50,302 nucleotides of DNA from a virus. The stretch spans positions 1 to 50,302 of the IMG/VR virus record IMGVR_UViG_3300017598_001205. One strand, written 5' to 3'. The position numbers and the translations under genes were made by a program. Of this stretch, positions 1-50,302 are shown piece after piece (the first letter of the stretch is position 1; every line of letters starts with the position of its first letter). Under the pieces are notes generated by a model, which saw only the letters and a list, made by a program, of their open reading frames with translations, made no database searches and was not told the DNA's origin.

Positions 1-392
1 TTAGCTTCGCCTAGAGCGTATTTGAGAAGTTTAATATCAGTTATTTTTTTCAACTCGACTCTAGCGGTTCTAACTGACATCTTAACTACCTCAGATACTT
101 CCATTTCTTTTTTAACGTGGGGAACTACCATCTCACTTGCTTGTTTATCTTTGATAGTTTTTTCTGCTTTTTCGTCTTTCTCAACACTATCTTTGTATAC
201 AATTTCCCAAGTGGTGGTATCTCTAAGTTTAACATTCCGAAGCCATTCAACAAAAGGTTCGCCTTCTTTTAAATCATGTTTTGGACCGTATTGCTCAAAT
301 AATTCGTCCAAAGGAATTTGATGGCCTGGACCAACTGATCTTTTCATTGCATGACGCCATGTCACGCCTTTGTTTTTTACATATCCGTTCAT
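1..392 (-). CDS. Hypothetical protein, 3' end cut by window edge
   Basis: An open frame starts at ATG 392-390 (after a purine-rich stretch with aggacaaggta) and runs off the left edge without a stop, giving about 130 residues. The product is charged (many Lys/Glu) and begins MNGYVKNKGVTWRHAM. No family is recognised. It follows the DUF1360 gene at short spacing and lies downstream of the capsid genes, so it may be a head or head-tail gene, but this rests on position only. The stop codon lies outside the window. Confidence 0.75.
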   Translation of the reverse strand, partial: MNGYVKNKGVTWRHAMKRSVGPGHQIPLDELFEQYGPKHDLKEGEPFVEWLRNVKLRDTTTWEIVYKDSVEKDEKAEKTIKDKQASEMVVPHVKKEMEVSEVVKMSVRTARVELKKITDIKLLKYALGEA

Positions 393-418
393 TTACCTTG
401 TCCTCACTTTCTTTATTT

Positions 419-763
419 CTATTCGTTTTCCTTGTCCAAACCTATATGGTTTGAATCAATTCTATCAATTACAAAATGTAAAATGTTTGATAATCTATGT
501 AACACTATGCCCATAAAAAACAACGCCAGTATCCGTGGCAGAAGATTATTTAGATATAAACACAGCAATATTATGCTGGACAGGCTCACCCACACTGACG
601 TGCAATAGGGACAATCTAATATATTATGTATAAATCTTAATACTTTGTTTTTACTTCCAAATAAATATGCCCTTAACGGTCTGAATATATCAGATTTCGT
701 CAAGATATTAGTTATAGCTTCAATTAAAATTATAGTACAAACAATTTCCAAAGCTAAAGACAT
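419..763 (-). CDS. DUF1360-like membrane protein
   Basis: The 114-residue product has several hydrophobic segments (about residues 1-20, 55-75 and 77-95) and the motif ILDCPYCTSVWVS, which matches the Cys-x-x-Cys signature I know from DUF1360 proteins of phages and spore formers. Function is unknown; it is probably an inner-membrane protein. I chose the ATG at 763 because ggagaagg lies just upstream; a longer frame reaches 817 but would overlap the terminator. The stop is TAG, followed one codon later by TAA. Confidence 0.75.
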   Translation of the reverse strand: MSLALEIVCTIILIEAITNILTKSDIFRPLRAYLFGSKNKVLRFIHNILDCPYCTSVWVSLSSIILLCLYLNNLLPRILALFFMGIVLHRLSNILHFVIDRIDSNHIGLDKENE

Positions 764-778
764 ATACCCTTCTCCTGT

Positions 779-815
779 AAAAAAGCGTGTCCCACCATAG
801 TTGGCGAGACACGCC
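779..815 (-). terminator. Rho-independent terminator after the major capsid gene
   Basis: On the minus strand a 7-bp stem GCGTGTC/GACACGC (808-814 with 785-791) is followed directly by six T residues (784-779). Part of the 16-base loop can also pair with flanking bases. It lies 24 nt past the capsid stop codon and upstream of the DUF1360 gene, so it probably ends or attenuates the structural transcript. Confidence 0.85.
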
Positions 816-838
816 AACAGTTCACTCTAAAATTCAGA

Positions 839-1909
839 TTATAATGATCTATCGATGATTCCCATACCGAGCATACGAGGATCAAGACATGCAAATCCAA
901 TTTCTTCCCAACCGAAGAATCCAGCTTTCTGGACTCTAAGTAGGGTAGGATCGTCATAAGCTTCATACTCTTTGCGGATAGGCATAACCAATGAATCATT
1001 AACACTAAGGTCAAAACCAATAACCTGGGTCTCGCCCAAAGTAGTTACGGTACCATCAGCGCCAGTAACATTAGGATTATCCAAAGTATATGAGTTATAT
1101 ACTTCTCCACCACCAGCAATAAACTTACCATATGCTGATGTACTTCCATTAATGTTATACAGACCAGTAGCACCTAGATGCTGTACCTCATGAAGGGTCA
1201 CATTCCAAATGCTTCCCATACCAGCAGCCTGAAAGATTTCTCTCCTAGTTACTGGATCAATATCGGTATCCGTCCATTCACGAATATCAGCAGCGTCTTC
1301 AGGTGAAACATACAGATCGGTAAGAGTTCGACCAATTCTCTTAAAACCAACAATCATCTTGTTGATAAGCTCTTTTGAAAGATACCCAGCACCGGTAGAT
1401 GCGGGATTAATTTCATAAATAGGAGCTGGACGTGATCCTAACAAACCCTTTCCAAAAAATCTCGAAGTAGCCGCAGGTAGAATAACCCTCCAACCACATT
1501 CTTCTTCGTAATCTGACATGGCTTTAGCAGCTTTTTCAGCAGCTCGAGCCGCAATATCAATTCTCGAATCCCTAGCATAAGTGAGTTTCCAGTCACCAGA
1601 CGCATCGATGGTAAACGTAGGAACATATACTTCTTCTCCTATACCCTCGATGAAGTTCTGAGCAACATAACCAAGACCCGGTAAAACCCATACAGGAATT
1701 TCAAAATCTTCAGCAACAGGATAACTTGCCTGTGCTCCCGGTCCTAGTCTTTCAACAGCAAATAGCTGTCTCATAATGGACTGTCTCTCTATAGCTTGAA
1801 GGATCGGAGTTGTTAGAGCAGCAGCGAAAGCTTTATATGCCATCAATCCTTCCGGAGTGTTGATAGCAGCTGTAGCCTTAAACAGATCTTGCATTTCTTT
1901 TCTATCCAT
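839..1909 (-). CDS. Major capsid protein
   Basis: The 356-residue protein lies directly after the scaffold and small head genes, the usual place of the major capsid gene. It is mixed alpha/beta, of typical HK97-fold length, with an acidic helix-rich N terminus (MDRKEMQDLFKATAAINTPEG) and the stretch EEVYVPTFTIDASGDWKLTY, which resembles major capsid proteins of some large siphoviruses and myoviruses. The start ATG follows GGAGG at good spacing. A terminator follows its stop. The call rests on synteny and overall resemblance; the exact capsid subfamily is not recognised. Confidence 0.8.
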   Translation of the reverse strand: MDRKEMQDLFKATAAINTPEGLMAYKAFAAALTTPILQAIERQSIMRQLFAVERLGPGAQASYPVAEDFEIPVWVLPGLGYVAQNFIEGIGEEVYVPTFTIDASGDWKLTYARDSRIDIAARAAEKAAKAMSDYEEECGWRVILPAATSRFFGKGLLGSRPAPIYEINPASTGAGYLSKELINKMIVGFKRIGRTLTDLYVSPEDAADIREWTDTDIDPVTRREIFQAAGMGSIWNVTLHEVQHLGATGLYNINGSTSAYGKFIAGGGEVYNSYTLDNPNVTGADGTVTTLGETQVIGFDLSVNDSLVMPIRKEYEAYDDPTLLRVQKAGFFGWEEIGFACLDPRMLGMGIIDRSL

Positions 1910-1986
1910 AACCTAACATTCCTCCCTCAAGTAGTTTTGGATGCACTAAACGTGCTTTAATCCATACTTCTCTTCCTTGATTTATT

Positions 1987-2592
1987 TTAATAAAGTAATT
2001 TTATCCTGATAGGATAAAGCGTGGTATTATTCTGATTAGCTATAACCTGAGCAGCACTAGCGCCTTTAAGTACAATAGCAACCTTAGCATTCAACAACTC
2101 ACCGCTATTACCGTCCGCAAGAGTATTCATAGATGCGGCTTGACCAGTAAGCTCAGAAATACTAGTTTTACGTATTCCAAGTTCAGCACCACCAGCTAAA
2201 GCCAGGCTATTATTCCAATAATGAATAGTATCCCAAATACCTAAGTGAGCAACACCTACAGGAGCAGGTTTCGAACCATTAATAACACCATTAGCAGTAT
2301 AACTAGGCTGTGCAATGACGTCTGAAGATCCGAGATCTCCAGGAAGCACCATTCCAGCTGGATGAATACTATGGTAGCCGGCCTTAACTTTCTGCATCAA
2401 GAAACCAAAACATTCATAAGCCTCATCGGCACCATAAATTCTAACAGTACCATCAGCCAAAGTAGTGTCAAGATAGCAAGCCGAACCTGCATAAGCTAAA
2501 ACACCACCAGCACCAGCAACAGCAGCTGCGCCTGAACTTGTTGCAAACTGACAAAATTGATTTTCTACAACAGGATGTCTAGGAATAAACAT
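1987..2592 (-). CDS. Probable capsid decoration or accessory head protein
   Basis: The 201-residue protein is rich in Ala, Gly and Ser, with no signal peptide or membrane segment. It is encoded between the scaffold and the major capsid genes. The composition and predicted beta-rich sequence (for example AAAVAGAGGVLAYAGSACYL) suit a head decoration or stabilising protein. No named family is recognised, so the role is inferred from position. A strong ribosome-binding site (aaggagggaa) supports the start. Confidence 0.6.
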   Translation of the reverse strand: MFIPRHPVVENQFCQFATSSGAAAVAGAGGVLAYAGSACYLDTTLADGTVRIYGADEAYECFGFLMQKVKAGYHSIHPAGMVLPGDLGSSDVIAQPSYTANGVINGSKPAPVGVAHLGIWDTIHYWNNSLALAGGAELGIRKTSISELTGQAASMNTLADGNSGELLNAKVAIVLKGASAAQVIANQNNTTLYPIRIKLLY

Positions 2593-2625
2593 AATTACCT
2601 TCCCTCCTTACAATATTTTCAACGA

Positions 2626-3435
2626 TTACTCGCTCTTTTCCTCTTTCTCATACTTCTTAGCCATCGCTTTTCCTAGGTCTTTATACTTATTAAGCATATC
2701 TTTACCAGGAGCGACTTCCATATTGAGTAGAGCGGCCATAGCTTTCATCGGCTCTATCGGATCTTCAGAATCGGCAGCAGCCTCTTCCTCGTCCTCTAAC
2801 TCAGCTTCAGTTTCTTCCTCAGAAGCAGTTTCCTCTTCTTCGGTTTCCTCTTCAGAAGTTTCCTCTTCAGAAGCGGTTTCTTCCTCTTCAGTTTCTTCTT
2901 CAGCTGTTTCTTCTTCAGAAGACGCTTCCAGCTCAGCAATAACAGATTTACGTAGTTCAACGCGTTCTGCCTTGTAAGCTTCAAAATTCTCGTCTTCCAT
3001 CTCGCGAATCTTAGCAACCTGATCTTCTACAGCTTTCTCATCAGTAGCGGCCACGCCTTCGCTCTTGAGTTCTTCGAATCGAGCTTGTGCAAGCTGATCC
3101 TTTTTCATGTCCTCAAGTTCTTTTTCAGCCGTTTCCGCTCTTGTGGTCAATTCTTCCTTCTCAGCTTCAAAATCAGAGGTCGCTTTCTCAAGATTCTTTT
3201 CAAAATCTTTATTAGCAGTAGAAAGTTCAGAAACAGTTTCTTCAAGCTCTTCCAGCTTTGATACAGACGCACTAAGTTCTTCATCTTTTGCCTCCAAAGA
3301 TGCGACCAGCTCGTTTATTTTCTCAGCGGATTTATTAAGAGCTTCCTCAGTCTGTTTCCTCATAGCAACTTCTTCCTTCTGCTTAAAGATATTGTCAACT
3401 TCTGCACGAATATCTTGAGTAAGTTTATCAGACAT
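2626..3435 (-). CDS. Capsid scaffolding (prohead core) protein
   Basis: The 269-residue protein is almost entirely charged helix. A long coiled coil (about residues 5-165, Lys/Glu-rich heptads) is followed by a very acidic Glu/Thr/Ser repeat (about 170-225) and a short basic C terminus. This composition is typical of phage scaffolds that are degraded by the prohead protease. Position supports this, with the protease gene two genes upstream in transcription and the capsid gene two downstream. The Glu-rich stretch is encoded by a low-complexity GAA/GAG tract and creates a long antisense frame that is not a gene. Confidence 0.85.
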   Translation of the reverse strand: MSDKLTQDIRAEVDNIFKQKEEVAMRKQTEEALNKSAEKINELVASLEAKDEELSASVSKLEELEETVSELSTANKDFEKNLEKATSDFEAEKEELTTRAETAEKELEDMKKDQLAQARFEELKSEGVAATDEKAVEDQVAKIREMEDENFEAYKAERVELRKSVIAELEASSEEETAEEETEEEETASEEETSEEETEEEETASEEETEAELEDEEEAAADSEDPIEPMKAMAALLNMEVAPGKDMLNKYKDLGKAMAKKYEKEEKSE

Positions 3436-3541
3436 AAACTAAACCTCCCTATAATAATTTTTCAACATTTAAAAATTAATGACCAACCCCGTATTAGTAA
3501 TTGGAATGTCCCATTTCCTTGACCTAATTCGTATTAATGAA

Positions 3542-3955
3542 TTAATTACTATATGATCTTTTCCAAATCTGGTTACTGTGAGTACTTAAAAAATCGTAAC
3601 CAACGCCCAACATAATCATAACGTCAAAAGCTAAATCTGTAGTATTACTATTAACTGTAAGTGATACCTTATTTGTACCGGTATCTTTGCTAACATAATA
3701 CTCCTTAGCAGCGCTATCAGCATTAGTAGGCGTAACTACAACTATACCTTCAGACACTTTATGATCATTGAACGAAACACCGCTGGATATTACCACATCG
3801 GTAACACCGGATGCCAACGTAACATCAGTACCCCACATGAAAGGGAGTCTACGTCCGTTGCCTAAATTACGGTACAATACGGCTTCACCGTCAGCAGCAT
3901 TCACCCTAACAACTTTGGGCACACTCTTTGTTTTTCCAACTTGTGCTTGTGGCAT
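3542..3955 (-). CDS. Hypothetical head-region protein
   Basis: The 137-residue protein lies between protease and scaffold. It appears all-beta, with alternating hydrophobic strands from residue 15 on and few charges, and begins MPQAQVGKTKSVPKVVRVNA. This is compatible with a small decoration or head-completion protein, but no family is recognised. The start follows aggaggaaat. About 106 nt without a gene separate it from the scaffold gene, with no clear promoter or terminator. Confidence 0.6.
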   Translation of the reverse strand: MPQAQVGKTKSVPKVVRVNAADGEAVLYRNLGNGRRLPFMWGTDVTLASGVTDVVISSGVSFNDHKVSEGIVVVTPTNADSAAKEYYVSKDTGTNKVSLTVNSNTTDLAFDVMIMLGVGYDFLSTHSNQIWKRSYSN

Positions 3956-3981
3956 GAGCGATTTCCTCCTATTTTAAATTT

Positions 3982-5070
3982 TTAAATCCCTAACAAGCTT
4001 TTCAATTGGGCCAAAAGACTGCCTCTTTTGTCTTTAGCTTTCATATCATCTAACTTGCGTTGGGTATAATTCCCAGTAACTTCTATTACTTGATGTCTAA
4101 TACACTCTGGATGATCAGCACCTCTGGAAGGAGACGTACATCCAGTGTCATAAAGAGTACACCAATCTTCATGTAAAACTTTAGTATCTGGTCCTTCAAA
4201 AGTGGCATCTATAACACGTCTTTTATAGCTTACACAAATGCCAGGACTAGTTTGCGTGCGTATATCGTAACTATCAGGCCCACCTGGTACAGCTGCCGGA
4301 GATGTTACAATCGATTCAGCTATTTCCTTTTCAATGGGTTCTATTTCCACAACTATTTCCCCCTCTTCCAGTTCTCTTTTCTTAGCTGTTTCCAGAATTA
4401 CTGATCTAGGATTGGCAGGATTTTTAACCAATCCACATCCCGAAAACAATAAATTTCTTAAAACCCTGGCAATCTCTCCCTTTGCTATTTCCTTTCCCCT
4501 TCTTAGAATTCGCGCTACACGCCCTAATACATTATCTGATGCCAGCCCTAAGGCTTCAGCTTCCTTTTTCGACAATATAAGATCCCCTATTTTCACATCA
4601 TAATCTTGAAAATAGGTTTCCATAGATAGTTTCCATTTGTTATCTTTAACTTCTTTGGCAAGTTCTGGAAATCTGCTTTTATATATAATACCTGCAATCA
4701 TAACATCTATATCCATTTTTTCTAGTTCGACTTGTTTCATGTCTTGCAGAGTAGCAATATCAAGTTTATTTCCATGGCGGTCTACAAAAGCACTTGAATA
4801 TATATGCCCAATAATTTGGGTTTCATCATGCTCAATGTCTAGCGCCTTGTTATTAATAGTAGTATGTGATTTGACAAGTTCGGAGGGTAGGAAAAACGCC
4901 TTATTCAAATTCTCCCCTGAAGATACAAAAATACCAGAAAAGAATAGCATATCCGGGGTTTTGTTTTCTGGAAACGGTACTACTGAGGCAACTTCCTGTT
5001 TGAGCTCCTCCGTGCCCTCAAAAAGTTCGATTTCCGCCTCTAGCGTAACCGAGTTATATTTATTTTTCAC
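3982..5070 (-). CDS. Prohead maturation protease, Cys-rich C-terminal tail
   Basis: The 362-residue protein resembles XkdF/S78-type prohead proteases. The N-terminal half contains DIEHDETQIIGHIYSSAF, with the candidate catalytic His, and KLSMETYF, with the candidate Ser, at the usual separation. It probably cleaves scaffold and capsid N termini inside the prohead. The start codon is GTG after ggggagg. The C-terminal 100 residues are unusual: they carry four Cys (GICVSY, DWCTLYDTGC, PECIRHQ) and may bind a metal or form a separate small domain. It lies immediately after the portal gene, as expected. Confidence 0.82.
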   Translation of the reverse strand: MKNKYNSVTLEAEIELFEGTEELKQEVASVVPFPENKTPDMLFFSGIFVSSGENLNKAFFLPSELVKSHTTINNKALDIEHDETQIIGHIYSSAFVDRHGNKLDIATLQDMKQVELEKMDIDVMIAGIIYKSRFPELAKEVKDNKWKLSMETYFQDYDVKIGDLILSKKEAEALGLASDNVLGRVARILRRGKEIAKGEIARVLRNLLFSGCGLVKNPANPRSVILETAKKRELEEGEIVVEIEPIEKEIAESIVTSPAAVPGGPDSYDIRTQTSPGICVSYKRRVIDATFEGPDTKVLHEDWCTLYDTGCTSPSRGADHPECIRHQVIEVTGNYTQRKLDDMKAKDKRGSLLAQLKSLLGI

Positions 5071-5155
5071 AACAAGTCCTCCCCTATTAAAAATAATAGT
5101 CCTCTATAATATAATACGGTTAGTTAAATACATGCCACTACTCGGAATTGGCATT

Positions 5156-7087
5156 TCATAGTTCTTTCAAAAATCCTTCTAAAAATGCTTTAAATTGTTC
5201 TTCATCCATAATTTCCGCAGCATTGGCAATTAAAGTTTTTATATTTATATCAGCAGCTTGTGGACTTCCGCTTGGCTGATTACTTGGAGCTTGGTTAGGT
5301 ACTTTAGTTTTCTTTTTAGTATTTGTATTAGGTTGCTTTTTCTTTGGTACCTGCCCCTTTGGGCGTCCATTAGATGGCGTGCCTGTCGGCGCTTTCTGAG
5401 TTGGTTGGGTTTTTGACTGCTGAAACGGACTACCTAATATGCCTAAAACACCCTTCAAAACATCTGGCAGCTCGTCTTCCATATTACTATGTTCGTTATT
5501 ATAATCAAATCCAAGCTGCTCAAGAGCAGTTTCATATGAGAGCATTCGTCTGTCAACCAGTTGAGAAATAGTGCTCATGTACAATATAATATCACGTAGA
5601 ACTGTATTATCCCATCTAACTTTAGGAAATCTATCAAAACCCATAGCTTCCGCTATCTGCCTGTATTCATTATAAATCCACCTTTCTACCTGCCTTCTAG
5701 CATAATTTACCTCTTCAATAACGGTCTTAACAATAAGACCTGCTTCCGCTTGCTGGACGTTTGTCGCACCATCCACTAACGCCCTAGTAAAAGCAAGACC
5801 ACCGCTAATATCTTCGTTTACCTGGGCATATTTATCTTGACCTAAAACAGCTTCAATTTCTGGCGACACTATTTTTTCTACCTGTAAAGTATGGTTCCAA
5901 ACTACGTCAAAAGATTTTGAAGTAGTATTAAATAGTTGAGCAACTGTTTCCAGTTGTGACTGATCAGTTACAGGGTAATCATCGTTTCCTACTGTTACCT
6001 TCAAAATATAATTACTAATACCATCAAGAGTACTCAAATCAGCTTCACGTAGTGAGTTTTTGTACTCTATAGCATCAAAAACTTTAACGCCTCGGGGTTT
6101 TGGATAACGCTCATAAGGTTGTTTTCTATAATCTATATCGCCCACAAATAACGGGTCAAGAACAACCCCGCCGCCTTCTTCAACAGATTTTTTGAAATCT
6201 GAAGGCAAAAGTTTAAGCACCATTTTTTCATCGTCTGTCAATTCATTTAAAGGTTTTTTTATCAGTTTTTTAAGCTCGTCTGAAGGCTTTAATGTAACTT
6301 TAGTTTTGTCAAATAACAAACTGCCTTCTATTTCTATTAACAGTGGGTTCAGAATTGTGTAAGCTATCGGCATAAATCCTTTGGACCACACTCTTTTTTT
6401 AGCTGCCAATTCTTCCTTCAATGCCTTCTCAGACTTTTTACGACCGTCGAGCTTACTCAATTTTTCATCAAGTTTCTGTAGCCTCTTCTCGTGTATACGA
6501 GCAGCTCTTTCAGTAATTTCTTTAAGATCACCTCTAGCTTTCTTCATGCCTGGTATAGATGATAAATAACTCACGCCCGGTTCATATTTGCCTATTATTT
6601 TATAAGTTCTGACCATACCAACACGGAAAAAATCAAAGAATATCCAATCGATAATTTGTTTGAAATTCACATCAAAATTCCAAGTATCGTAAAAAGCTTT
6701 AATTTTGTCGTCATCTAAATCATTCTCAAATCCTTTTGCTGCAAAGTTTGTTAAAATATCTATATGAGAACCATAATAATCAGCCTCATAATAATACTTC
6801 ATAGATCTCTTAAATATTTCATGAGGATCTTCTTCTGAAACCGACTTTTTAATTAAGTCTAATACAGAACGATCTATAACATCACGCCTTAAAGTAGAAG
6901 CAAATTCAGCAGCTCCATGTAAATTAACAGCTTTTTCCGGCGGCAGTGTTGCCAAAACTTTATCGGTGGGGTTGACAAAGAAGGTAGATTTTCCGCTCTT
7001 TTCATCCACTTCAATTTTTTGTATACCCACATCTGGGTATTGTTCTTTTAGATCGGCTGTAACTTTTTGTAATTTTTCAGAATCCAT
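5156..7087 (-). CDS. Portal protein
   Basis: The 643-residue protein is encoded between terminase and protease, the standard portal position, and has portal-like length. The middle is helix-rich with Trp/Tyr-containing segments such as RQVERWIYNEYRQIAEAMGF. The last 110 residues are a Pro/Gln/Lys/Thr-rich flexible tail (QSKTQPTQKAPTGTPSNGRP and onward) ending in a short acidic helix. The portal dodecamer would form the DNA entry channel and dock the terminase. The ATG follows aaggag. The stop is TGA. Confidence 0.85.
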   Translation of the reverse strand: MDSEKLQKVTADLKEQYPDVGIQKIEVDEKSGKSTFFVNPTDKVLATLPPEKAVNLHGAAEFASTLRRDVIDRSVLDLIKKSVSEEDPHEIFKRSMKYYYEADYYGSHIDILTNFAAKGFENDLDDDKIKAFYDTWNFDVNFKQIIDWIFFDFFRVGMVRTYKIIGKYEPGVSYLSSIPGMKKARGDLKEITERAARIHEKRLQKLDEKLSKLDGRKKSEKALKEELAAKKRVWSKGFMPIAYTILNPLLIEIEGSLLFDKTKVTLKPSDELKKLIKKPLNELTDDEKMVLKLLPSDFKKSVEEGGGVVLDPLFVGDIDYRKQPYERYPKPRGVKVFDAIEYKNSLREADLSTLDGISNYILKVTVGNDDYPVTDQSQLETVAQLFNTTSKSFDVVWNHTLQVEKIVSPEIEAVLGQDKYAQVNEDISGGLAFTRALVDGATNVQQAEAGLIVKTVIEEVNYARRQVERWIYNEYRQIAEAMGFDRFPKVRWDNTVLRDIILYMSTISQLVDRRMLSYETALEQLGFDYNNEHSNMEDELPDVLKGVLGILGSPFQQSKTQPTQKAPTGTPSNGRPKGQVPKKKQPNTNTKKKTKVPNQAPSNQPSGSPQAADINIKTLIANAAEIMDEEQFKAFLEGFLKEL

Positions 7088-7098
7088 ACAAATACTCC

Positions 7099-7548
7099 TT
7101 ATGTTTTGTCTATAGCATTATGGTTGCCATTGCCGTTCTTTTTCCATACATCTGCAACAGAAAATGCCCCTTTCAAAGCCATAATAATTCCTAGTATAGA
7201 AGCAAACTGTATATTAGTTATTAAAGCCAGTTTTAACAAAATAGTTATTAAAGCTATAATCCATATTTTAACACTAATCATTTGGGCAAATAATTTTTGC
7301 AGATAAAGATCCCAATAACGGTTCTTACATATAAAATACCCTTCACCGTTCTTCTTGGCTTTCAATTGGGCTTCCATCTCTTTGATGAATTCCTCATCAA
7401 TTTCATCGGCAAATTCATCTATCTTCAAATGTATGCGCCCTACCATATCTTTTACAGTAGTAATATTTAGATCATCATTACGAGATTCGGGCGCTTCTAC
7501 AGGTTCTTCCGCTATCGGTAATTTTGGGGGCAGTGCGTCTGGTCCCAT
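7099..7548 (-). CDS. Membrane protein between terminase and portal
   Basis: The 149-residue protein has a soluble acidic N-terminal half (MGPDALPPKLPIAEEPVEAP, then a helix DEFADEIDEEFIKEMEAQLK). Two hydrophobic segments follow at about residues 90-112 and 115-132, and the C terminus is short and basic. It could be a holin-like or injection-related membrane protein; the sequence alone does not decide. It is tightly spaced (11 nt) upstream of the portal gene. Confidence 0.7.
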   Translation of the reverse strand: MGPDALPPKLPIAEEPVEAPESRNDDLNITTVKDMVGRIHLKIDEFADEIDEEFIKEMEAQLKAKKNGEGYFICKNRYWDLYLQKLFAQMISVKIWIIALITILLKLALITNIQFASILGIIMALKGAFSVADVWKKNGNGNHNAIDKT

Positions 7549-7602
7549 GTCAAATCTCCTAATATAGTATAGAGGACATGCCTCTACTAAATTATGGTTA
7601 GA

Positions 7603-9315
7603 TTATTTTCTTTTAGTCAAAACAGCAGCTTTTAGATAATCCTTATCAGAACTGCCTGGCACAGCAGTTGCAAATCTGGCTCCTTCTTTGTGAGGTCTTA
7701 TCATACCCTGGGCAGCTAAAACCACATCTTCTTCAATTAATTCTCTATTCATTTCCCTAACGCCCCAAGCAGCTAATACCAAAGCTGAATACAAGTCTTT
7801 ATTTTGCCCTTTCTTAGGTGTGTCAAAATGACGTACTCCACGAGCAGTTTGTGTAACAATTATGTTTAATAGTTGTGATTTCAATACCCTAACTTCTTCG
7901 TACAGTTTTTCTGCGATCGGATCAGATGAAAGAGGTATTTTTGGAAATCTAAGATCTTTGTGTTCAAACATAGCTAGAGTGTCAAAGTTGGCATCGTTTA
8001 TCCAAGATGTACTTGGATTGATTAGTTGAAGAATACGTTTGCCTGGTTTGCCCAACGTAGTCTCGTCGTCCATATCTAAAATAGGTTCGTGATTATTATA
8101 ACCTTCTTGTAATAAATCTCTAATAGGTTTACCACCGCCTTGAGAATCCATAAATATGCGAACAACCTTGAATACATCAGTAAGTCTTTGAAATTCCATA
8201 ACCATTTCTTGAGTAGTCTTCTTCTTCAACTCGCTAACATACACTATTTTGTGAGGATCTCCTATTTCTATTACAATTACACCGCAAGACGCTTTGCCGC
8301 CCTGGTTTGGGTCTATACCTAAAACATATTCTTTTCCTTTTTCTCCCATAAGTTTTATACTAAATGTGCTGTCCATAGTACAAGCTTCAAGCATCGACGC
8401 CTTAAAAAATCCATCACTATCAGAAACCATAACAGCTTCATATTCCATGGTAAATTCAATACTTGACATAGTACGACGCGCTTCCTTAATATTCTCCACA
8501 TCCAGAAACGCTTTGGGCAGTAATTGGTAGGGCACTTGGTGTACAGCGTACTTAGTTTTTTCTCCCTCTTCTTTCATAGCTCTCCAATAAGATTTCATTC
8601 TACTCCACATATGATTAAATTTGAAATAACCAGATGAGGTCATTATCATCTTATTAGCTGTTTCATCTGCGAAATCATCTTCAGTAGCTAAACCCTGATC
8701 TATCAATTCTTGCTGGCGCTGGCGCTCACGTACACGCTGCATGGGCTCAAGTGATACAGCACCCATAGGCCGGACTACCAAATCAATAATATCTGGCGGC
8801 ATTTGAGCTAACTCATCTATTTGGATCAAATAAAAACGGGACCCACGAATTTTAGCACCGTCAACGCCTACTGGCAATGCTTCAATGAAGCTCCCGTTAG
8901 AATAATCTGTACCTTTAAATTTAAGAAAACAAGTATCCGATCCTCGTGTAGGCTTCTTTGCAGTGGCTTCTCTCAATATTGGGGCTCTCTGATAGATTTT
9001 CTCAACTTCCGAAAAAATCATCTTAGACTGACGAAAAGACGGTGCAATGAGACCTACCCTATACCCAGGGTATAAAAGTGCATGCAGCGCAGCGTTAACC
9101 CCCAATAAGAACGTTTTACCACCACCTCTACCCATAACAGTGATGTCAAAACTCTTAAACCACATATCACGTAAAATAACTCTTTGGATGGGGGCTAAAT
9201 CTACATTCAAAAGATCATACGCAGCCATTACAGGATCGCTTCTATAATACTTGATCATAGAAGAACCTTGCTCCATAATGAGCTCTAGATTGTCATAAAG
9301 GTCTATATTAGCCAA
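7603..9315 (-). CDS. Terminase large subunit (packaging ATPase/nuclease)
   Basis: The 570-residue protein has an N-terminal ATPase with Walker A MGRGGGKT (61-68), Walker B FYLIQIDE (161-168) and a coupling SS motif near 227. The C-terminal RNase H-fold nuclease has Asp at VLGIDP (335), RIFMD (390) and GQNKDLYSA (507). It pumps DNA into the prohead through the portal and cuts the concatemer. The start codon appears to be TTG at 9315, just after GAGGAG in the tail of the preceding gene. Length and motif order are normal for the family. Confidence 0.95.
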   Translation of the reverse strand: MANIDLYDNLELIMEQGSSMIKYYRSDPVMAAYDLLNVDLAPIQRVILRDMWFKSFDITVMGRGGGKTFLLGVNAALHALLYPGYRVGLIAPSFRQSKMIFSEVEKIYQRAPILREATAKKPTRGSDTCFLKFKGTDYSNGSFIEALPVGVDGAKIRGSRFYLIQIDELAQMPPDIIDLVVRPMGAVSLEPMQRVRERQRQQELIDQGLATEDDFADETANKMIMTSSGYFKFNHMWSRMKSYWRAMKEEGEKTKYAVHQVPYQLLPKAFLDVENIKEARRTMSSIEFTMEYEAVMVSDSDGFFKASMLEACTMDSTFSIKLMGEKGKEYVLGIDPNQGGKASCGVIVIEIGDPHKIVYVSELKKKTTQEMVMEFQRLTDVFKVVRIFMDSQGGGKPIRDLLQEGYNNHEPILDMDDETTLGKPGKRILQLINPSTSWINDANFDTLAMFEHKDLRFPKIPLSSDPIAEKLYEEVRVLKSQLLNIIVTQTARGVRHFDTPKKGQNKDLYSALVLAAWGVREMNRELIEEDVVLAAQGMIRPHKEGARFATAVPGSSDKDYLKAAVLTKRK

Positions 9316-9316
9316 C

Positions 9317-9841
9317 TTACTCCTCTTCTATTATGTCAGCATCCTCATCGTCGCGATTACCTACGAGAAGTTTTGATTTTTTGATTTCCTCCTCGTTCAC
9401 CAACTTACTGGATGCCCTCTCCATTATCTCCCTTTTCTTCTCCATGTCGAAAGACACTGCCATATCAACTATGGAAAAACCACTATACTTTTTAGGATCT
9501 ATACGATCCTTTCGTCTAGAAGCTAAATTCTCCTTTAATTTTTCCGTTTGCTTTCTCAGGCGCTCTATGGCAGTAGAAGCATCTATCTGCATAGTAGCAT
9601 CGCCCTTACTAGCTTTTAATAATCTTATCTCAAGAACTCTGTTCATAGCTATGGACATGATATCATCCATATCATTAGCAGTTAATTGAGATTCATCGAA
9701 GTCTTTTAAATAAATTCCTACTAATGCCTCATAAGTAGCCAACTCATCCGGATCGAATATATCAGATGCCGGTATAGTTTTTCTCAACAAATCTTTAAAT
9801 TTTGGTACTTTTTTTGGCCTGCCCCTCTTTCCCTTTACCAT
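9317..9841 (-). CDS. Probable terminase small subunit
   Basis: The 174-residue protein is encoded 1 nt upstream of the large terminase gene. It has a basic N terminus (KGKRGRPKKVPKFKD), a helical middle (YEALVGIYLKDFDESQL, then a coiled coil around ERLRKQTEKLKENL) and an acidic C terminus, an architecture common in small terminase subunits that bind DNA and the large subunit. The Shine-Dalgarno overlaps the TAG stop of the previous gene, which is in the same reading frame four codons upstream (see findings). Confidence 0.7.
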   Translation of the reverse strand: MVKGKRGRPKKVPKFKDLLRKTIPASDIFDPDELATYEALVGIYLKDFDESQLTANDMDDIMSIAMNRVLEIRLLKASKGDATMQIDASTAIERLRKQTEKLKENLASRRKDRIDPKKYSGFSIVDMAVSFDMEKKREIMERASSKLVNEEEIKKSKLLVGNRDDEDADIIEEE

Positions 9842-9850
9842 TCTAATCTC

Positions 9851-10291
9851 CTATATTAAAGAACATAATTCTTTAACCCTGTCCTTGCCAAAAAGTTCTG
9901 TAATTTCCTCCTTCAGCATTAATAAAAACTCGGGCGTAGCACTGTGCCCAAAAAGATGTTCTATGTCATTACCTAAACATAATTCTAATTGTTTCAAATA
10001 AGTAAGTCTTTTCGCAGTCATAACGTGTTCTGTTTCATCAATAAGATCTCTGTTATCATACACCCAACTGGCAGCTTCTTCCGACACATAGCTATATTCA
10101 TGTTCAATACTGGCCGCCAAAGAATCTCTTTTTTTAAAGTATTCTATTAAAGATTTAGATATCTTATCCTTAGTTTCTTGAGAATGGTGCGTACCTAATC
10201 TCCTAGTTCTTATTTTATCTTTAGTCTCTTTGCTTAATCTATGCCCAAAAGGTCTTCCTCTTCTTTTATTAATTTTAATCTCATCTCCCAT
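9851..10291 (-). CDS. NUMOD3-like DNA-binding protein upstream of terminase
   Basis: The 146-residue protein begins with a basic AT-hook-like KRRGRPFGH and then two copies of the NUMOD3-type motif (LSKETKDKIRTRRLG and SQETKDKISKSLIEYFKKR). NUMOD3 is a DNA-contact module usually found in homing endonucleases, but no GIY-YIG or HNH catalytic domain is present here. The remaining 90 residues are helical. The gene ends in TAG, then GAG ATT AGA and the ATG of the small terminase gene in the same frame. It may be a terminase accessory, or the N-terminal part of a readthrough form. Confidence 0.65.
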   Translation of the reverse strand: MGDEIKINKRRGRPFGHRLSKETKDKIRTRRLGTHHSQETKDKISKSLIEYFKKRDSLAASIEHEYSYVSEEAASWVYDNRDLIDETEHVMTAKRLTYLKQLELCLGNDIEHLFGHSATPEFLLMLKEEITELFGKDRVKELCSLI

Positions 10292-10295
10292 ATAT

Positions 10296-10781
10296 TTACC
10301 CTTCCAAAGCTATGTCATTAATTAAGCATTTTATAAGTCTATCCGATCCAAATAATTCCACAGCTACAACTAATTTATCCCCGTCAATTTCTACTACAGT
10401 ACAAGTCATGTCTTTAAATGGGGTACTTATTAACTTATAACTATGCCCTTTCTGTACTTCACTACTGGGGACTAAATCCTCATATTTCTTCTTAGACAAT
10501 ATTAAAACATCTTCCATTTCCTTCTGAGAACACTTGCCCAAACAGTCCTTTATCCAGGGATTAGCTTCTATTCTGGCGTGTAATAAGTTACTGTCCTCAT
10601 ATTTAACAAATATATAATTACTAAATAAAGGAACATCCCTAGTCTTTCTGCCCAACTTAGTTTCATATTCTTTAATTACTGTAGGGTAAAAATGCTCCTC
10701 AACTCCCTCTAAATTTTCCAAAAAATCTTTCACTCTTTTGTGTCTTTGTTGGACTATAGTCCATACATGCCATGTACCCAT
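10296..10781 (-). CDS. NusG-family transcription elongation factor
   Basis: The 161-residue protein has the complete NusG layout: an NGN domain (about 3-95; WHVWTIVQQRHKRVKDFLENL and PLFSNYIFVKYE match the RNA-polymerase-binding face) and a KOW domain (about 109-160; KGHSYKLISTPFKDMTCTVVEIDGDKL). Host NusG and RfaH bind polymerase and suppress pausing or termination. A phage copy probably retargets polymerase for late operons, or replaces host NusG so that Rho termination is reduced. It is encoded just upstream of the packaging genes. The start follows aaaggag. Confidence 0.85.
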   Translation of the reverse strand: MGTWHVWTIVQQRHKRVKDFLENLEGVEEHFYPTVIKEYETKLGRKTRDVPLFSNYIFVKYEDSNLLHARIEANPWIKDCLGKCSQKEMEDVLILSKKKYEDLVPSSEVQKGHSYKLISTPFKDMTCTVVEIDGDKLVVAVELFGSDRLIKCLINDIALEG

Positions 10782-10784
10782 AAT

Positions 10785-11057
10785 TCACTCCTTTATCCTT
10801 TCGACCTTAGTCGCTTTTTTACAATCAGGACAAGCGTACATAATAGTATTTATAGGAGCTGAAATTATTCTCCCACATTCAACACATTCGAACCATTCGT
10901 GTCTTTTCTCTTTGGGCGGTTTAGAAAACTCAAAAGGTAGCTTTTTATAGTCATCAGCTATCTTACTTTCTCTACGAATTTTTTCGTTATGTTTTTTTAT
11001 TCCACCTTCCGGAACCCATCTACGTGGAGTGGCTCCGGGACTTAGTTCCGAACCCAT
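10785..11057 (-). CDS. Small zinc-ribbon protein
   Basis: The 90-residue protein has a C-terminal zinc ribbon formed by ECVECGR and YACPDCK, two Cys-x2-Cys knuckles 17 residues apart, and a basic N-terminal half. It may bind nucleic acid or polymerase. It is encoded between the HD hydrolase and the NusG homologue with 2-3 nt spacing, which makes a transcription-related role possible but unproven. The stop is TGA. Confidence 0.7.
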   Translation of the reverse strand: MGSELSPGATPRRWVPEGGIKKHNEKIRRESKIADDYKKLPFEFSKPPKEKRHEWFECVECGRIISAPINTIMYACPDCKKATKVERIKE

Positions 11058-11059
11058 TT

Positions 11060-11632
11060 TTAATTACCCTTCCTTTTGTAATCTACACATATAAATTTCT
11101 TACTACTAACATAATCAGCAACGTATACACACAATTCTTCCGGTGTATATTCAGAAAGAGGTTTTCTAACTGACGAATGAGTCCATGGACCATAATGGTA
11201 GAAAATACCATAATAAATCTTTAGGGCCGATTCTCTGCTAAATTTATCTCTAAATTTTTCCTTATAAATCTCAGCCACTAGCTTGGCCATTATCTGAGGA
11301 TGGTCCTTTACTGTATGCTCAGAACTCTTTAACCCCCGTTTTGCCATGTCATGCAAAAGCGCTGCTGCGCATATCTCGTCTCTACTATGTTCACAGTCAA
11401 GACCACGACTCAGTTCATACGCCAAAGCAAACACCCTTTTAGTGTGAATAATAGTTCCATCCGAACTTAATTCATCAATGGGGTGATATTTACCAGTTGA
11501 ACTTGAAGGGCAATCTTCAAATACATAATCTGGTGATCTTTTAATACACTCCTCTGTAAATTCTCTAATCTTTGGATTAGATATAAGATTCAATTCATCC
11601 TCAAATGTAATCAATCTTTCCTTATAATTCAT
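11060..11632 (-). CDS. HD-domain phosphohydrolase
   Basis: The product has 190 residues from the ATG at 11632, preferred over an upstream ATG at 11653 because aaaggag lies 8 nt before it. The HD signature is visible: H63 in IIHTKRVFAL, H94-D95 in AALLHDMAK, H111 in VKDHPQIMA, and a distal Asp in YVADYVSSKK. HD proteins hydrolyse phosphomonoesters or nucleotides. With a dNMP kinase in the same operon, nucleotide metabolism is the likeliest role; (p)ppGpp or cyclic nucleotide turnover is an alternative. Confidence 0.8.
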   Translation of the reverse strand: MNYKERLITFEDELNLISNPKIREFTEECIKRSPDYVFEDCPSSSTGKYHPIDELSSDGTIIHTKRVFALAYELSRGLDCEHSRDEICAAALLHDMAKRGLKSSEHTVKDHPQIMAKLVAEIYKEKFRDKFSRESALKIYYGIFYHYGPWTHSSVRKPLSEYTPEELCVYVADYVSSKKFICVDYKRKGN

Positions 11633-11665
11633 CCGTAATGCTCCTTTCGACAAAAAATCCCAACA

Positions 11666-11899
11666 TTACCGTGCACGAATGTATGGGACGTCTGTACTCA
11701 AATTAACCCTATCTACAGTTATACTTGGACTCTGGGCGTTATGCCCTGGTTGAGGCTTATTTCTCCAATGACGATTAGGTTGGTTATTATATTGCACATC
11801 CATATTAGCAAACCGCAAACTATCGTCTCTGGAAAGTGTAGCTTCATACTTTATTCTAATCCAGTATGGTCTTTGAAATGCAGACTCGGGCAGTGCCAT
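11666..11899 (-). CDS. Hypothetical protein
   Basis: The 77-residue protein is rich in Arg, Asn and Pro (FANMDVQYNNQPNRHWRNKP) with no membrane segment or Cys motif. It has a good ribosome-binding site (aaaggagaga) and sits 1 nt from its upstream neighbour, so it is probably translated. No family is recognised. Confidence 0.55.
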   Translation of the reverse strand: MALPESAFQRPYWIRIKYEATLSRDDSLRFANMDVQYNNQPNRHWRNKPQPGHNAQSPSITVDRVNLSTDVPYIRAR

Positions 11900-11900
11900 A

Positions 11901-12170
11901 TTAGCTTCTCTCCTTTAGGGCCGCATACTCATCAGCACCCTCTTCTTTAGCTTTATCAATTTCTTCTTTGTTAGATTGCATCCAACTCATAATCCCCATT
12001 ACGAACTCAGGCACCCCATCGCCCTTCCATTCGTAAGAAATTCTCATATACTCATTGTCGCCTCTTTTGATTCCTACACTGGCATACTTGTAATCACCAC
12101 TTTTGACGATTTCTGACCCGACTATTTCCTCGGGCATAATATTAATATTCAATCCCTTATTCTTTGCCAT
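11901..12170 (-). CDS. Hypothetical protein
   Basis: The 89-residue acidic protein starts MAKNKGLNINIMPEEIVGSE and has a helical C-terminal half with Trp and Met residues. It overlaps the end of the dNMP kinase gene by 14 nt and has a ggagg site inside it, pointing to translational coupling. No function is recognised. Confidence 0.6.
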   Translation of the reverse strand: MAKNKGLNINIMPEEIVGSEIVKSGDYKYASVGIKRGDNEYMRISYEWKGDGVPEFVMGIMSWMQSNKEEIDKAKEEGADEYAALKERS

Positions 12171-12795
12171 CCTCTACAATCCTCCCTTTTTTTATCAAGT
12201 TCTCTAATCTAATAATCATGTCCGACGTGTCTTCAGCCGCACTAAATAAATCTTCTAAAGTACCACTGTTATTTATCTCTATGTCGAAATAACCCGCTGG
12301 CCTATCATCGAGAGCGGTTTCAGATTCGTGCTGCATTCCATGTATTTTATCCGCACTTTCTCTGACAACCTTAATCAAAACGCCTTGGTTATTTTTTACA
12401 AACTCACATTCATTTACATGCCTGACATCTGTAATTATCACATTTTCTAGACCAGTCTTTTTCAAATATCTGTCAAGAGTTTTAACCCAAAAATCATAAT
12501 CTATACGCCGATAAAAACTGCCTAACTCCTGCATTATTTCTCTGGGAGTCCAATAATGCCCGTGTGGAAATCCAGACTTACGAAATCTATTATCTGGTAT
12601 TTCTCGAATATTTTTTCCTCTTTCCCACAACTGGTCGTCCGATAATTCAAAATGCTCTTTACACATCATTTTAAGTTGTGTAGCAAAAGCTTCTTGTCTA
12701 AAATTTCTATCATGCCTTTCCTTTAAACATTCCATTAAATATTTTCCAAAAGTGTCTTTTCCAGATCTTGCCTTTCCATGTATACCTATAATCAT
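12157..12795 (-). CDS. Deoxynucleoside monophosphate kinase
   Basis: The 212-residue P-loop kinase carries GIHGKARSGKDTFGKYL (P-loop GKARSGKD, 7-14), LENVIITDVRHVNE as the Walker B/substrate region and the Arg-rich lid segment KVVRESADKIHGMQHESE. Length and motifs match T4 gp1-type dNMP kinases, which phosphorylate dNMPs, including phage-modified ones, to dNDPs for DNA synthesis. This implies an active nucleotide supply programme and raises the question of modified bases, but no modifying enzyme is visible here. The stop is TGA, overlapping the next start. Confidence 0.85.
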   Translation of the reverse strand: MIIGIHGKARSGKDTFGKYLMECLKERHDRNFRQEAFATQLKMMCKEHFELSDDQLWERGKNIREIPDNRFRKSGFPHGHYWTPREIMQELGSFYRRIDYDFWVKTLDRYLKKTGLENVIITDVRHVNECEFVKNNQGVLIKVVRESADKIHGMQHESETALDDRPAGYFDIEINNSGTLEDLFSAAEDTSDMIIRLENLIKKGRIVEDGKE

Positions 12796-13043
12796 ATCTT
12801 AAGTCTCCTTAAATCTTTAATAGCTTTGTGGACTTCCGTGTCCAACTTTTTAATTCCACTAACAACGCGTTTAGCCGATTCAGTAGCTTTGTCAGCTTCT
12901 TTGGCCAGCTCCTCATTCTTTCTGTCTATAGGAATTAATTTTACTATGTATTCTTCACAGGGAACTTCACATTCATATTTTGATTTATAGAATGTTTTTA
13001 TTTCCCCATCTTCATCAAACTCTATCCAATACTTAAAAAGCAT
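12792..13043 (-). CDS. Hypothetical coiled-coil protein
   Basis: The product has 83 residues from the ATG at 13043, which overlaps the previous stop as TAATG and follows agaggttt. A longer frame from 13064 lacks a site. The N-terminal third looks beta (MLFKYWIEFDEDGEIKTFY); the rest is one charged helix (KNEELAKEADKATESAKRV). It is translationally coupled to both neighbours. No function is recognised. Confidence 0.6.
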   Translation of the reverse strand: MLFKYWIEFDEDGEIKTFYKSKYECEVPCEEYIVKLIPIDRKNEELAKEADKATESAKRVVSGIKKLDTEVHKAIKDLRRLKI

Positions 13044-13495
13044 TAGGAAACCTCTATATTCCAATATGCATATTCTATTTCGGACTCAAGAGTTTTAATA
13101 TCTATTTTGATATTTTCTATCTCTTTAAACAATTCATCCATATCAATACACAAGATACCTATCCTGTTCTTTTCATAAGCGCCGGCCATCAAGTTTTCAA
13201 AAGTCTCCAACTTGGAATCCATCGCATTTCGAACAGCTGTTGCATCTAATAAACTTAATTTAGTGTCGTTGACCTTAATTGAGGCTTTCGCCTTTGCCCT
13301 CGCTATAGTAACGGAAAACTGTTGGTACTTCTTATACAATTCTTTTAATTCTTCCAATCTACCTTCAATTAAGGTTTTATTTATTTTAAATTCCGTTTTA
13401 TCTTGAACAACCATGAGAGAGTATAAATACTCCTCAAGACTGTCTATAGACTCTTTTATGTAATCCTTTTCCCTAATTGCCTCTGCCAAAAGCAT
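13043..13495 (-). CDS. DIP1984-family helical protein
   Basis: The 150-residue protein is an antiparallel helical type. Its opening MLLAEAIREKDYIKESIDSL, the internal KVNDTKLSLLDATAVRNAMD and overall length resemble DIP1984 (septicolysin-like) proteins, found in bacteria and mobile elements without a settled function. It lies directly after the cold-shock gene and overlaps the next start by one base. Family assignment is from memory of the motif pattern. Confidence 0.65.
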   Translation of the reverse strand: MLLAEAIREKDYIKESIDSLEEYLYSLMVVQDKTEFKINKTLIEGRLEELKELYKKYQQFSVTIARAKAKASIKVNDTKLSLLDATAVRNAMDSKLETFENLMAGAYEKNRIGILCIDMDELFKEIENIKIDIKTLESEIEYAYWNIEVS

Positions 13496-13507
13496 GAATA
13501 ATCTCCT

Positions 13508-13726
13508 TTACTCGGGAATTACTTCTTGCGCCTGTATACCTTTGTCAGTTTCGATCAATGCAAAGGTAACATCTTGCCCAGCTCGAAGAGTTTTATAACC
13601 TTCCATCTGGATGTATGAGTAGTGAACAAAATATTCATTAGCTTCATCTCCATCTTTCAGTACAAACCCATAACCACGCTCAGCATTAAACCACTTCACA
13701 GTTCCACTCACTCTTTCATCTGACAT
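13508..13726 (-). CDS. csp: Cold-shock-domain protein
   Basis: The 72-residue protein has the canonical CspA layout: the RNP1-like GTVKWFNAERGYGFVLKDG and RNP2-like EYFVHYSYIQ, then LRAGQDVTFALIETDKGIQA. It binds single-stranded nucleic acid, melts RNA structure and can act as an antiterminator. The start is the ATG at 13726, after ggaggagg; an upstream in-frame TTG overlaps that site. It is the first gene after a phage promoter copy. Confidence 0.92.
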   Translation of the reverse strand: MSDERVSGTVKWFNAERGYGFVLKDGDEANEYFVHYSYIQMEGYKTLRAGQDVTFALIETDKGIQAQEVIPE

Positions 13727-13779
13727 AATACTAAAACCTCCTCCCAATTAAATTACTGAGGCCCATAGGGCACTCATCT

Positions 13780-13811
13780 ATATTATAGAATATTTTACTA
13801 AATTTGCTAGA
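13780..13811 (-). promoter_or_regulatory. Phage promoter copy A
   Basis: Minus-strand site tctagcaaa-N10-tattctataatat. The -10 is TATAAT (13787-13782) and the -35-like element CTAGCA (13810-13805), with 17 nt between them. It is nearly identical to three other intergenic sites in the window. It faces the cold-shock gene and the nucleotide/packaging genes beyond it. Confidence 0.8.
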
Positions 13812-13817
13812 TAACTA

Positions 13818-14813
13818 TTATAAAACGGCGGCCATTAAACACCCATGGGCTACACAAGTCATAGGGTCTTTAGCTCGACGAATTCCTTTTATTTGAAAAG
13901 GAAATTGCTTCTTGGCAACTTCACTTATAAATTTTTCAACAAAATTATCAGCTAAAGTCAGTCCGCCAGAAACTACAATGGGAATCGGTTCTCTAAATGC
14001 TGGAAGTTTAGACCTCTCCAATTCGTAAGCAATGTTATCCAAAGCATAATTCATTAAAACATCATAATAAACTACTAAAGCTTCTTGAATTTTGCCCTCA
14101 GGCTTCAATAAATCTACTACAGCTTCTTCTTTTTCAATCTGAACTAGAGAAGCGTTTAAATCCAAAGCCTTGCCAACAGAGCTATCTATCCAGTCGCCGC
14201 CTTTAGTTAATGAAAATTGAACTATAGGGTCGCCTTCATAACAAACTACAGAATTGACCATTCCTGCCCCAAAAGAGAGGCACATACCGGTCAAATTATC
14301 ATCCAGCAACTCCGAAAAAGCAATTGCAAACCCCTCATTCAAAGGTTCTGGAGTAAACCCCATCTCTCTTAAATATGTTTTCATCATTTCAGCGTGGTAA
14401 AAAATATCAAAATCACCGTCAATAGGTTCGGCAGGAATAGAAAAAATAAGTTTATCATTTTCTAAACCTTGTCCTATTAAACTTTGAATAATAAGTTTAA
14501 TCATAGGTAAAGACGCCTTTTCTCTAGGAGATAATACCCCTCTTCTCATAGGACGCCTAGCTTCCAAATTTCTCTCGTTAGCCATATGTAAAGCATCTTC
14601 TCCAACTACAATAAAATCGTTGCCGTCTATAATAAAATTAGCTTTACGACCCTCTAAAGACATCTTAATACTCTTACGATTAACTTCTGACTTGGGGCTT
14701 ATCCTGAAAAAAGCGTCACGTTGTTTTTTGTAAACCGGTTTTCCTTCTTCGTTCATCATAGCCGAAACTAACATGTTAGTTCCTATATCTAGTCCTACTC
14801 CTTTAATACTCAT
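13818..14813 (-). CDS. Actin/HSP70-fold ATPase
   Basis: The 331-residue protein shows the five actin-superfamily motifs in order: phosphate-1 GVGLDIGTNMLVSA (5-18), connect-1 PLNEGFAIA (157-165), phosphate-2 CLSFGAGMVNSVV (178-190), adenosine IPIVVSGGLTLADNF (277-291) and connect-2 CVAHGCLMAA (320-329). Length fits MreB/ParM/Alp-type filament proteins rather than DnaK, since no substrate-binding domain is present. It may form filaments that position phage DNA, or act as a chaperone-like ATPase. It is third in an operon with ClpP and a coiled-coil protein. The start follows aaggaggg. Confidence 0.85.
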   Translation of the reverse strand: MSIKGVGLDIGTNMLVSAMMNEEGKPVYKKQRDAFFRISPKSEVNRKSIKMSLEGRKANFIIDGNDFIVVGEDALHMANERNLEARRPMRRGVLSPREKASLPMIKLIIQSLIGQGLENDKLIFSIPAEPIDGDFDIFYHAEMMKTYLREMGFTPEPLNEGFAIAFSELLDDNLTGMCLSFGAGMVNSVVCYEGDPIVQFSLTKGGDWIDSSVGKALDLNASLVQIEKEEAVVDLLKPEGKIQEALVVYYDVLMNYALDNIAYELERSKLPAFREPIPIVVSGGLTLADNFVEKFISEVAKKQFPFQIKGIRRAKDPMTCVAHGCLMAAVL

Positions 14814-14826
14814 AATAATTCCCTCC

Positions 14827-15588
14827 TTATAATTTCAATAAATTCCGCAGTTTAACTAAGTCGCCATCCATATCCCTACCTGACGATTCATTCACTGATT
14901 TTTCTTCCTTTATGTTTATGTGGGAATCTAACTTAGGTTCTTCTTTCTTTTCTATAGGATCTATAAAAATTTTATCTTCAAGTTCTGGACGATTCTTACC
15001 AACAAGGGATTGTATAGACCCATCAGATATACGTTCATATATTTTATCCATTTTTACTTGTAAATTAGTATATATATCTTCCTTAGTTTTTAATAATTCT
15101 TCCTTCGCCGATAGTTCTGATGTAAGTTTAATAATTTCTAAATCTTTTTCTGTAAGCTTTTGCCTAGCTGTTTCAGAAATATCTGGAGTTTCAACTAATT
15201 GAGTTTTTAATCTGTTAATATCAGCGTGTGCATTAATTAATTTTTCTTCAGCACTTTTAGCTTTTTTTCTGACTTCTTTAAGCTGATCATTTAAATTTCT
15301 CAAACCACTTTCATATCTTTCTTTTTCGGACTCTCTAGTAAATTCAACAGCAGCTTCTATCCTGGCTTTGACTTCACCCAAAGGTAAATATTGAGACAGG
15401 TCTACTTCTGGTTCTTTGGGCTTTTCAGTTCCGGGGCCTACCATAGTGGGATGTAACCCGCTTTCTGCTTCCACTGTACGCTTAGCTCTCTGCTCTTGTA
15501 CCAAACGCTGTCGCAATTGAATGTCACGAGGGCCGCCACGACTAAGGATTCGTCCAGGTTTCTCTTTATTATATTTGATTCTTGTCAT
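14827..15588 (-). CDS. Coiled-coil protein, possible partner of the actin-like ATPase
   Basis: The 253-residue protein has a basic, disordered N terminus (about 1-60), a long coiled coil (about 70-185; for example SEKERYESGLRNLNDQLKEV) and a charged tail. No enzymatic domain is seen. It lies between clpP (1 nt gap) and the actin-fold gene (13 nt gap). ParM-type systems have an adaptor linking filament to cargo, so an adaptor role is possible. A structural-scaffold or ClpP-substrate role is an alternative. Confidence 0.7.
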   Translation of the reverse strand: MTRIKYNKEKPGRILSRGGPRDIQLRQRLVQEQRAKRTVEAESGLHPTMVGPGTEKPKEPEVDLSQYLPLGEVKARIEAAVEFTRESEKERYESGLRNLNDQLKEVRKKAKSAEEKLINAHADINRLKTQLVETPDISETARQKLTEKDLEIIKLTSELSAKEELLKTKEDIYTNLQVKMDKIYERISDGSIQSLVGKNRPELEDKIFIDPIEKKEEPKLDSHINIKEEKSVNESSGRDMDGDLVKLRNLLKL

Positions 15589-15589
15589 A

Positions 15590-16171
15590 TTAATTTCTCA
15601 TATCTAGAACTTCATCAATAATTCCATATTTTTTAGCTTCTTCTGCACTCATATAACAATCTCTATCTAAATCCTGTCTAATTCTTTTGACCGATTTTTT
15701 AGTAATTCTAGCCAGCTCCTCTATCATTTTCTCGTTCAAAAACTCGGCTTCTTGCACCCTTATTTTCATATCCTCTATATGACCACTAGCTCCGCCGGAA
15801 ACTTGGTGCAGCATGATTCTGGCATTCTTTAATGCACGCCTTTTTCCCTTAGCTCCAGACGCTAAAATACATGCAGCTGCGCTGGCAGCCTGACCAACAC
15901 AAATAGTGCTCACATCAGGTTTCACGTAATTCATAGTATCAAAAATAGCCATTTCAGCAGACACGTATCCACCTGGACTATTTATATACATTATAATGTC
16001 CTTATCTGGATTGTCTGCTTCTAAAAATAGTAATTGAGCCACTACTGAGTTAGCTAAATCCTCCGTAAAAGTTTTGCCTATAAATATTATCCTATCCTTT
16101 AAAAGCCTTGAATATAAATCATATACTTTTTCCTTATTTCCTACTCCTTCAATCACATAAGGCACACTCAT
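15590..16171 (-). CDS. clpP: ClpP-family serine protease
   Basis: The product has 193 residues from the ATG at 16171 (after tggagga). The catalytic triad is intact: S97 in VGQAASAAA, H122 in RIMLHQVSGG and D171 in LDRDCYMSAEEA. The handle and oligomerisation motifs YINSPGGYV and KKYGIIDEVL are present. ClpP forms a tetradecameric barrel that needs a Clp ATPase. No ClpX or ClpA is in the window, so it must use a host unfoldase or one encoded elsewhere, or act on small substrates. It could process virion proteins or remodel the host proteome. Confidence 0.93.
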   Translation of the reverse strand: MSVPYVIEGVGNKEKVYDLYSRLLKDRIIFIGKTFTEDLANSVVAQLLFLEADNPDKDIIMYINSPGGYVSAEMAIFDTMNYVKPDVSTICVGQAASAAACILASGAKGKRRALKNARIMLHQVSGGASGHIEDMKIRVQEAEFLNEKMIEELARITKKSVKRIRQDLDRDCYMSAEEAKKYGIIDEVLDMRN

Positions 16172-16207
16172 AAATAATTCCTCCATAATTCTAAAGATTT
16201 ACTATCT

Positions 16208-16239
16208 ATATTATAGAATATTTTTATAATTTTGCTAGA
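16208..16239 (-). promoter_or_regulatory. Phage promoter copy B
   Basis: Minus-strand site tctagcaaa-N10-tattctataatat. The -10 TATAAT is at 16215-16210 and CTAGCA at 16238-16233, with a 17-nt spacer. It lies between the last lectin-like gene and clpP and drives the clpP, coiled-coil and actin-like genes. Confidence 0.8.
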
Positions 16240-16241
16240 TA

Positions 16242-17087
16242 TTAGGGCGAAGGCCATTCAGTTAAATTCACAGAATCTCCGGTATCTATAGCTGTTACTT
16301 TTCCATAAGATAATGTTTCGCCAGTTCCAGTAATGGTTGCGAAAAGGTGCATATCTGCACTACCAGTTCCAGAAACTACTGGTGTACCATAGTCCACATC
16401 CACAGATGTTACGGATGGATCAAATGCTGGAAGGGTATCACCATGCCAAGATTTTACTTCTACCTTTACATTACCAGTATAACCACCCGTCCAATCATGG
16501 TCAATGTTATTACTCCAACCGGGGCTCCATCTGAGTGAATACCAATGATCCCCATCCCTACGTAACGCTATGCCAGCAGAATTCCAAGCGGCTCCCATAA
16601 ATATATTACCCATATCAGTTTCTACACCATCTACTACTTTAATGGTGTGGATATATCGACCTTGACGCACGTAAATACGTCCTCCGTTTTGCCTCTCTAG
16701 ATCTAATATACTTATTTGGAGATACCAATTACTAGAATTATTTTGACCAGTTAGATCAATAAGCATTTCCATTCTGACATTTCCACTAAGTACATACCTA
16801 CTTCTCATCTCATGTCTAATTGTCCCACTAATAGCCACATGATCTAAATATAAATTATTACTTTGTATCTCAGGGCTTCCTTGTAAAATTTGCCATCTAT
16901 CTGCATCTGGTGGGGCTCCATTTGTACCACTAAAAGTATCGTCTAAAGTAGCTATGTAAGGTTGTGGATGGCGCATAACTATAGAATAAGACCCACTAAT
17001 ATCTCTATACCCTAAGTATTCATGCTCGGTAAAAACACTAACCCTAGCATTTTGATTTGTTGTTCCTGATATTTTAACATTACCCAT
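16242..17087 (-). CDS. Lectin-like receptor-binding/appendage protein
   Basis: The 281-residue protein starts with a small beta domain (1-45, ISGTTNQNARVSVFTEHEYL) and continues with a concanavalin/LamG-like jelly roll (about 46-215) beginning LDDTFSGTNGAPPDADRW and containing IDLTGQNNSSNWYLQISI. A further beta segment (220-281) ends at a Pro. It is a clear paralogue of the next gene along its whole length. It probably binds sugars on the host surface. Confidence 0.75.
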   Translation of the reverse strand: MGNVKISGTTNQNARVSVFTEHEYLGYRDISGSYSIVMRHPQPYIATLDDTFSGTNGAPPDADRWQILQGSPEIQSNNLYLDHVAISGTIRHEMRSRYVLSGNVRMEMLIDLTGQNNSSNWYLQISILDLERQNGGRIYVRQGRYIHTIKVVDGVETDMGNIFMGAAWNSAGIALRRDGDHWYSLRWSPGWSNNIDHDWTGGYTGNVKVEVKSWHGDTLPAFDPSVTSVDVDYGTPVVSGTGSADMHLFATITGTGETLSYGKVTAIDTGDSVNLTEWPSP

Positions 17088-17101
17088 AGTTTCCCTCTAT
17101 T

Positions 17102-17962
17102 TTATGGCCACGGATATTCATTCAAATTTACTGATTCTGTGCTCTCCGCGGCTTCTACTGATCCATAACAAGATGTTTCACCAGTTCCGGTAACGGTCGC
17201 AAAAATATTTAGCATAACAGCCCCAGAAAGAACTGGGTCACCAGTAACAGTATACATATACGTTACGTGCGGATCAAACGCAGGCAACCCCACATTATGC
17301 CAAGATTTTATTTCTACTTTTACATCATTAGTAGTACCGGTAAAATTATGCCCTATGTTATTATACCAAGTGGCCCCACTTTTTCGCCCGGATGTCCAAC
17401 TTGAACCACTTCTAGAAAGTCTCACACCAGCACTATTCCAAGAGGCGCCCATATTCAAATCGCCCTCTTGAGTATCCGAGCCTCCACTTACACTAAAAGT
17501 TCGAACACGTCTACCGTACCTTGCATAAATTCTGCCGCCATTTTGTCCTGCTGCATCAATTACACTTAATTGTAAATACCATCCATTAGTATTATTTTGC
17601 CCAGTCAAATCAAAAGGTAAATCGATTTGAAAATTTCCAGTAAGTGTAAAAGTACTTTTTATTTCATGAGTAACCCCACTACTAGCTACATGCTCTAAAT
17701 ATAAATCATTATTGTCTATTACAGGATCTCCCTGTGAAATATTCCATATAGTAGAATCTGGCGGATCGCCGTTAGTACCATTGAAATCATCATCCAAAAT
17801 AGGGTCAGGCCGAGTTTCAGGTATAACTATTGAATAGTCACCAGCTGTTATATCTTTATATCCTAAAAACTCTTCGTATTCTGAAGTAGAGTCAGGCGCT
17901 GTATAAACAAAAACTCTAGCATCTTTTGCACTTGTTCCCGATATTACATGAGTAACTGGCAT
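17102..17962 (-). CDS. Lectin-like receptor-binding/appendage protein (paralogue)
   Basis: The 286-residue protein is co-linear with its neighbour at 16242-17087: small N-terminal beta domain (VISGTSAKDARVFVYTAP), jelly roll starting ILDDDFNGTNGDPPDSTIW, the same FDLTGQNNTNGWYLQLSV strand, and a matching C-terminal segment ending NLNEYPWP. The two are separated by 14 nt, indicating tandem duplication then divergence, as expected of host-range proteins. The ligand is unknown. Confidence 0.75.
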   Translation of the reverse strand: MPVTHVISGTSAKDARVFVYTAPDSTSEYEEFLGYKDITAGDYSIVIPETRPDPILDDDFNGTNGDPPDSTIWNISQGDPVIDNNDLYLEHVASSGVTHEIKSTFTLTGNFQIDLPFDLTGQNNTNGWYLQLSVIDAAGQNGGRIYARYGRRVRTFSVSGGSDTQEGDLNMGASWNSAGVRLSRSGSSWTSGRKSGATWYNNIGHNFTGTTNDVKVEIKSWHNVGLPAFDPHVTYMYTVTGDPVLSGAVMLNIFATVTGTGETSCYGSVEAAESTESVNLNEYPWP

Positions 17963-17977
17963 GTTTTTTCTCCTAGT

Positions 17978-18178
17978 TTAATCAAAAAGATCTACACCAC
18001 CACTACTAGGCGGTGTGTAAGATCCAGTAAAAGTAAAATTTACAGCATCTCCTTGTGGAGGAGAATACCCAGATGATATGGTTATCCCCATAAATTTATC
18101 TAAATTAGAAACATCTATTCCCATTATTTTAGACAAATTACTTGCTGTAGTCCCTAAAATTTTTTCTACGTTTACCAT
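17978..18178 (-). CDS. Short protein carrying the shared N-terminal anchor module
   Basis: The 66-residue protein consists of two copies of a short pattern (VEKILGTTASNLSKIMG, then IDVSNLDKFMGITISS) followed by a Gly/Ser/Pro-rich tail with repeated FTGSYTPPSSGG-like segments. The first 35 residues match the N termini of the proteins at 21659, 29984 and 31336. It may be an adaptor peptide that docks on the virion, or the remnant of a larger appendage protein. It lies directly after the 1142-residue fibre gene. Confidence 0.65.
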   Translation of the reverse strand: MVNVEKILGTTASNLSKIMGIDVSNLDKFMGITISSGYSPPQGDAVNFTFTGSYTPPSSGGVDLFD

Positions 18179-18193
18179 AGTTATTTATCCTCT

Positions 18194-21100
18194 TTAAGAT
18201 ACTCTGTGAACTGTTAAATATGTTTCAGCTGCTCCGGCATCAAACGCACCATTTGAACCCAACGTATGCCGGCCCCAAAGCTCAACATAATCATTTGCGG
18301 CTAAATAAGCCAACTTGCTAATAGGTATGCCGGGAGAAGATGTGCCGCCAGTATCTATGGTTGCATGTGCTATACGAGAACCATTTACATAAATAGCTGT
18401 TTGCACTGTGTCTGCATCCCCCATGCCCTCATGTCCAACGCAACCATTAATCTGATAGTATCCGGCAGTATTAGCAGTAAATCTGTGGTTTGTATCCTTG
18501 TCAAATTCACCAAGGCCGTCAAAAAGCTCTGTGTCCAATTCAACTTTAGTCCAGGTTGCGGTTACCACGCCTGTTTGATTTGTTCCAAGATACACACTTA
18601 CCCTTGAACTAAAGCCAGATCCAGAACCCGAGCCGTCCTCTGAAATTTTCCAGAACTCGGCTATAGTGTAAATATTAACACCAAAACTATGACCTACGCC
18701 TAAACCATATGTGATTTGATCATTTGTACATTGATGTTGAACTTCTAATGCCTTACTTGCTGCAATTGTAAATCGTCCTGATAGGTGTGCTCTCGTTTGG
18801 GTGTTATCACCATCATCACAAAATGAATTTTGTCCTACTAATACTATTTCCGAATCTGTATCATTGTACAATTGAAGTGCATGCTTGTCTACTTTATACG
18901 CTGGTGCAGAAATACGACATTCATATGTACCAGCATCTAATGTTATTTGATTTGAGGAAATAGAACATATTCCGTCTGGATCACTGTCCTCTGTGTTTAT
19001 TACTCGTGTTCGCCAAGCACCTGATGTAAAACCACCACCATTTGTTCCTGATGATTGATGTTCTGACACCATCACGTACGAAGAGTTCTCATGTGCTGAG
19101 CCATGCTCAGAGGCAGCGGTTATCTTTTGAACTGCCAGGTATGAAAAAGCCCCTCCCGCGATTACATTTAGGGCTGCGGTATAGTTTTGAAAAATACATA
19201 TTTCGATATAATCACCAACAGCAAGTTTAAGTGGTAAAGTCACGACTGACTTTGCATCAGTAATAGCCCCCACTCCGTAGCTTGTGCCATAAAATGCGAT
19301 GGTACCATTAAGATATATAGCAATAAGCGCTGTATAAGTGTCTGGAAGATTATCCAAGGTAACCATAGAAGTAACGTTATAAACACCGGCTACCTTTGCT
19401 GTAAATCTATAATTGGTAGTGTTATCAAATTCAGATTGATTATCATAAACCTCTGTATCAAATTGAACTTTAGTCCAGGTATTTTGCGTAATACTTTGAG
19501 TTGTACTTCTATATACACGACAACCAGATGAATTTCCAGTTGCTGAATCAACATAAGTTTTAACTGCTTTTTCTGTAGGTACGGCATTATCACTGTCCCC
19601 ATCCAGGGCACCGTCAGTTGAAAACTCGTTGATACTAGTCCCGGCGGCAGCTTCTATATAATTAGTCTTTATATTAGCAATACCTACCCAACCATCCATA
19701 AAACCAACAGACATATTTGACTTTAGATCAGACATTGCTAATGGGGTACTCCAACCACTTCCATTATAATACCACCAATCTGCGTACTCCGCTTGTAGAC
19801 CCCGCGTAACACCTCTAGTTTCTGCCGCATTCCAAACACCTAAAGTTGTTTTTACATCAAGTGAGTTTGAAGGTGTCATTCCACCGATACCAACCTTGCC
19901 ACCATCCTCTATAAAAATTGCAAGAGTTCCAGCATCGTCTTTTAGACTCAAACCACTACTATCTATAGCTTTTATTTCATTTACCCCTAAATCTCCTGAT
20001 GCTATTTTCAAACCGTCGCCAGACATAGATATAACTTTAGTACCATCCATGTATATACTGTCACCGGTCAAGTACAAATCTTTCCAAGGTAGTGCATCTG
20101 AACCTAAATTTTTGGTCCCAGAAGTTGCTGGCACAACATCATCATTACACTTAATAACTCCACCATCTTCTATAAGAATACCACCCGATCCGGAGTCGTC
20201 TCTTAGATATAACCCACTAACATCATGCGCTCTAACCTCATCAGTAGTGATGTAAATACCATCGTACATATCTAACGAGGTAGCAGTAAGTTCTGCTTTA
20301 GTAAAATTATTCACTCTAAGATAAATAGATTTACCATCAGCCGCATTTACAATCGAAACACCCAAATTAGTGTGTTGAAAACCAAAACTAGTGCTGTCAG
20401 CTTTATCCTTGTGAGCAAAAGTAGCTATATCACCTGGGGAACCGTTGTACCCTATATGTGCTTTACCAATTATAGCGGATTTGTCTTCGCCTGAAAAAAT
20501 TTCAGCCTCTGTAGCAGACACGTTAGTACCTATAACCTTAGACCCATTCATATATATACTATCACCAGTCATATATAAATCTTTCCACGGCATAGCAATT
20601 GAACCTAAATCTCTAGTTCCAGAAGTTGCCGGTAAAACATTTCCATTTATTTTCAACAGGTTATTATCAAACTCACCATAAATAAGTGGTGTAGCGGTAT
20701 TAGAATTAGAAATATAAAGCTTATTAGATCCAGTTTCGTTGTAAGCAGCTTGATGACCTATAAAAACATTTCCAGTACCAGAAATGCTGAGCCCAGCTTG
20801 GTAACCTATCACTACATTATTAGAATAAGAATTACCTGAAGATCCATAACCAGCTGAGTAACCAACAAAAACATTATGCTCTCCAGTTACATTGTAATAA
20901 CCACTAGCTCCACCAACCGACACACTACTAGCACCAGAAGTAGAATAATAACTAGAATGTGCTCCAATAAATGTACCACCATTGGCTGTAGTTGATTTAC
21001 CAGCATTAAAACCAACTGCTGTTACATTTAATCCTGTCTGGTTATCCATACTAGCCCTATATCCAACAGCTACATTCTGGGAAGCAGTTCTTTGAGAACT

Positions 21101-21622
21101 AGCAGCTTGGTATCCAATAAAAACACAATTACTATATGAGTAAGGTGATCCAGCACCAGCGCCGCCACTTTGATACCCTATACTAACATTACCCGTACCA
21201 GTTTGGTTGTGATAACCAGCATAATACCCTATGCCTACATTATACTCACCAGACGTTATATTTCCACCAGCTTGACTACCTGCAAAAGTGTTTTCTGTAC
21301 CAGAAGCTGCAACATGTAAAACATATTGCGTATGATCGTCATCAGTAAGACCAGTTAATGCGCCGTGGTCTGTTACTCCCCCACCACCAGCAAACCACTC
21401 CATACCACTCGTAGTAGTATATTTTAAATAATATCCATCTACAGGACTATTAGATATATCTAACTTAGATTCAGAAACAACCCCATCAGCTATTTTAACA
21501 CCGGAGATAGTACTGTCAATAAGTTTTAAGCCAGTTACACTGTTATTTTTTATATCTTCAGCGCTAATAGTAAAGTTTCTTAACTGAGATGCACGTATAG
21601 TTGTGTTTCTGTCAGCAATCAT
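18194..21622 (-). CDS. Large modular fibre protein (YadA-head-like repeats, C1q-like domains)
   Basis: The 1142-residue protein has an N-terminal registration region (TTIRASQLRNFTISAEDI, then a DHGALTGLTDDDHTQY motif). About ten left-handed repeats of the NVxIGYxAG type follow (residues about 120-310, as in trimeric autotransporter heads), then repeated DLGSxxxPWKDLYxTGDSIY units. Three jelly-roll, C1q/TNF-like domains fill the C-terminal 430 residues (two start near TWTKVxxDTE, one lies between). This predicts a trimeric fibre with globular receptor-binding tips. A shorter relative of its central region is at 23672-25522. Confidence 0.82.
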   Translation of the reverse strand: MIADRNTTIRASQLRNFTISAEDIKNNSVTGLKLIDSTISGVKIADGVVSESKLDISNSPVDGYYLKYTTTSGMEWFAGGGGVTDHGALTGLTDDDHTQYVLHVAASGTENTFAGSQAGGNITSGEYNVGIGYYAGYHNQTGTGNVSIGYQSGGAGAGSPYSYSNCVFIGYQAASSQRTASQNVAVGYRASMDNQTGLNVTAVGFNAGKSTTANGGTFIGAHSSYYSTSGASSVSVGGASGYYNVTGEHNVFVGYSAGYGSSGNSYSNNVVIGYQAGLSISGTGNVFIGHQAAYNETGSNKLYISNSNTATPLIYGEFDNNLLKINGNVLPATSGTRDLGSIAMPWKDLYMTGDSIYMNGSKVIGTNVSATEAEIFSGEDKSAIIGKAHIGYNGSPGDIATFAHKDKADSTSFGFQHTNLGVSIVNAADGKSIYLRVNNFTKAELTATSLDMYDGIYITTDEVRAHDVSGLYLRDDSGSGGILIEDGGVIKCNDDVVPATSGTKNLGSDALPWKDLYLTGDSIYMDGTKVISMSGDGLKIASGDLGVNEIKAIDSSGLSLKDDAGTLAIFIEDGGKVGIGGMTPSNSLDVKTTLGVWNAAETRGVTRGLQAEYADWWYYNGSGWSTPLAMSDLKSNMSVGFMDGWVGIANIKTNYIEAAAGTSINEFSTDGALDGDSDNAVPTEKAVKTYVDSATGNSSGCRVYRSTTQSITQNTWTKVQFDTEVYDNQSEFDNTTNYRFTAKVAGVYNVTSMVTLDNLPDTYTALIAIYLNGTIAFYGTSYGVGAITDAKSVVTLPLKLAVGDYIEICIFQNYTAALNVIAGGAFSYLAVQKITAASEHGSAHENSSYVMVSEHQSSGTNGGGFTSGAWRTRVINTEDSDPDGICSISSNQITLDAGTYECRISAPAYKVDKHALQLYNDTDSEIVLVGQNSFCDDGDNTQTRAHLSGRFTIAASKALEVQHQCTNDQITYGLGVGHSFGVNIYTIAEFWKISEDGSGSGSGFSSRVSVYLGTNQTGVVTATWTKVELDTELFDGLGEFDKDTNHRFTANTAGYYQINGCVGHEGMGDADTVQTAIYVNGSRIAHATIDTGGTSSPGIPISKLAYLAANDYVELWGRHTLGSNGAFDAGAAETYLTVHRVS

Positions 21623-21658
21623 TGTATTTTCCTATTTATAAAAACTTTTTCATCAACA

Positions 21659-22138
21659 TCAGCTTTCTAAATAAAATTCTATATTTGTAACATAATAGGT
21701 AGTATTAGGACTTGGGCTCCAATTCCAATAAAGCCTTCCCATATCCACACCAGACCAAGAAAGACTAACCTCTTGTAAAGAACTACAAGGTGAAGCTGCA
21801 CACATACTAACGCCCTCACCTGAAGGATGTAATGTCATAGTATCAGATGGAGACCCAGTAAAAGTACATCTTATCTTTGTGGGCCTATAACCCTGATACC
21901 AAGACCCAGTAACTTGTAATCCAGCTTGGGTAGGTCCAGTTAAATCCAACACCCATCTACTATTACCAGAATCCCAACTAGCATTCATCCAATTTTGCCA
22001 GTAATTATTATCAAAATATTGGGTCCACCCAGTATCTAAAGTAACATCCATAAAAGAACTAAGATTACTCTTATCAACTTTTAATATTTTACTAATATTA
22101 CCTATCTCTATAGTACAAATTTTGCTTATATTTGACAT
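21659..22138 (-). CDS. Appendage protein with N-terminal anchor module and beta domain
   Basis: The 159-residue protein opens with two anchor-type repeats (ISKICTIEIGNISKILKVDKSNLSSFMDV, residues 4-32, described rather than continuous homology) followed by a Trp-rich beta domain (35-159) suggesting a carbohydrate-binding jelly roll. The two Cys near 113-118 could form a disulphide. The stop is TGA. It probably decorates the virion or tail tip. Confidence 0.65.
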   Translation of the reverse strand: MSNISKICTIEIGNISKILKVDKSNLSSFMDVTLDTGWTQYFDNNYWQNWMNASWDSGNSRWVLDLTGPTQAGLQVTGSWYQGYRPTKIRCTFTGSPSDTMTLHPSGEGVSMCAASPCSSLQEVSLSWSGVDMGRLYWNWSPSPNTTYYVTNIEFYLES

Positions 22139-22282
22139 AATCTCTCCTTAGATACACTAAATAAGATAGCTGAACTAATTCTACAGAACTATTCTAAGTA
22201 CCTAGTTTAAACTCAGAGATATTCCTATAAGATATCTTAACTAGGCGCTCGAACAGTGTTATTTTTTTGTTAACAATTATAA
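22139..22282 (-). other. Intergenic region with a nested inverted repeat
   Basis: 144 nt lie between two appendage genes. An outer repeat CCTAGTT/AACTAGG (22201-22207 with 22239-22245) encloses an inner AGATAT/ATATCT (22217-22222 with 22232-22237), so transcripts can form a bulged hairpin of about 45 nt. No T-run follows, so it is not a classical terminator. No promoter of the phage type is present. Role unknown. Confidence 0.5.
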
Positions 22283-23107
22283 TTACGCTACTTCAGCTGT
22301 GGATAAATCAGGAGAGAAAAATAACCTATCAGCATGCGTTGCGTAACCCACTACCTGAACTTGGTCACCAGTCCCACTCACTGCGGTTTGTGTCAAAGCT
22401 CCAGCTGTAGTATCTACATAGAGTAGTCCGCCAGGAGTCCAGTTCCAATTATCATTTCTTATATATCCAAGATGTAACACTTCCTTAGATCCAGTCCCGG
22501 TTTCCAAAGCTAGAGCTGTACAAGGCATAGTGGATGATGCATCAGCATCAGCTTCATCATAATTACCGTCACCAGCCATATATAGAGCAGACCCAACGCC
22601 AGTACCGTTAGTATCTACAGTAACAGTAGATTTAATTCCACTAGCATCAAGATCATCTGGTGTAGGATTCAATTCCATATTTTCTGCTACACTAGCGCCA
22701 GCCAAACCAGACGCAGTCAAATAATTAGCTAACAAAATATCCCCTGATTCAGGAGCTGTAGCAAAAGTAATAGTGAGACCTGATAAACTATAGTCGTTAC
22801 CTCCACCCGGTTCCTGCATTAAACCATTAAGAAAAACAGTCAAACTATTAGTAACAGGAGTATTAGCTAAAGTATAATTGGTATTAGACCCGTTTATCAA
22901 CCCACTAGGTACTTCATTACAAAGCATACCGCCTAAAGTTTCCCACTCAAACTTACTTTGGGAACTATTCCATGTTAACACATATCCATCGGTAGGCGTA
23001 TTATAAACGTCTAATTTAGCCTCAGTAACTACTCCATCAATAATATGAGCGCCAGATATACTAGTATCGCTTAACTGCTCTCCACGAATTTGAGTATTAA
23101 GACTCAT
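22283..23107 (-). CDS. Appendage/tail protein with LNG-QEPG module
   Basis: The 274-residue protein has the registration N terminus SLNTQIRGEQL shared with the proteins at 18194 and 23672, and AKLDVYNTPTDGYVLTWN, which recurs in them. A central module (about 65-135) contains TVFLNGLMQEPGGGNDYSLS, also at the C termini of the proteins at 23672 and 25544. The rest is Ala/Gly/Thr-rich beta. It probably belongs to the same fibre complex. Confidence 0.68.
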   Translation of the reverse strand: MSLNTQIRGEQLSDTSISGAHIIDGVVTEAKLDVYNTPTDGYVLTWNSSQSKFEWETLGGMLCNEVPSGLINGSNTNYTLANTPVTNSLTVFLNGLMQEPGGGNDYSLSGLTITFATAPESGDILLANYLTASGLAGASVAENMELNPTPDDLDASGIKSTVTVDTNGTGVGSALYMAGDGNYDEADADASSTMPCTALALETGTGSKEVLHLGYIRNDNWNWTPGGLLYVDTTAGALTQTAVSGTGDQVQVVGYATHADRLFFSPDLSTAEVA

Positions 23108-23170
23108 TTCTTATACCTCCAATTTTAGTTACATTGCAATGTAATACAAATTCACTAAAACCCAAAACTG

Positions 23171-23617
23171 TTATTTCTTTTTAGTCGTAGTTCTTTTATT
23201 TGTGGTCTTTCTCTTAGTTACTTTTGGTTTACTTTTTTCCTTTTCTATTTCTTTTTTTGCCTGTTCTTCTTTTGCAATTCTTTGTGCTTCTTCGGCAGCT
23301 TTCCTTTCCTGCTCAGCCATTTTATCGGCTTCGACTACTAATTCGTCTAAAACTAAAAGAATTCCGTCGAGTTTCAAAATCTGTTTTCTTACGTTTTCTT
23401 GCTTTTGCTTTATTGATTCTATCTGATTATCTAAAGAATCTATAACTTCATACCCATGTTTTCTTTCTTTATCAGCCCAGTCTCTTTTTGCTTTAACTAT
23501 ATTCCTTAATCTCATATCATCATTCCTCCTTACAGCTTCCATACGCCTTAATGTTCTTTCCATTTTTTCCCTCTTTTCAGGGGGAAGTCTATCCAACATT
23601 TGTCCTTTCAATCTCAT
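23171..23617 (-). CDS. Charged coiled-coil protein with basic tail
   Basis: The 148-residue protein is a long helix (MRLKGQMLDRLPPEKREKME onward; heptads to about residue 125) ending in a Lys/Thr/Arg-rich tail (PKVTKRKTTNKRTTTKKK). It could be a fibre chaperone or an internal DNA-associated protein; the basic tail suggests nucleic-acid contact. Its reverse complement gives hydrophobic antisense frames that are not genes. Confidence 0.65.
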   Translation of the reverse strand: MRLKGQMLDRLPPEKREKMERTLRRMEAVRRNDDMRLRNIVKAKRDWADKERKHGYEVIDSLDNQIESIKQKQENVRKQILKLDGILLVLDELVVEADKMAEQERKAAEEAQRIAKEEQAKKEIEKEKSKPKVTKRKTTNKRTTTKKK

Positions 23618-23643
23618 TTTATAACACCTCTGAATAATTTTGA

Positions 23644-23662
23644 GGTAGGGCGTAGCCCTACC
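23644..23662 (-). repeat. Strong GC-rich hairpin with TAC tip
   Basis: A perfect 8-bp stem GGTAGGGC/GCCCTACC closes a 3-nt loop (TAC on the minus strand). It lies between the stop of the fibre gene at 23672 and the start of the coiled-coil gene. No T-run follows, so it is more likely an mRNA-stability or processing element than a terminator. A smaller hairpin with the same tip is at 28220-28232. Confidence 0.65.
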
Positions 23663-23671
23663 CCATATTTA

Positions 23672-25522
23672 TTATGATTGTGTAACATAATGAATAATCA
23701 ATATATCATTGGTAACAGGAGCAACAGTAAAAGAAATTCCTGAAGCAGTAGCAGTGTAATCTTTACCTGCGCCTTTTTCCTGCACTAAACCATTCAAATA
23801 TACCTGTAGTGAATTAGAAATTGCATTTGAATCCAACGCAAAGTCGGTTGTAGCACCGTTACAATTACTTGATTCATTTTCCAATTTGTAATCACTTTCA
23901 GTTATACCAGATGCGGTGACGTCTGCCCACTGCATACCATTAATCGTATCATACTGTAGGTAATAACCGTCTACTGGAGCATTATTAATATTCAATTCAG
24001 CTTCAGCAATACCTGCATCCTTAACAGTTACTACACCAGCAGCCACAGCAAAATTATCAGGGCTAAACTGAGCAACACCCAGACCACTTGTTGTAGCAGT
24101 GTCAACCACAAAATTCAACTTACCAGGAGCACCATCAACATAAGTTACGTCGATATTAGTTTCAGTGTTACCTGAGACCATTGCACCTACAAGATCTTCT
24201 ATATTATCCTGGCGATTAGTTACTAACCAAGTGTAATCAGTACTGGTCAAATGGTAATACTCATTAGCAGTACCACCTTGAAGCCCACTTAAAACGTTGT
24301 GATTTGTAGTAGAACCAAACTGTACCCAATCAGTGCCATTATAAACATACAGAGCATCCTCATCTTCTACCCAAGCTGCAGTACCCTCAGTAGGTATTGT
24401 CTCTGTCCATGAAGATACGTTCCACTCATAAATATAATCATCTGTCCAAGTTCCAGAAGTTGAAGGAGCAATGTATCTGTTAGTACCAGATGCAGATGCA
24501 TCTCCATATTCTGTGGTTATACTTAGCACAGAGTCCTGCCAGTCAAGTCCTTGAACTAAACCATCAACATACCCTTTAGTAGTCAAGTGGGCAACAGCCG
24601 TTGGAGTTACACCACCAACTGTGCTACTAAATGCTCTAGTACCGTCTACAAGTGAATATTGTGTATGATCGTCGTCGCCTAATCCCAATAAACCACCATG
24701 ATCAATTGATCCACTACTTACAGCTGCGCCTACATAAGTTACCACCGCCTGTTCTGTAGGTACAGCATTATCACTATTACCAGCCATAGTACCATCAGTT
24801 GAAAATTCGTTGATACCTGTTCCTAATGATCCGGACGCTGTTCCAAAGGCTAAGTTAGCAATTCCAACCCAACCGTCCATGAAACCAACACTGAGATTTG
24901 CTTTTGTGTCAGAAACGGCGAAGGGAGTTGACCAACCAGAACCATTGTAATACCAAATATCTGTATATTCTGCTTGTTGATTTACTGAAATACCTCTTGT
25001 CTCACCGGCATTAAAAAGACCGAATCCGGTCCCGGCAACATATAGTGAGAAAGCCCCAGGATCAGCTCCTATACCAACAGCCCCACTGGTAGTTATGTCG
25101 TTACTACCAGTATACCAATCTCCAGATAATTCTCTAGTTCCGTCTGTAAATAAATATTGTGGATGATCATCATCACTCAGACCTGTCAAATTACCATGAT
25201 CGATTGCTCCACTAACACCTACAGCGGTATCAACATACCCTTTAGTTGTAAGGTGATCTGTCTCAGTAGGATCAACACCACTTACGGTTCCTGTAAATGC
25301 CCTAGTGCCATCTACCAAACTATATTGAGTATGGTCGTCATCACCTAAACCATTCAAACTACCATGGTCAATGGAACCAGCATTCGCTTGCAGAGTATCA
25401 CCAACTATTGTGATAGTAGTACCATCTACATTCACTTGCATGACTCCGCCAGATATGGTTAATCCGTCGCCGGCAAAAGCTTCTTTAATTTGCGCGCCTC
25501 TAATCGAAGTATTAAGAGCCAT
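23672..25522 (-). CDS. Modular tail-fibre protein
   Basis: The 616-residue protein has N terminus LNTSIRGAQI and three copies of a DHGxLxGLxDDDHxQY motif with following DGTRxF segments. A stretch NEFSTDGTMAGNSDNAVPTE is nearly identical to one in the fibre at 18194, as is a WYYNGSGWSTPFAVSDTKAN segment. It ends with the LNGLVQEKGAGKDY module. The repeats indicate a long trimeric shaft. Shared blocks point to exchange between the two fibre genes. Confidence 0.78.
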   Translation of the reverse strand: MALNTSIRGAQIKEAFAGDGLTISGGVMQVNVDGTTITIVGDTLQANAGSIDHGSLNGLGDDDHTQYSLVDGTRAFTGTVSGVDPTETDHLTTKGYVDTAVGVSGAIDHGNLTGLSDDDHPQYLFTDGTRELSGDWYTGSNDITTSGAVGIGADPGAFSLYVAGTGFGLFNAGETRGISVNQQAEYTDIWYYNGSGWSTPFAVSDTKANLSVGFMDGWVGIANLAFGTASGSLGTGINEFSTDGTMAGNSDNAVPTEQAVVTYVGAAVSSGSIDHGGLLGLGDDDHTQYSLVDGTRAFSSTVGGVTPTAVAHLTTKGYVDGLVQGLDWQDSVLSITTEYGDASASGTNRYIAPSTSGTWTDDYIYEWNVSSWTETIPTEGTAAWVEDEDALYVYNGTDWVQFGSTTNHNVLSGLQGGTANEYYHLTSTDYTWLVTNRQDNIEDLVGAMVSGNTETNIDVTYVDGAPGKLNFVVDTATTSGLGVAQFSPDNFAVAAGVVTVKDAGIAEAELNINNAPVDGYYLQYDTINGMQWADVTASGITESDYKLENESSNCNGATTDFALDSNAISNSLQVYLNGLVQEKGAGKDYTATASGISFTVAPVTNDILIIHYVTQS

Positions 25523-25543
25523 TAATAATTTACCTCCTCTTAT

Positions 25544-26482
25544 TTATTGTTCTATATAACTCGCGAGTAAAATATCATTTACTTCTAATGCTAATGCAAA
25601 AGTAACAATCTGTCCTGAAATCGTGTAATCATTTCCTATCCCTGGTTCTTGTAATAAACCATTTATATAAATCTGTACAGTATTATCGACTGGGCTATCA
25701 GGTAGTGAAAATACTTGAGTTCCACTGACTGTACTAAGATATTGGTTATATTTAAATTTTGATACATCCACTCCGGATGAAGTAACACCTGATGCAGTAA
25801 TTCCTGTTAAATCAGAGCCGTCTCCATGAAATGTTCCATAAAAATCACCAGCATAAATACTTCCCGTTCCCGAAATGGTGTTATTTAAAAATTCATAATC
25901 TACTTTATTATTGTCCAACCATTCCAGCGCATCCTTCACCGATGCTCCTGAAACTGTTGAATCATTAATTATTTGACTCGCGGATAAAGTCCCACTAAAC
26001 GTAGATAAATCATCCGCAGTTTGACCTATATATCTATAAGCCTTTATTTTGAAAGCTGAATCATCCCAGCCATAGCCACCAGGATCATTATCAAAAGTCA
26101 AAATACCCAATTCATAATCAAAAAACCAACTACTACCATCTGTTGTGGGAATTTCAACATTACTACCATCATAAACCCTTACAGTATATCCTTGTCCATA
26201 TCTAGGCGTTATAAAATCACCTATCCGTGTAGATACCGGATATTCCGCCAACCAACTACGTTGATTATTTACTGTAATATCTTCCTGTAAAGTAAGCGTG
26301 TTATGAATTTCAATAGTCGAAGTTCCACTAGCCGGTGGTGTAGAAGGGATGTCCCCAGTCCATACATCTGATCCCTTAAGCTTAAAGGGAATGCCAGGAA
26401 ACTCCTCATACCATTCCTTTGCCGTCGTGGTATATTCTCTATTTACTATCTTCTTAAAGACAAGATCGAGCTTATCTGCCAT
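25544..26482 (-). CDS. Appendage protein sharing modules with neighbours
   Basis: The 312-residue protein's N-terminal 165 residues contain ISTRIGDFITPRYGQGYTVR-like strands (TRIGDFITPRYGQGYTVRVY) and YRYIGQTADDL, a layout also present near the start of the 736-residue protein at 32892 (FDYANGVVVLND, KYSGQTGEDV). The C terminus carries the NGLLQEPGIGNDYTISG module of the proteins at 22283 and 23672. It is therefore a junction protein between two module families, probably a baseplate or fibre component. Confidence 0.68.
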   Translation of the reverse strand: MADKLDLVFKKIVNREYTTTAKEWYEEFPGIPFKLKGSDVWTGDIPSTPPASGTSTIEIHNTLTLQEDITVNNQRSWLAEYPVSTRIGDFITPRYGQGYTVRVYDGSNVEIPTTDGSSWFFDYELGILTFDNDPGGYGWDDSAFKIKAYRYIGQTADDLSTFSGTLSASQIINDSTVSGASVKDALEWLDNNKVDYEFLNNTISGTGSIYAGDFYGTFHGDGSDLTGITASGVTSSGVDVSKFKYNQYLSTVSGTQVFSLPDSPVDNTVQIYINGLLQEPGIGNDYTISGQIVTFALALEVNDILLASYIEQ

Positions 26483-26496
26483 TAATCAAAACTCCA

Positions 26497-28179
26497 TTAC
26501 CAATTCACACTCATACCACTTATATATCTATTGGTATTTCTGAATGTTATTTTAACTATAATTATACCCCCAGAATTTGCTGTACTAAAAGTTCCAAAAG
26601 TTAAAGATAAATCGTTCCCAGAAGCACTCACCTGACACCCATCACCATCGCTTCCAGTAAAATCTCCTGAACTAAAAGGTTTACCCGCATCTAACCAACC
26701 GGTTTGAGTAGGAAGTTTAATTTCTACATTTACATCACCAGAACCTACCTGACCTACTTGTGTAGCTACATTCAAACCATTTAAAGTTAATATCACATTA
26801 CTGTGAGCGCTTGAATCATAAAAACCCCTCAAATATAATTGGTTGCCTGAAAACCCGCTACTATAGTCTGGATTTCCAGTCGGTAAAGTACTACTCAAAT
26901 CATGGTTTGGATACTGAACTCGTTCGTTATAAACTAAAGATTGTCCATTAACTAATCCACTAGATGAAGTCCAATGACCAGTTAAAGTTGGAATAGAATC
27001 ATAATTTCCATTGACTAATCTGTAATTCTCATCCCTAAAATATTCTATTTTCGCGGTACTTACGTTTCCATACCCGCAGTATAATCTGTTTTCTGAGGGA
27101 GTTGATGCATTTACCGTACTTTTCCAAGGATGGTATAGATAAGATGTTAATCTAGTATCCAGGTCATAATAATTAGATCTGTTCGCAGTTATAGTTTCAT
27201 TTACAGTGAATGAGTCGGTGTATGCTGGGGTCGCTCCGGGGTTTCTAATTATATTGCTTGATTGACCCTCAAATCTGTATATGGACACATTCGACACATG
27301 ATAACACTTTCTATAAACATTTGCGCCGACATAATTAATATCAAATGTGTCATTGAGTGAATAGTATCTCACTCCGGAAAGATATTTGTTAGAATTAATT
27401 GTGTTCTCTACAATAGTAGGTGAGGTAGAAAAAGATAAAGCATTTGTATCATCATCGTACCAAAGCTTAGATTCATTGGTTGATTCATCGGTAGGAAGGT
27501 CATGAGTCATTACAAATGAATTGTACCCCTCATCCATACTGGTTACCACTAATTCCGCATTCATGCGCTGCCAAGCATTGAAACTGTTATGCCAACCACA
27601 ATGGGTTACTTCCAGAGTACCCTTACCATTTGTGAAGTTGACTATAGCATTTGTACATGGATCGCCTGTGCCTTGATTATCCCACGTGGTTAAATCCTGA
27701 ACTGCCGGGCCCTCCACAGTACCGTCAAAATTGACCACAATATCCAAAGTGGCTACAGTGGCTAAACCAGCCCCTCCCTCATTGTGTTTAGCTACTAAGG
27801 AGCCTTCATCTCCTTTACTAAATCGGCTAGATGGATTAGCTGAAGATAGGGTTATATTATCATATTCAAGTATAGTAGTAATTGTATCACCGGCAGATTT
27901 GCCATCTTGATACCAATCTGAAATTAAACCGGTAGGAAGTTTACCAGTATGAAAAGATCTATTAGGAACTAAATTTGTACCATCAAGGCCATCAGGCTGA
28001 GCTGGAGCAAGGTCAGCCAAAACCTCATTAATGCCATCTATGGAATCATTAATCTTAGTAGTGGGAGTAAAATCTAGTAAACCGTCATCCCAAGAACCAT
28101 CGGTTGGCCATCCCAACACATCGCTGCCGCCAGCCCCGGCTCCTCCTCCAGGAGATGGCTTGGTAATTATAACTGGCAT
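26497..28179 (-). CDS. Large appendage protein, paralogue of the 35266 gene
   Basis: The product has 560 residues from the ATG at 28179 (after ggaggagg). A Gly-rich N terminus (PSPGGGAGAGGSDVLGWPTD) leads into beta-rich domains with many Asn/Ser/Thr. The C-terminal 90 residues (EIKLPTQTGWLDAGKPFSSG, GDGCQVSASG, LTFGTFSTANSGG) align with the end of the protein at 35266 (IRLPTQTEWSD, GKGCQTGKNG, LTFGGVNTGNSG), and internal segments match too. It is probably a receptor-binding or tail-spike type protein. Confidence 0.72.
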   Translation of the reverse strand: MPVIITKPSPGGGAGAGGSDVLGWPTDGSWDDGLLDFTPTTKINDSIDGINEVLADLAPAQPDGLDGTNLVPNRSFHTGKLPTGLISDWYQDGKSAGDTITTILEYDNITLSSANPSSRFSKGDEGSLVAKHNEGGAGLATVATLDIVVNFDGTVEGPAVQDLTTWDNQGTGDPCTNAIVNFTNGKGTLEVTHCGWHNSFNAWQRMNAELVVTSMDEGYNSFVMTHDLPTDESTNESKLWYDDDTNALSFSTSPTIVENTINSNKYLSGVRYYSLNDTFDINYVGANVYRKCYHVSNVSIYRFEGQSSNIIRNPGATPAYTDSFTVNETITANRSNYYDLDTRLTSYLYHPWKSTVNASTPSENRLYCGYGNVSTAKIEYFRDENYRLVNGNYDSIPTLTGHWTSSSGLVNGQSLVYNERVQYPNHDLSSTLPTGNPDYSSGFSGNQLYLRGFYDSSAHSNVILTLNGLNVATQVGQVGSGDVNVEIKLPTQTGWLDAGKPFSSGDFTGSDGDGCQVSASGNDLSLTFGTFSTANSGGIIIVKITFRNTNRYISGMSVNW

Positions 28180-28219
28180 TCTTTCCTCCTCCAAAGAAAA
28201 TCTTTTGAATCAGCATTCA

Positions 28220-28232
28220 TGTGCGTAGCACA
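28220..28232 (-). repeat. Small hairpin with TAC tip
   Basis: A 5-bp stem TGTGC/GCACA encloses TAC on the minus strand, 41 nt before the start of the 26497 gene. The GC-TAC-GC tip is the same as in the stronger hairpin at 23644-23662. It probably lies in the mRNA leader. Confidence 0.45.
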
Positions 28233-28270
28233 AAATTATTATTGTACTTATTAAGCTTGTATTTATTATA

Positions 28271-28332
28271 GGGCCATATTCGGCCCGGGGCCCAGGCCAT
28301 ATTTGGCCTGGCTACGGGGCCATATTCGGCCC
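28271..28332 (-). repeat. Array of three hairpins with conserved loop (array 1)
   Basis: Three consecutive hairpins lie between two genes: 28271-28286, 28292-28311 and 28317-28332. On the minus strand the stems are GGGCC/GGCCC, CCAGGCC/GGCCTGG and GGGCC/GGCCC, and the 6-nt loops GAATAT, AAATAT and GAATAT. The outer base pair next to GGCC changes from G-C to A-T on both sides in the middle copy, so pairing is kept. There is no open frame and no T-run. It could be an RNA element, a captured palindromic repeat or a processing site. Confidence 0.75.
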
Positions 28333-28341
28333 GGCTATTGA

Positions 28342-28839
28342 TTATTTTCGAGATAAATCTTCCAGAAAAGTTATTTCTTTTTCTTTGTTTTCTATTTTGT
28401 CATGCACAATAAATCCCAATACGTATATGTTTTTGATATCATTATATTTCTTATCTCTTGGTGACTTTGGTATGTATTTAGAAGGTGTAGTGAACACTTG
28501 TATAAGTCCATGTTTTTTCAAATGATTCAAATAACGCTTGGCACTACTTTCTGAAATATCACAATTTTTCGCAATAGTTTTAATACTCGGCGCACAAGCG
28601 AGCTGGCCTCTACAATAGTAATTTTCATATACATTGTAATTATCACTAGTTGTAGGAGCTCTAATTATACTTCTCCATAAATAATCGTAAACGGTTTTAG
28701 GGCCCTTAAAGGCTTCTATATACACATTACTTTTCATAACCCACTTTGGAATACGTTGTTCGTAATCATCTCCAGTATAAGATTTTTTCTGTTCTTTTGT
28801 TACTGGCAATAATTTCTGATTTTTGTTAAATTCCACCAT
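28342..28839 (-). CDS. Winged-helix DNA-binding protein
   Basis: The 165-residue protein has a helix-turn-helix at about 80-115 (CAPSIKTIAKNCDISESSAK, then RYLNHLKKHGLIQVF), typical of replication-initiator-like winged helices (HTH_36/DnaD-like). The N terminus is basic and the C terminus charged. It may regulate transcription or take part in replication initiation. It sits alone among virion genes, directly upstream of hairpin array 1. Confidence 0.72.
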   Translation of the reverse strand: MVEFNKNQKLLPVTKEQKKSYTGDDYEQRIPKWVMKSNVYIEAFKGPKTVYDYLWRSIIRAPTTSDNYNVYENYYCRGQLACAPSIKTIAKNCDISESSAKRYLNHLKKHGLIQVFTTPSKYIPKSPRDKKYNDIKNIYVLGFIVHDKIENKEKEITFLEDLSRK

Positions 28840-28857
28840 AATTCACATCCCCATATT

Positions 28858-29112
28858 TTATTTTATGTGACTGAAAAAAGGAAGCGTTACTGTTTCTTCT
28901 TCTCTTTCAATGTAATGAGAACATTCAATAGTCGCTTCCCCGTCTATATCCATCTCCGTCAACAAGCACTGGTTTGAAATTATTATGTTATCTTCGCCAG
29001 CAACCATAGTATTGCCATCAGCGTCCTCATATTCTTCTGGACGCATAGGCATGAAAACTCTTCTAAATCTATACTTACAATTCTTACATAGATTCCCCTG
29101 GTTTTCTGTCAT
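28858..29112 (-). CDS. Small Cys-containing hypothetical protein
   Basis: The 84-residue acidic protein begins with CKNCKYRFRR and has further Cys in NQCLLTEM and IECSHYI, a four-Cys pattern that could bind zinc or iron. Its 5' end overlaps the upstream gene by 29 nt. No function is recognised. Confidence 0.6.
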   Translation of the reverse strand: MTENQGNLCKNCKYRFRRVFMPMRPEEYEDADGNTMVAGEDNIIISNQCLLTEMDIDGEATIECSHYIEREEETVTLPFFSHIK

Positions 29113-29338
29113 AGTCTTTCCGCCGTTGTATTAAAGATCTGTGTACAGCTTCTTCTTCCTTCTGTCCCTCAATCTTTCCTTCGGCTTTAAGTCTTTTTAT
29201 CTTGGCATTGATGGAATCTGCTGTTCTATCTCTACTTGAGAGCGCCTTTAGACCATCTTTTAATTCTTTTATAGTCATAATAGCATAACTGTTAATCAGA
29301 AATTCTTCCTCTTTCATATGCCATCCTTTTCGTTTCAT
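29084..29338 (-). CDS. SANT/Myb-like small DNA-binding protein
   Basis: The 84-residue protein has MKEEEFLINSYAIMTIKELK followed by RTADSINAKIKRLKAEGKIE, a three-helix pattern resembling SANT/Myb-like domains of phage regulators. The C terminus is basic. The start ATG at 29338 has aaaggag upstream. It is probably DNA-binding; the assignment is by pattern only. Confidence 0.6.
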   Translation of the reverse strand: MKRKGWHMKEEEFLINSYAIMTIKELKDGLKALSSRDRTADSINAKIKRLKAEGKIEGQKEEEAVHRSLIQRRKDYDRKPGESM

Positions 29339-29387
29339 AACCGTCTCCTTTAATTAATTGATAAACCCTCTATTATTATATGGTTAG

Positions 29388-29600
29388 TTAATCATCGCTT
29401 AAATAAATTTTGGGCATTTTACCCGCTTTTTCAATACGATCCTCTCGCTGGATTGCCCAATTTAGATACACTGTTTCCCACTCATCATAAGAAATCTTTC
29501 TTTTGGGGAGTTTAGAAGTTTTAATGTAATCCTTAAATTCTTCCATTTCTTCTGTTTTCTCCTGTATAAATAATAATATATATTGATCTATGTCCAACAT
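29388..29600 (-). CDS. Hypothetical protein
   Basis: The 70-residue charged protein (MLDIDQYILLFIQEKTEEME, then a Trp/Tyr-containing middle) has no recognised motif. The ribosome-binding site is weak. The gene lies 7 nt after the TAG stop of the membrane-anchored coiled-coil gene, in another frame. Confidence 0.5.
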   Translation of the reverse strand: MLDIDQYILLFIQEKTEEMEEFKDYIKTSKLPKRKISYDEWETVYLNWAIQREDRIEKAGKMPKIYLSDD

Positions 29601-29607
29601 GACATAC

Positions 29608-29970
29608 CTACTTATACAATTTATTTTCCAATTTCTCTATCTGCCTTTGCATCATTTCTATTCTCTCTTCCAATAATTCATTATTTGGATCTGACGCTAA
29701 TTGTTTTTCTAACAGGTATTTACGATCTCGCAAAGCATCTAATCTACTCATGTCATTATCTCTTTGCATAGCTTGGAATGATTGTTGTACGTCTTTGAAA
29801 GTTTGTAATGACTCTTTAGATATTTCTTCTTTTACTTTTACTATCTTTGATACGATGGTATTATTCATAGCTTTGGCTTCTTCTGTGTGAAAATACCTAT
29901 CTTCCACATAGAAAATTCCTCCTACTAACATACCTAAAACCGTTACTCCTATTGCAACCCATTTAACCAT
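29608..29970 (-). CDS. Membrane-anchored coiled-coil protein
   Basis: The 120-residue protein has an N-terminal hydrophobic segment (WVAIGVTVLGMLVGGIFYV, about 4-22) followed by an extended helix with heptads (LEKQLASDPNNELLEERIEM). One membrane anchor and a periplasmic or cytoplasmic coiled coil resemble inner-membrane spanin-like or pinholin-associated proteins, but it is not near the lysis genes. The stop is TAG. Confidence 0.62.
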   Translation of the reverse strand: MVKWVAIGVTVLGMLVGGIFYVEDRYFHTEEAKAMNNTIVSKIVKVKEEISKESLQTFKDVQQSFQAMQRDNDMSRLDALRDRKYLLEKQLASDPNNELLEERIEMMQRQIEKLENKLYK

Positions 29971-29983
29971 AATTCTACCTCCT

Positions 29984-30655
29984 TTACTTCATTATACCAT
30001 TAACTATCGTAAAATTATCAAAATCTCCAGTTGGACTTGCGCCAATACGTTCCATTTTCAATCTAGCAATAAAATCAACATCTCCAACAGTTCCGGTCTT
30101 TAAAACAGTCCATCCCCCAGTCCCATCTTTATAATAAAGAGTAACTACTGATCCTTGGTGTACTATTCTCACTGATCCATAATCATTATTTCTATCCACT
30201 ACAGTAGTTGTACCCCAAGAGCCGTTATGTCTTATATTTCCAGAAAATTTATTAGCGTTGGATGTATATGCCACTCTAATAAAACCATCTTCTTGAGTAG
30301 CACCATCATACAGTTGGAATACAAATGAATTATTATTATAACTGTCGTGAGCAAAATCATTAAAATCTACTTGAACATCACAACTTCCAGATATAGTGAA
30401 CTTACTTGTAACAATTCTTTGAGCAGAACAACTTTCAAATCTAAGTTCATTATTTTGGATACTAACTTGACTTGGAGCGTTTGTCCAATATGTGGGGTTT
30501 GGAGGATCCCCGTTTGTACCTGTAAATTCATCTAAAAATACATATGAGGCTGATATATCTGATCCCATAAATTTTGATAAATTATTTATATCTACAGTAA
30601 ATATCTTAGATAAATCAGATACGCTTTTAGTCATTAATTTATTTATCGAGTTCAT
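29984..30655 (-). CDS. Lectin-like appendage protein with anchor module
   Basis: The 223-residue protein combines the anchor module (ISKLM-type repeats: INKLMTKSVSDLSKIF, then VDINNLSKFMGSDI, residues 3-34) with a LamG/concanavalin-like jelly roll beginning VFLDEFTGTNGDPPNPTYW. That opening is nearly the same as in the proteins at 16242 and 17102, which lack the anchor. It is probably a carbohydrate-binding virion protein. The start overlaps the previous stop. Confidence 0.75.
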   Translation of the reverse strand: MNSINKLMTKSVSDLSKIFTVDINNLSKFMGSDISASYVFLDEFTGTNGDPPNPTYWTNAPSQVSIQNNELRFESCSAQRIVTSKFTISGSCDVQVDFNDFAHDSYNNNSFVFQLYDGATQEDGFIRVAYTSNANKFSGNIRHNGSWGTTTVVDRNNDYGSVRIVHQGSVVTLYYKDGTGGWTVLKTGTVGDVDFIARLKMERIGASPTGDFDNFTIVNGIMK

Positions 30656-31314
30656 TAGTTCTCCTGTTTATACTCCTCAAGCAAAAGTATTTCTGTAGGA
30701 GCGGGTATTTGTGGTAAATCTTCTGGGATATGATGTTCTTCTTTTTCCTCGTACCACTTAAGAAGTTCATCTTGATTAGTTAATTCATTAGCCACCCTCG
30801 TTTTTATATCTTTTGGTAATGCGTGTAAAAATTCAAAGGTACTATTTCGTAACCTGCCTGATGTTATCCAATCTATAACTGCCATTTCTTTTATTTTAAA
30901 TTCCCACATATCCATATCTAACTGGTGGCGTTTTTCATCTGTAAGCTCACCAATTGTATCTTTAAGATAAGCTGCTTGTTGGTAAAACCTTGAAAACTCT
31001 CGTTTTGTATCTTTTATTACTCTTGTCGATTCTTCCATCAACATAACTTTTTCTTTGTAATCTACTTCTGCTCTACGTTTTTCAAATCCCTCAGAATTTC
31101 CTATTTTTTCTTTTAGTTCATCTATATCTATTTGCAGCCTTTCATTACCACAAGTTAATTCACGTAGTCCTCTAAACCGTTTATACAACTCTCTCAATGA
31201 TTGTTTATATTGTCCATATAACGTCCCGCCAGCTCTAGTTGTAACAAAATAATCATCCTGAAATTGACTCATACCTGTCTGGTGATCGTTAAGTAACTCT
31301 TTAAGTTTATTCAT
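30655..31314 (-). CDS. Helical hypothetical protein
   Basis: The 219-residue protein is mostly charged helix (LYKRFRGLRELTCGNERLQI; later ESTRVIKDTKREFSRFYQQA), ending in a Pro-rich stretch PEDLPQIPAPTEILLLEEY. It lies between two anchor-module proteins and may be their assembly partner or a structural linker. No family is recognised. Confidence 0.6.
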   Translation of the reverse strand: MNKLKELLNDHQTGMSQFQDDYFVTTRAGGTLYGQYKQSLRELYKRFRGLRELTCGNERLQIDIDELKEKIGNSEGFEKRRAEVDYKEKVMLMEESTRVIKDTKREFSRFYQQAAYLKDTIGELTDEKRHQLDMDMWEFKIKEMAVIDWITSGRLRNSTFEFLHALPKDIKTRVANELTNQDELLKWYEEKEEHHIPEDLPQIPAPTEILLLEEYKQEN

Positions 31315-31335
31315 CTCACTTTTCCTATTAATAGT

Positions 31336-32274
31336 TTATATACCAGTCGCTGTTAAATTATTTCTGGCCGGTGTTGGCGCATCCGTTTTTGATGTCCATG
31401 TATCCGGATCGTATTCATCAGTATCGAGTAGTCTTCCTCCTGAAGATGCCCCACAAAGAGCATACCCTTTACTTGCAAATCCAACCGCTGCAAACATATT
31501 TCTGGCCGGAGCAGGTGCGTCTGTTTTTGATGTCCATGTATCCGGATCATACTCATCCATATCTTGCATATAACTTGAATGATCCCACCCACAACAACTA
31601 TAGCCTTTATCATCTATTGTTAGAGCGGTGTGCCAATATCGTGATGGGGCAGGAACATTAGTTTTTGAAGCCCAGCTATCTGGGGTATATTCATCGTTGT
31701 CGGTAATAGGCCACGGTGCTCCACCAAAAATGTATCCTTTACTAAGTATTGCTGTTCCTGCTAAATGATCACGTGCAGGTAATGGACAATCCGTTTTGTT
31801 AGTCCATGTATCAGGATCGTACTCATCTGTATCACGTACTATACTTCCATCATCATTTCCACAAAAAGTATATCCTTTGTCACTTAGAGTAGTAGCTGCA
31901 AATATATACCTTTTTAGCGTCATATTTGTTTTTGATGTCCAACTATCCGGATCATATTCATCGGTATCCTGAAATGCATCGACACTATCAAACCCGCCGA
32001 AAATATACCCTTTGCTTGATATAGTGGATGCTGCCATTCTATCTCTCGCTGGCAAAGGTATATCGGTTTTTGATGTCCAGCTATCTGGATCATATTCATC
32101 AGTATCTCTAAGAAAAACTTGGCCTGCGGGCCAATGGTGCCCTCCAAAAATATAACTTTTTCCCGCAGCTTGGCCATCAATCATTACCATAAATTTGGAT
32201 AGATTTGCCTTCGAAATGCCGATAATTTTATCAATACTATTTATATCTACATTCATAATTTTATCTATAGCCAT
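31336..32274 (-). CDS. Kelch-repeat propeller protein with anchor module
   Basis: The 312-residue protein starts with the anchor module (IDKIMNVDINSIDKIIG, then ISKANLSKFMVM, residues 3-32). Six near-identical Kelch-type blades of 40-45 residues follow, each with DEYDPDSWTSKT and a KGYIFGG-type strand, forming a probable six-bladed beta-propeller (IxK repeats 3-32, propeller 37-312). Propellers bind sugars or proteins, so a receptor-binding role is likely. The DNA repeats are strong enough to allow slippage or recombination that changes blade number. Confidence 0.82.
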   Translation of the reverse strand: MAIDKIMNVDINSIDKIIGISKANLSKFMVMIDGQAAGKSYIFGGHHWPAGQVFLRDTDEYDPDSWTSKTDIPLPARDRMAASTISSKGYIFGGFDSVDAFQDTDEYDPDSWTSKTNMTLKRYIFAATTLSDKGYTFCGNDDGSIVRDTDEYDPDTWTNKTDCPLPARDHLAGTAILSKGYIFGGAPWPITDNDEYTPDSWASKTNVPAPSRYWHTALTIDDKGYSCCGWDHSSYMQDMDEYDPDTWTSKTDAPAPARNMFAAVGFASKGYALCGASSGGRLLDTDEYDPDTWTSKTDAPTPARNNLTATGI

Positions 32275-32298
32275 TTTTACAGTCCTTTATTTTATATT

Positions 32299-32373
32299 TG
32301 GCTGGGAGAGGAGGGTTCGAACCTCCGACTTCCTGGTTCAGAGCCAGGCGTTCTTCCACTGAACTATCCCCCA
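32299..32373 (-). tRNA. tRNA-Gln (anticodon CTG)
   Basis: Complete cloverleaf on the minus strand. Acceptor TGGGGGA pairs with TCTCCCA, the anticodon stem CCTGG/CCAGG holds loop CTCTGAA, and the T arm is GGAGG-TTCGAAC-CTCC-type. The 3' GCCA is encoded. Its 5' end directly follows the TAA of the gene at 32374. It reads CAG. Confidence 0.95.
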
Positions 32374-32757
32374 TTACAAATCTGTAGGAATACAATAATT
32401 ATATTCTTCTGGGCCACTACTATTCAATAAATCATAACCCTTACTTTTATAGTCCTCATATATTTCCATGAGGATGTCAGTTATTTCTTGCTCAGTAAGG
32501 GTTTCGTTAAACATCTTATTCGGGTATAATTTTTTAGGTAGTTTACCGTTGTCTCTATAATACCTATACCATGTTATTTCAACAATATGCTGAGTGCTGT
32601 GGGGTTTAAAATCCTCGGTTCTAGATTTGAACCAATTAAATTTCTGCATCATGTATGCTCTAAAAAGTTCACACTCCGCCATTGTTACAGCAATTTTGAC
32701 TCTTTCCAGCCCTATTTTATTAAAATAATCTATAATTTCTTGTTTTAGCTCTACCAT
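32374..32757 (-). CDS. Hypothetical protein
   Basis: The product has 127 residues from the ATG at 32757 (aaggag 7 nt upstream; an earlier ATG at 32775 lacks a site). It is mixed helical, Tyr- and Lys-rich (AECELFRAYMMQKFNWFKSR), with no recognised domain. Its stop abuts the 5' end of tRNA-Gln, so tRNA and mRNA share a transcript. Upstream lies hairpin array 2. Confidence 0.6.
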   Translation of the reverse strand: MVELKQEIIDYFNKIGLERVKIAVTMAECELFRAYMMQKFNWFKSRTEDFKPHSTQHIVEITWYRYYRDNGKLPKKLYPNKMFNETLTEQEITDILMEIYEDYKSKGYDLLNSSGPEEYNYCIPTDL

Positions 32758-32784
32758 AATAAACTCCTTATTCATAGGCGTTAA

Positions 32785-32879
32785 GGTCGCGCATTAGCGG
32801 AGGCGACCGCAGGGGGGAATAAGGTAGCACATTAGCGGAGGCTACCGGATAATAAGGTCGCACATTAGCGGAGGCGACC
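32785..32879 (-). repeat. Array of three hairpins with 12-nt loops (array 2)
   Basis: Three tandem units (32785-32808, 32823-32846, 32856-32879) each form a 6-bp stem. On the minus strand the stems are GGTCGC/GCGACC, GGTAGC/GCTACC and GGTCGC/GCGACC, around a loop ctccgctaatgt (the first copy ends in c). The middle copy changes both sides of the stem, so pairing is kept while the loop stays identical. Units are spaced 38 and 33 nt apart. The array lies between the stop of the 736-residue gene and the next gene, without an open frame. Confidence 0.8.
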
Positions 32880-32891
32880 GATCCGTCATTT

Positions 32892-35102
32892 TTAAACTAC
32901 CATAAATTTAAGTGGTACAGAACCTTGATCATACAACGGTTTTATTTTAGATCTTGATAATCTTCCTACTTTTTTTGTAGTTTTGTCTCTTAATCTTAAA
33001 TATGCTTCTGGCATTCTCTTCCAACCACCAGCATAATAGTCATAAGGCGCATCAGTTTGAAGCCAATACTGTTTCTTAATCCCTACTTCATCACCTCTAC
33101 TATGTGCTCTTATAGTGTCGGATTGTGGGATCACCCTAAATCTAGTTTTCTGCCTATCTCTATTTAAAAGAACCGCTTCCAAATCATATTTATTAAAATC
33201 TATATTATTTATCCAAACTGTATCTATTCCTAATGGTTTTATATAAACCGCGAAATCTCTTTCTCCAGGCCCACCTACTGGATTTATAGCTTTGAAACAT
33301 ATTACGCTAGTAGAATAAGGACTAAGTGCGGATGCTACAGCAGACTGTCTATTATTATTAGGTAATATAGTTTTTGCTTCGTTGTATTCATAAGCATCAA
33401 ATTCTTGTAACCAAACTTCTTCTTCCCCTACTATATTAGCTGGAATTATATAAATACCATCACACCACTCATAATTTCTAGGCATGGTAGCGGTTATAAT
33501 ATCATCAGTTAGAGCTCCGCCAGTATAATTATATGTAAAGAATTTATAGTAATTATTAGGATTAGTTTCATTAGGCGGTATAATATAAAACTCTAAATCA
33601 GCAGAACTTAGCATTCCAGCTGAAACGCTTAATGTTACAGAGACTTTATTGATTTTTTTAGTACCACTATCCCATCTCCATTCAAAACTACTAATATGCC
33701 TTATTATATCATGCGTTCCCAAATTATTATCCAACGTATTAGCTGTAGCGTCTCTTGAAGGTGTTATATCTATTTCTGGAATATGAGATATACCGGCTTG
33801 TCCTGTAGTGTATAAATCAGTTACCCAAGTAGAACCGGTATTGTTAAAAAAGCCGTTCCAACTACAGATTTTTGCGTCGGTTAAATAATAAATTTGAACT
33901 ACATCGGGATTTACCATTGTAGTGGGGCCTTCCCAATTTTCACAAAAGTTATACCTACCTCTAAACCAACCCAGGCTACCGTCAAAATATACAGCGGAAT
34001 TGTTTCTTGGTATACCATACATCTTTTTTTCGGCAGATGGTAACCACATACCATACTTGCCGTTACCATTTAGAAAATCGTTAGCTGTTATAAAACCGCT
34101 ATAATTAGGAAACTGGGCATCGAACATTGCCCACATTATTTCACCAGCTTTGATAAATGCTCCACTAACATTACCACAATGCGGTGCCCCATTTTTGTAA
34201 GCATGTTTACCCTTTAGTGCACCATACAACCTGTTCATTCCATACATCTTATCAATTACTGGAATATTTTCATCTATAATATCATAGGGTTTGTAAACCG
34301 ATGTTTGTGTAAAGGCAGATCCATTGTTGGGAACATTTGCATTTTGATATGATACTATATCCCAAGTGCCAGACATAGTTAAATTATCTACAGTTTCGCC
34401 AGTATCAAAATTATGAAATTCCCATTTACACCTTTCTCCGAATAAAGAGAAATTATTGGCTAAATAATAAGCGTATCTCTCATTGGGGGATCTTTGCAAC
34501 CAATCTGTGGTCGGATACGTTTCATTATACTGTACCCAAGAATCATAATATACTCGCTGCTCAGCACCACCAGCTCCTACATCTTCCCCGGTTTGCCCAG
34601 AATATTTCCATACTGTTATCTTAAATGGTACATTAAAAGTATAAGCACTATCATCGTTTAGAACTACAACGCCATTGGCGTAATCAAAAATGATTCCTTC
34701 AGATATCATTTGAGGAACCGTAATTAAATTATCATCATTATCATAAAGCCGGAACATAAAATTATCCCCATATCTAACATGAGGAATAAACCCCGTTATT
34801 AAGGCGCTACCCTCATCGCCTGGCGTCACCCTTATATTCCAAGCTCTATCTTTACCATTATAAAATGCGCTACTATTAGCTGTCATTACAAATTGATCGT
34901 ATTTTACGGCTATCCCAGCTGACACTGTTGCAGCAGGATCGTTATGAACTATACTTCCACTTTCTAACCATAAATTTGTTGCATCAAGCGGTAATGCCCA
35001 ATAAATACCTTCTTCCCAATAATTCTTTTCCTCTTCACTATATGCATAGCCAAGTAAATTTTTGAAAGCTTTGTCTGTCTTAACTGTGGTCTTAAAGGCC
35101 AT
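32892..35102 (-). CDS. Large appendage/virion protein
   Basis: The 736-residue protein's N-terminal region (FRLYDNDDNLITVPQ, FDYANGVVVLNDD, WKYSGQTGEDVG) matches the layout in the protein at 25544. The middle contains YGMNRLYGALKGKHAYKNGA and MWLPSAEKKMYGIPRNNSAV; the C-terminal part is beta-rich with LRLRDKTTKKVGRLSRSKIK. It is probably a baseplate or tail-fibre component. No enzymatic motif is identified. The start overlaps no gene and follows ggggata. Confidence 0.68.
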   Translation of the reverse strand: MAFKTTVKTDKAFKNLLGYAYSEEEKNYWEEGIYWALPLDATNLWLESGSIVHNDPAATVSAGIAVKYDQFVMTANSSAFYNGKDRAWNIRVTPGDEGSALITGFIPHVRYGDNFMFRLYDNDDNLITVPQMISEGIIFDYANGVVVLNDDSAYTFNVPFKITVWKYSGQTGEDVGAGGAEQRVYYDSWVQYNETYPTTDWLQRSPNERYAYYLANNFSLFGERCKWEFHNFDTGETVDNLTMSGTWDIVSYQNANVPNNGSAFTQTSVYKPYDIIDENIPVIDKMYGMNRLYGALKGKHAYKNGAPHCGNVSGAFIKAGEIMWAMFDAQFPNYSGFITANDFLNGNGKYGMWLPSAEKKMYGIPRNNSAVYFDGSLGWFRGRYNFCENWEGPTTMVNPDVVQIYYLTDAKICSWNGFFNNTGSTWVTDLYTTGQAGISHIPEIDITPSRDATANTLDNNLGTHDIIRHISSFEWRWDSGTKKINKVSVTLSVSAGMLSSADLEFYIIPPNETNPNNYYKFFTYNYTGGALTDDIITATMPRNYEWCDGIYIIPANIVGEEEVWLQEFDAYEYNEAKTILPNNNRQSAVASALSPYSTSVICFKAINPVGGPGERDFAVYIKPLGIDTVWINNIDFNKYDLEAVLLNRDRQKTRFRVIPQSDTIRAHSRGDEVGIKKQYWLQTDAPYDYYAGGWKRMPEAYLRLRDKTTKKVGRLSRSKIKPLYDQGSVPLKFMVV

Positions 35103-35105
35103 TTT

Positions 35106-35255
35106 TTATCCCCTTTTTATTTCTTCACTTAATATATCTATTTTAGCTTTCAACTCGGCTACTTCTCTGGGAGTTAGTCGTTGGACAATAGCAGTATTTT
35201 CATCTATCCAAATTATTAATTCCAATGTATTATCAGTTTTATTTATATCAATCAT
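35106..35255 (-). CDS. Small hypothetical protein (49 residues)
   Basis: A short frame with ATG at 35255 after aagggggac, ending in TAA three nucleotides before the start of the 736-residue gene. The product is acidic with a helical C terminus (LTPREVAELKAKIDILSEEI). Its position between two large virion genes and its strong ribosome-binding site suggest it is real. It may be a small assembly factor. Confidence 0.65.
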   Translation of the reverse strand: MIDINKTDNTLELIIWIDENTAIVQRLTPREVAELKAKIDILSEEIKRG

Positions 35256-35265
35256 ATTGTCCCCC

Positions 35266-36969
35266 TTATGTCCAATTAGTAATTATCATATATGAAATTC
35301 CATTCGAAGCAGAATCATCATCTTTCACTCTTAACCAAAACCCATTTCCACTATTACCTGTATTAACCCCTCCAAATGTGAGTTGATATTCATCGCCGTT
35401 TTTTCCAGTTTGACAACCTTTACCATATGTATCCAATGGTCCGCCCGTATAAGCTACATTTATATCAGACCATTCAGTTTGAGTAGGTAATCGTATCATT
35501 ATTTCATACTGGGCTCCGTTAGGAATTGTAATATTGACATTGTTGTAATTACTTGAGGTTGAATAAAACCATCGGTAATAATAACAATCACCAGATGCTG
35601 AGCTATAGTCAGCTGTATTTGCAGGACTATATGTAGTTGCATTGGTTTCTGGATATCTTAAATCCCTATTAGCGGCATTAACTTCTAACCCATCATAATT
35701 AAGGCCACCATCATTTCCAGTTAACAAATTCATAGTACTGTCCCACTGACCTGTATTTACTCCAGGAGCAGCGGTTCCCGCATTACTTGGATGGCGCCAA
35801 TTTTCATCTTCAAAATATTCCACTAAATTAGTACTTCTAGTATCATACGAATATATCACGTATGTGTAGCTTGGGCTTTGAGAATTATCACTATTTCCAT
35901 AAGGATCTTCAACATTTGCAGTTATACGTGCGTTATATTCATACTGATCTATATTTATTTCAAAAGTAGCGTTTGTAATTGTACAACCATTCTCTCCAAT
36001 ATCTGGCGGACTACTGAAACCACTCATATCAGCATCATCATAATCCAAGCTGCGCATAGTAGCCGATGTCATACCAGTAAAATTTACTATCCAGGTATTT
36101 CTATAAACATTATTTGCACAATAGTCTATATTAGCAGTATCTACATCGAATGATGCATTCTGATCATAAAACTGAATACCACTAAGCCATTGCGTGCTAG
36201 CGCTATTCACCGTCATATCGCCGACTCCAACACTAGGATCTGACCCAGAATCAGTGTCTAAAAAATAACTATAAGTGGTAGTATTACCACCCACGCTGTG
36301 CTCTAATACAAGGCTTGAATAACCTTGTCTTAAGGCTCCGGTGACATTTATACGTGCTTGAAATACTTGGTAGTAAGTGGCTTGGGGATTATACGGCTGG
36401 ACAGATAATAATTGTAAATTACCCAGACCGGTATATGTACCAGTAGGTAGGAAATTACAGATACCGTTAGTTAAAACATGAGCACCATAATTAGTGTCGT
36501 AATCACTCATATTTTGGCCGGTATCTCTGTTACCTTCTACAAAATTACTGGATAAGTCTATTTGAGACACCGTTTCGCCATTTATTTTGGCTGTTAAAAT
36601 TCCCGCGTCAGCTTGGCCAGCGCTTATGGAAGTTAAAGTAAATGTTGGATCATTAGATATATAACTTACACTGTCCCCAGCCGGATCTCCAGCTCTATAA
36701 TTTATATTGGATTGGGATAAACGCCCAGAATATAAAGTAATATTATCTGTTAGACCTGATCCACCCAGATTAGGTGGTGGTGCTACGCCATTTATATAAG
36801 CAATGTCTCCGTCTATAAAAACAGTTTCATCAGATCCATTAAAAACTATGGTAGCCACTTTACCTGAAGGACTACCGTCACTTTCTTCAACAGTTATTTC
36901 ACCATCACCGCCGCCACCTCCGGTTACATTCCCAATTACTTGATACCCGTATACATAGTTATAAGGCAA
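35266..36969 (-). CDS. Large appendage protein, paralogue of the 26497 gene
   Basis: The 567-residue beta-rich protein starts at TTG 36969 seven nt after aggaggg. The N terminus is Gly-rich (VIGNVTGGGGGDGEITVEES). The C-terminal part shares the IRLPTQTEW, GKGCQTGKNGDEY and LTFGGVNTGNSGN segments with the protein at 26497; internal blocks (YFEDENWR against YFRDENYR) also match. The divergence suggests two distinct receptor specificities, both probably displayed on the virion. Confidence 0.72.
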   Translation of the reverse strand: MPYNYVYGYQVIGNVTGGGGGDGEITVEESDGSPSGKVATIVFNGSDETVFIDGDIAYINGVAPPPNLGGSGLTDNITLYSGRLSQSNINYRAGDPAGDSVSYISNDPTFTLTSISAGQADAGILTAKINGETVSQIDLSSNFVEGNRDTGQNMSDYDTNYGAHVLTNGICNFLPTGTYTGLGNLQLLSVQPYNPQATYYQVFQARINVTGALRQGYSSLVLEHSVGGNTTTYSYFLDTDSGSDPSVGVGDMTVNSASTQWLSGIQFYDQNASFDVDTANIDYCANNVYRNTWIVNFTGMTSATMRSLDYDDADMSGFSSPPDIGENGCTITNATFEINIDQYEYNARITANVEDPYGNSDNSQSPSYTYVIYSYDTRSTNLVEYFEDENWRHPSNAGTAAPGVNTGQWDSTMNLLTGNDGGLNYDGLEVNAANRDLRYPETNATTYSPANTADYSSASGDCYYYRWFYSTSSNYNNVNITIPNGAQYEIMIRLPTQTEWSDINVAYTGGPLDTYGKGCQTGKNGDEYQLTFGGVNTGNSGNGFWLRVKDDDSASNGISYMIITNWT

Positions 36970-36992
36970 AGTTAGTCCCTCCTATACAAAAT

Positions 36993-37067
36993 TGGAGCGG
37001 ACACGGGGAATCGAACCCCGGTCAATGGCTTGGAAGGCCACCGCTCTACCAATTGAGCTATGCCCGC
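36993..37067 (-). tRNA. tRNA-Gly (anticodon TCC)
   Basis: Minus-strand cloverleaf. Acceptor GCGGGCA/TGTCCGC, anticodon stem GTGGC/GCCAT with loop CTTCCAA, T arm CGGGG-TTCGATT-CCCCG, and encoded TCCA. The 5' end immediately follows the TAA of the gene at 37068. It reads GGA/GGG. Confidence 0.95.
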
Positions 37068-37346
37068 TTACATTGGTTGGTTCTGAGGACTTCTTTGGGC
37101 TTGCAAAACTTCTACAGGAACAATTGATACTCTAGGTATAACTTGCCCGGCTCTCAAAATTACCGTAATATCTAAATCACAGTTACTTTCTTTCAATGCC
37201 TGTTGTACGGCTACTGTACAGTCAGCAACACGTTTTTGTCTTTGCTGCTCATCCATAATTTGTTGTTCTTCTGGTGTAGATTCTCTACGAATAGCACTTT
37301 CCATTGATTCTTCTACCTTTTCCACTTTTTTCTTTCCTCTTGGCAT
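37068..37346 (-). CDS. Hypothetical protein
   Basis: The 92-residue protein is basic at the N terminus (MPRGKKKVEKVEESMESAI) and Gln-rich at the C terminus, with a beta segment DLDITVILRAGQVIPRVSIV. No family is recognised. It is flanked on both sides by tRNA genes (Thr upstream, Gly downstream), with its stop joined to tRNA-Gly. Confidence 0.6.
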   Translation of the reverse strand: MPRGKKKVEKVEESMESAIRRESTPEEQQIMDEQQRQKRVADCTVAVQQALKESNCDLDITVILRAGQVIPRVSIVPVEVLQAQRSPQNQPM

Positions 37347-37376
37347 AATTAAATCTCCTTTAATTAATTTATTTTA

Positions 37377-37453
37377 TGGAGCCACTAACCAGAATCGAAC
37401 TGGTGACCTCATCCTTACCAAGGATGCGCTCTGACCTACTGAGCTATAGTGGC
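37377..37453 (-). tRNA. tRNA-Thr (anticodon GGT)
   Basis: Minus-strand cloverleaf. Acceptor GCCACTA/TAGTGGC, anticodon stem CATCC/GGATG with loop TTGGTAA, T arm ACCAG-TTCGATT-CTGGT, and encoded TCCA. It lies 6 nt after the CTA-anticodon tRNA. It reads ACC/ACU. Confidence 0.95.
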
Positions 37454-37459
37454 TCTATG

Positions 37460-37533
37460 AGCGCATGGGGGGAGTCGAACCCCCATATAGCGGGGTTAGA
37501 ATCCGCTGCCTTCAGCCGTTTGGCGACATGCGC
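37460..37533 (-). tRNA. Amber-suppressor-type tRNA (anticodon CTA)
   Basis: Minus-strand cloverleaf of canonical length. Acceptor GCGCATG/CATGCGC (7 bp), D stem GCC/GGC, anticodon arm GCGGA-TTCTAAC-CCCGC, T arm GGGGG-TTCGACT-CCCCC. Position 33 is T and positions 34-36 (37499-37497) are CTA, cognate to UAG. One A-C mismatch (31-39) closes the loop. D and anticodon arms resemble tRNA-Gln. CCA is not encoded (TCAT follows). A shifted reading as TCT (Arg) would break two stem pairs. The 5' half overlaps the end of the gene at 37496, whose TAA lies within the anticodon loop. Confidence 0.82.
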
Positions 37534-37858
37534 TTTTGTATTCATTTTTGATTCTTTCAATCCATTTCTCGTCAGGTTTTTTATGCCATCCATTCCGACC
37601 TTCATATGGATAAGAAGCTTCGATTTGGGATCTAGTTCTACCTCGAAGTTCAGAATAAGCTATATGCTTATGCCTGTACTCCCATCTGAGTTTCCAAAGA
37701 ACACCCAGATTATCTGAGTATACCTGACTACTTTCTGAATTCCAGGCGGACGTTTCATATCCTGCTTGTTGATATTTCTTATGTAATGCTTTTAATATTC
37801 TAATTTTCTTTCCTGAATCTTTTAACCAATTTTTAAGTTCTAACATTTTACCTTCCAT
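37496..37858 (-). CDS. Basic hypothetical protein overlapping a tRNA
   Basis: The 120-residue protein is rich in Lys, Arg, Trp and Tyr (WKLRWEYRHKHIAYSELRGR) and begins after aaaggag. Its last 12 codons and stop are formed by the 5' half of the CTA tRNA. The body looks genuine. It may be a DNA- or RNA-binding protein; the pattern of spaced YSELRGRTRSQIEASYP resembles small phage proteins of unknown role. Expression and tRNA maturation would compete for the same transcript. Confidence 0.6.
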   Translation of the reverse strand: MEGKMLELKNWLKDSGKKIRILKALHKKYQQAGYETSAWNSESSQVYSDNLGVLWKLRWEYRHKHIAYSELRGRTRSQIEASYPYEGRNGWHKKPDEKWIERIKNEYKSACRQTAEGSGF

Positions 37859-37951
37859 AACTTATCTCCTTTAGTTTATTTAACATTTTTAAAGAAAATA
37901 AATTATGGTGGACTTCTACTTATTTCCTACAACATTGTTTTCTCCTTAGTG

Positions 37952-38023
37952 AGCGGGGAACGGGAATCGGACCCGCGCCATCAGCATGGCAAGCTGACAT
38001 TCTACCTATTAAACTACCCCCGC
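37952..38023 (-). tRNA. tRNA-Gly (anticodon GCC)
   Basis: Minus-strand cloverleaf. Acceptor GCGGGGG/TCCCCGC, anticodon stem TCAGC/GCTGA with loop TTGCCAT, T arm CGGG-TCCGATT-CCCG. CCA is not encoded. Its 5' end immediately follows the TAA of the gene at 38024. It reads GGC/GGU. Confidence 0.92.
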
Positions 38024-38569
38024 TTATTTCCATTGTGTTTTTCTGCGGCTCTTCCAATTTTTTCTATTATGGATATCACCTCTTTGATGATCGTCCCACG
38101 GGTCTGGAAGATATTTCGGATGCCGTTTTCCTCTAACATATTCTTTATGAGCGATATTCCATTTCTTTTCTTGTGTAACTCTTGGAACTTTATAGTAGTT
38201 ATGAAAGCTCCTGTCTCTTTTTCCAGTAAAAGGTACTGGAGTTCTTCTATATGTAAAATCTAATCTTCTCAGAAACCACAGATGCAAATCATAACTGTGG
38301 TAAGTGTTTGATCTGATATCTTGAAGAATTTCTGTGGGAGTAAAAACGCTCCCAAATTTGTCTCTTACAATATATTTTGTGTAATGTTCCCCAAATTTCC
38401 AAAAATCAAACCAACGCTCTGGCCAATCTTTGAATGTAGTCACTACATGTTGTTCTACAAAATAATATTTAATACTAGATATAAAAGTATCGTAATCAGG
38501 ATAGACCTTTACCACTCGATTTTGGTCTATTAACCTGATTTCGATTTTATACTGTGGTACAGTATACAT
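38024..38569 (-). CDS. Basic aromatic-rich hypothetical protein
   Basis: The 181-residue protein is rich in Tyr, Trp, Lys and Arg, with a strongly basic C-terminal third (RGKRHPKYLPDPWDDHQRGD). No catalytic motif is seen. Composition like that of the product at 37496 (both tRNA-linked and basic) suggests nucleic-acid binding. The start follows taggaggta. About 79 nt without a gene separate it from the exported protein gene upstream. Confidence 0.6.
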   Translation of the reverse strand: MYTVPQYKIEIRLIDQNRVVKVYPDYDTFISSIKYYFVEQHVVTTFKDWPERWFDFWKFGEHYTKYIVRDKFGSVFTPTEILQDIRSNTYHSYDLHLWFLRRLDFTYRRTPVPFTGKRDRSFHNYYKVPRVTQEKKWNIAHKEYVRGKRHPKYLPDPWDDHQRGDIHNRKNWKSRRKTQWK

Positions 38570-38648
38570 ATGATACCTCCTAAGTTAAATTCACTTAAAA
38601 GGCATCGTATATTCCTCCGTAATTGTAAAGTATAATAATCATATTAAT

Positions 38649-39038
38649 TTAGTGTGGTAATTTACTTACATACCTTTCTTCAAAAGTACCATTATCGAAA
38701 CCGTCTACTTCTTCATAATGGCCTGTTGCAGGATTTAATTCGAAATATCTTGTGGCGCCTGTAACTTTATTATGATGCTCATAAGCTAATATTGTAGTAC
38801 CATGAGACATCTGCACAAGATATACTTTTCCTACATCTAGCTCGGGGTGATTGCCTGTTTCATTTACCAACTCTACCACCCCAACACCAGGCTCATACAT
38901 TACTGGTTCGCTGGTTGGTGTCCAGGAAGAAAGTTCGCCAGGATCTACATCACCATCATAGGTGTAGGCAAAAGAGGCCCCTACCAACATGAGGATAGTT
39001 AATATCACAACGCCAAAACTCATAAATAATTTTTTCAT
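38649..39038 (-). CDS. Exported protein of unknown function
   Basis: The 129-residue protein has a cleavable signal peptide (MKKLFMSFGVVILTILMLVG, then ASFA-Y). The mature 105 residues are acidic with Tyr and Gly, possibly a small beta domain (VYLVQMSHGTTILAYEHHNK). It is encoded directly after the amidase in transcription order, so an envelope-targeted role in lysis or superinfection control is plausible. Confidence 0.7.
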   Translation of the reverse strand: MKKLFMSFGVVILTILMLVGASFAYTYDGDVDPGELSSWTPTSEPVMYEPGVGVVELVNETGNHPELDVGKVYLVQMSHGTTILAYEHHNKVTGATRYFELNPATGHYEEVDGFDNGTFEERYVSKLPH

Positions 39039-39072
39039 ACTCCTTCTCCTTAATTTTAGTGATACTCACACC

Positions 39073-39609
39073 TTATATCTTTTTGGATATTTCTTCTATA
39101 GCTACGGTGTAAGCTCCAGTTAAATAAACTATATTCGCTTTAGCTATAGATAAATCCGAATCATTATCAATAAAAAACGGCTCCGAAATCACACATGGGG
39201 CTTGCGTATATCTAAGTAAATATCCCCCACGATCTTCCGCAGTTCGAGGTTTTGTACCTCTGTTGTTCGAACCCAAACAACTTAATAAATGTTTTTGTAA
39301 AACATCTGCCATTAGTTTACCACTTTTAGACTTATGATAATAAAGAACCTCTGTTCCAGAGGCTGATCTGTTAAAAGCATTACAATGTAAACTAATAATG
39401 AAATTTGGGTATAATGCATTAATTTCATTGGGAAGATTTTTATATGAAGTTCTATACACTCTAGTTATATCCACATCTTTAACTTCATTTTCAATGCGGA
39501 TAGATAAATCTTCATTAAAATCAAACTCTGTCAAATTAGAATTTTTGTTTGATGCTCCTGGGGAACTCTTTTTGTGACCTATCACCAGAGCACATAATTT
39601 TTTTGACAT
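39073..39609 (-). CDS. N-acetylmuramoyl-L-alanine amidase (endolysin)
   Basis: The 178-residue protein is a single Amidase_3 domain. Zinc ligands H12 (VIGHKKSSPG), E28 (LTEFDFN) and H75 (ISLHCNAFN) and catalytic E143 (VISEPFFIDN) are all present. It cleaves the amide between MurNAc and L-Ala in peptidoglycan. It has no signal peptide or wall-binding domain, so it needs a holin or other release route. It overlaps the upstream hydrolase gene at the start codon. Confidence 0.88.
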   Translation of the reverse strand: MSKKLCALVIGHKKSSPGASNKNSNLTEFDFNEDLSIRIENEVKDVDITRVYRTSYKNLPNEINALYPNFIISLHCNAFNRSASGTEVLYYHKSKSGKLMADVLQKHLLSCLGSNNRGTKPRTAEDRGGYLLRYTQAPCVISEPFFIDNDSDLSIAKANIVYLTGAYTVAIEEISKKI

Positions 39610-40136
39610 TATTTCCTCCTAATACTTCTATCTACTAAAACTTCCCATATTTCCGGATGAGCCAGTTGGTCATCCTCTATATCGTCGGGGTCACATGATT
39701 GCCATGGTACTCCGTTAAACTCATATCCACAGGACATCTTGTAAATCCAACCACCAAAACTTGAACATACTTGGTTATATTGATTGTTGTCAAAGCCAGA
39801 AAACTTATCAGTATGAAAAATGTGATCTAACATTTGTAAAATAATACGACCTATGCTATAAAATCTACCTAATAACTGAGGGGCTACTTTACGCATAGTT
39901 TCTTTTTGTTCTTCAGTTAAATCTCTTTTTCTTATAATTTTCCAATGTTTATATTTTTTGAATATTTTAGACAGCTCTACTTCTCGCATAGTCCAATGGG
40001 ATTCCCAAGCGATATAGTTGTCCTTGACTACTAAAACATGCCCCCAAAAACAAGGGTCTTTTTGAAACAAATTCATGAAATGCACAATTATGGACTTCCT
40101 AGATGTGAGAATTATATCTCCAGTTTGAAGGTCCAT
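39609..40136 (-). CDS. Permuted papain-like (YiiX/NlpC-P60-type) hydrolase
   Basis: The product has 175 residues from the ATG at 40136 (after aggggg). The layout fits circularly permuted papain-fold enzymes: DLQTGDIILTSRKSIIVHF, then His33 in FWGHVLVVKD and Cys124 in NQVCSSFGGWIY. Such enzymes cut peptide or amide bonds in cell wall or lipoproteins. Followed by the amidase, it forms a two-enzyme lysis cassette. Promoter copy C lies upstream. Confidence 0.78.
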   Translation of the reverse strand: MDLQTGDIILTSRKSIIVHFMNLFQKDPCFWGHVLVVKDNYIAWESHWTMREVELSKIFKKYKHWKIIRKRDLTEEQKETMRKVAPQLLGRFYSIGRIILQMLDHIFHTDKFSGFDNNQYNQVCSSFGGWIYKMSCGYEFNGVPWQSCDPDDIEDDQLAHPEIWEVLVDRSIRRK

Positions 40137-40242
40137 TAGCACCCCCTGATTTGTATTGTGCCCTTAATTGTACCTCTCCCTTATTATATACCTACACGGC
40201 GTCAGTGTGGAGCTTGACAATTATGGGCGTTTGCATTCATAG

Positions 40243-40274
40243 ATATTATAGAATACTTTTTTGAATTTGCTAGA
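40243..40274 (-). promoter_or_regulatory. Phage promoter copy C
   Basis: Minus-strand tctagcaaa-N10-tattctataatat. The -10 TATAAT is at 40250-40245 and CTAGCA at 40273-40268. The TAG stop of the membrane gene at 40270 lies inside the CTAGCA element. It drives the hydrolase-amidase cassette. The 127-nt gap below it also contains a GC-rich leader. Confidence 0.8.
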
Positions 40275-40482
40275 CATCTTTTTTATCCTTAGTTCTAATA
40301 GGACAATCTTCTTGATTTTTCTTGATTTCTTCTACGTCAGCGTGAATGTGGTCTAGTAATTTTTTCTTTCGTCGCTGGCTAATAAATTCATGAACATAAT
40401 GAAAATATTCAGTAACTAAATGTAACGTAACTAAACAACATAGAATAAAATTCCAAATTACTGACCATTCGAATCCAAACAT
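40270..40482 (-). CDS. Small membrane protein, holin candidate
   Basis: The 70-residue protein has one hydrophobic segment (VIWNFILCCLVTLHLVTEYF, about 8-27) followed by a charged cytoplasmic tail (ISQRRKKKLLDHIHADVEEI). It is encoded directly upstream of the hydrolase-amidase pair, so a holin or anchor role is possible, but promoter C separates the units. The stop is TAG; readthrough would add eight residues before TAA. Confidence 0.65.
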   Translation of the reverse strand: MFGFEWSVIWNFILCCLVTLHLVTEYFHYVHEFISQRRKKKLLDHIHADVEEIKKNQEDCPIRTKDKKDV

Positions 40483-41195
40483 TTTCTTGCCTCGTTTTCT
40501 CTGCGTATTTTATCCCAACGTGCTTTAAGTTTATTGTGACCATCTATTGTACCAATATGATAGGATCTAAACCTAGTTAGAGCAGCCATGTGTTCCGCTT
40601 CCCAATATCCTATACCATAATCAGCTTTTCTTAATCTATCTAAACTTCCATTTATTTCAGCTAGGTAAATAGATTGTAATAAAAACACATGTACCATTCT
40701 ATCAGCTGACTGGGAAATATAGAAATCATCTTCTTCATTTTCAGCCATTTTCATCGCTAATACAGAAGACCAATGAAATATCTCCCTGAACTCGTCTTTG
40801 TACGATGTAGTTACATAGGTACCTTCTTTCCACCAATCCATAGATGATCGTTCTATGTAGTTATCTTTTAGATATTTTTCTACATTTTTAGCGTATTTAT
40901 AAGAGCACCTAAGCACTGTAGATTCTCCTTCATAGATAAAATGCCAGTTGGAGTCCTCTTTAAGGTACCTATTATAAATATTTACTATATGCTTAAATGG
41001 TTTTATAAGACCGCCAGATCTACTAATAGCATTAAAATTCTTTAACCAAAACTCTACCACTTCACTATCTTTATATACTAATGCTCTGGCGTCATCTGGA
41101 CCTTTGACTATACCGTGTTCAACTAATAATTTCTTAGCCTTAAAAGGTAATAATTTGTTTCCTAATCTAAGCAGCCTATCTTTTTTAATTCCCAT
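40458..41195 (-). CDS. Hypothetical protein
   Basis: The 245-residue protein is mostly helical. The middle stretch TYVTTSYKDEFREIFHWSSV resembles NYVIGGNYKDEFRESAEWIR in the protein at 44132, so the two share a segment. Its C terminus overlaps the membrane protein gene by 25 nt. No enzyme motif is recognised. Confidence 0.62.
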   Translation of the reverse strand: MGIKKDRLLRLGNKLLPFKAKKLLVEHGIVKGPDDARALVYKDSEVVEFWLKNFNAISRSGGLIKPFKHIVNIYNRYLKEDSNWHFIYEGESTVLRCSYKYAKNVEKYLKDNYIERSSMDWWKEGTYVTTSYKDEFREIFHWSSVLAMKMAENEEDDFYISQSADRMVHVFLLQSIYLAEINGSLDRLRKADYGIGYWEAEHMAALTRFRSYHIGTIDGHNKLKARWDKIRRENEARKCLDSNGQ

Positions 41196-41212
41196 GGTAA
41201 TTCTCCTATCTT

Positions 41213-41401
41213 TTAGTAACCTTCAAATTCAGGTAATGTATTATAATCTTCTTCACTCATTTCAGTAATAATAACCTCAATTACATCTCCAGTTTCACCT
41301 TGTTCAAGATGAGATCTTATCTCCTCTAAAGCGTCTTCAGCATCTTGCCATAAGCACAGACCACTTTGTAATGTTTTATATTTTACTCCATAAATTCTCA
41401 T
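41213..41401 (-). CDS. Small hypothetical protein
   Basis: The 62-residue acidic protein (MRIYGVKYKTLQSGLCLWQD, then a Glu-rich helix and VIEVIITEMSEEDY) has alternating beta and helix. It begins after ggagaaat and is packed 1 nt from its upstream neighbour. No function is recognised. Confidence 0.55.
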   Translation of the reverse strand: MRIYGVKYKTLQSGLCLWQDAEDALEEIRSHLEQGETGDVIEVIITEMSEEDYNTLPEFEGY

Positions 41402-41402
41402 A

Positions 41403-41687
41403 TCATTTCTCCATAGGCAAAACAGTTTTAATACACTTATTAGCTTTACTCCACACCACTCTTATAACCTTTGTAGGACAGATCATAGATTTGATAGACA
41501 TATCATATATTTGCTGGACATCTTTTTTCTGTTTCTCTTCTGAAATGAATTTAACATCTTTCTTTTTATCCACACGCTCACACATTTCAGCATAGTCCTT
41601 AACATCTATGAGGATATTATATCTGGACTGCATGCGTTCTCGTGTATGATTGAAGCTATATAATATATCTTTTTTAGTTTTCATCAT
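41403..41687 (-). CDS. Hypothetical protein
   Basis: The 94-residue Lys-rich protein (MMKTKKDILYSFNHTRERMQ) has two Cys and VIRVVWSKANKCIKTVLP near the end. The sequence FNHTRERMQSRYNI resembles the start of small RelE/HigB-like or phage DUF4258-type proteins, but this is weak. Its ATG directly follows, in frame, the TAG stop of the gene at 41688. The stop is TGA. Confidence 0.6.
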   Translation of the reverse strand: MMKTKKDILYSFNHTRERMQSRYNILIDVKDYAEMCERVDKKKDVKFISEEKQKKDVQQIYDMSIKSMICPTKVIRVVWSKANKCIKTVLPMEK

Positions 41688-41900
41688 CTAATCCTTTGAA
41701 ACTCTTGTTTTTTGCCGCCACTCATCAAACAATTGTTTAGCCAAGATTCGTTGCCTAAAATTCATATTTTTATATAGAATTGTTTCTTGACTACCACATT
41801 TAGGGCAGGAATCTATACCCCAACTATTACCGCCAGACCAAAACGTATCGTGTAATAGGCATTTTATACAAAACATTTCATTATCATTAAATTCTTTCAT
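41688..41900 (-). CDS. Small zinc-finger-type protein
   Basis: The 70-residue protein has CIKCLLHDTFW and SCPKCGSQETI, two Cys-x2-Cys knuckles forming a probable zinc ribbon, then a basic helix (RQRILAKQLFDEWRQKTRVS). The stop TAG is followed at once by ATG ATG of the next gene in the same frame, so readthrough would make one 165-residue protein. Confidence 0.62.
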   Translation of the reverse strand: MKEFNDNEMFCIKCLLHDTFWSGGNSWGIDSCPKCGSQETILYKNMNFRQRILAKQLFDEWRQKTRVSKD

Positions 41901-42137
41901 TTATTTCTCCACAACTTTCATAGGAAGTTCTTTATCAAGAACTCTACAGAACGGTATGTTATAAGCTTCCCATATCTCATCTTCACTTTTGGGCCAATCT
42001 CTAAGTCTCTTAGGGAAATGGCGATAGCGCCGGTCTTCTTTATTTTCCCATACACAATGGGCTATTAATTGGTATGAAGTGCAATCTTCCCTTAAACAAG
42101 GCTCACCCCAAAACGGGCATTTTCCAATCATTTTCAT
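41901..42137 (-). CDS. Small Cys-rich protein
   Basis: The 78-residue protein opens with CPFWGEPCLREDCTSYQLIA and has two later Cys (AHCVWENK, PFCRVLD). The arrangement CPFWxxxCxxxxC suggests metal or iron-sulphur binding. It lies between the NDT-like and zinc-finger genes. No function is recognised. Confidence 0.6.
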   Translation of the reverse strand: MKMIGKCPFWGEPCLREDCTSYQLIAHCVWENKEDRRYRHFPKRLRDWPKSEDEIWEAYNIPFCRVLDKELPMKVVEK

Positions 42138-42138
42138 T

Positions 42139-42705
42139 TTAATACTCCAAGAAAAAAGTTTTAATCATTTCAGCAGCTTCTTCCGCTGTATCTACCTTGG
42201 CACTACAACATTCATCTATCCAAGGATGGTGTGTATAAATATTATCTACTCCACCCGTAATAGCAACTACTGGTAGATAAAAAACATCTCTGGCCCAGCA
42301 CAGTTCTTGAACTGTTCCTATTAGCGGTTTTAACTCACTAACCAATTCCAAATTAACAACAATAACGCTACACATCTTAACCAATTGGTAATCTTTGGCC
42401 CGCAGAATTTTCTGGGATCTTTTCTTCGCTTCTTTTGTAAAAGCAAGGCCGTCCTCAGAAGCATTCTTCATAGCCTGATTGAACTTGTTAGCACACGGAT
42501 TTACAATAACTACGTTATCTACATCACTCATAAGTTCTGTAAAATCTTCACGCCATTCATAAGTCCGATTGTCCTCGCTGATATTACCAGCTAAATAAAT
42601 GTAATGTCTTTTCTTTGGGTTAGCATCCTTTCTACCTAATAACATTTCCTCAGCTTCGTGAGGAGATAATTCGACCAACATATCTGAACGTTTAATATTA
42701 TCCAT
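42139..42705 (-). CDS. Nucleoside 2-deoxyribosyltransferase-like protein
   Basis: The product has 188 residues from the ATG at 42705 (after aaggagaagg, 8 nt overlap with the previous gene). The Rossmann-like pattern fits this fold: HYIYLAGNISEDNRTYEWRE, VVIVNPCANKF, KDYQLVKMCSVIVVNLE, GTVQELCWARDVFYLPVVAI. The enzymes transfer deoxyribose between bases or hydrolyse nucleosides. It may recycle host nucleotides, or modify NAD or nucleotides in a defence-related way. Confidence 0.72.
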   Translation of the reverse strand: MDNIKRSDMLVELSPHEAEEMLLGRKDANPKKRHYIYLAGNISEDNRTYEWREDFTELMSDVDNVVIVNPCANKFNQAMKNASEDGLAFTKEAKKRSQKILRAKDYQLVKMCSVIVVNLELVSELKPLIGTVQELCWARDVFYLPVVAITGGVDNIYTHHPWIDECCSAKVDTAEEAAEMIKTFFLEY

Positions 42706-42919
42706 TTTCCTTCTCCTTTTTATCTTCTTTTTTTCCTGTATAACACTCTTTACAAAGTAATCTCCATTTAACGTAATGTTCGGATGATGTATCATCTCCA
42801 AGACTATAAGCTACTAGACCCTTGTACACTCCCTTTTTTACAGGTTTTGTAAGGCCACAACCTGCACACTGAAAATGGGAAGCATTCGAATCCAAACTAA
42901 TCTTTCCAGGTTTTGGCAT
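42698..42919 (-). CDS. Small zinc-binding protein
   Basis: The 73-residue protein has CAGCGLTKPVKKG and LCKECYTGKK, a clear zinc-ribbon pair, with a Lys-rich tail (KKEDKKEKENG). Such proteins often bind nucleic acids in phages. The ORF overlaps the start of the NDT-like gene by 8 nt. Confidence 0.65.
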   Translation of the reverse strand: MPKPGKISLDSNASHFQCAGCGLTKPVKKGVYKGLVAYSLGDDTSSEHYVKWRLLCKECYTGKKEDKKEKENG

Positions 42920-42920
42920 A

Positions 42921-43337
42921 TTAATTCTCCATTTGTTTTATATATGGTTCTGGATTTATGTATTCTATTGGTACGTAGTATTTCTTAGCTAATTTTATTT
43001 CTTCAGTTACTCCCGTAGATTCTTTCCAGCCGGGGAGAGTAATTATAAGCAATCTTTTACTGGCTTTGATAAATTCCTCATCTAGTTTCAACCAATATTC
43101 AAAAGTTCCTGGTAGCTTATATTTACGTGCTAAATGGTGCCAGGCACTAATAGGCGCAAAAATAATTCTACCCTGTTTAGTTAAATCCACAGCTATTATA
43201 TTGGATACTTCAGCCCTCCAATCTTCGACGGCTGGATCATCATCACTATATGGTAATCCTAGATATTCTATTTCACTGTCTTTCAAAAAATCTTTTATTA
43301 ATCTTGCTTGTATGTCCAATACATCAAGTAATCCCAT
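42921..43337 (-). CDS. DUF1937-like (deoxyribosyltransferase-fold) protein
   Basis: The 138-residue protein shows YLGLPYSDDDPAVEDWRAEV, the strand IIFAPISAWHH, WLKLDEEFIKASKRLLIITL and PGWKESTGVTEEIKLAKKY, matching the DUF1937 pattern (a relative of nucleoside deoxyribosyltransferases). It is likely a nucleotide- or nucleoside-handling enzyme. The segment LIITLPGWKE recurs at the right edge of the window at DNA level. Confidence 0.75.
   Translation of the reverse strand: MGLLDVLDIQARLIKDFLKDSEIEYLGLPYSDDDPAVEDWRAEVSNIIAVDLTKQGRIIFAPISAWHHLARKYKLPGTFEYWLKLDEEFIKASKRLLIITLPGWKESTGVTEEIKLAKKYYVPIEYINPEPYIKQMEN
43019..43048 (-). repeat. 30-nt segment repeated at the right window edge
   Basis: These 30 nt inside the DUF1937-like gene (coding LIITLPGWKE) are identical to 50273-50302, the last bases of the window. 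The base on the left side of each copy differs. Confidence 0.9.
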
Positions 43338-43338
43338 A

Positions 43339-43902
43339 CTAACCTCCCCCGTATTTCACTACAAATCCAAACATCTTTCCAACATCTTCTAAACTGGTTT
43401 CTGGCAATACATAGATAACCATTATTCCACCTCTTTTTTTATATATAATTGCCATTTCAACTAATTCTAATAAATCTGGCGGCATTAAATTGAGGGGTCT
43501 TGGCAAATTTGATTTTTTAACTACCTGCTCTGAAAGTTTTCTATCTTCATAAGGCTCGCCTCTATATTTATAATGCCTATACTCAGCGACAGTCCAATCA
43601 GTAGAATTTTCAGCTTGATATATCAAAACACCCTGAAATCCCCTAGCCCTATTTTTCCAATAAATTTTGTCAAGGTTATCAGGGTTTCCTATTACTATTT
43701 TGTATAACCCTGTGCGTACAGTTTTTTGATCACTAAAAGTAGATCTAACCCCATATCTTTGAATGTGTATTCCGTTCTCTGATTTGAGTACTTTGTCTAT
43801 ACGGGTATGTGGAATTATCTCATCTTCCAGTTTATAAGATTTGTACTGAATTCCAGCACATCCAAATACAAAAAGTGTAGTAATTAATAATAATTTTTTC
43901 AT
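43339..43902 (-). CDS. Lipoprotein
   Basis: The product has 187 residues from the ATG at 43902 (gaaggag upstream; overlaps the previous stop as TAATG). The N terminus MKKLLLITTLFVFGCAGIQY has a lipobox FVFGC, so it is probably lipidated and membrane-attached. The mature part is basic and mixed. Possible roles include superinfection exclusion or envelope modification. The stop is TAG, with TGA five codons later. Confidence 0.72.
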   Translation of the reverse strand: MKKLLLITTLFVFGCAGIQYKSYKLEDEIIPHTRIDKVLKSENGIHIQRYGVRSTFSDQKTVRTGLYKIVIGNPDNLDKIYWKNRARGFQGVLIYQAENSTDWTVAEYRHYKYRGEPYEDRKLSEQVVKKSNLPRPLNLMPPDLLELVEMAIIYKKRGGIMVIYVLPETSLEDVGKMFGFVVKYGGG

Positions 43903-44132
43903 TATTGCGCTCCTTCTACTAACTCGTGAAATTTTTTCCATATTAATTCAATAACTTCCACATCGCTGACACAAACAACCGCTATAGCAGACATAAACTG
44001 TACATATTCTGGTACATTGTTCTCATTGTCCATGTGAGGCAAATGAATTTTAATATCACCTTTGGCATTCATCACAAAGGCTACTTCATCTTTTTCTAAT
44101 TCCATAATAGTTTTTTCTTCTTTATCTGTCAT
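43902..44132 (-). CDS. Hypothetical protein
   Basis: The 76-residue acidic protein (MTDKEEKTIMELEKDEVAFV) has a hydrophobic segment FMSAIAVVCVSDVEVIELIW that is probably buried rather than membrane-spanning. Both ends overlap neighbours by one base. No function is recognised. Confidence 0.58.
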   Translation of the reverse strand: MTDKEEKTIMELEKDEVAFVMNAKGDIKIHLPHMDNENNVPEYVQFMSAIAVVCVSDVEVIELIWKKFHELVEGAQ

Positions 44133-44566
44133 TACACATCTCCATTTCTTTCTATTGCTTTTTCTTCATAAGGTGTTAGAATCTTAATTCTTATCCATTC
44201 GGCAGATTCTCTGAACTCATCTTTGTAGTTCCCGCCAATTACATAATTCCCTTGAGTAGAATACATTGCATTGTATATTTCTCCCATAAATGCTTTGTAA
44301 TTATTATAGGAAGGTTTAACATGGTATTTACAATATTTAAACAATATATAATTTATATCACCATTTGGTTTTACTTTGTTGTCATAAGCTTTATCTAATG
44401 ATCCTGTTAAATGGTGCTTAGCCAAATAGTAAGATGTGAGTTTACCCTGCTTAAATGGTAGGCTTGTTAAAAACAATTCCAAATCTCCTCGTCCCAAACC
44501 AGCTTTCACTAATTCATCGACCACCTCATCCAGCGCTGGTCTTCTTTCTTGTTTTACATAGGGCAT
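44132..44566 (-). CDS. DUF6899-like hypothetical protein
   Basis: The 144-residue protein begins MPYVKQERRPALDEVVDELV and ends with PYEEKAIERNGDV, features I associate with a small phage family (DUF6899 type) of unknown function. The segment NYKDEFRESAEWIR is shared with the protein at 40458. It is mainly helical. Confidence 0.62.
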   Translation of the reverse strand: MPYVKQERRPALDEVVDELVKAGLGRGDLELFLTSLPFKQGKLTSYYLAKHHLTGSLDKAYDNKVKPNGDINYILFKYCKYHVKPSYNNYKAFMGEIYNAMYSTQGNYVIGGNYKDEFRESAEWIRIKILTPYEEKAIERNGDV

Positions 44567-44567
44567 T

Positions 44568-44744
44568 TTAATCCTCCGTAAATTTTACCACTATTTTAGC
44601 TAACCTAAATGTTTCAGCCATCATACTGGTTATTAATTCTTCTATTTCATACTCGTCAATATTGCCATTACGATATCTCCGTAGTAATCTTCTTAATTGT
44701 TCTAACTCATTCTTAGAAGGGAGCACTACTATATCAGGCATCAT
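44568..44744 (-). CDS. Small helical protein (58 residues)
   Basis: A short frame with ATG ATG at 44744 after ccggagg, ending TAA just before the next gene's start. The product is MMPDIVVLPSKNELEQLRRL followed by RRYRNGNIDEYEIEELITSM, an amphipathic helical protein. It overlaps the end of the gene at 44734 by 11 nt. Spacing and ribosome-binding site support it. Confidence 0.68.
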   Translation of the reverse strand: MMPDIVVLPSKNELEQLRRLLRRYRNGNIDEYEIEELITSMMAETFRLAKIVVKFTED

Positions 44745-44997
44745 TTTCCTCCGGTACCCAGTGTTTTTGCCACCAAAACCTAACTGCTATAACTCCCTTA
44801 CCATTCAAGATAACTATATGATCTAAGTTATATTTTTTGTCAAAACCCATAAGAGCCTCGGTCAAAATTTTATCAGACACTCTTTGATTAGGAAACCAAT
44901 TAATCAAAAAATATTTAACTGAAATTTCCAAACTAGTCTTATCCAACAAACCTTCTTTTATTATTTCAAAAGTTCTTTCTTGTACTTTTTCTAACAT
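44734..44997 (-). CDS. Hypothetical protein
   Basis: The 87-residue protein has a helix-rich N terminus and a beta pair HIVILNGKGVIAVRFWWQKH near the end. It starts after agaggta and ends in TGA. No family is recognised. Confidence 0.58.
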   Translation of the reverse strand: MLEKVQERTFEIIKEGLLDKTSLEISVKYFLINWFPNQRVSDKILTEALMGFDKKYNLDHIVILNGKGVIAVRFWWQKHWVPEENDA

Positions 44998-45243
44998 TTA
45001 TACCTCTATTAAGCATCTTTTTAAACGTTTTTGCCATTCATCTTCACAACATTTTTTAGCTTCTCCAAGATCAGTAAAAGATTTATACCAATAATCAGAT
45101 TGAACTAAAAGCTCGTCATCATTTCTATATTTACTTATTTTAAAATTCATGAATTCTGTAGATGATAACCACTGTTTTTCTACATCAATATATATTTCAC
45201 TTGTGTCATCATATACCCATTCTAATGGTTTTATTTTATACAC
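44998..45243 (-). CDS. Small phage hypothetical protein (KPLEW type)
   Basis: The 81-residue protein begins MYKIKPLEWVYDDTSEIYID and ends with TDLGEAKKCCEDEWQKRLKR, the common small phage type with a KPLxW start and an EAKxxCxxxWxxR helix at the end. Function unknown. The start codon is GTG after aaggag, overlapping the upstream gene by 8 nt. Confidence 0.65.
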   Translation of the reverse strand: MYKIKPLEWVYDDTSEIYIDVEKQWLSSTEFMNFKISKYRNDDELLVQSDYWYKSFTDLGEAKKCCEDEWQKRLKRCLIEV

Positions 45244-45553
45244 GTTTTAACTCCTTAAGATACGCCTTTTGTGTGTTCTTCATAAGTTTTTTCAATTTTT
45301 TAATGTCTTCTTTGATTACATCCGTCTCTACTGGGTCTTTTACTTCTTCAAGGAGTTTATAACTATCTTTAATTAGTATCTTCTGTGCTTTCCATTGCGC
45401 CATAATTTTTTTGCGGTCAGAAATATCTACAGAATAAAATAACTTATCACCGCACTCTGGACAAGCAGCGTACTCTTCGCCTATTTCGCCTTCGGTGGAC
45501 GTACGTAATATAAAATTACAATTCACGCACCTTGCTGAATTAGTTTTTGGCAT
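45236..45553 (-). CDS. Zinc-ribbon protein with coiled-coil tail
   Basis: The 105-residue protein has an N-terminal zinc ribbon (CVNCNFILR and ACPECGDKLFY) followed by a long charged helix (LEEVKDPVETDVIKEDIKKL). It is the first gene after promoter copy D, suggesting early or regulated expression. It could bind nucleic acid or polymerase. Confidence 0.68.
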   Translation of the reverse strand: MPKTNSARCVNCNFILRTSTEGEIGEEYAACPECGDKLFYSVDISDRKKIMAQWKAQKILIKDSYKLLEEVKDPVETDVIKEDIKKLKKLMKNTQKAYLKELKRV

Positions 45554-45584
45554 ATATTATTCTCCCTTATCGTGGTCGTTACCT

Positions 45585-45616
45585 ATATTATAGAATAAAA
45601 TTACAGTTTTGCTAGA
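45585..45616 (-). promoter_or_regulatory. Phage promoter copy D
   Basis: Minus-strand tctagcaaa-N10-tattctataatat. The -10 TATAAT is at 45592-45587 and CTAGCA at 45615-45610, spacer 17 nt. It sits immediately after the terminator of the metacaspase cassette and 32 nt above the zinc-ribbon gene start. Confidence 0.8.
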
Positions 45617-45617
45617 T

Positions 45618-45651
45618 AAAAAAATTGGGGAGCAGCTGCACACTACTCCCC
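45618..45651 (-). terminator. Rho-independent terminator of the metacaspase cassette
   Basis: On the minus strand a 9-bp stem GGGGAGTAG/CTGCTCCCC (one U-G pair) with a 7-nt loop is followed by AA and seven T residues. It lies 35 nt after the metacaspase stop and one base before promoter D, so the two units are insulated from each other. Confidence 0.9.
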
Positions 45652-45686
45652 GGTAACGAAACTCTGGATAGAGCCTCAATCTGCTC

Positions 45687-46625
45687 TTATTTTCTGCCAA
45701 ACACTTTTCTATCAATTAAATCCTTATTTCCACTAATTTGAGGTACTTGGCTATAACTATTCAATAACTCTACTGATTTTTTACTAAGTTCTATCCAAGT
45801 AATGTCTGGATTTTCCCTTATAGCTGTAGCTAACGACCATGTAAATGCTCCTTGATGTTTTCCATCAATGTAAGCATCGGCAGAAGTTTGATTATCTCTA
45901 CAACCAGACATTAGTACGTGATTTTGATTTCCACTGTTTTTCTTGCCCATTTTATTTTTGGGTAATATTACCCCTTTAGATCTAGACTTTATATCAAAGG
46001 GAGGTACAATATTTCTTACCTGTTTCATAGGGTTAATATTCTTGCTCATAGTTCCGCTATGACATGCATCGCAAATCATGGTTAAGTAAACCCCGGCAGG
46101 AAGCTGTTTGAATAAATTTGCCAGAATATCATCTGTTAAAGGATTATCCCAATCCAAATCATGCGGACATAGGATTTCGTCTAACTGGTCTTCCAACTCA
46201 TCGCCATTCCTGTCTCTAACCTGGCTACCGTGGCCTGAATAATGGAATATCAATTCATCACCAGCTTTGGCGCCATCAAGCAACCATTTTAACCTGTCTA
46301 AAATTCCTTGTCTGGTAGCTCTCTCGTCTATAATTGTACGAATATTCTCTGGCTTAAAACCATATTTGTTAGTCAATATGCTGTGCATGGTTTCTACATC
46401 ATTTACACAACCATGCAAGTCAGCTCCAAGTTCTGGTTTATATTTATTAATTCCAACGAGTAGTGCCTTTTTAATCGGTCTTCTTGCCGAATTATCAGGC
46501 TTTATCTTCACTTCGTTGTCTTCCTCGTCATCTTTTTTCTTTTTAATATTTTTAAAAAACATAATAGATGCAAATATAAACAAAGCTATGATTACTGCAA
46601 ATATTATCACTGTAGAACTTGGCAT
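45687..46625 (-). CDS. Membrane-anchored metacaspase-like cysteine protease
   Basis: The 312-residue protein has an N-terminal transmembrane helix (VIIFAVIIALFIFASIMFF, 6-24), a basic and acidic linker, and a peptidase C14 (caspase-fold) domain from about 50. His132 in HYSGHGSQ and Cys188 in CDACHSGT form the catalytic dyad, and ALLVGINKY, LHGCVNDVETM and HVLMSGCRDNQTSAD are typical of type I metacaspases. These cut after Arg or Lys. It may act in host killing, anti-defence or virion processing. The cassette includes the exported protein upstream and ends in a terminator. Confidence 0.92.
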   Translation of the reverse strand: MPSSTVIIFAVIIALFIFASIMFFKNIKKKKDDEEDNEVKIKPDNSARRPIKKALLVGINKYKPELGADLHGCVNDVETMHSILTNKYGFKPENIRTIIDERATRQGILDRLKWLLDGAKAGDELIFHYSGHGSQVRDRNGDELEDQLDEILCPHDLDWDNPLTDDILANLFKQLPAGVYLTMICDACHSGTMSKNINPMKQVRNIVPPFDIKSRSKGVILPKNKMGKKNSGNQNHVLMSGCRDNQTSADAYIDGKHQGAFTWSLATAIRENPDITWIELSKKSVELLNSYSQVPQISGNKDLIDRKVFGRK

Positions 46626-46638
46626 AAGTTTTCCTCCT

Positions 46639-47175
46639 TTAATTTGCTTTGGCTTTGTCTGTATTCTCCAACATATAATTTAATTCTTCATCATATATTT
46701 TCTGTGCTTCTTCCTCGGACATTTTGAACCAATCCATATTTAAATATCCCGGCGGATAAGAAGGAATCAAAAAATAATCTTTATCTAATAATATCATGTA
46801 ATCTTTCCGCCATGCATCGACCTTCCCGTCCTTGTTGTAATCTGCTAATATTACTACTATAAATCCTTGAGCATCATGTATTGTATAGTAATCCTGATAA
46901 TCTCTTACCACAATAGTAAACATCTCAAAACCTGCTGGGTGTCTTTCTATAATAGCATAATGCTTTTTAAAAGTAGTCTCGAAACTATCATGGAGACCAG
47001 TGTTTTCGTAAACATGCATTACTCTAGTATTTCCTGACACAGACCAAAGGTTGATTTCTCCAGATTTCATTATATCTACTAATTCATCAACTTTACTTTT
47101 ATCTGCTGCGATACCACTAAAATTAATGCCAAATGCAAATATTAATGCTAATCCTAACATCAATAACTTTTTCAT
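46639..47175 (-). CDS. Exported protein with EF-hand-like loop
   Basis: The 178-residue protein has a signal peptide (MKKLLMLGLALIFAFGINFS, then GIAA-D). The mature region contains DYNKDGKVDAWRKD (112-125), an EF-hand/dockerin-like calcium loop, and an aromatic C-terminal part (SYPPGYLNMDWFKMSEEEAQ). It is 13 nt upstream of the metacaspase start, so they are co-transcribed. Metacaspases are often calcium-dependent, so it may supply or sense calcium, or be a substrate or inhibitor; this is inference. Confidence 0.75.
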   Translation of the reverse strand: MKKLLMLGLALIFAFGINFSGIAADKSKVDELVDIMKSGEINLWSVSGNTRVMHVYENTGLHDSFETTFKKHYAIIERHPAGFEMFTIVVRDYQDYYTIHDAQGFIVVILADYNKDGKVDAWRKDYMILLDKDYFLIPSYPPGYLNMDWFKMSEEEAQKIYDEELNYMLENTDKAKAN

Positions 47176-47198
47176 TTGGATTCTCCTAAAAGTTTAAT

Positions 47199-47702
47199 TT
47201 AGTATACACCCAAGTCCTTGAGAATATCGTATACACCAGACTTAATAGCCTTAATTCTGGTGAACTCAGCAATTGTAGGGCATACTGGCTGCTTTTTCAA
47301 ATACATAAATGTCTCTGAAGGAAGCTTATTACTCTTCTTGTTGTTGCAATCTTTACAAGCGGTTACACAATTTTCGAACGTACTTTTACCACCACGAGAT
47401 ACCGGTATAACGTGGTCTATTGTTAACTCTTTCAACTTTCCACAATACTGGCAAACAAACCCGTCTCTTATCATCACATTTTTCTTACTAAATGGGACTT
47501 TAGTCCTATAAATAGTACGGATTATTTTTATCAGCTTCATAACGGCTGGTATCTTTACTATTACTTTTTCCGCAGTATTTACAACCATTTCAGTATACTT
47601 AAGCACTGTAACTTTTCCTTTGACCATCAATTTAATAGCCTTTTGCCAACTAACGGTATTCAAATAACTATAATCTCCATTTAGTATTACACAATTCTGC
47701 AT
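47199..47702 (-). CDS. HNH endonuclease
   Basis: The 167-residue protein has a C-terminal HNH domain: zinc-binding CQYCG (84-88) and CKDCN (116-120), with DHVIPVSRGGKSTFENC (D96-H97, N111) as the catalytic core. The N-terminal 75 residues are basic (ILNGDYSYLNTVSWQKAIKL), as in HNH proteins of the McrA/RRxRR type in phages. It could be a homing nuclease or a packaging/host-DNA nuclease. Confidence 0.88.
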   Translation of the reverse strand: MQNCVILNGDYSYLNTVSWQKAIKLMVKGKVTVLKYTEMVVNTAEKVIVKIPAVMKLIKIIRTIYRTKVPFSKKNVMIRDGFVCQYCGKLKELTIDHVIPVSRGGKSTFENCVTACKDCNNKKSNKLPSETFMYLKKQPVCPTIAEFTRIKAIKSGVYDILKDLGVY

Positions 47703-47703
47703 C

Positions 47704-47925
47704 TTAACTTCCTCCTTTCTTTCCCTCTTCTATCTGGGATGACATTCTTTTATACATAAACTCTGAAATTGCTACTTTACTTATAAGCCTTAAAGCTAAC
47801 AAACTAAAAGCAATTACAAACATTTCCTTACCCATGAAAAATCCGCCGAGAAAAAGAATAATCTCAGCACTTGATCCTATTATCTGGACCATGTTTTGAT
47901 AATGCCTACTTGATTTTAGTTTCAT
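47704..47925 (-). CDS. Small membrane protein
   Basis: The 73-residue protein has one or two hydrophobic segments (IIGSSAEIILFLGGFFMG and MFVIAFSLLALRLISKV) and charged ends, so it is a two-helix hairpin of holin-like size. It is in the metacaspase-side operon rather than next to the amidase. It overlaps the methyltransferase-like gene end by 4 nt. Holin function is possible, not shown. Confidence 0.65.
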   Translation of the reverse strand: MKLKSSRHYQNMVQIIGSSAEIILFLGGFFMGKEMFVIAFSLLALRLISKVAISEFMYKRMSSQIEEGKKGGS

Positions 47926-48473
47926 AACACAACCCTTCCAAAAAGCGCAAAAAACTCATGCGCATGCTCTTCTGGGGTATACGGATCAAACCACCCTAAT
48001 ATAATTCCATCTTTTGCCAATATTTTCCTGGCTGCTTTTACATAAGTATCTAACAACTCTAATGTTTCTTCATCTATTATGGAATAGTAATCAAGAAATA
48101 TAAAATCATATTTTTCTTCTGTTTGTAAAATAAAATCTAATCCGTTCCCGTTTATTCCTTTATGTCTTGCGTCATCTATATAATTTGACATCTGATGGAC
48201 AGCGATGACGTCCGGATTTATTTCAACTGTAGTAAGTTTTGTTACCTCTGGAAAAGAAAGAATATACCTTGAGGCAATTCCTAAACCTAATCCTATCTCT
48301 AAACAATTTCCTCGGGGTAAATCACCTATTTGCTGAGACAGTTCTTCTATTTCACTTTCGACCATCCATAGATTATGCCCTGGGCCTATTTCAAGGTGTA
48401 GCAACCCATCATATAAATATACACGTACATCACCAGACTCAGCTATTAAATCTCCATTTATAAAATAAATCAT
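47922..48473 (-). CDS. SAM-dependent methyltransferase/spermidine-synthase-like protein
   Basis: The product has 183 residues from the ATG at 48473. Class I Rossmann motifs include NCLEIGLGLGIASRYIL (57-73; SAM-binding loop), TTVEINPDVI (81-90, acidic ligand E84) and YDFIFLDYYSI. The layout is closest to spermidine-synthase-like or small-molecule methyltransferases, since no DNA-methyltransferase PP motif is present. Role in the phage is unknown. Confidence 0.72.
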   Translation of the reverse strand: MIYFINGDLIAESGDVRVYLYDGLLHLEIGPGHNLWMVESEIEELSQQIGDLPRGNCLEIGLGLGIASRYILSFPEVTKLTTVEINPDVIAVHQMSNYIDDARHKGINGNGLDFILQTEEKYDFIFLDYYSIIDEETLELLDTYVKAARKILAKDGIILGWFDPYTPEEHAHEFFALFGRVVL

Positions 48474-48477
48474 CGGT

Positions 48478-48753
48478 TTACACCCCATCAATAGATATAA
48501 CTAGTTCAATTGAAGTAGCCTGTGCTTGCATTACGTTTGCCCAAGCTTCTACTAATTCCTTTGTTTCTCCAGAAACTTCCACTGTACTGATCACTTTATT
48601 TTCTAAGGTATTATTAATCCACACACTGTGTAAGTTAATTGTACCAGATACTACACCTGTTAAAGTAGTAGTTTCATCTAGAGTATGTAGAAAGTTTAAA
48701 GGTTTTATTGAACCGTCTTTTATAATTTCTATGTTTATAGTTGATTCATACAT
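48478..48753 (-). CDS. Hypothetical protein
   Basis: The 91-residue protein is beta-rich (TLTGVVSGTINLHSVWINNT) with a helix near the end. Its stop overlaps the ribosome-binding site of the methyltransferase-like gene. No family is recognised. Confidence 0.58.
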   Translation of the reverse strand: MYESTINIEIIKDGSIKPLNFLHTLDETTTLTGVVSGTINLHSVWINNTLENKVISTVEVSGETKELVEAWANVMQAQATSIELVISIDGV

Positions 48754-49082
48754 TATTTAGTACAAGTATCCCTTTCTTCGCAATTTATACACTTAATATT
48801 TTTAATTGCCAAATTCAGTTCTTTTTTGCGATTTCTGATTTTCTTTCTTAGATCAAATTTATAATTCATTTCTAAACCAACTTTTTCTTTAAACAAGTCT
48901 ACCGGAGCCATAGTTGAATAATCTTTACTCAACATGCCTCTGGTTATTTCTTTCTTATCACTATTAAATTTTTCCATTAACCAGGGTCTAATATGTGTTA
49001 GTCCTGGTGTGATTATGAAACCTACAATTCCACAAATAGGTCCAACGTAAGCCAATACCACGTATGTAGTTCCAAGTTCCAT
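48753..49082 (-). CDS. Membrane protein with C-terminal Cys pair
   Basis: The 109-residue protein has an N-terminal hydrophobic segment (TYVVLAYVGPICGIVGFIIT, about 5-24) and a basic cytosolic tail (KFDLRKKIRNRKKELNLAIK) ending with CINCEERDTC, a four-Cys type patch that could bind metal. It starts after gggggag. Function unknown. Confidence 0.62.
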   Translation of the reverse strand: MELGTTYVVLAYVGPICGIVGFIITPGLTHIRPWLMEKFNSDKKEITRGMLSKDYSTMAPVDLFKEKVGLEMNYKFDLRKKIRNRKKELNLAIKNIKCINCEERDTCTK

Positions 49083-49083
49083 A

Positions 49084-49470
49084 TTAACTCCCCCTTACTT
49101 TTAGAGTCATTAATTCTTTTAATCCAGATACCACAATATCCATATGTATCCATAAACTGGGAGATTTTTTTAGTAACATCCATAAATATGTTTGCATAAA
49201 GAATAATATTCTATTTTGAGTATTTTCATCCTTCACAATTTTTTCCTTGTCAGTTGCTATTATATTATTTATCTTTTCACCCATCATATCAAAGGTAACT
49301 GCAACATCTACCATTTGCCGGCGGCTGTTTTGTATTTTAGTAACAAAAGATTCACCTTTAAATGGGTTTTCCAGTTCTTGCGTTCTGGCGCCACATTGTG
49401 GGCATCTGCCCATGTTTTTGGCTAAATAACTAACATAATCGCAATGTACACATTTAATTATTACTATCAT
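49084..49470 (-). CDS. Zinc-ribbon protein
   Basis: The 128-residue protein has an N-terminal ribbon (CVHCDYVSY and CPQCGARTQ) followed by a helical region (NRILFFMQTYLWMLLKKSPS). It overlaps the upstream gene by 17 nt. A regulatory or assembly role is possible. Confidence 0.62.
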   Translation of the reverse strand: MIVIIKCVHCDYVSYLAKNMGRCPQCGARTQELENPFKGESFVTKIQNSRRQMVDVAVTFDMMGEKINNIIATDKEKIVKDENTQNRILFFMQTYLWMLLKKSPSLWIHMDIVVSGLKELMTLKVRGS

Positions 49471-49747
49471 TTTTTATTCTCTCTTCTTTACATTTACGAC
49501 TTACACACTGCCCACCGTATTTTTTACACATTATAAGTTCGTGCCCACAAACATGGCACTTTTCCAAAAAAGCGCTCATGTTTTCGTTACACTCTCTGAA
49601 CTGAAGGCTAAAAGGTTTGTAATCTGATTCACCTGCCCGCCAGGCTTGCCACGACTGTGGTTCTTGTTCGTCGGGTTTGAAACAGAAAATCTTTTCTAAA
49701 AGTTCCTTGTCCTTTGTATCATTTTTCGAATCATGGTCATCTACCAT
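49454..49747 (-). CDS. Cys-rich hypothetical protein
   Basis: The 97-residue protein has several Cys (CHVCGHELIMCKKYGGQCVS), a zinc-ribbon-like knuckle in its C-terminal third and a charged, disordered N terminus. A ggaggg ribosome-binding site supports the start. No function is recognised. Confidence 0.6.
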   Translation of the reverse strand: MVDDHDSKNDTKDKELLEKIFCFKPDEQEPQSWQAWRAGESDYKPFSLQFRECNENMSAFLEKCHVCGHELIMCKKYGGQCVSRKCKEERIKNDSNN

Positions 49748-50037
49748 TCCGTGCCCTCCAAATTTTTTTGGTTTTCGATTTTATTTTTACGCTTGCCGAC
49801 CACGGTCGCCCCCCTGTCTTTTTCGTTCCTTCTGTTTTTAAATATATGGTAAAGCACTTAGCACCACGATAACTTAATAGTTACGTACAGTTATCCCACT
49901 AATCACTTTACTAAATAGTAGCAACCCATATAAAATACTGATATTACTATAGCTGTTATTAATATGTCCATAAAAATTTCGGTCGGGTAGAAACCCCTTT
50001 TACTTGTAGTTTCACTATCTGCTAATGAAATATTCCA
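49748..50037 (-). other. 290-nt stretch without a clear gene
   Basis: No supported long gene. It has a small hairpin CGAC-CACG-GTCG (49797-49808), a possible hairpin GGGT-AGAA-ACCC near 49985-49997, and a 22-codon frame with a hydrophobic product (49903-49971) but no good ribosome-binding site. The phage promoter sequence is not present. It could be a leader or regulatory region. Confidence 0.5.
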
Positions 50038-50274
50038 TCAAATACCTAAAAGTCTTTTCCACCAGGGTCTTTTTTCTATAAAGTCACTTAATGACGTACC
50101 TGTTATCTTTACTATTTCCATTTCTAAAGGCTGCTTTTTGTCAACTGGTGGCTTTGGCCATGGTTTTGGGCGTTCCATCTTTTCTGGATTAGGTGCACAG
50201 TCTAAACAATATGCCTTTCCTTTAATTGATACATGTGCTAATGCACCACATTTACTGCATTTTACTTTTGCCAT
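50038..50274 (-). CDS. Small zinc-ribbon protein
   Basis: The 78-residue protein has CSKCGALAHVS and YCLDCAPNP (zinc knuckles) and a Pro/Lys/Trp-rich tail ending EKRPWWKRLLGI. The ATG and ribosome-binding site lie in or beside the 30-nt segment repeated at 43019. The stop is TGA. Confidence 0.65.
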   Translation of the reverse strand: MAKVKCSKCGALAHVSIKGKAYCLDCAPNPEKMERPKPWPKPPVDKKQPLEMEIVKITGTSLSDFIEKRPWWKRLLGI

Positions 50275-50302
50275 TCTTTCCAGCCGGGGAGAGTAATTAT
50301 AA
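50262..50302 (-). CDS. C-terminal end of a DUF1937-like paralogue, cut by the window edge
   Basis: A frame enters from the right edge reading IITLPGWKE, then WQK and TAA, in the frame used by the DUF1937-like gene at 42921. It overlaps the start of the 50038 gene by 13 nt. Only about 13 codons are visible, so it may be a real paralogue or a chance continuation of the repeated segment. Confidence 0.4.
   Translation of the reverse strand, partial: IITLPGWKEWQK
50273..50302 (-). repeat. Right-edge copy of the 30-nt repeat
   Basis: Identical to 43019-43048. Because the match reaches the last base of the window, its true length is unknown. It could mark a gene duplication or a k-mer overlap left by assembly. 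Confidence 0.9.

Follow-up and report, generated by a model that had tools for sequence, protein, structure and literature searches.

The DNA analysed here, a 50,302-nucleotide stretch of the IMG/VR virus record IMGVR_UViG_3300017598_001205 (hereafter the window), carries the gene for a membrane-anchored metacaspase, together with an ORF for a predicted exported protein, an HNH endonuclease gene and a Rho-independent terminator (Table 1). The exported-protein ORF lies 13 nt upstream of the metacaspase gene on the same, minus strand, and the HNH gene is found a further 23 nt upstream. Terminase, head maturation protease, tail fibre matches, endolysin and metacaspase are all encoded on one strand, and the window represents a genuine tailed phage, whose terminase is ~30% similar to those of Bacillus and Microcystis phages. 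The closest relative found, locus L003, shares a long run of syntenic genes with the window. Its metacaspase is 61% and its HNH endonuclease 85% identical to the respective window protein, and the order of genes is HNH endonuclease, a gap of 25 nt, metacaspase and terminator. A spermidine synthase-like methyltransferase-fold protein encoded at window positions 47922-48491 (PF01564, E=4e-8) is 75% identical in L003.

Table 1. Features of the window that are relevant to the metacaspase locus, in order of position.
Feature	Position	Strand	Evidence
Terminase large subunit, marks tailed phage	7603..9315	(-)	phrog_2 E=1e-23
ClpP-type head maturation protease	15590..16186	(-)	phrog_94 E=1e-39
Endolysin (Amidase_3), ~6 kb downstream of metacaspase	39073..39609	(-)	PF01520 E=7e-25; phrog_435 E=1e-38
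C92 YiiX-like permuted papain-fold protein, overlaps endolysin start	39609..40142	(-)	PF05708 E=5e-5, under gathering cut-off
Rho-independent terminator after metacaspase	45627..45651	(-)	10-bp stem, T tract, -19.2 kcal/mol, z -4.9
Metacaspase gene, type I-like, Peptidase_C14, 312 aa	45687..46625	(-)	Pfam, PDB, AlphaFold and Foldseek
Lys195 at TbMCA2 Asp220 position (fourth allosteric Ca ligand)	46041..46043	(-)	TbMCA2 alignment; ligand list PMC4357240
Catalytic Cys188 (DACHSG)	46062..46064	(-)	TbMCA2 alignment; invariant 70/70 viral, 80/80 bacterial
Catalytic His132 (SGHG)	46230..46232	(-)	TbMCA2 alignment; invariant 70/70 viral, 80/80 bacterial
N-terminal transmembrane anchor, residues 4-26	46548..46616	(-)	Kyte-Doolittle 3.14; model helix 4-34; likewise in L003
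178-aa ORF (proposed partner), predicted exported, not conserved	46639..47175	(-)	signal peptide read from sequence
DxNxDGxVD loop of partner, residues 112-123, incomplete EF-hand-like	46807..46842	(-)	sequence
HNH endonuclease, conserved upstream neighbour of metacaspase	47199..47702	(-)	PF01844 E=1e-16

A sequence-only reading of this region had proposed that the metacaspase has an intact His/Cys dyad and an N-terminal membrane anchor, is a rarity among phages and is followed by a strong terminator. All of these points were borne out. Peptidase_C14 (PF00656) matches residues 52-299 with E=2.2e-33 (116 bits, cut-off 21.4), and solved type I metacaspases in the PDB match the protein as well, the best being metacaspase-1 with E=1e-37. 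An AlphaFold model based on an alignment of 71 sequences (pLDDT 86.5, pTM 0.83) has the caspase-haemoglobinase fold and begins with a helix spanning residues 4-34; the top 29 hits in a Foldseek comparison with the PDB are all metacaspases or the bacterial protein GSU0716. His132 and Cys188 align with the catalytic pair of the solved metacaspases, and loss of the dyad was seen in none of the 70 viral and 80 nearest bacterial sequences. Likewise, the terminator hairpin is matched in stability by 0 of 200 shuffled sequences and has a homologous counterpart in L003 (-20.8 kcal/mol). As for rarity, a screen of 50,697 annotated phage records turned up a close homologue of the metacaspase in only one.

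Residues were assigned by alignment of the window metacaspase with Trypanosoma brucei MCA2 (TbMCA2; chain numbering equals native numbering +20). All four S1 residues of TbMCA2 are kept (C92, D95, S156 and D211, corresponding to C73, D76, S130 and D186 in the window protein), and basic P1 specificity, i.e. cleavage after Arg or Lys, would therefore be the natural expectation. Metacaspases are often activated by calcium, which in TbMCA2 is bound by D173, D189, D190 and D220 (PMC4357240). Calcium regulation had also been envisaged for the window enzyme, but is uncertain: three canonical ligands are present (D149, D165 and D166), but the position of Asp220 is taken by Lys195, leaving the four-Asp site incomplete. 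The Asp220-equivalent residue is Arg or Lys in 49 of the 70 viral sequences and Arg in 78 of the 80 bacterial ones. Because of Lys195, we term the enzyme type I-like rather than a member with a canonical calcium site, and calcium control is not to be assumed.

The N-terminal hydrophobic segment is preceded by no charged side chain and followed by the sequence KNIKKKK; in L003 the arrangement of charges is the same, with KNRK after the segment. Applying the positive-inside rule to these flanking charges, on which the assignment entirely depends, the window metacaspase is predicted to adopt an N-out/C-in topology with its protease domain in the cytosol. That is, the mature exported protein encoded next to it would sit on the other side of the membrane.

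This neighbouring ORF had been put forward as a functional partner of the metacaspase, that is, as an exported, EF-hand-like protein forming one terminated cassette with it. Indeed, the ORF opens with a Sec signal peptide of classic type (MKKLLMLGLALIFAFGINFSGIAA), and its spacing to the metacaspase gene is as had been read. The loop DYNKDGKVDAWR fits the EF-hand pattern at positions 1, 3, 5, 6, 8 and 9, but position 12 is Arg instead of Glu or Asp and Pfam reports no EF-hand family in the protein. 'EF-hand-like' is thus a generous label: the acid at position 12 is missing, and the single-sequence structural model (pLDDT 39.5) is too poor to reveal helices flanking the loop. No significant protein family was found for the ORF; a colicin-M-like match was rejected (Pfam E 0.056, 13 bits versus a cut-off of 27).

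The proposed pairing itself did not stand up. Relatives of the 178-aa protein were detected neither in any ORF of 172 related loci (phmmer at maximum sensitivity) nor in the records, searched in full, of 16 phages that carry a related metacaspase, in 36 bacterial genomes or in the phage and plasmid record collections, with the proviso that absence from fragmentary records is no proof of absence. IMG/VR yielded no relatives either, in an insensitive search by single protein and by close-relative patterns, which is weak because no alignment of the protein exists; for the metacaspase itself, only the alignment-based IMG/VR search was sensitive enough, and the single-protein search gave nothing. 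In L003, no gene intervenes between HNH endonuclease and metacaspase, and in L023, another relative whose downstream gene order is conserved, the upstream gene differs from that of the window. Judging from these gene orders, the ORF appears to be an insertion in the window phage or to have been lost from the others. For the same reasons, we regard HNH endonuclease, metacaspase and terminator as the conserved unit: the terminator that closes the proposed cassette is real, but its boundary was drawn incompletely, omitting the HNH gene.

To place the window enzyme among its relatives, we considered phage METACASPASES as a group. The alignment-based IMG/VR scan returned 72 loci (~70 non-redundant with the earlier set); the related viral records are all metagenomic, and the largest contigs with a metacaspase measure 485, 395, 385, 327 and 273 kb. 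Pairs of related metacaspases have dN/dS ratios of 0.09-0.17 (Nei-Gojobori; dS approaches saturation where the sequences are further apart), and the phage enzymes are under purifying selection. In a quick maximum-likelihood tree, which is unrooted and contains long branches, the viral sequences fall into several groups intermixed with bacterial ones, and the group of the window protein comprises 13 further viral sequences and a single one from Desulfobacterales (98 SH-aLRT). The labels viral and bacterial change 10 times across the tree, at least 5 of these changes being forced by starred branches, and multiple transfers of metacaspase genes between bacteria and phages are likely on this topology. 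Phage metacaspases thus form a scattered and apparently undescribed group whose scope includes many large genomes. A search of the open-access literature, with subscription papers and preprints outside its range, retrieved no paper on phage metacaspases. The window enzyme is not categorically new, since its family is already known; for a phage-borne, membrane-tethered and catalytically intact form, no description was found in the open literature searched.

Two members of the group are interrupted by different inteins, one at each catalytic motif. In L018 (6686-8830), an intein (PF14890, E=7e-21, with HNH_3) follows directly after the GHG motif, with the junctions ...YSGHG|C...HN|SQVRD..., and in L089 (7995-9989) another one (PF14890, E=8e-21) lies just before the catalytic cysteine, with the junctions ...ILDS|C...HN|CFSG..., so that the catalytic Cys is the +1 extein residue. 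Both proteases should be inactive before splicing. By sequence, a 697-aa terminase-like ORF in L083 (3466-5559) also appears to hold an intein.

Membrane tethers, called as a hydrophobic 19-mer outside the core, were compared between the viral proteins and their 80 nearest bacterial homologues. Besides the window protein and L003, which are tethered at the N-terminus, 17 other phage proteins have a tether at the extreme C-terminus. In all 17, the six residues preceding the hydrophobic segment include a Lys, and no more than two residues follow it; the bacterial homologues have no tether (0/80). As the N- and C-terminal forms occupy different groups of the tree, tethering probably arose at least twice, while the 19 tethered sequences do not amount to 19 independent events. 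Transmembrane helices as such have precedent: PMC3501461 reports them for 15% of the metacaspases of prokaryotes, among them a form from cyanobacteria with a C-terminal helix, whose protease is cytosolic. Members of the window clade that have no transmembrane helix (L023-L031 and L018) often begin with short Cys-containing, possibly amphipathic segments such as MCKLCDFF, MGCKCLEKIQSLF and KKGCLFGWLF, which perhaps serve as peripheral membrane anchors.

In several relatives, the metacaspase gene abuts or overlaps an endolysin gene, as for GH24 (L026), Amidase_2 (L028), the phrog_465 endolysin (L030), M15_4 (L083, L089) and Amidase_3 (L072). The adjoining endolysins therefore belong to several families. 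An endolysin could be located on 15 contigs; on 6 of these it lies no more than 2 kb from the metacaspase, where 1.2 would be expected (p=0.0003), and with one contig per lineage the count is 3 versus 0.58 expected (p=0.013). These p values are indicative only, because both the lineages and the 2 kb limit were picked with the data already in view. In five large-genome contigs, however, the distance between the two genes is 47-170 kb, and when the two nearest genes on either side were scanned without bias, HNH, RecA/UvsX, gp32, ClpS, Hsp20 and AAA proteins turned up as well as endolysins. The scan and the distance test weaken a general rule that phage metacaspases sit in lysis cassettes: adjacency applies to a minority of lineages, with six related contigs displaying it and the window's own endolysin lying 6 kb off.

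About 6 kb downstream, beside the C92-like gene, the corresponding slot is filled by one endolysin in the window and by a different one in L003 (C92-like gene and unrelated endolysin together at window 39073-40142, Amidase_3, and at L003 16633-17564, phrog_465 type), and one lysis enzyme appears to have been swapped for another in this position. A sub-clade of tail-anchored enzymes (L056, L058-L061, L070, L073, L075, L080 and L085) is flanked upstream by a YkuD-like gene, a weak match below cut-off, and downstream by Hsp20 and ClpS genes, and several members also have a ClpX gene close by, at a distance of a few genes; this context suggests proteostasis or host takeover instead. Downstream of small bacterial metacaspases, the gene for one large protein was found repeatedly (16 loci, mostly Nitrospira), but these belong to a clade distant from that of the window.

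Taken together, we favour a model in which the window enzyme is a cytosol-facing, membrane-tethered, late phage protease with a role in lysis or in handling the envelope, a tentative reading to which we assign a probability of roughly 0.4. The N-terminal helix would tether the metacaspase to the inner face of the host cytoplasmic membrane, where it would cleave after Arg or Lys late in infection. Its most likely substrates would be membrane or membrane-proximal proteins of lysis control or envelope dismantling, of either host or phage origin, and it would work without the neighbouring exported protein.

The strongest competitor, which we consider a serious possibility, is a protease for host takeover or counter-defence that is tethered at the membrane, attacks regulators of the host or the membrane-acting effectors of abortive infection, and has no particular connection with lysis. 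The patchy distribution in phages, with several lineages intermixed with bacterial homologues, is as expected of host-directed peptidases, an argument made in PMC7824862, and both the ClpS, ClpX and Hsp20 genes next to one sub-clade and the very large genomes of many carriers point in the same direction. However, no known anti-defence gene was recognised beside the window metacaspase, and the endolysin adjacency in several lineages speaks for lysis. Weighing this endolysin context against the mixed neighbour scan, we favour the late lysis or envelope protease. A role in virion morphogenesis, or as a packaged or ejected virion protein, is improbable: the gene lies on the strand of the structural genes, and in L028, L029 and L030 it is a few kb from the terminase gene, but the window phage already encodes a ClpP-type head maturation protease, and a membrane anchor is ill-suited to capsid maturation.

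Very improbable is a passenger gene or an artefact of host contamination or misassembly with no function in the phage. The scarcity among annotated phage records and the purely metagenomic origin of the relatives would fit this explanation, but 27 of the 51 records tested (the window and 26 of 50 related records) encode a terminase belonging to a single PHROG family, many phage genes are syntenic with L003, the coding sequences are constrained, the dyad is always kept and no frameshifted or dyad-dead copies were seen. Least credible of all is a two-gene unit for host killing in which an exported calcium-binding partner controls the metacaspase or is itself cleaved by it: the close spacing on one strand before a terminator and the frequent calcium activation of metacaspases are outweighed by the partner's absence from syntenic L003 and from all loci and records searched, by the predicted location of the two proteins on opposite sides of the membrane, by the missing acid at position 12 of the loop and by the one canonical calcium ligand that the protease lacks.

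The lysis or envelope role proposed for the window enzyme may extend to the group. Phage metacaspases would then be widespread, unrecognised proteases of the lysis programme, whose genes have repeatedly moved between bacteria and phages, which have gained unrelated inner-membrane anchors on several occasions, and which set the timing of lysis or carry it out from within the cytosol. We regard this generalization as doubtful; if true, it would make these enzymes the viral equivalent of cell death driven by caspases.

With type I metacaspases such as yeast Yca1/Mca1 and T. brucei MCA2 (MEROPS C14B), the window enzyme has in common the caspase fold, the His/Cys dyad, the GCxND and SGHG motifs, the full set of TbMCA2 S1 residues and three of four calcium ligands, whereas it differs by its short single domain, its transmembrane anchor, the replacement of Asp220 by Lys195 and its location in a phage. 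The small single-domain architecture and the dyad are shared with prokaryotic metacaspases (orthocaspases), the best bacterial match being L094 from a Desulfobacterales MAG (48% identity); the nearest bacterial homologues likewise have no Asp at the Asp220 position, but are untethered. Giant viruses (Fadolivirus, Clandestinovirus, Medusavirus and Yasminevirus) encode metacaspases or caspases of the same fold, which are the best structural matches in BFVD, but these carriers infect eukaryotes. To our knowledge, caspase-type proteases have been discussed almost exclusively as host enzymes of death or defence. Bacterial gasdermin proteases and the TPR-CHAT protease of Craspase are clan CD proteases that take part in deciding the fate of the infected cell; among the genes examined here, neither a gasdermin nor a CRISPR partner was seen. 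The endolysin-adjacent and the two intein-interrupted members add to the interest of the group, and its tethered, intact and conserved enzymes allow a direct test of whether caspase chemistry serves phage exit or the disarming of the host. While the antiphage caspase-like proteases are parts of host defence, the window enzyme is carried by the phage itself.
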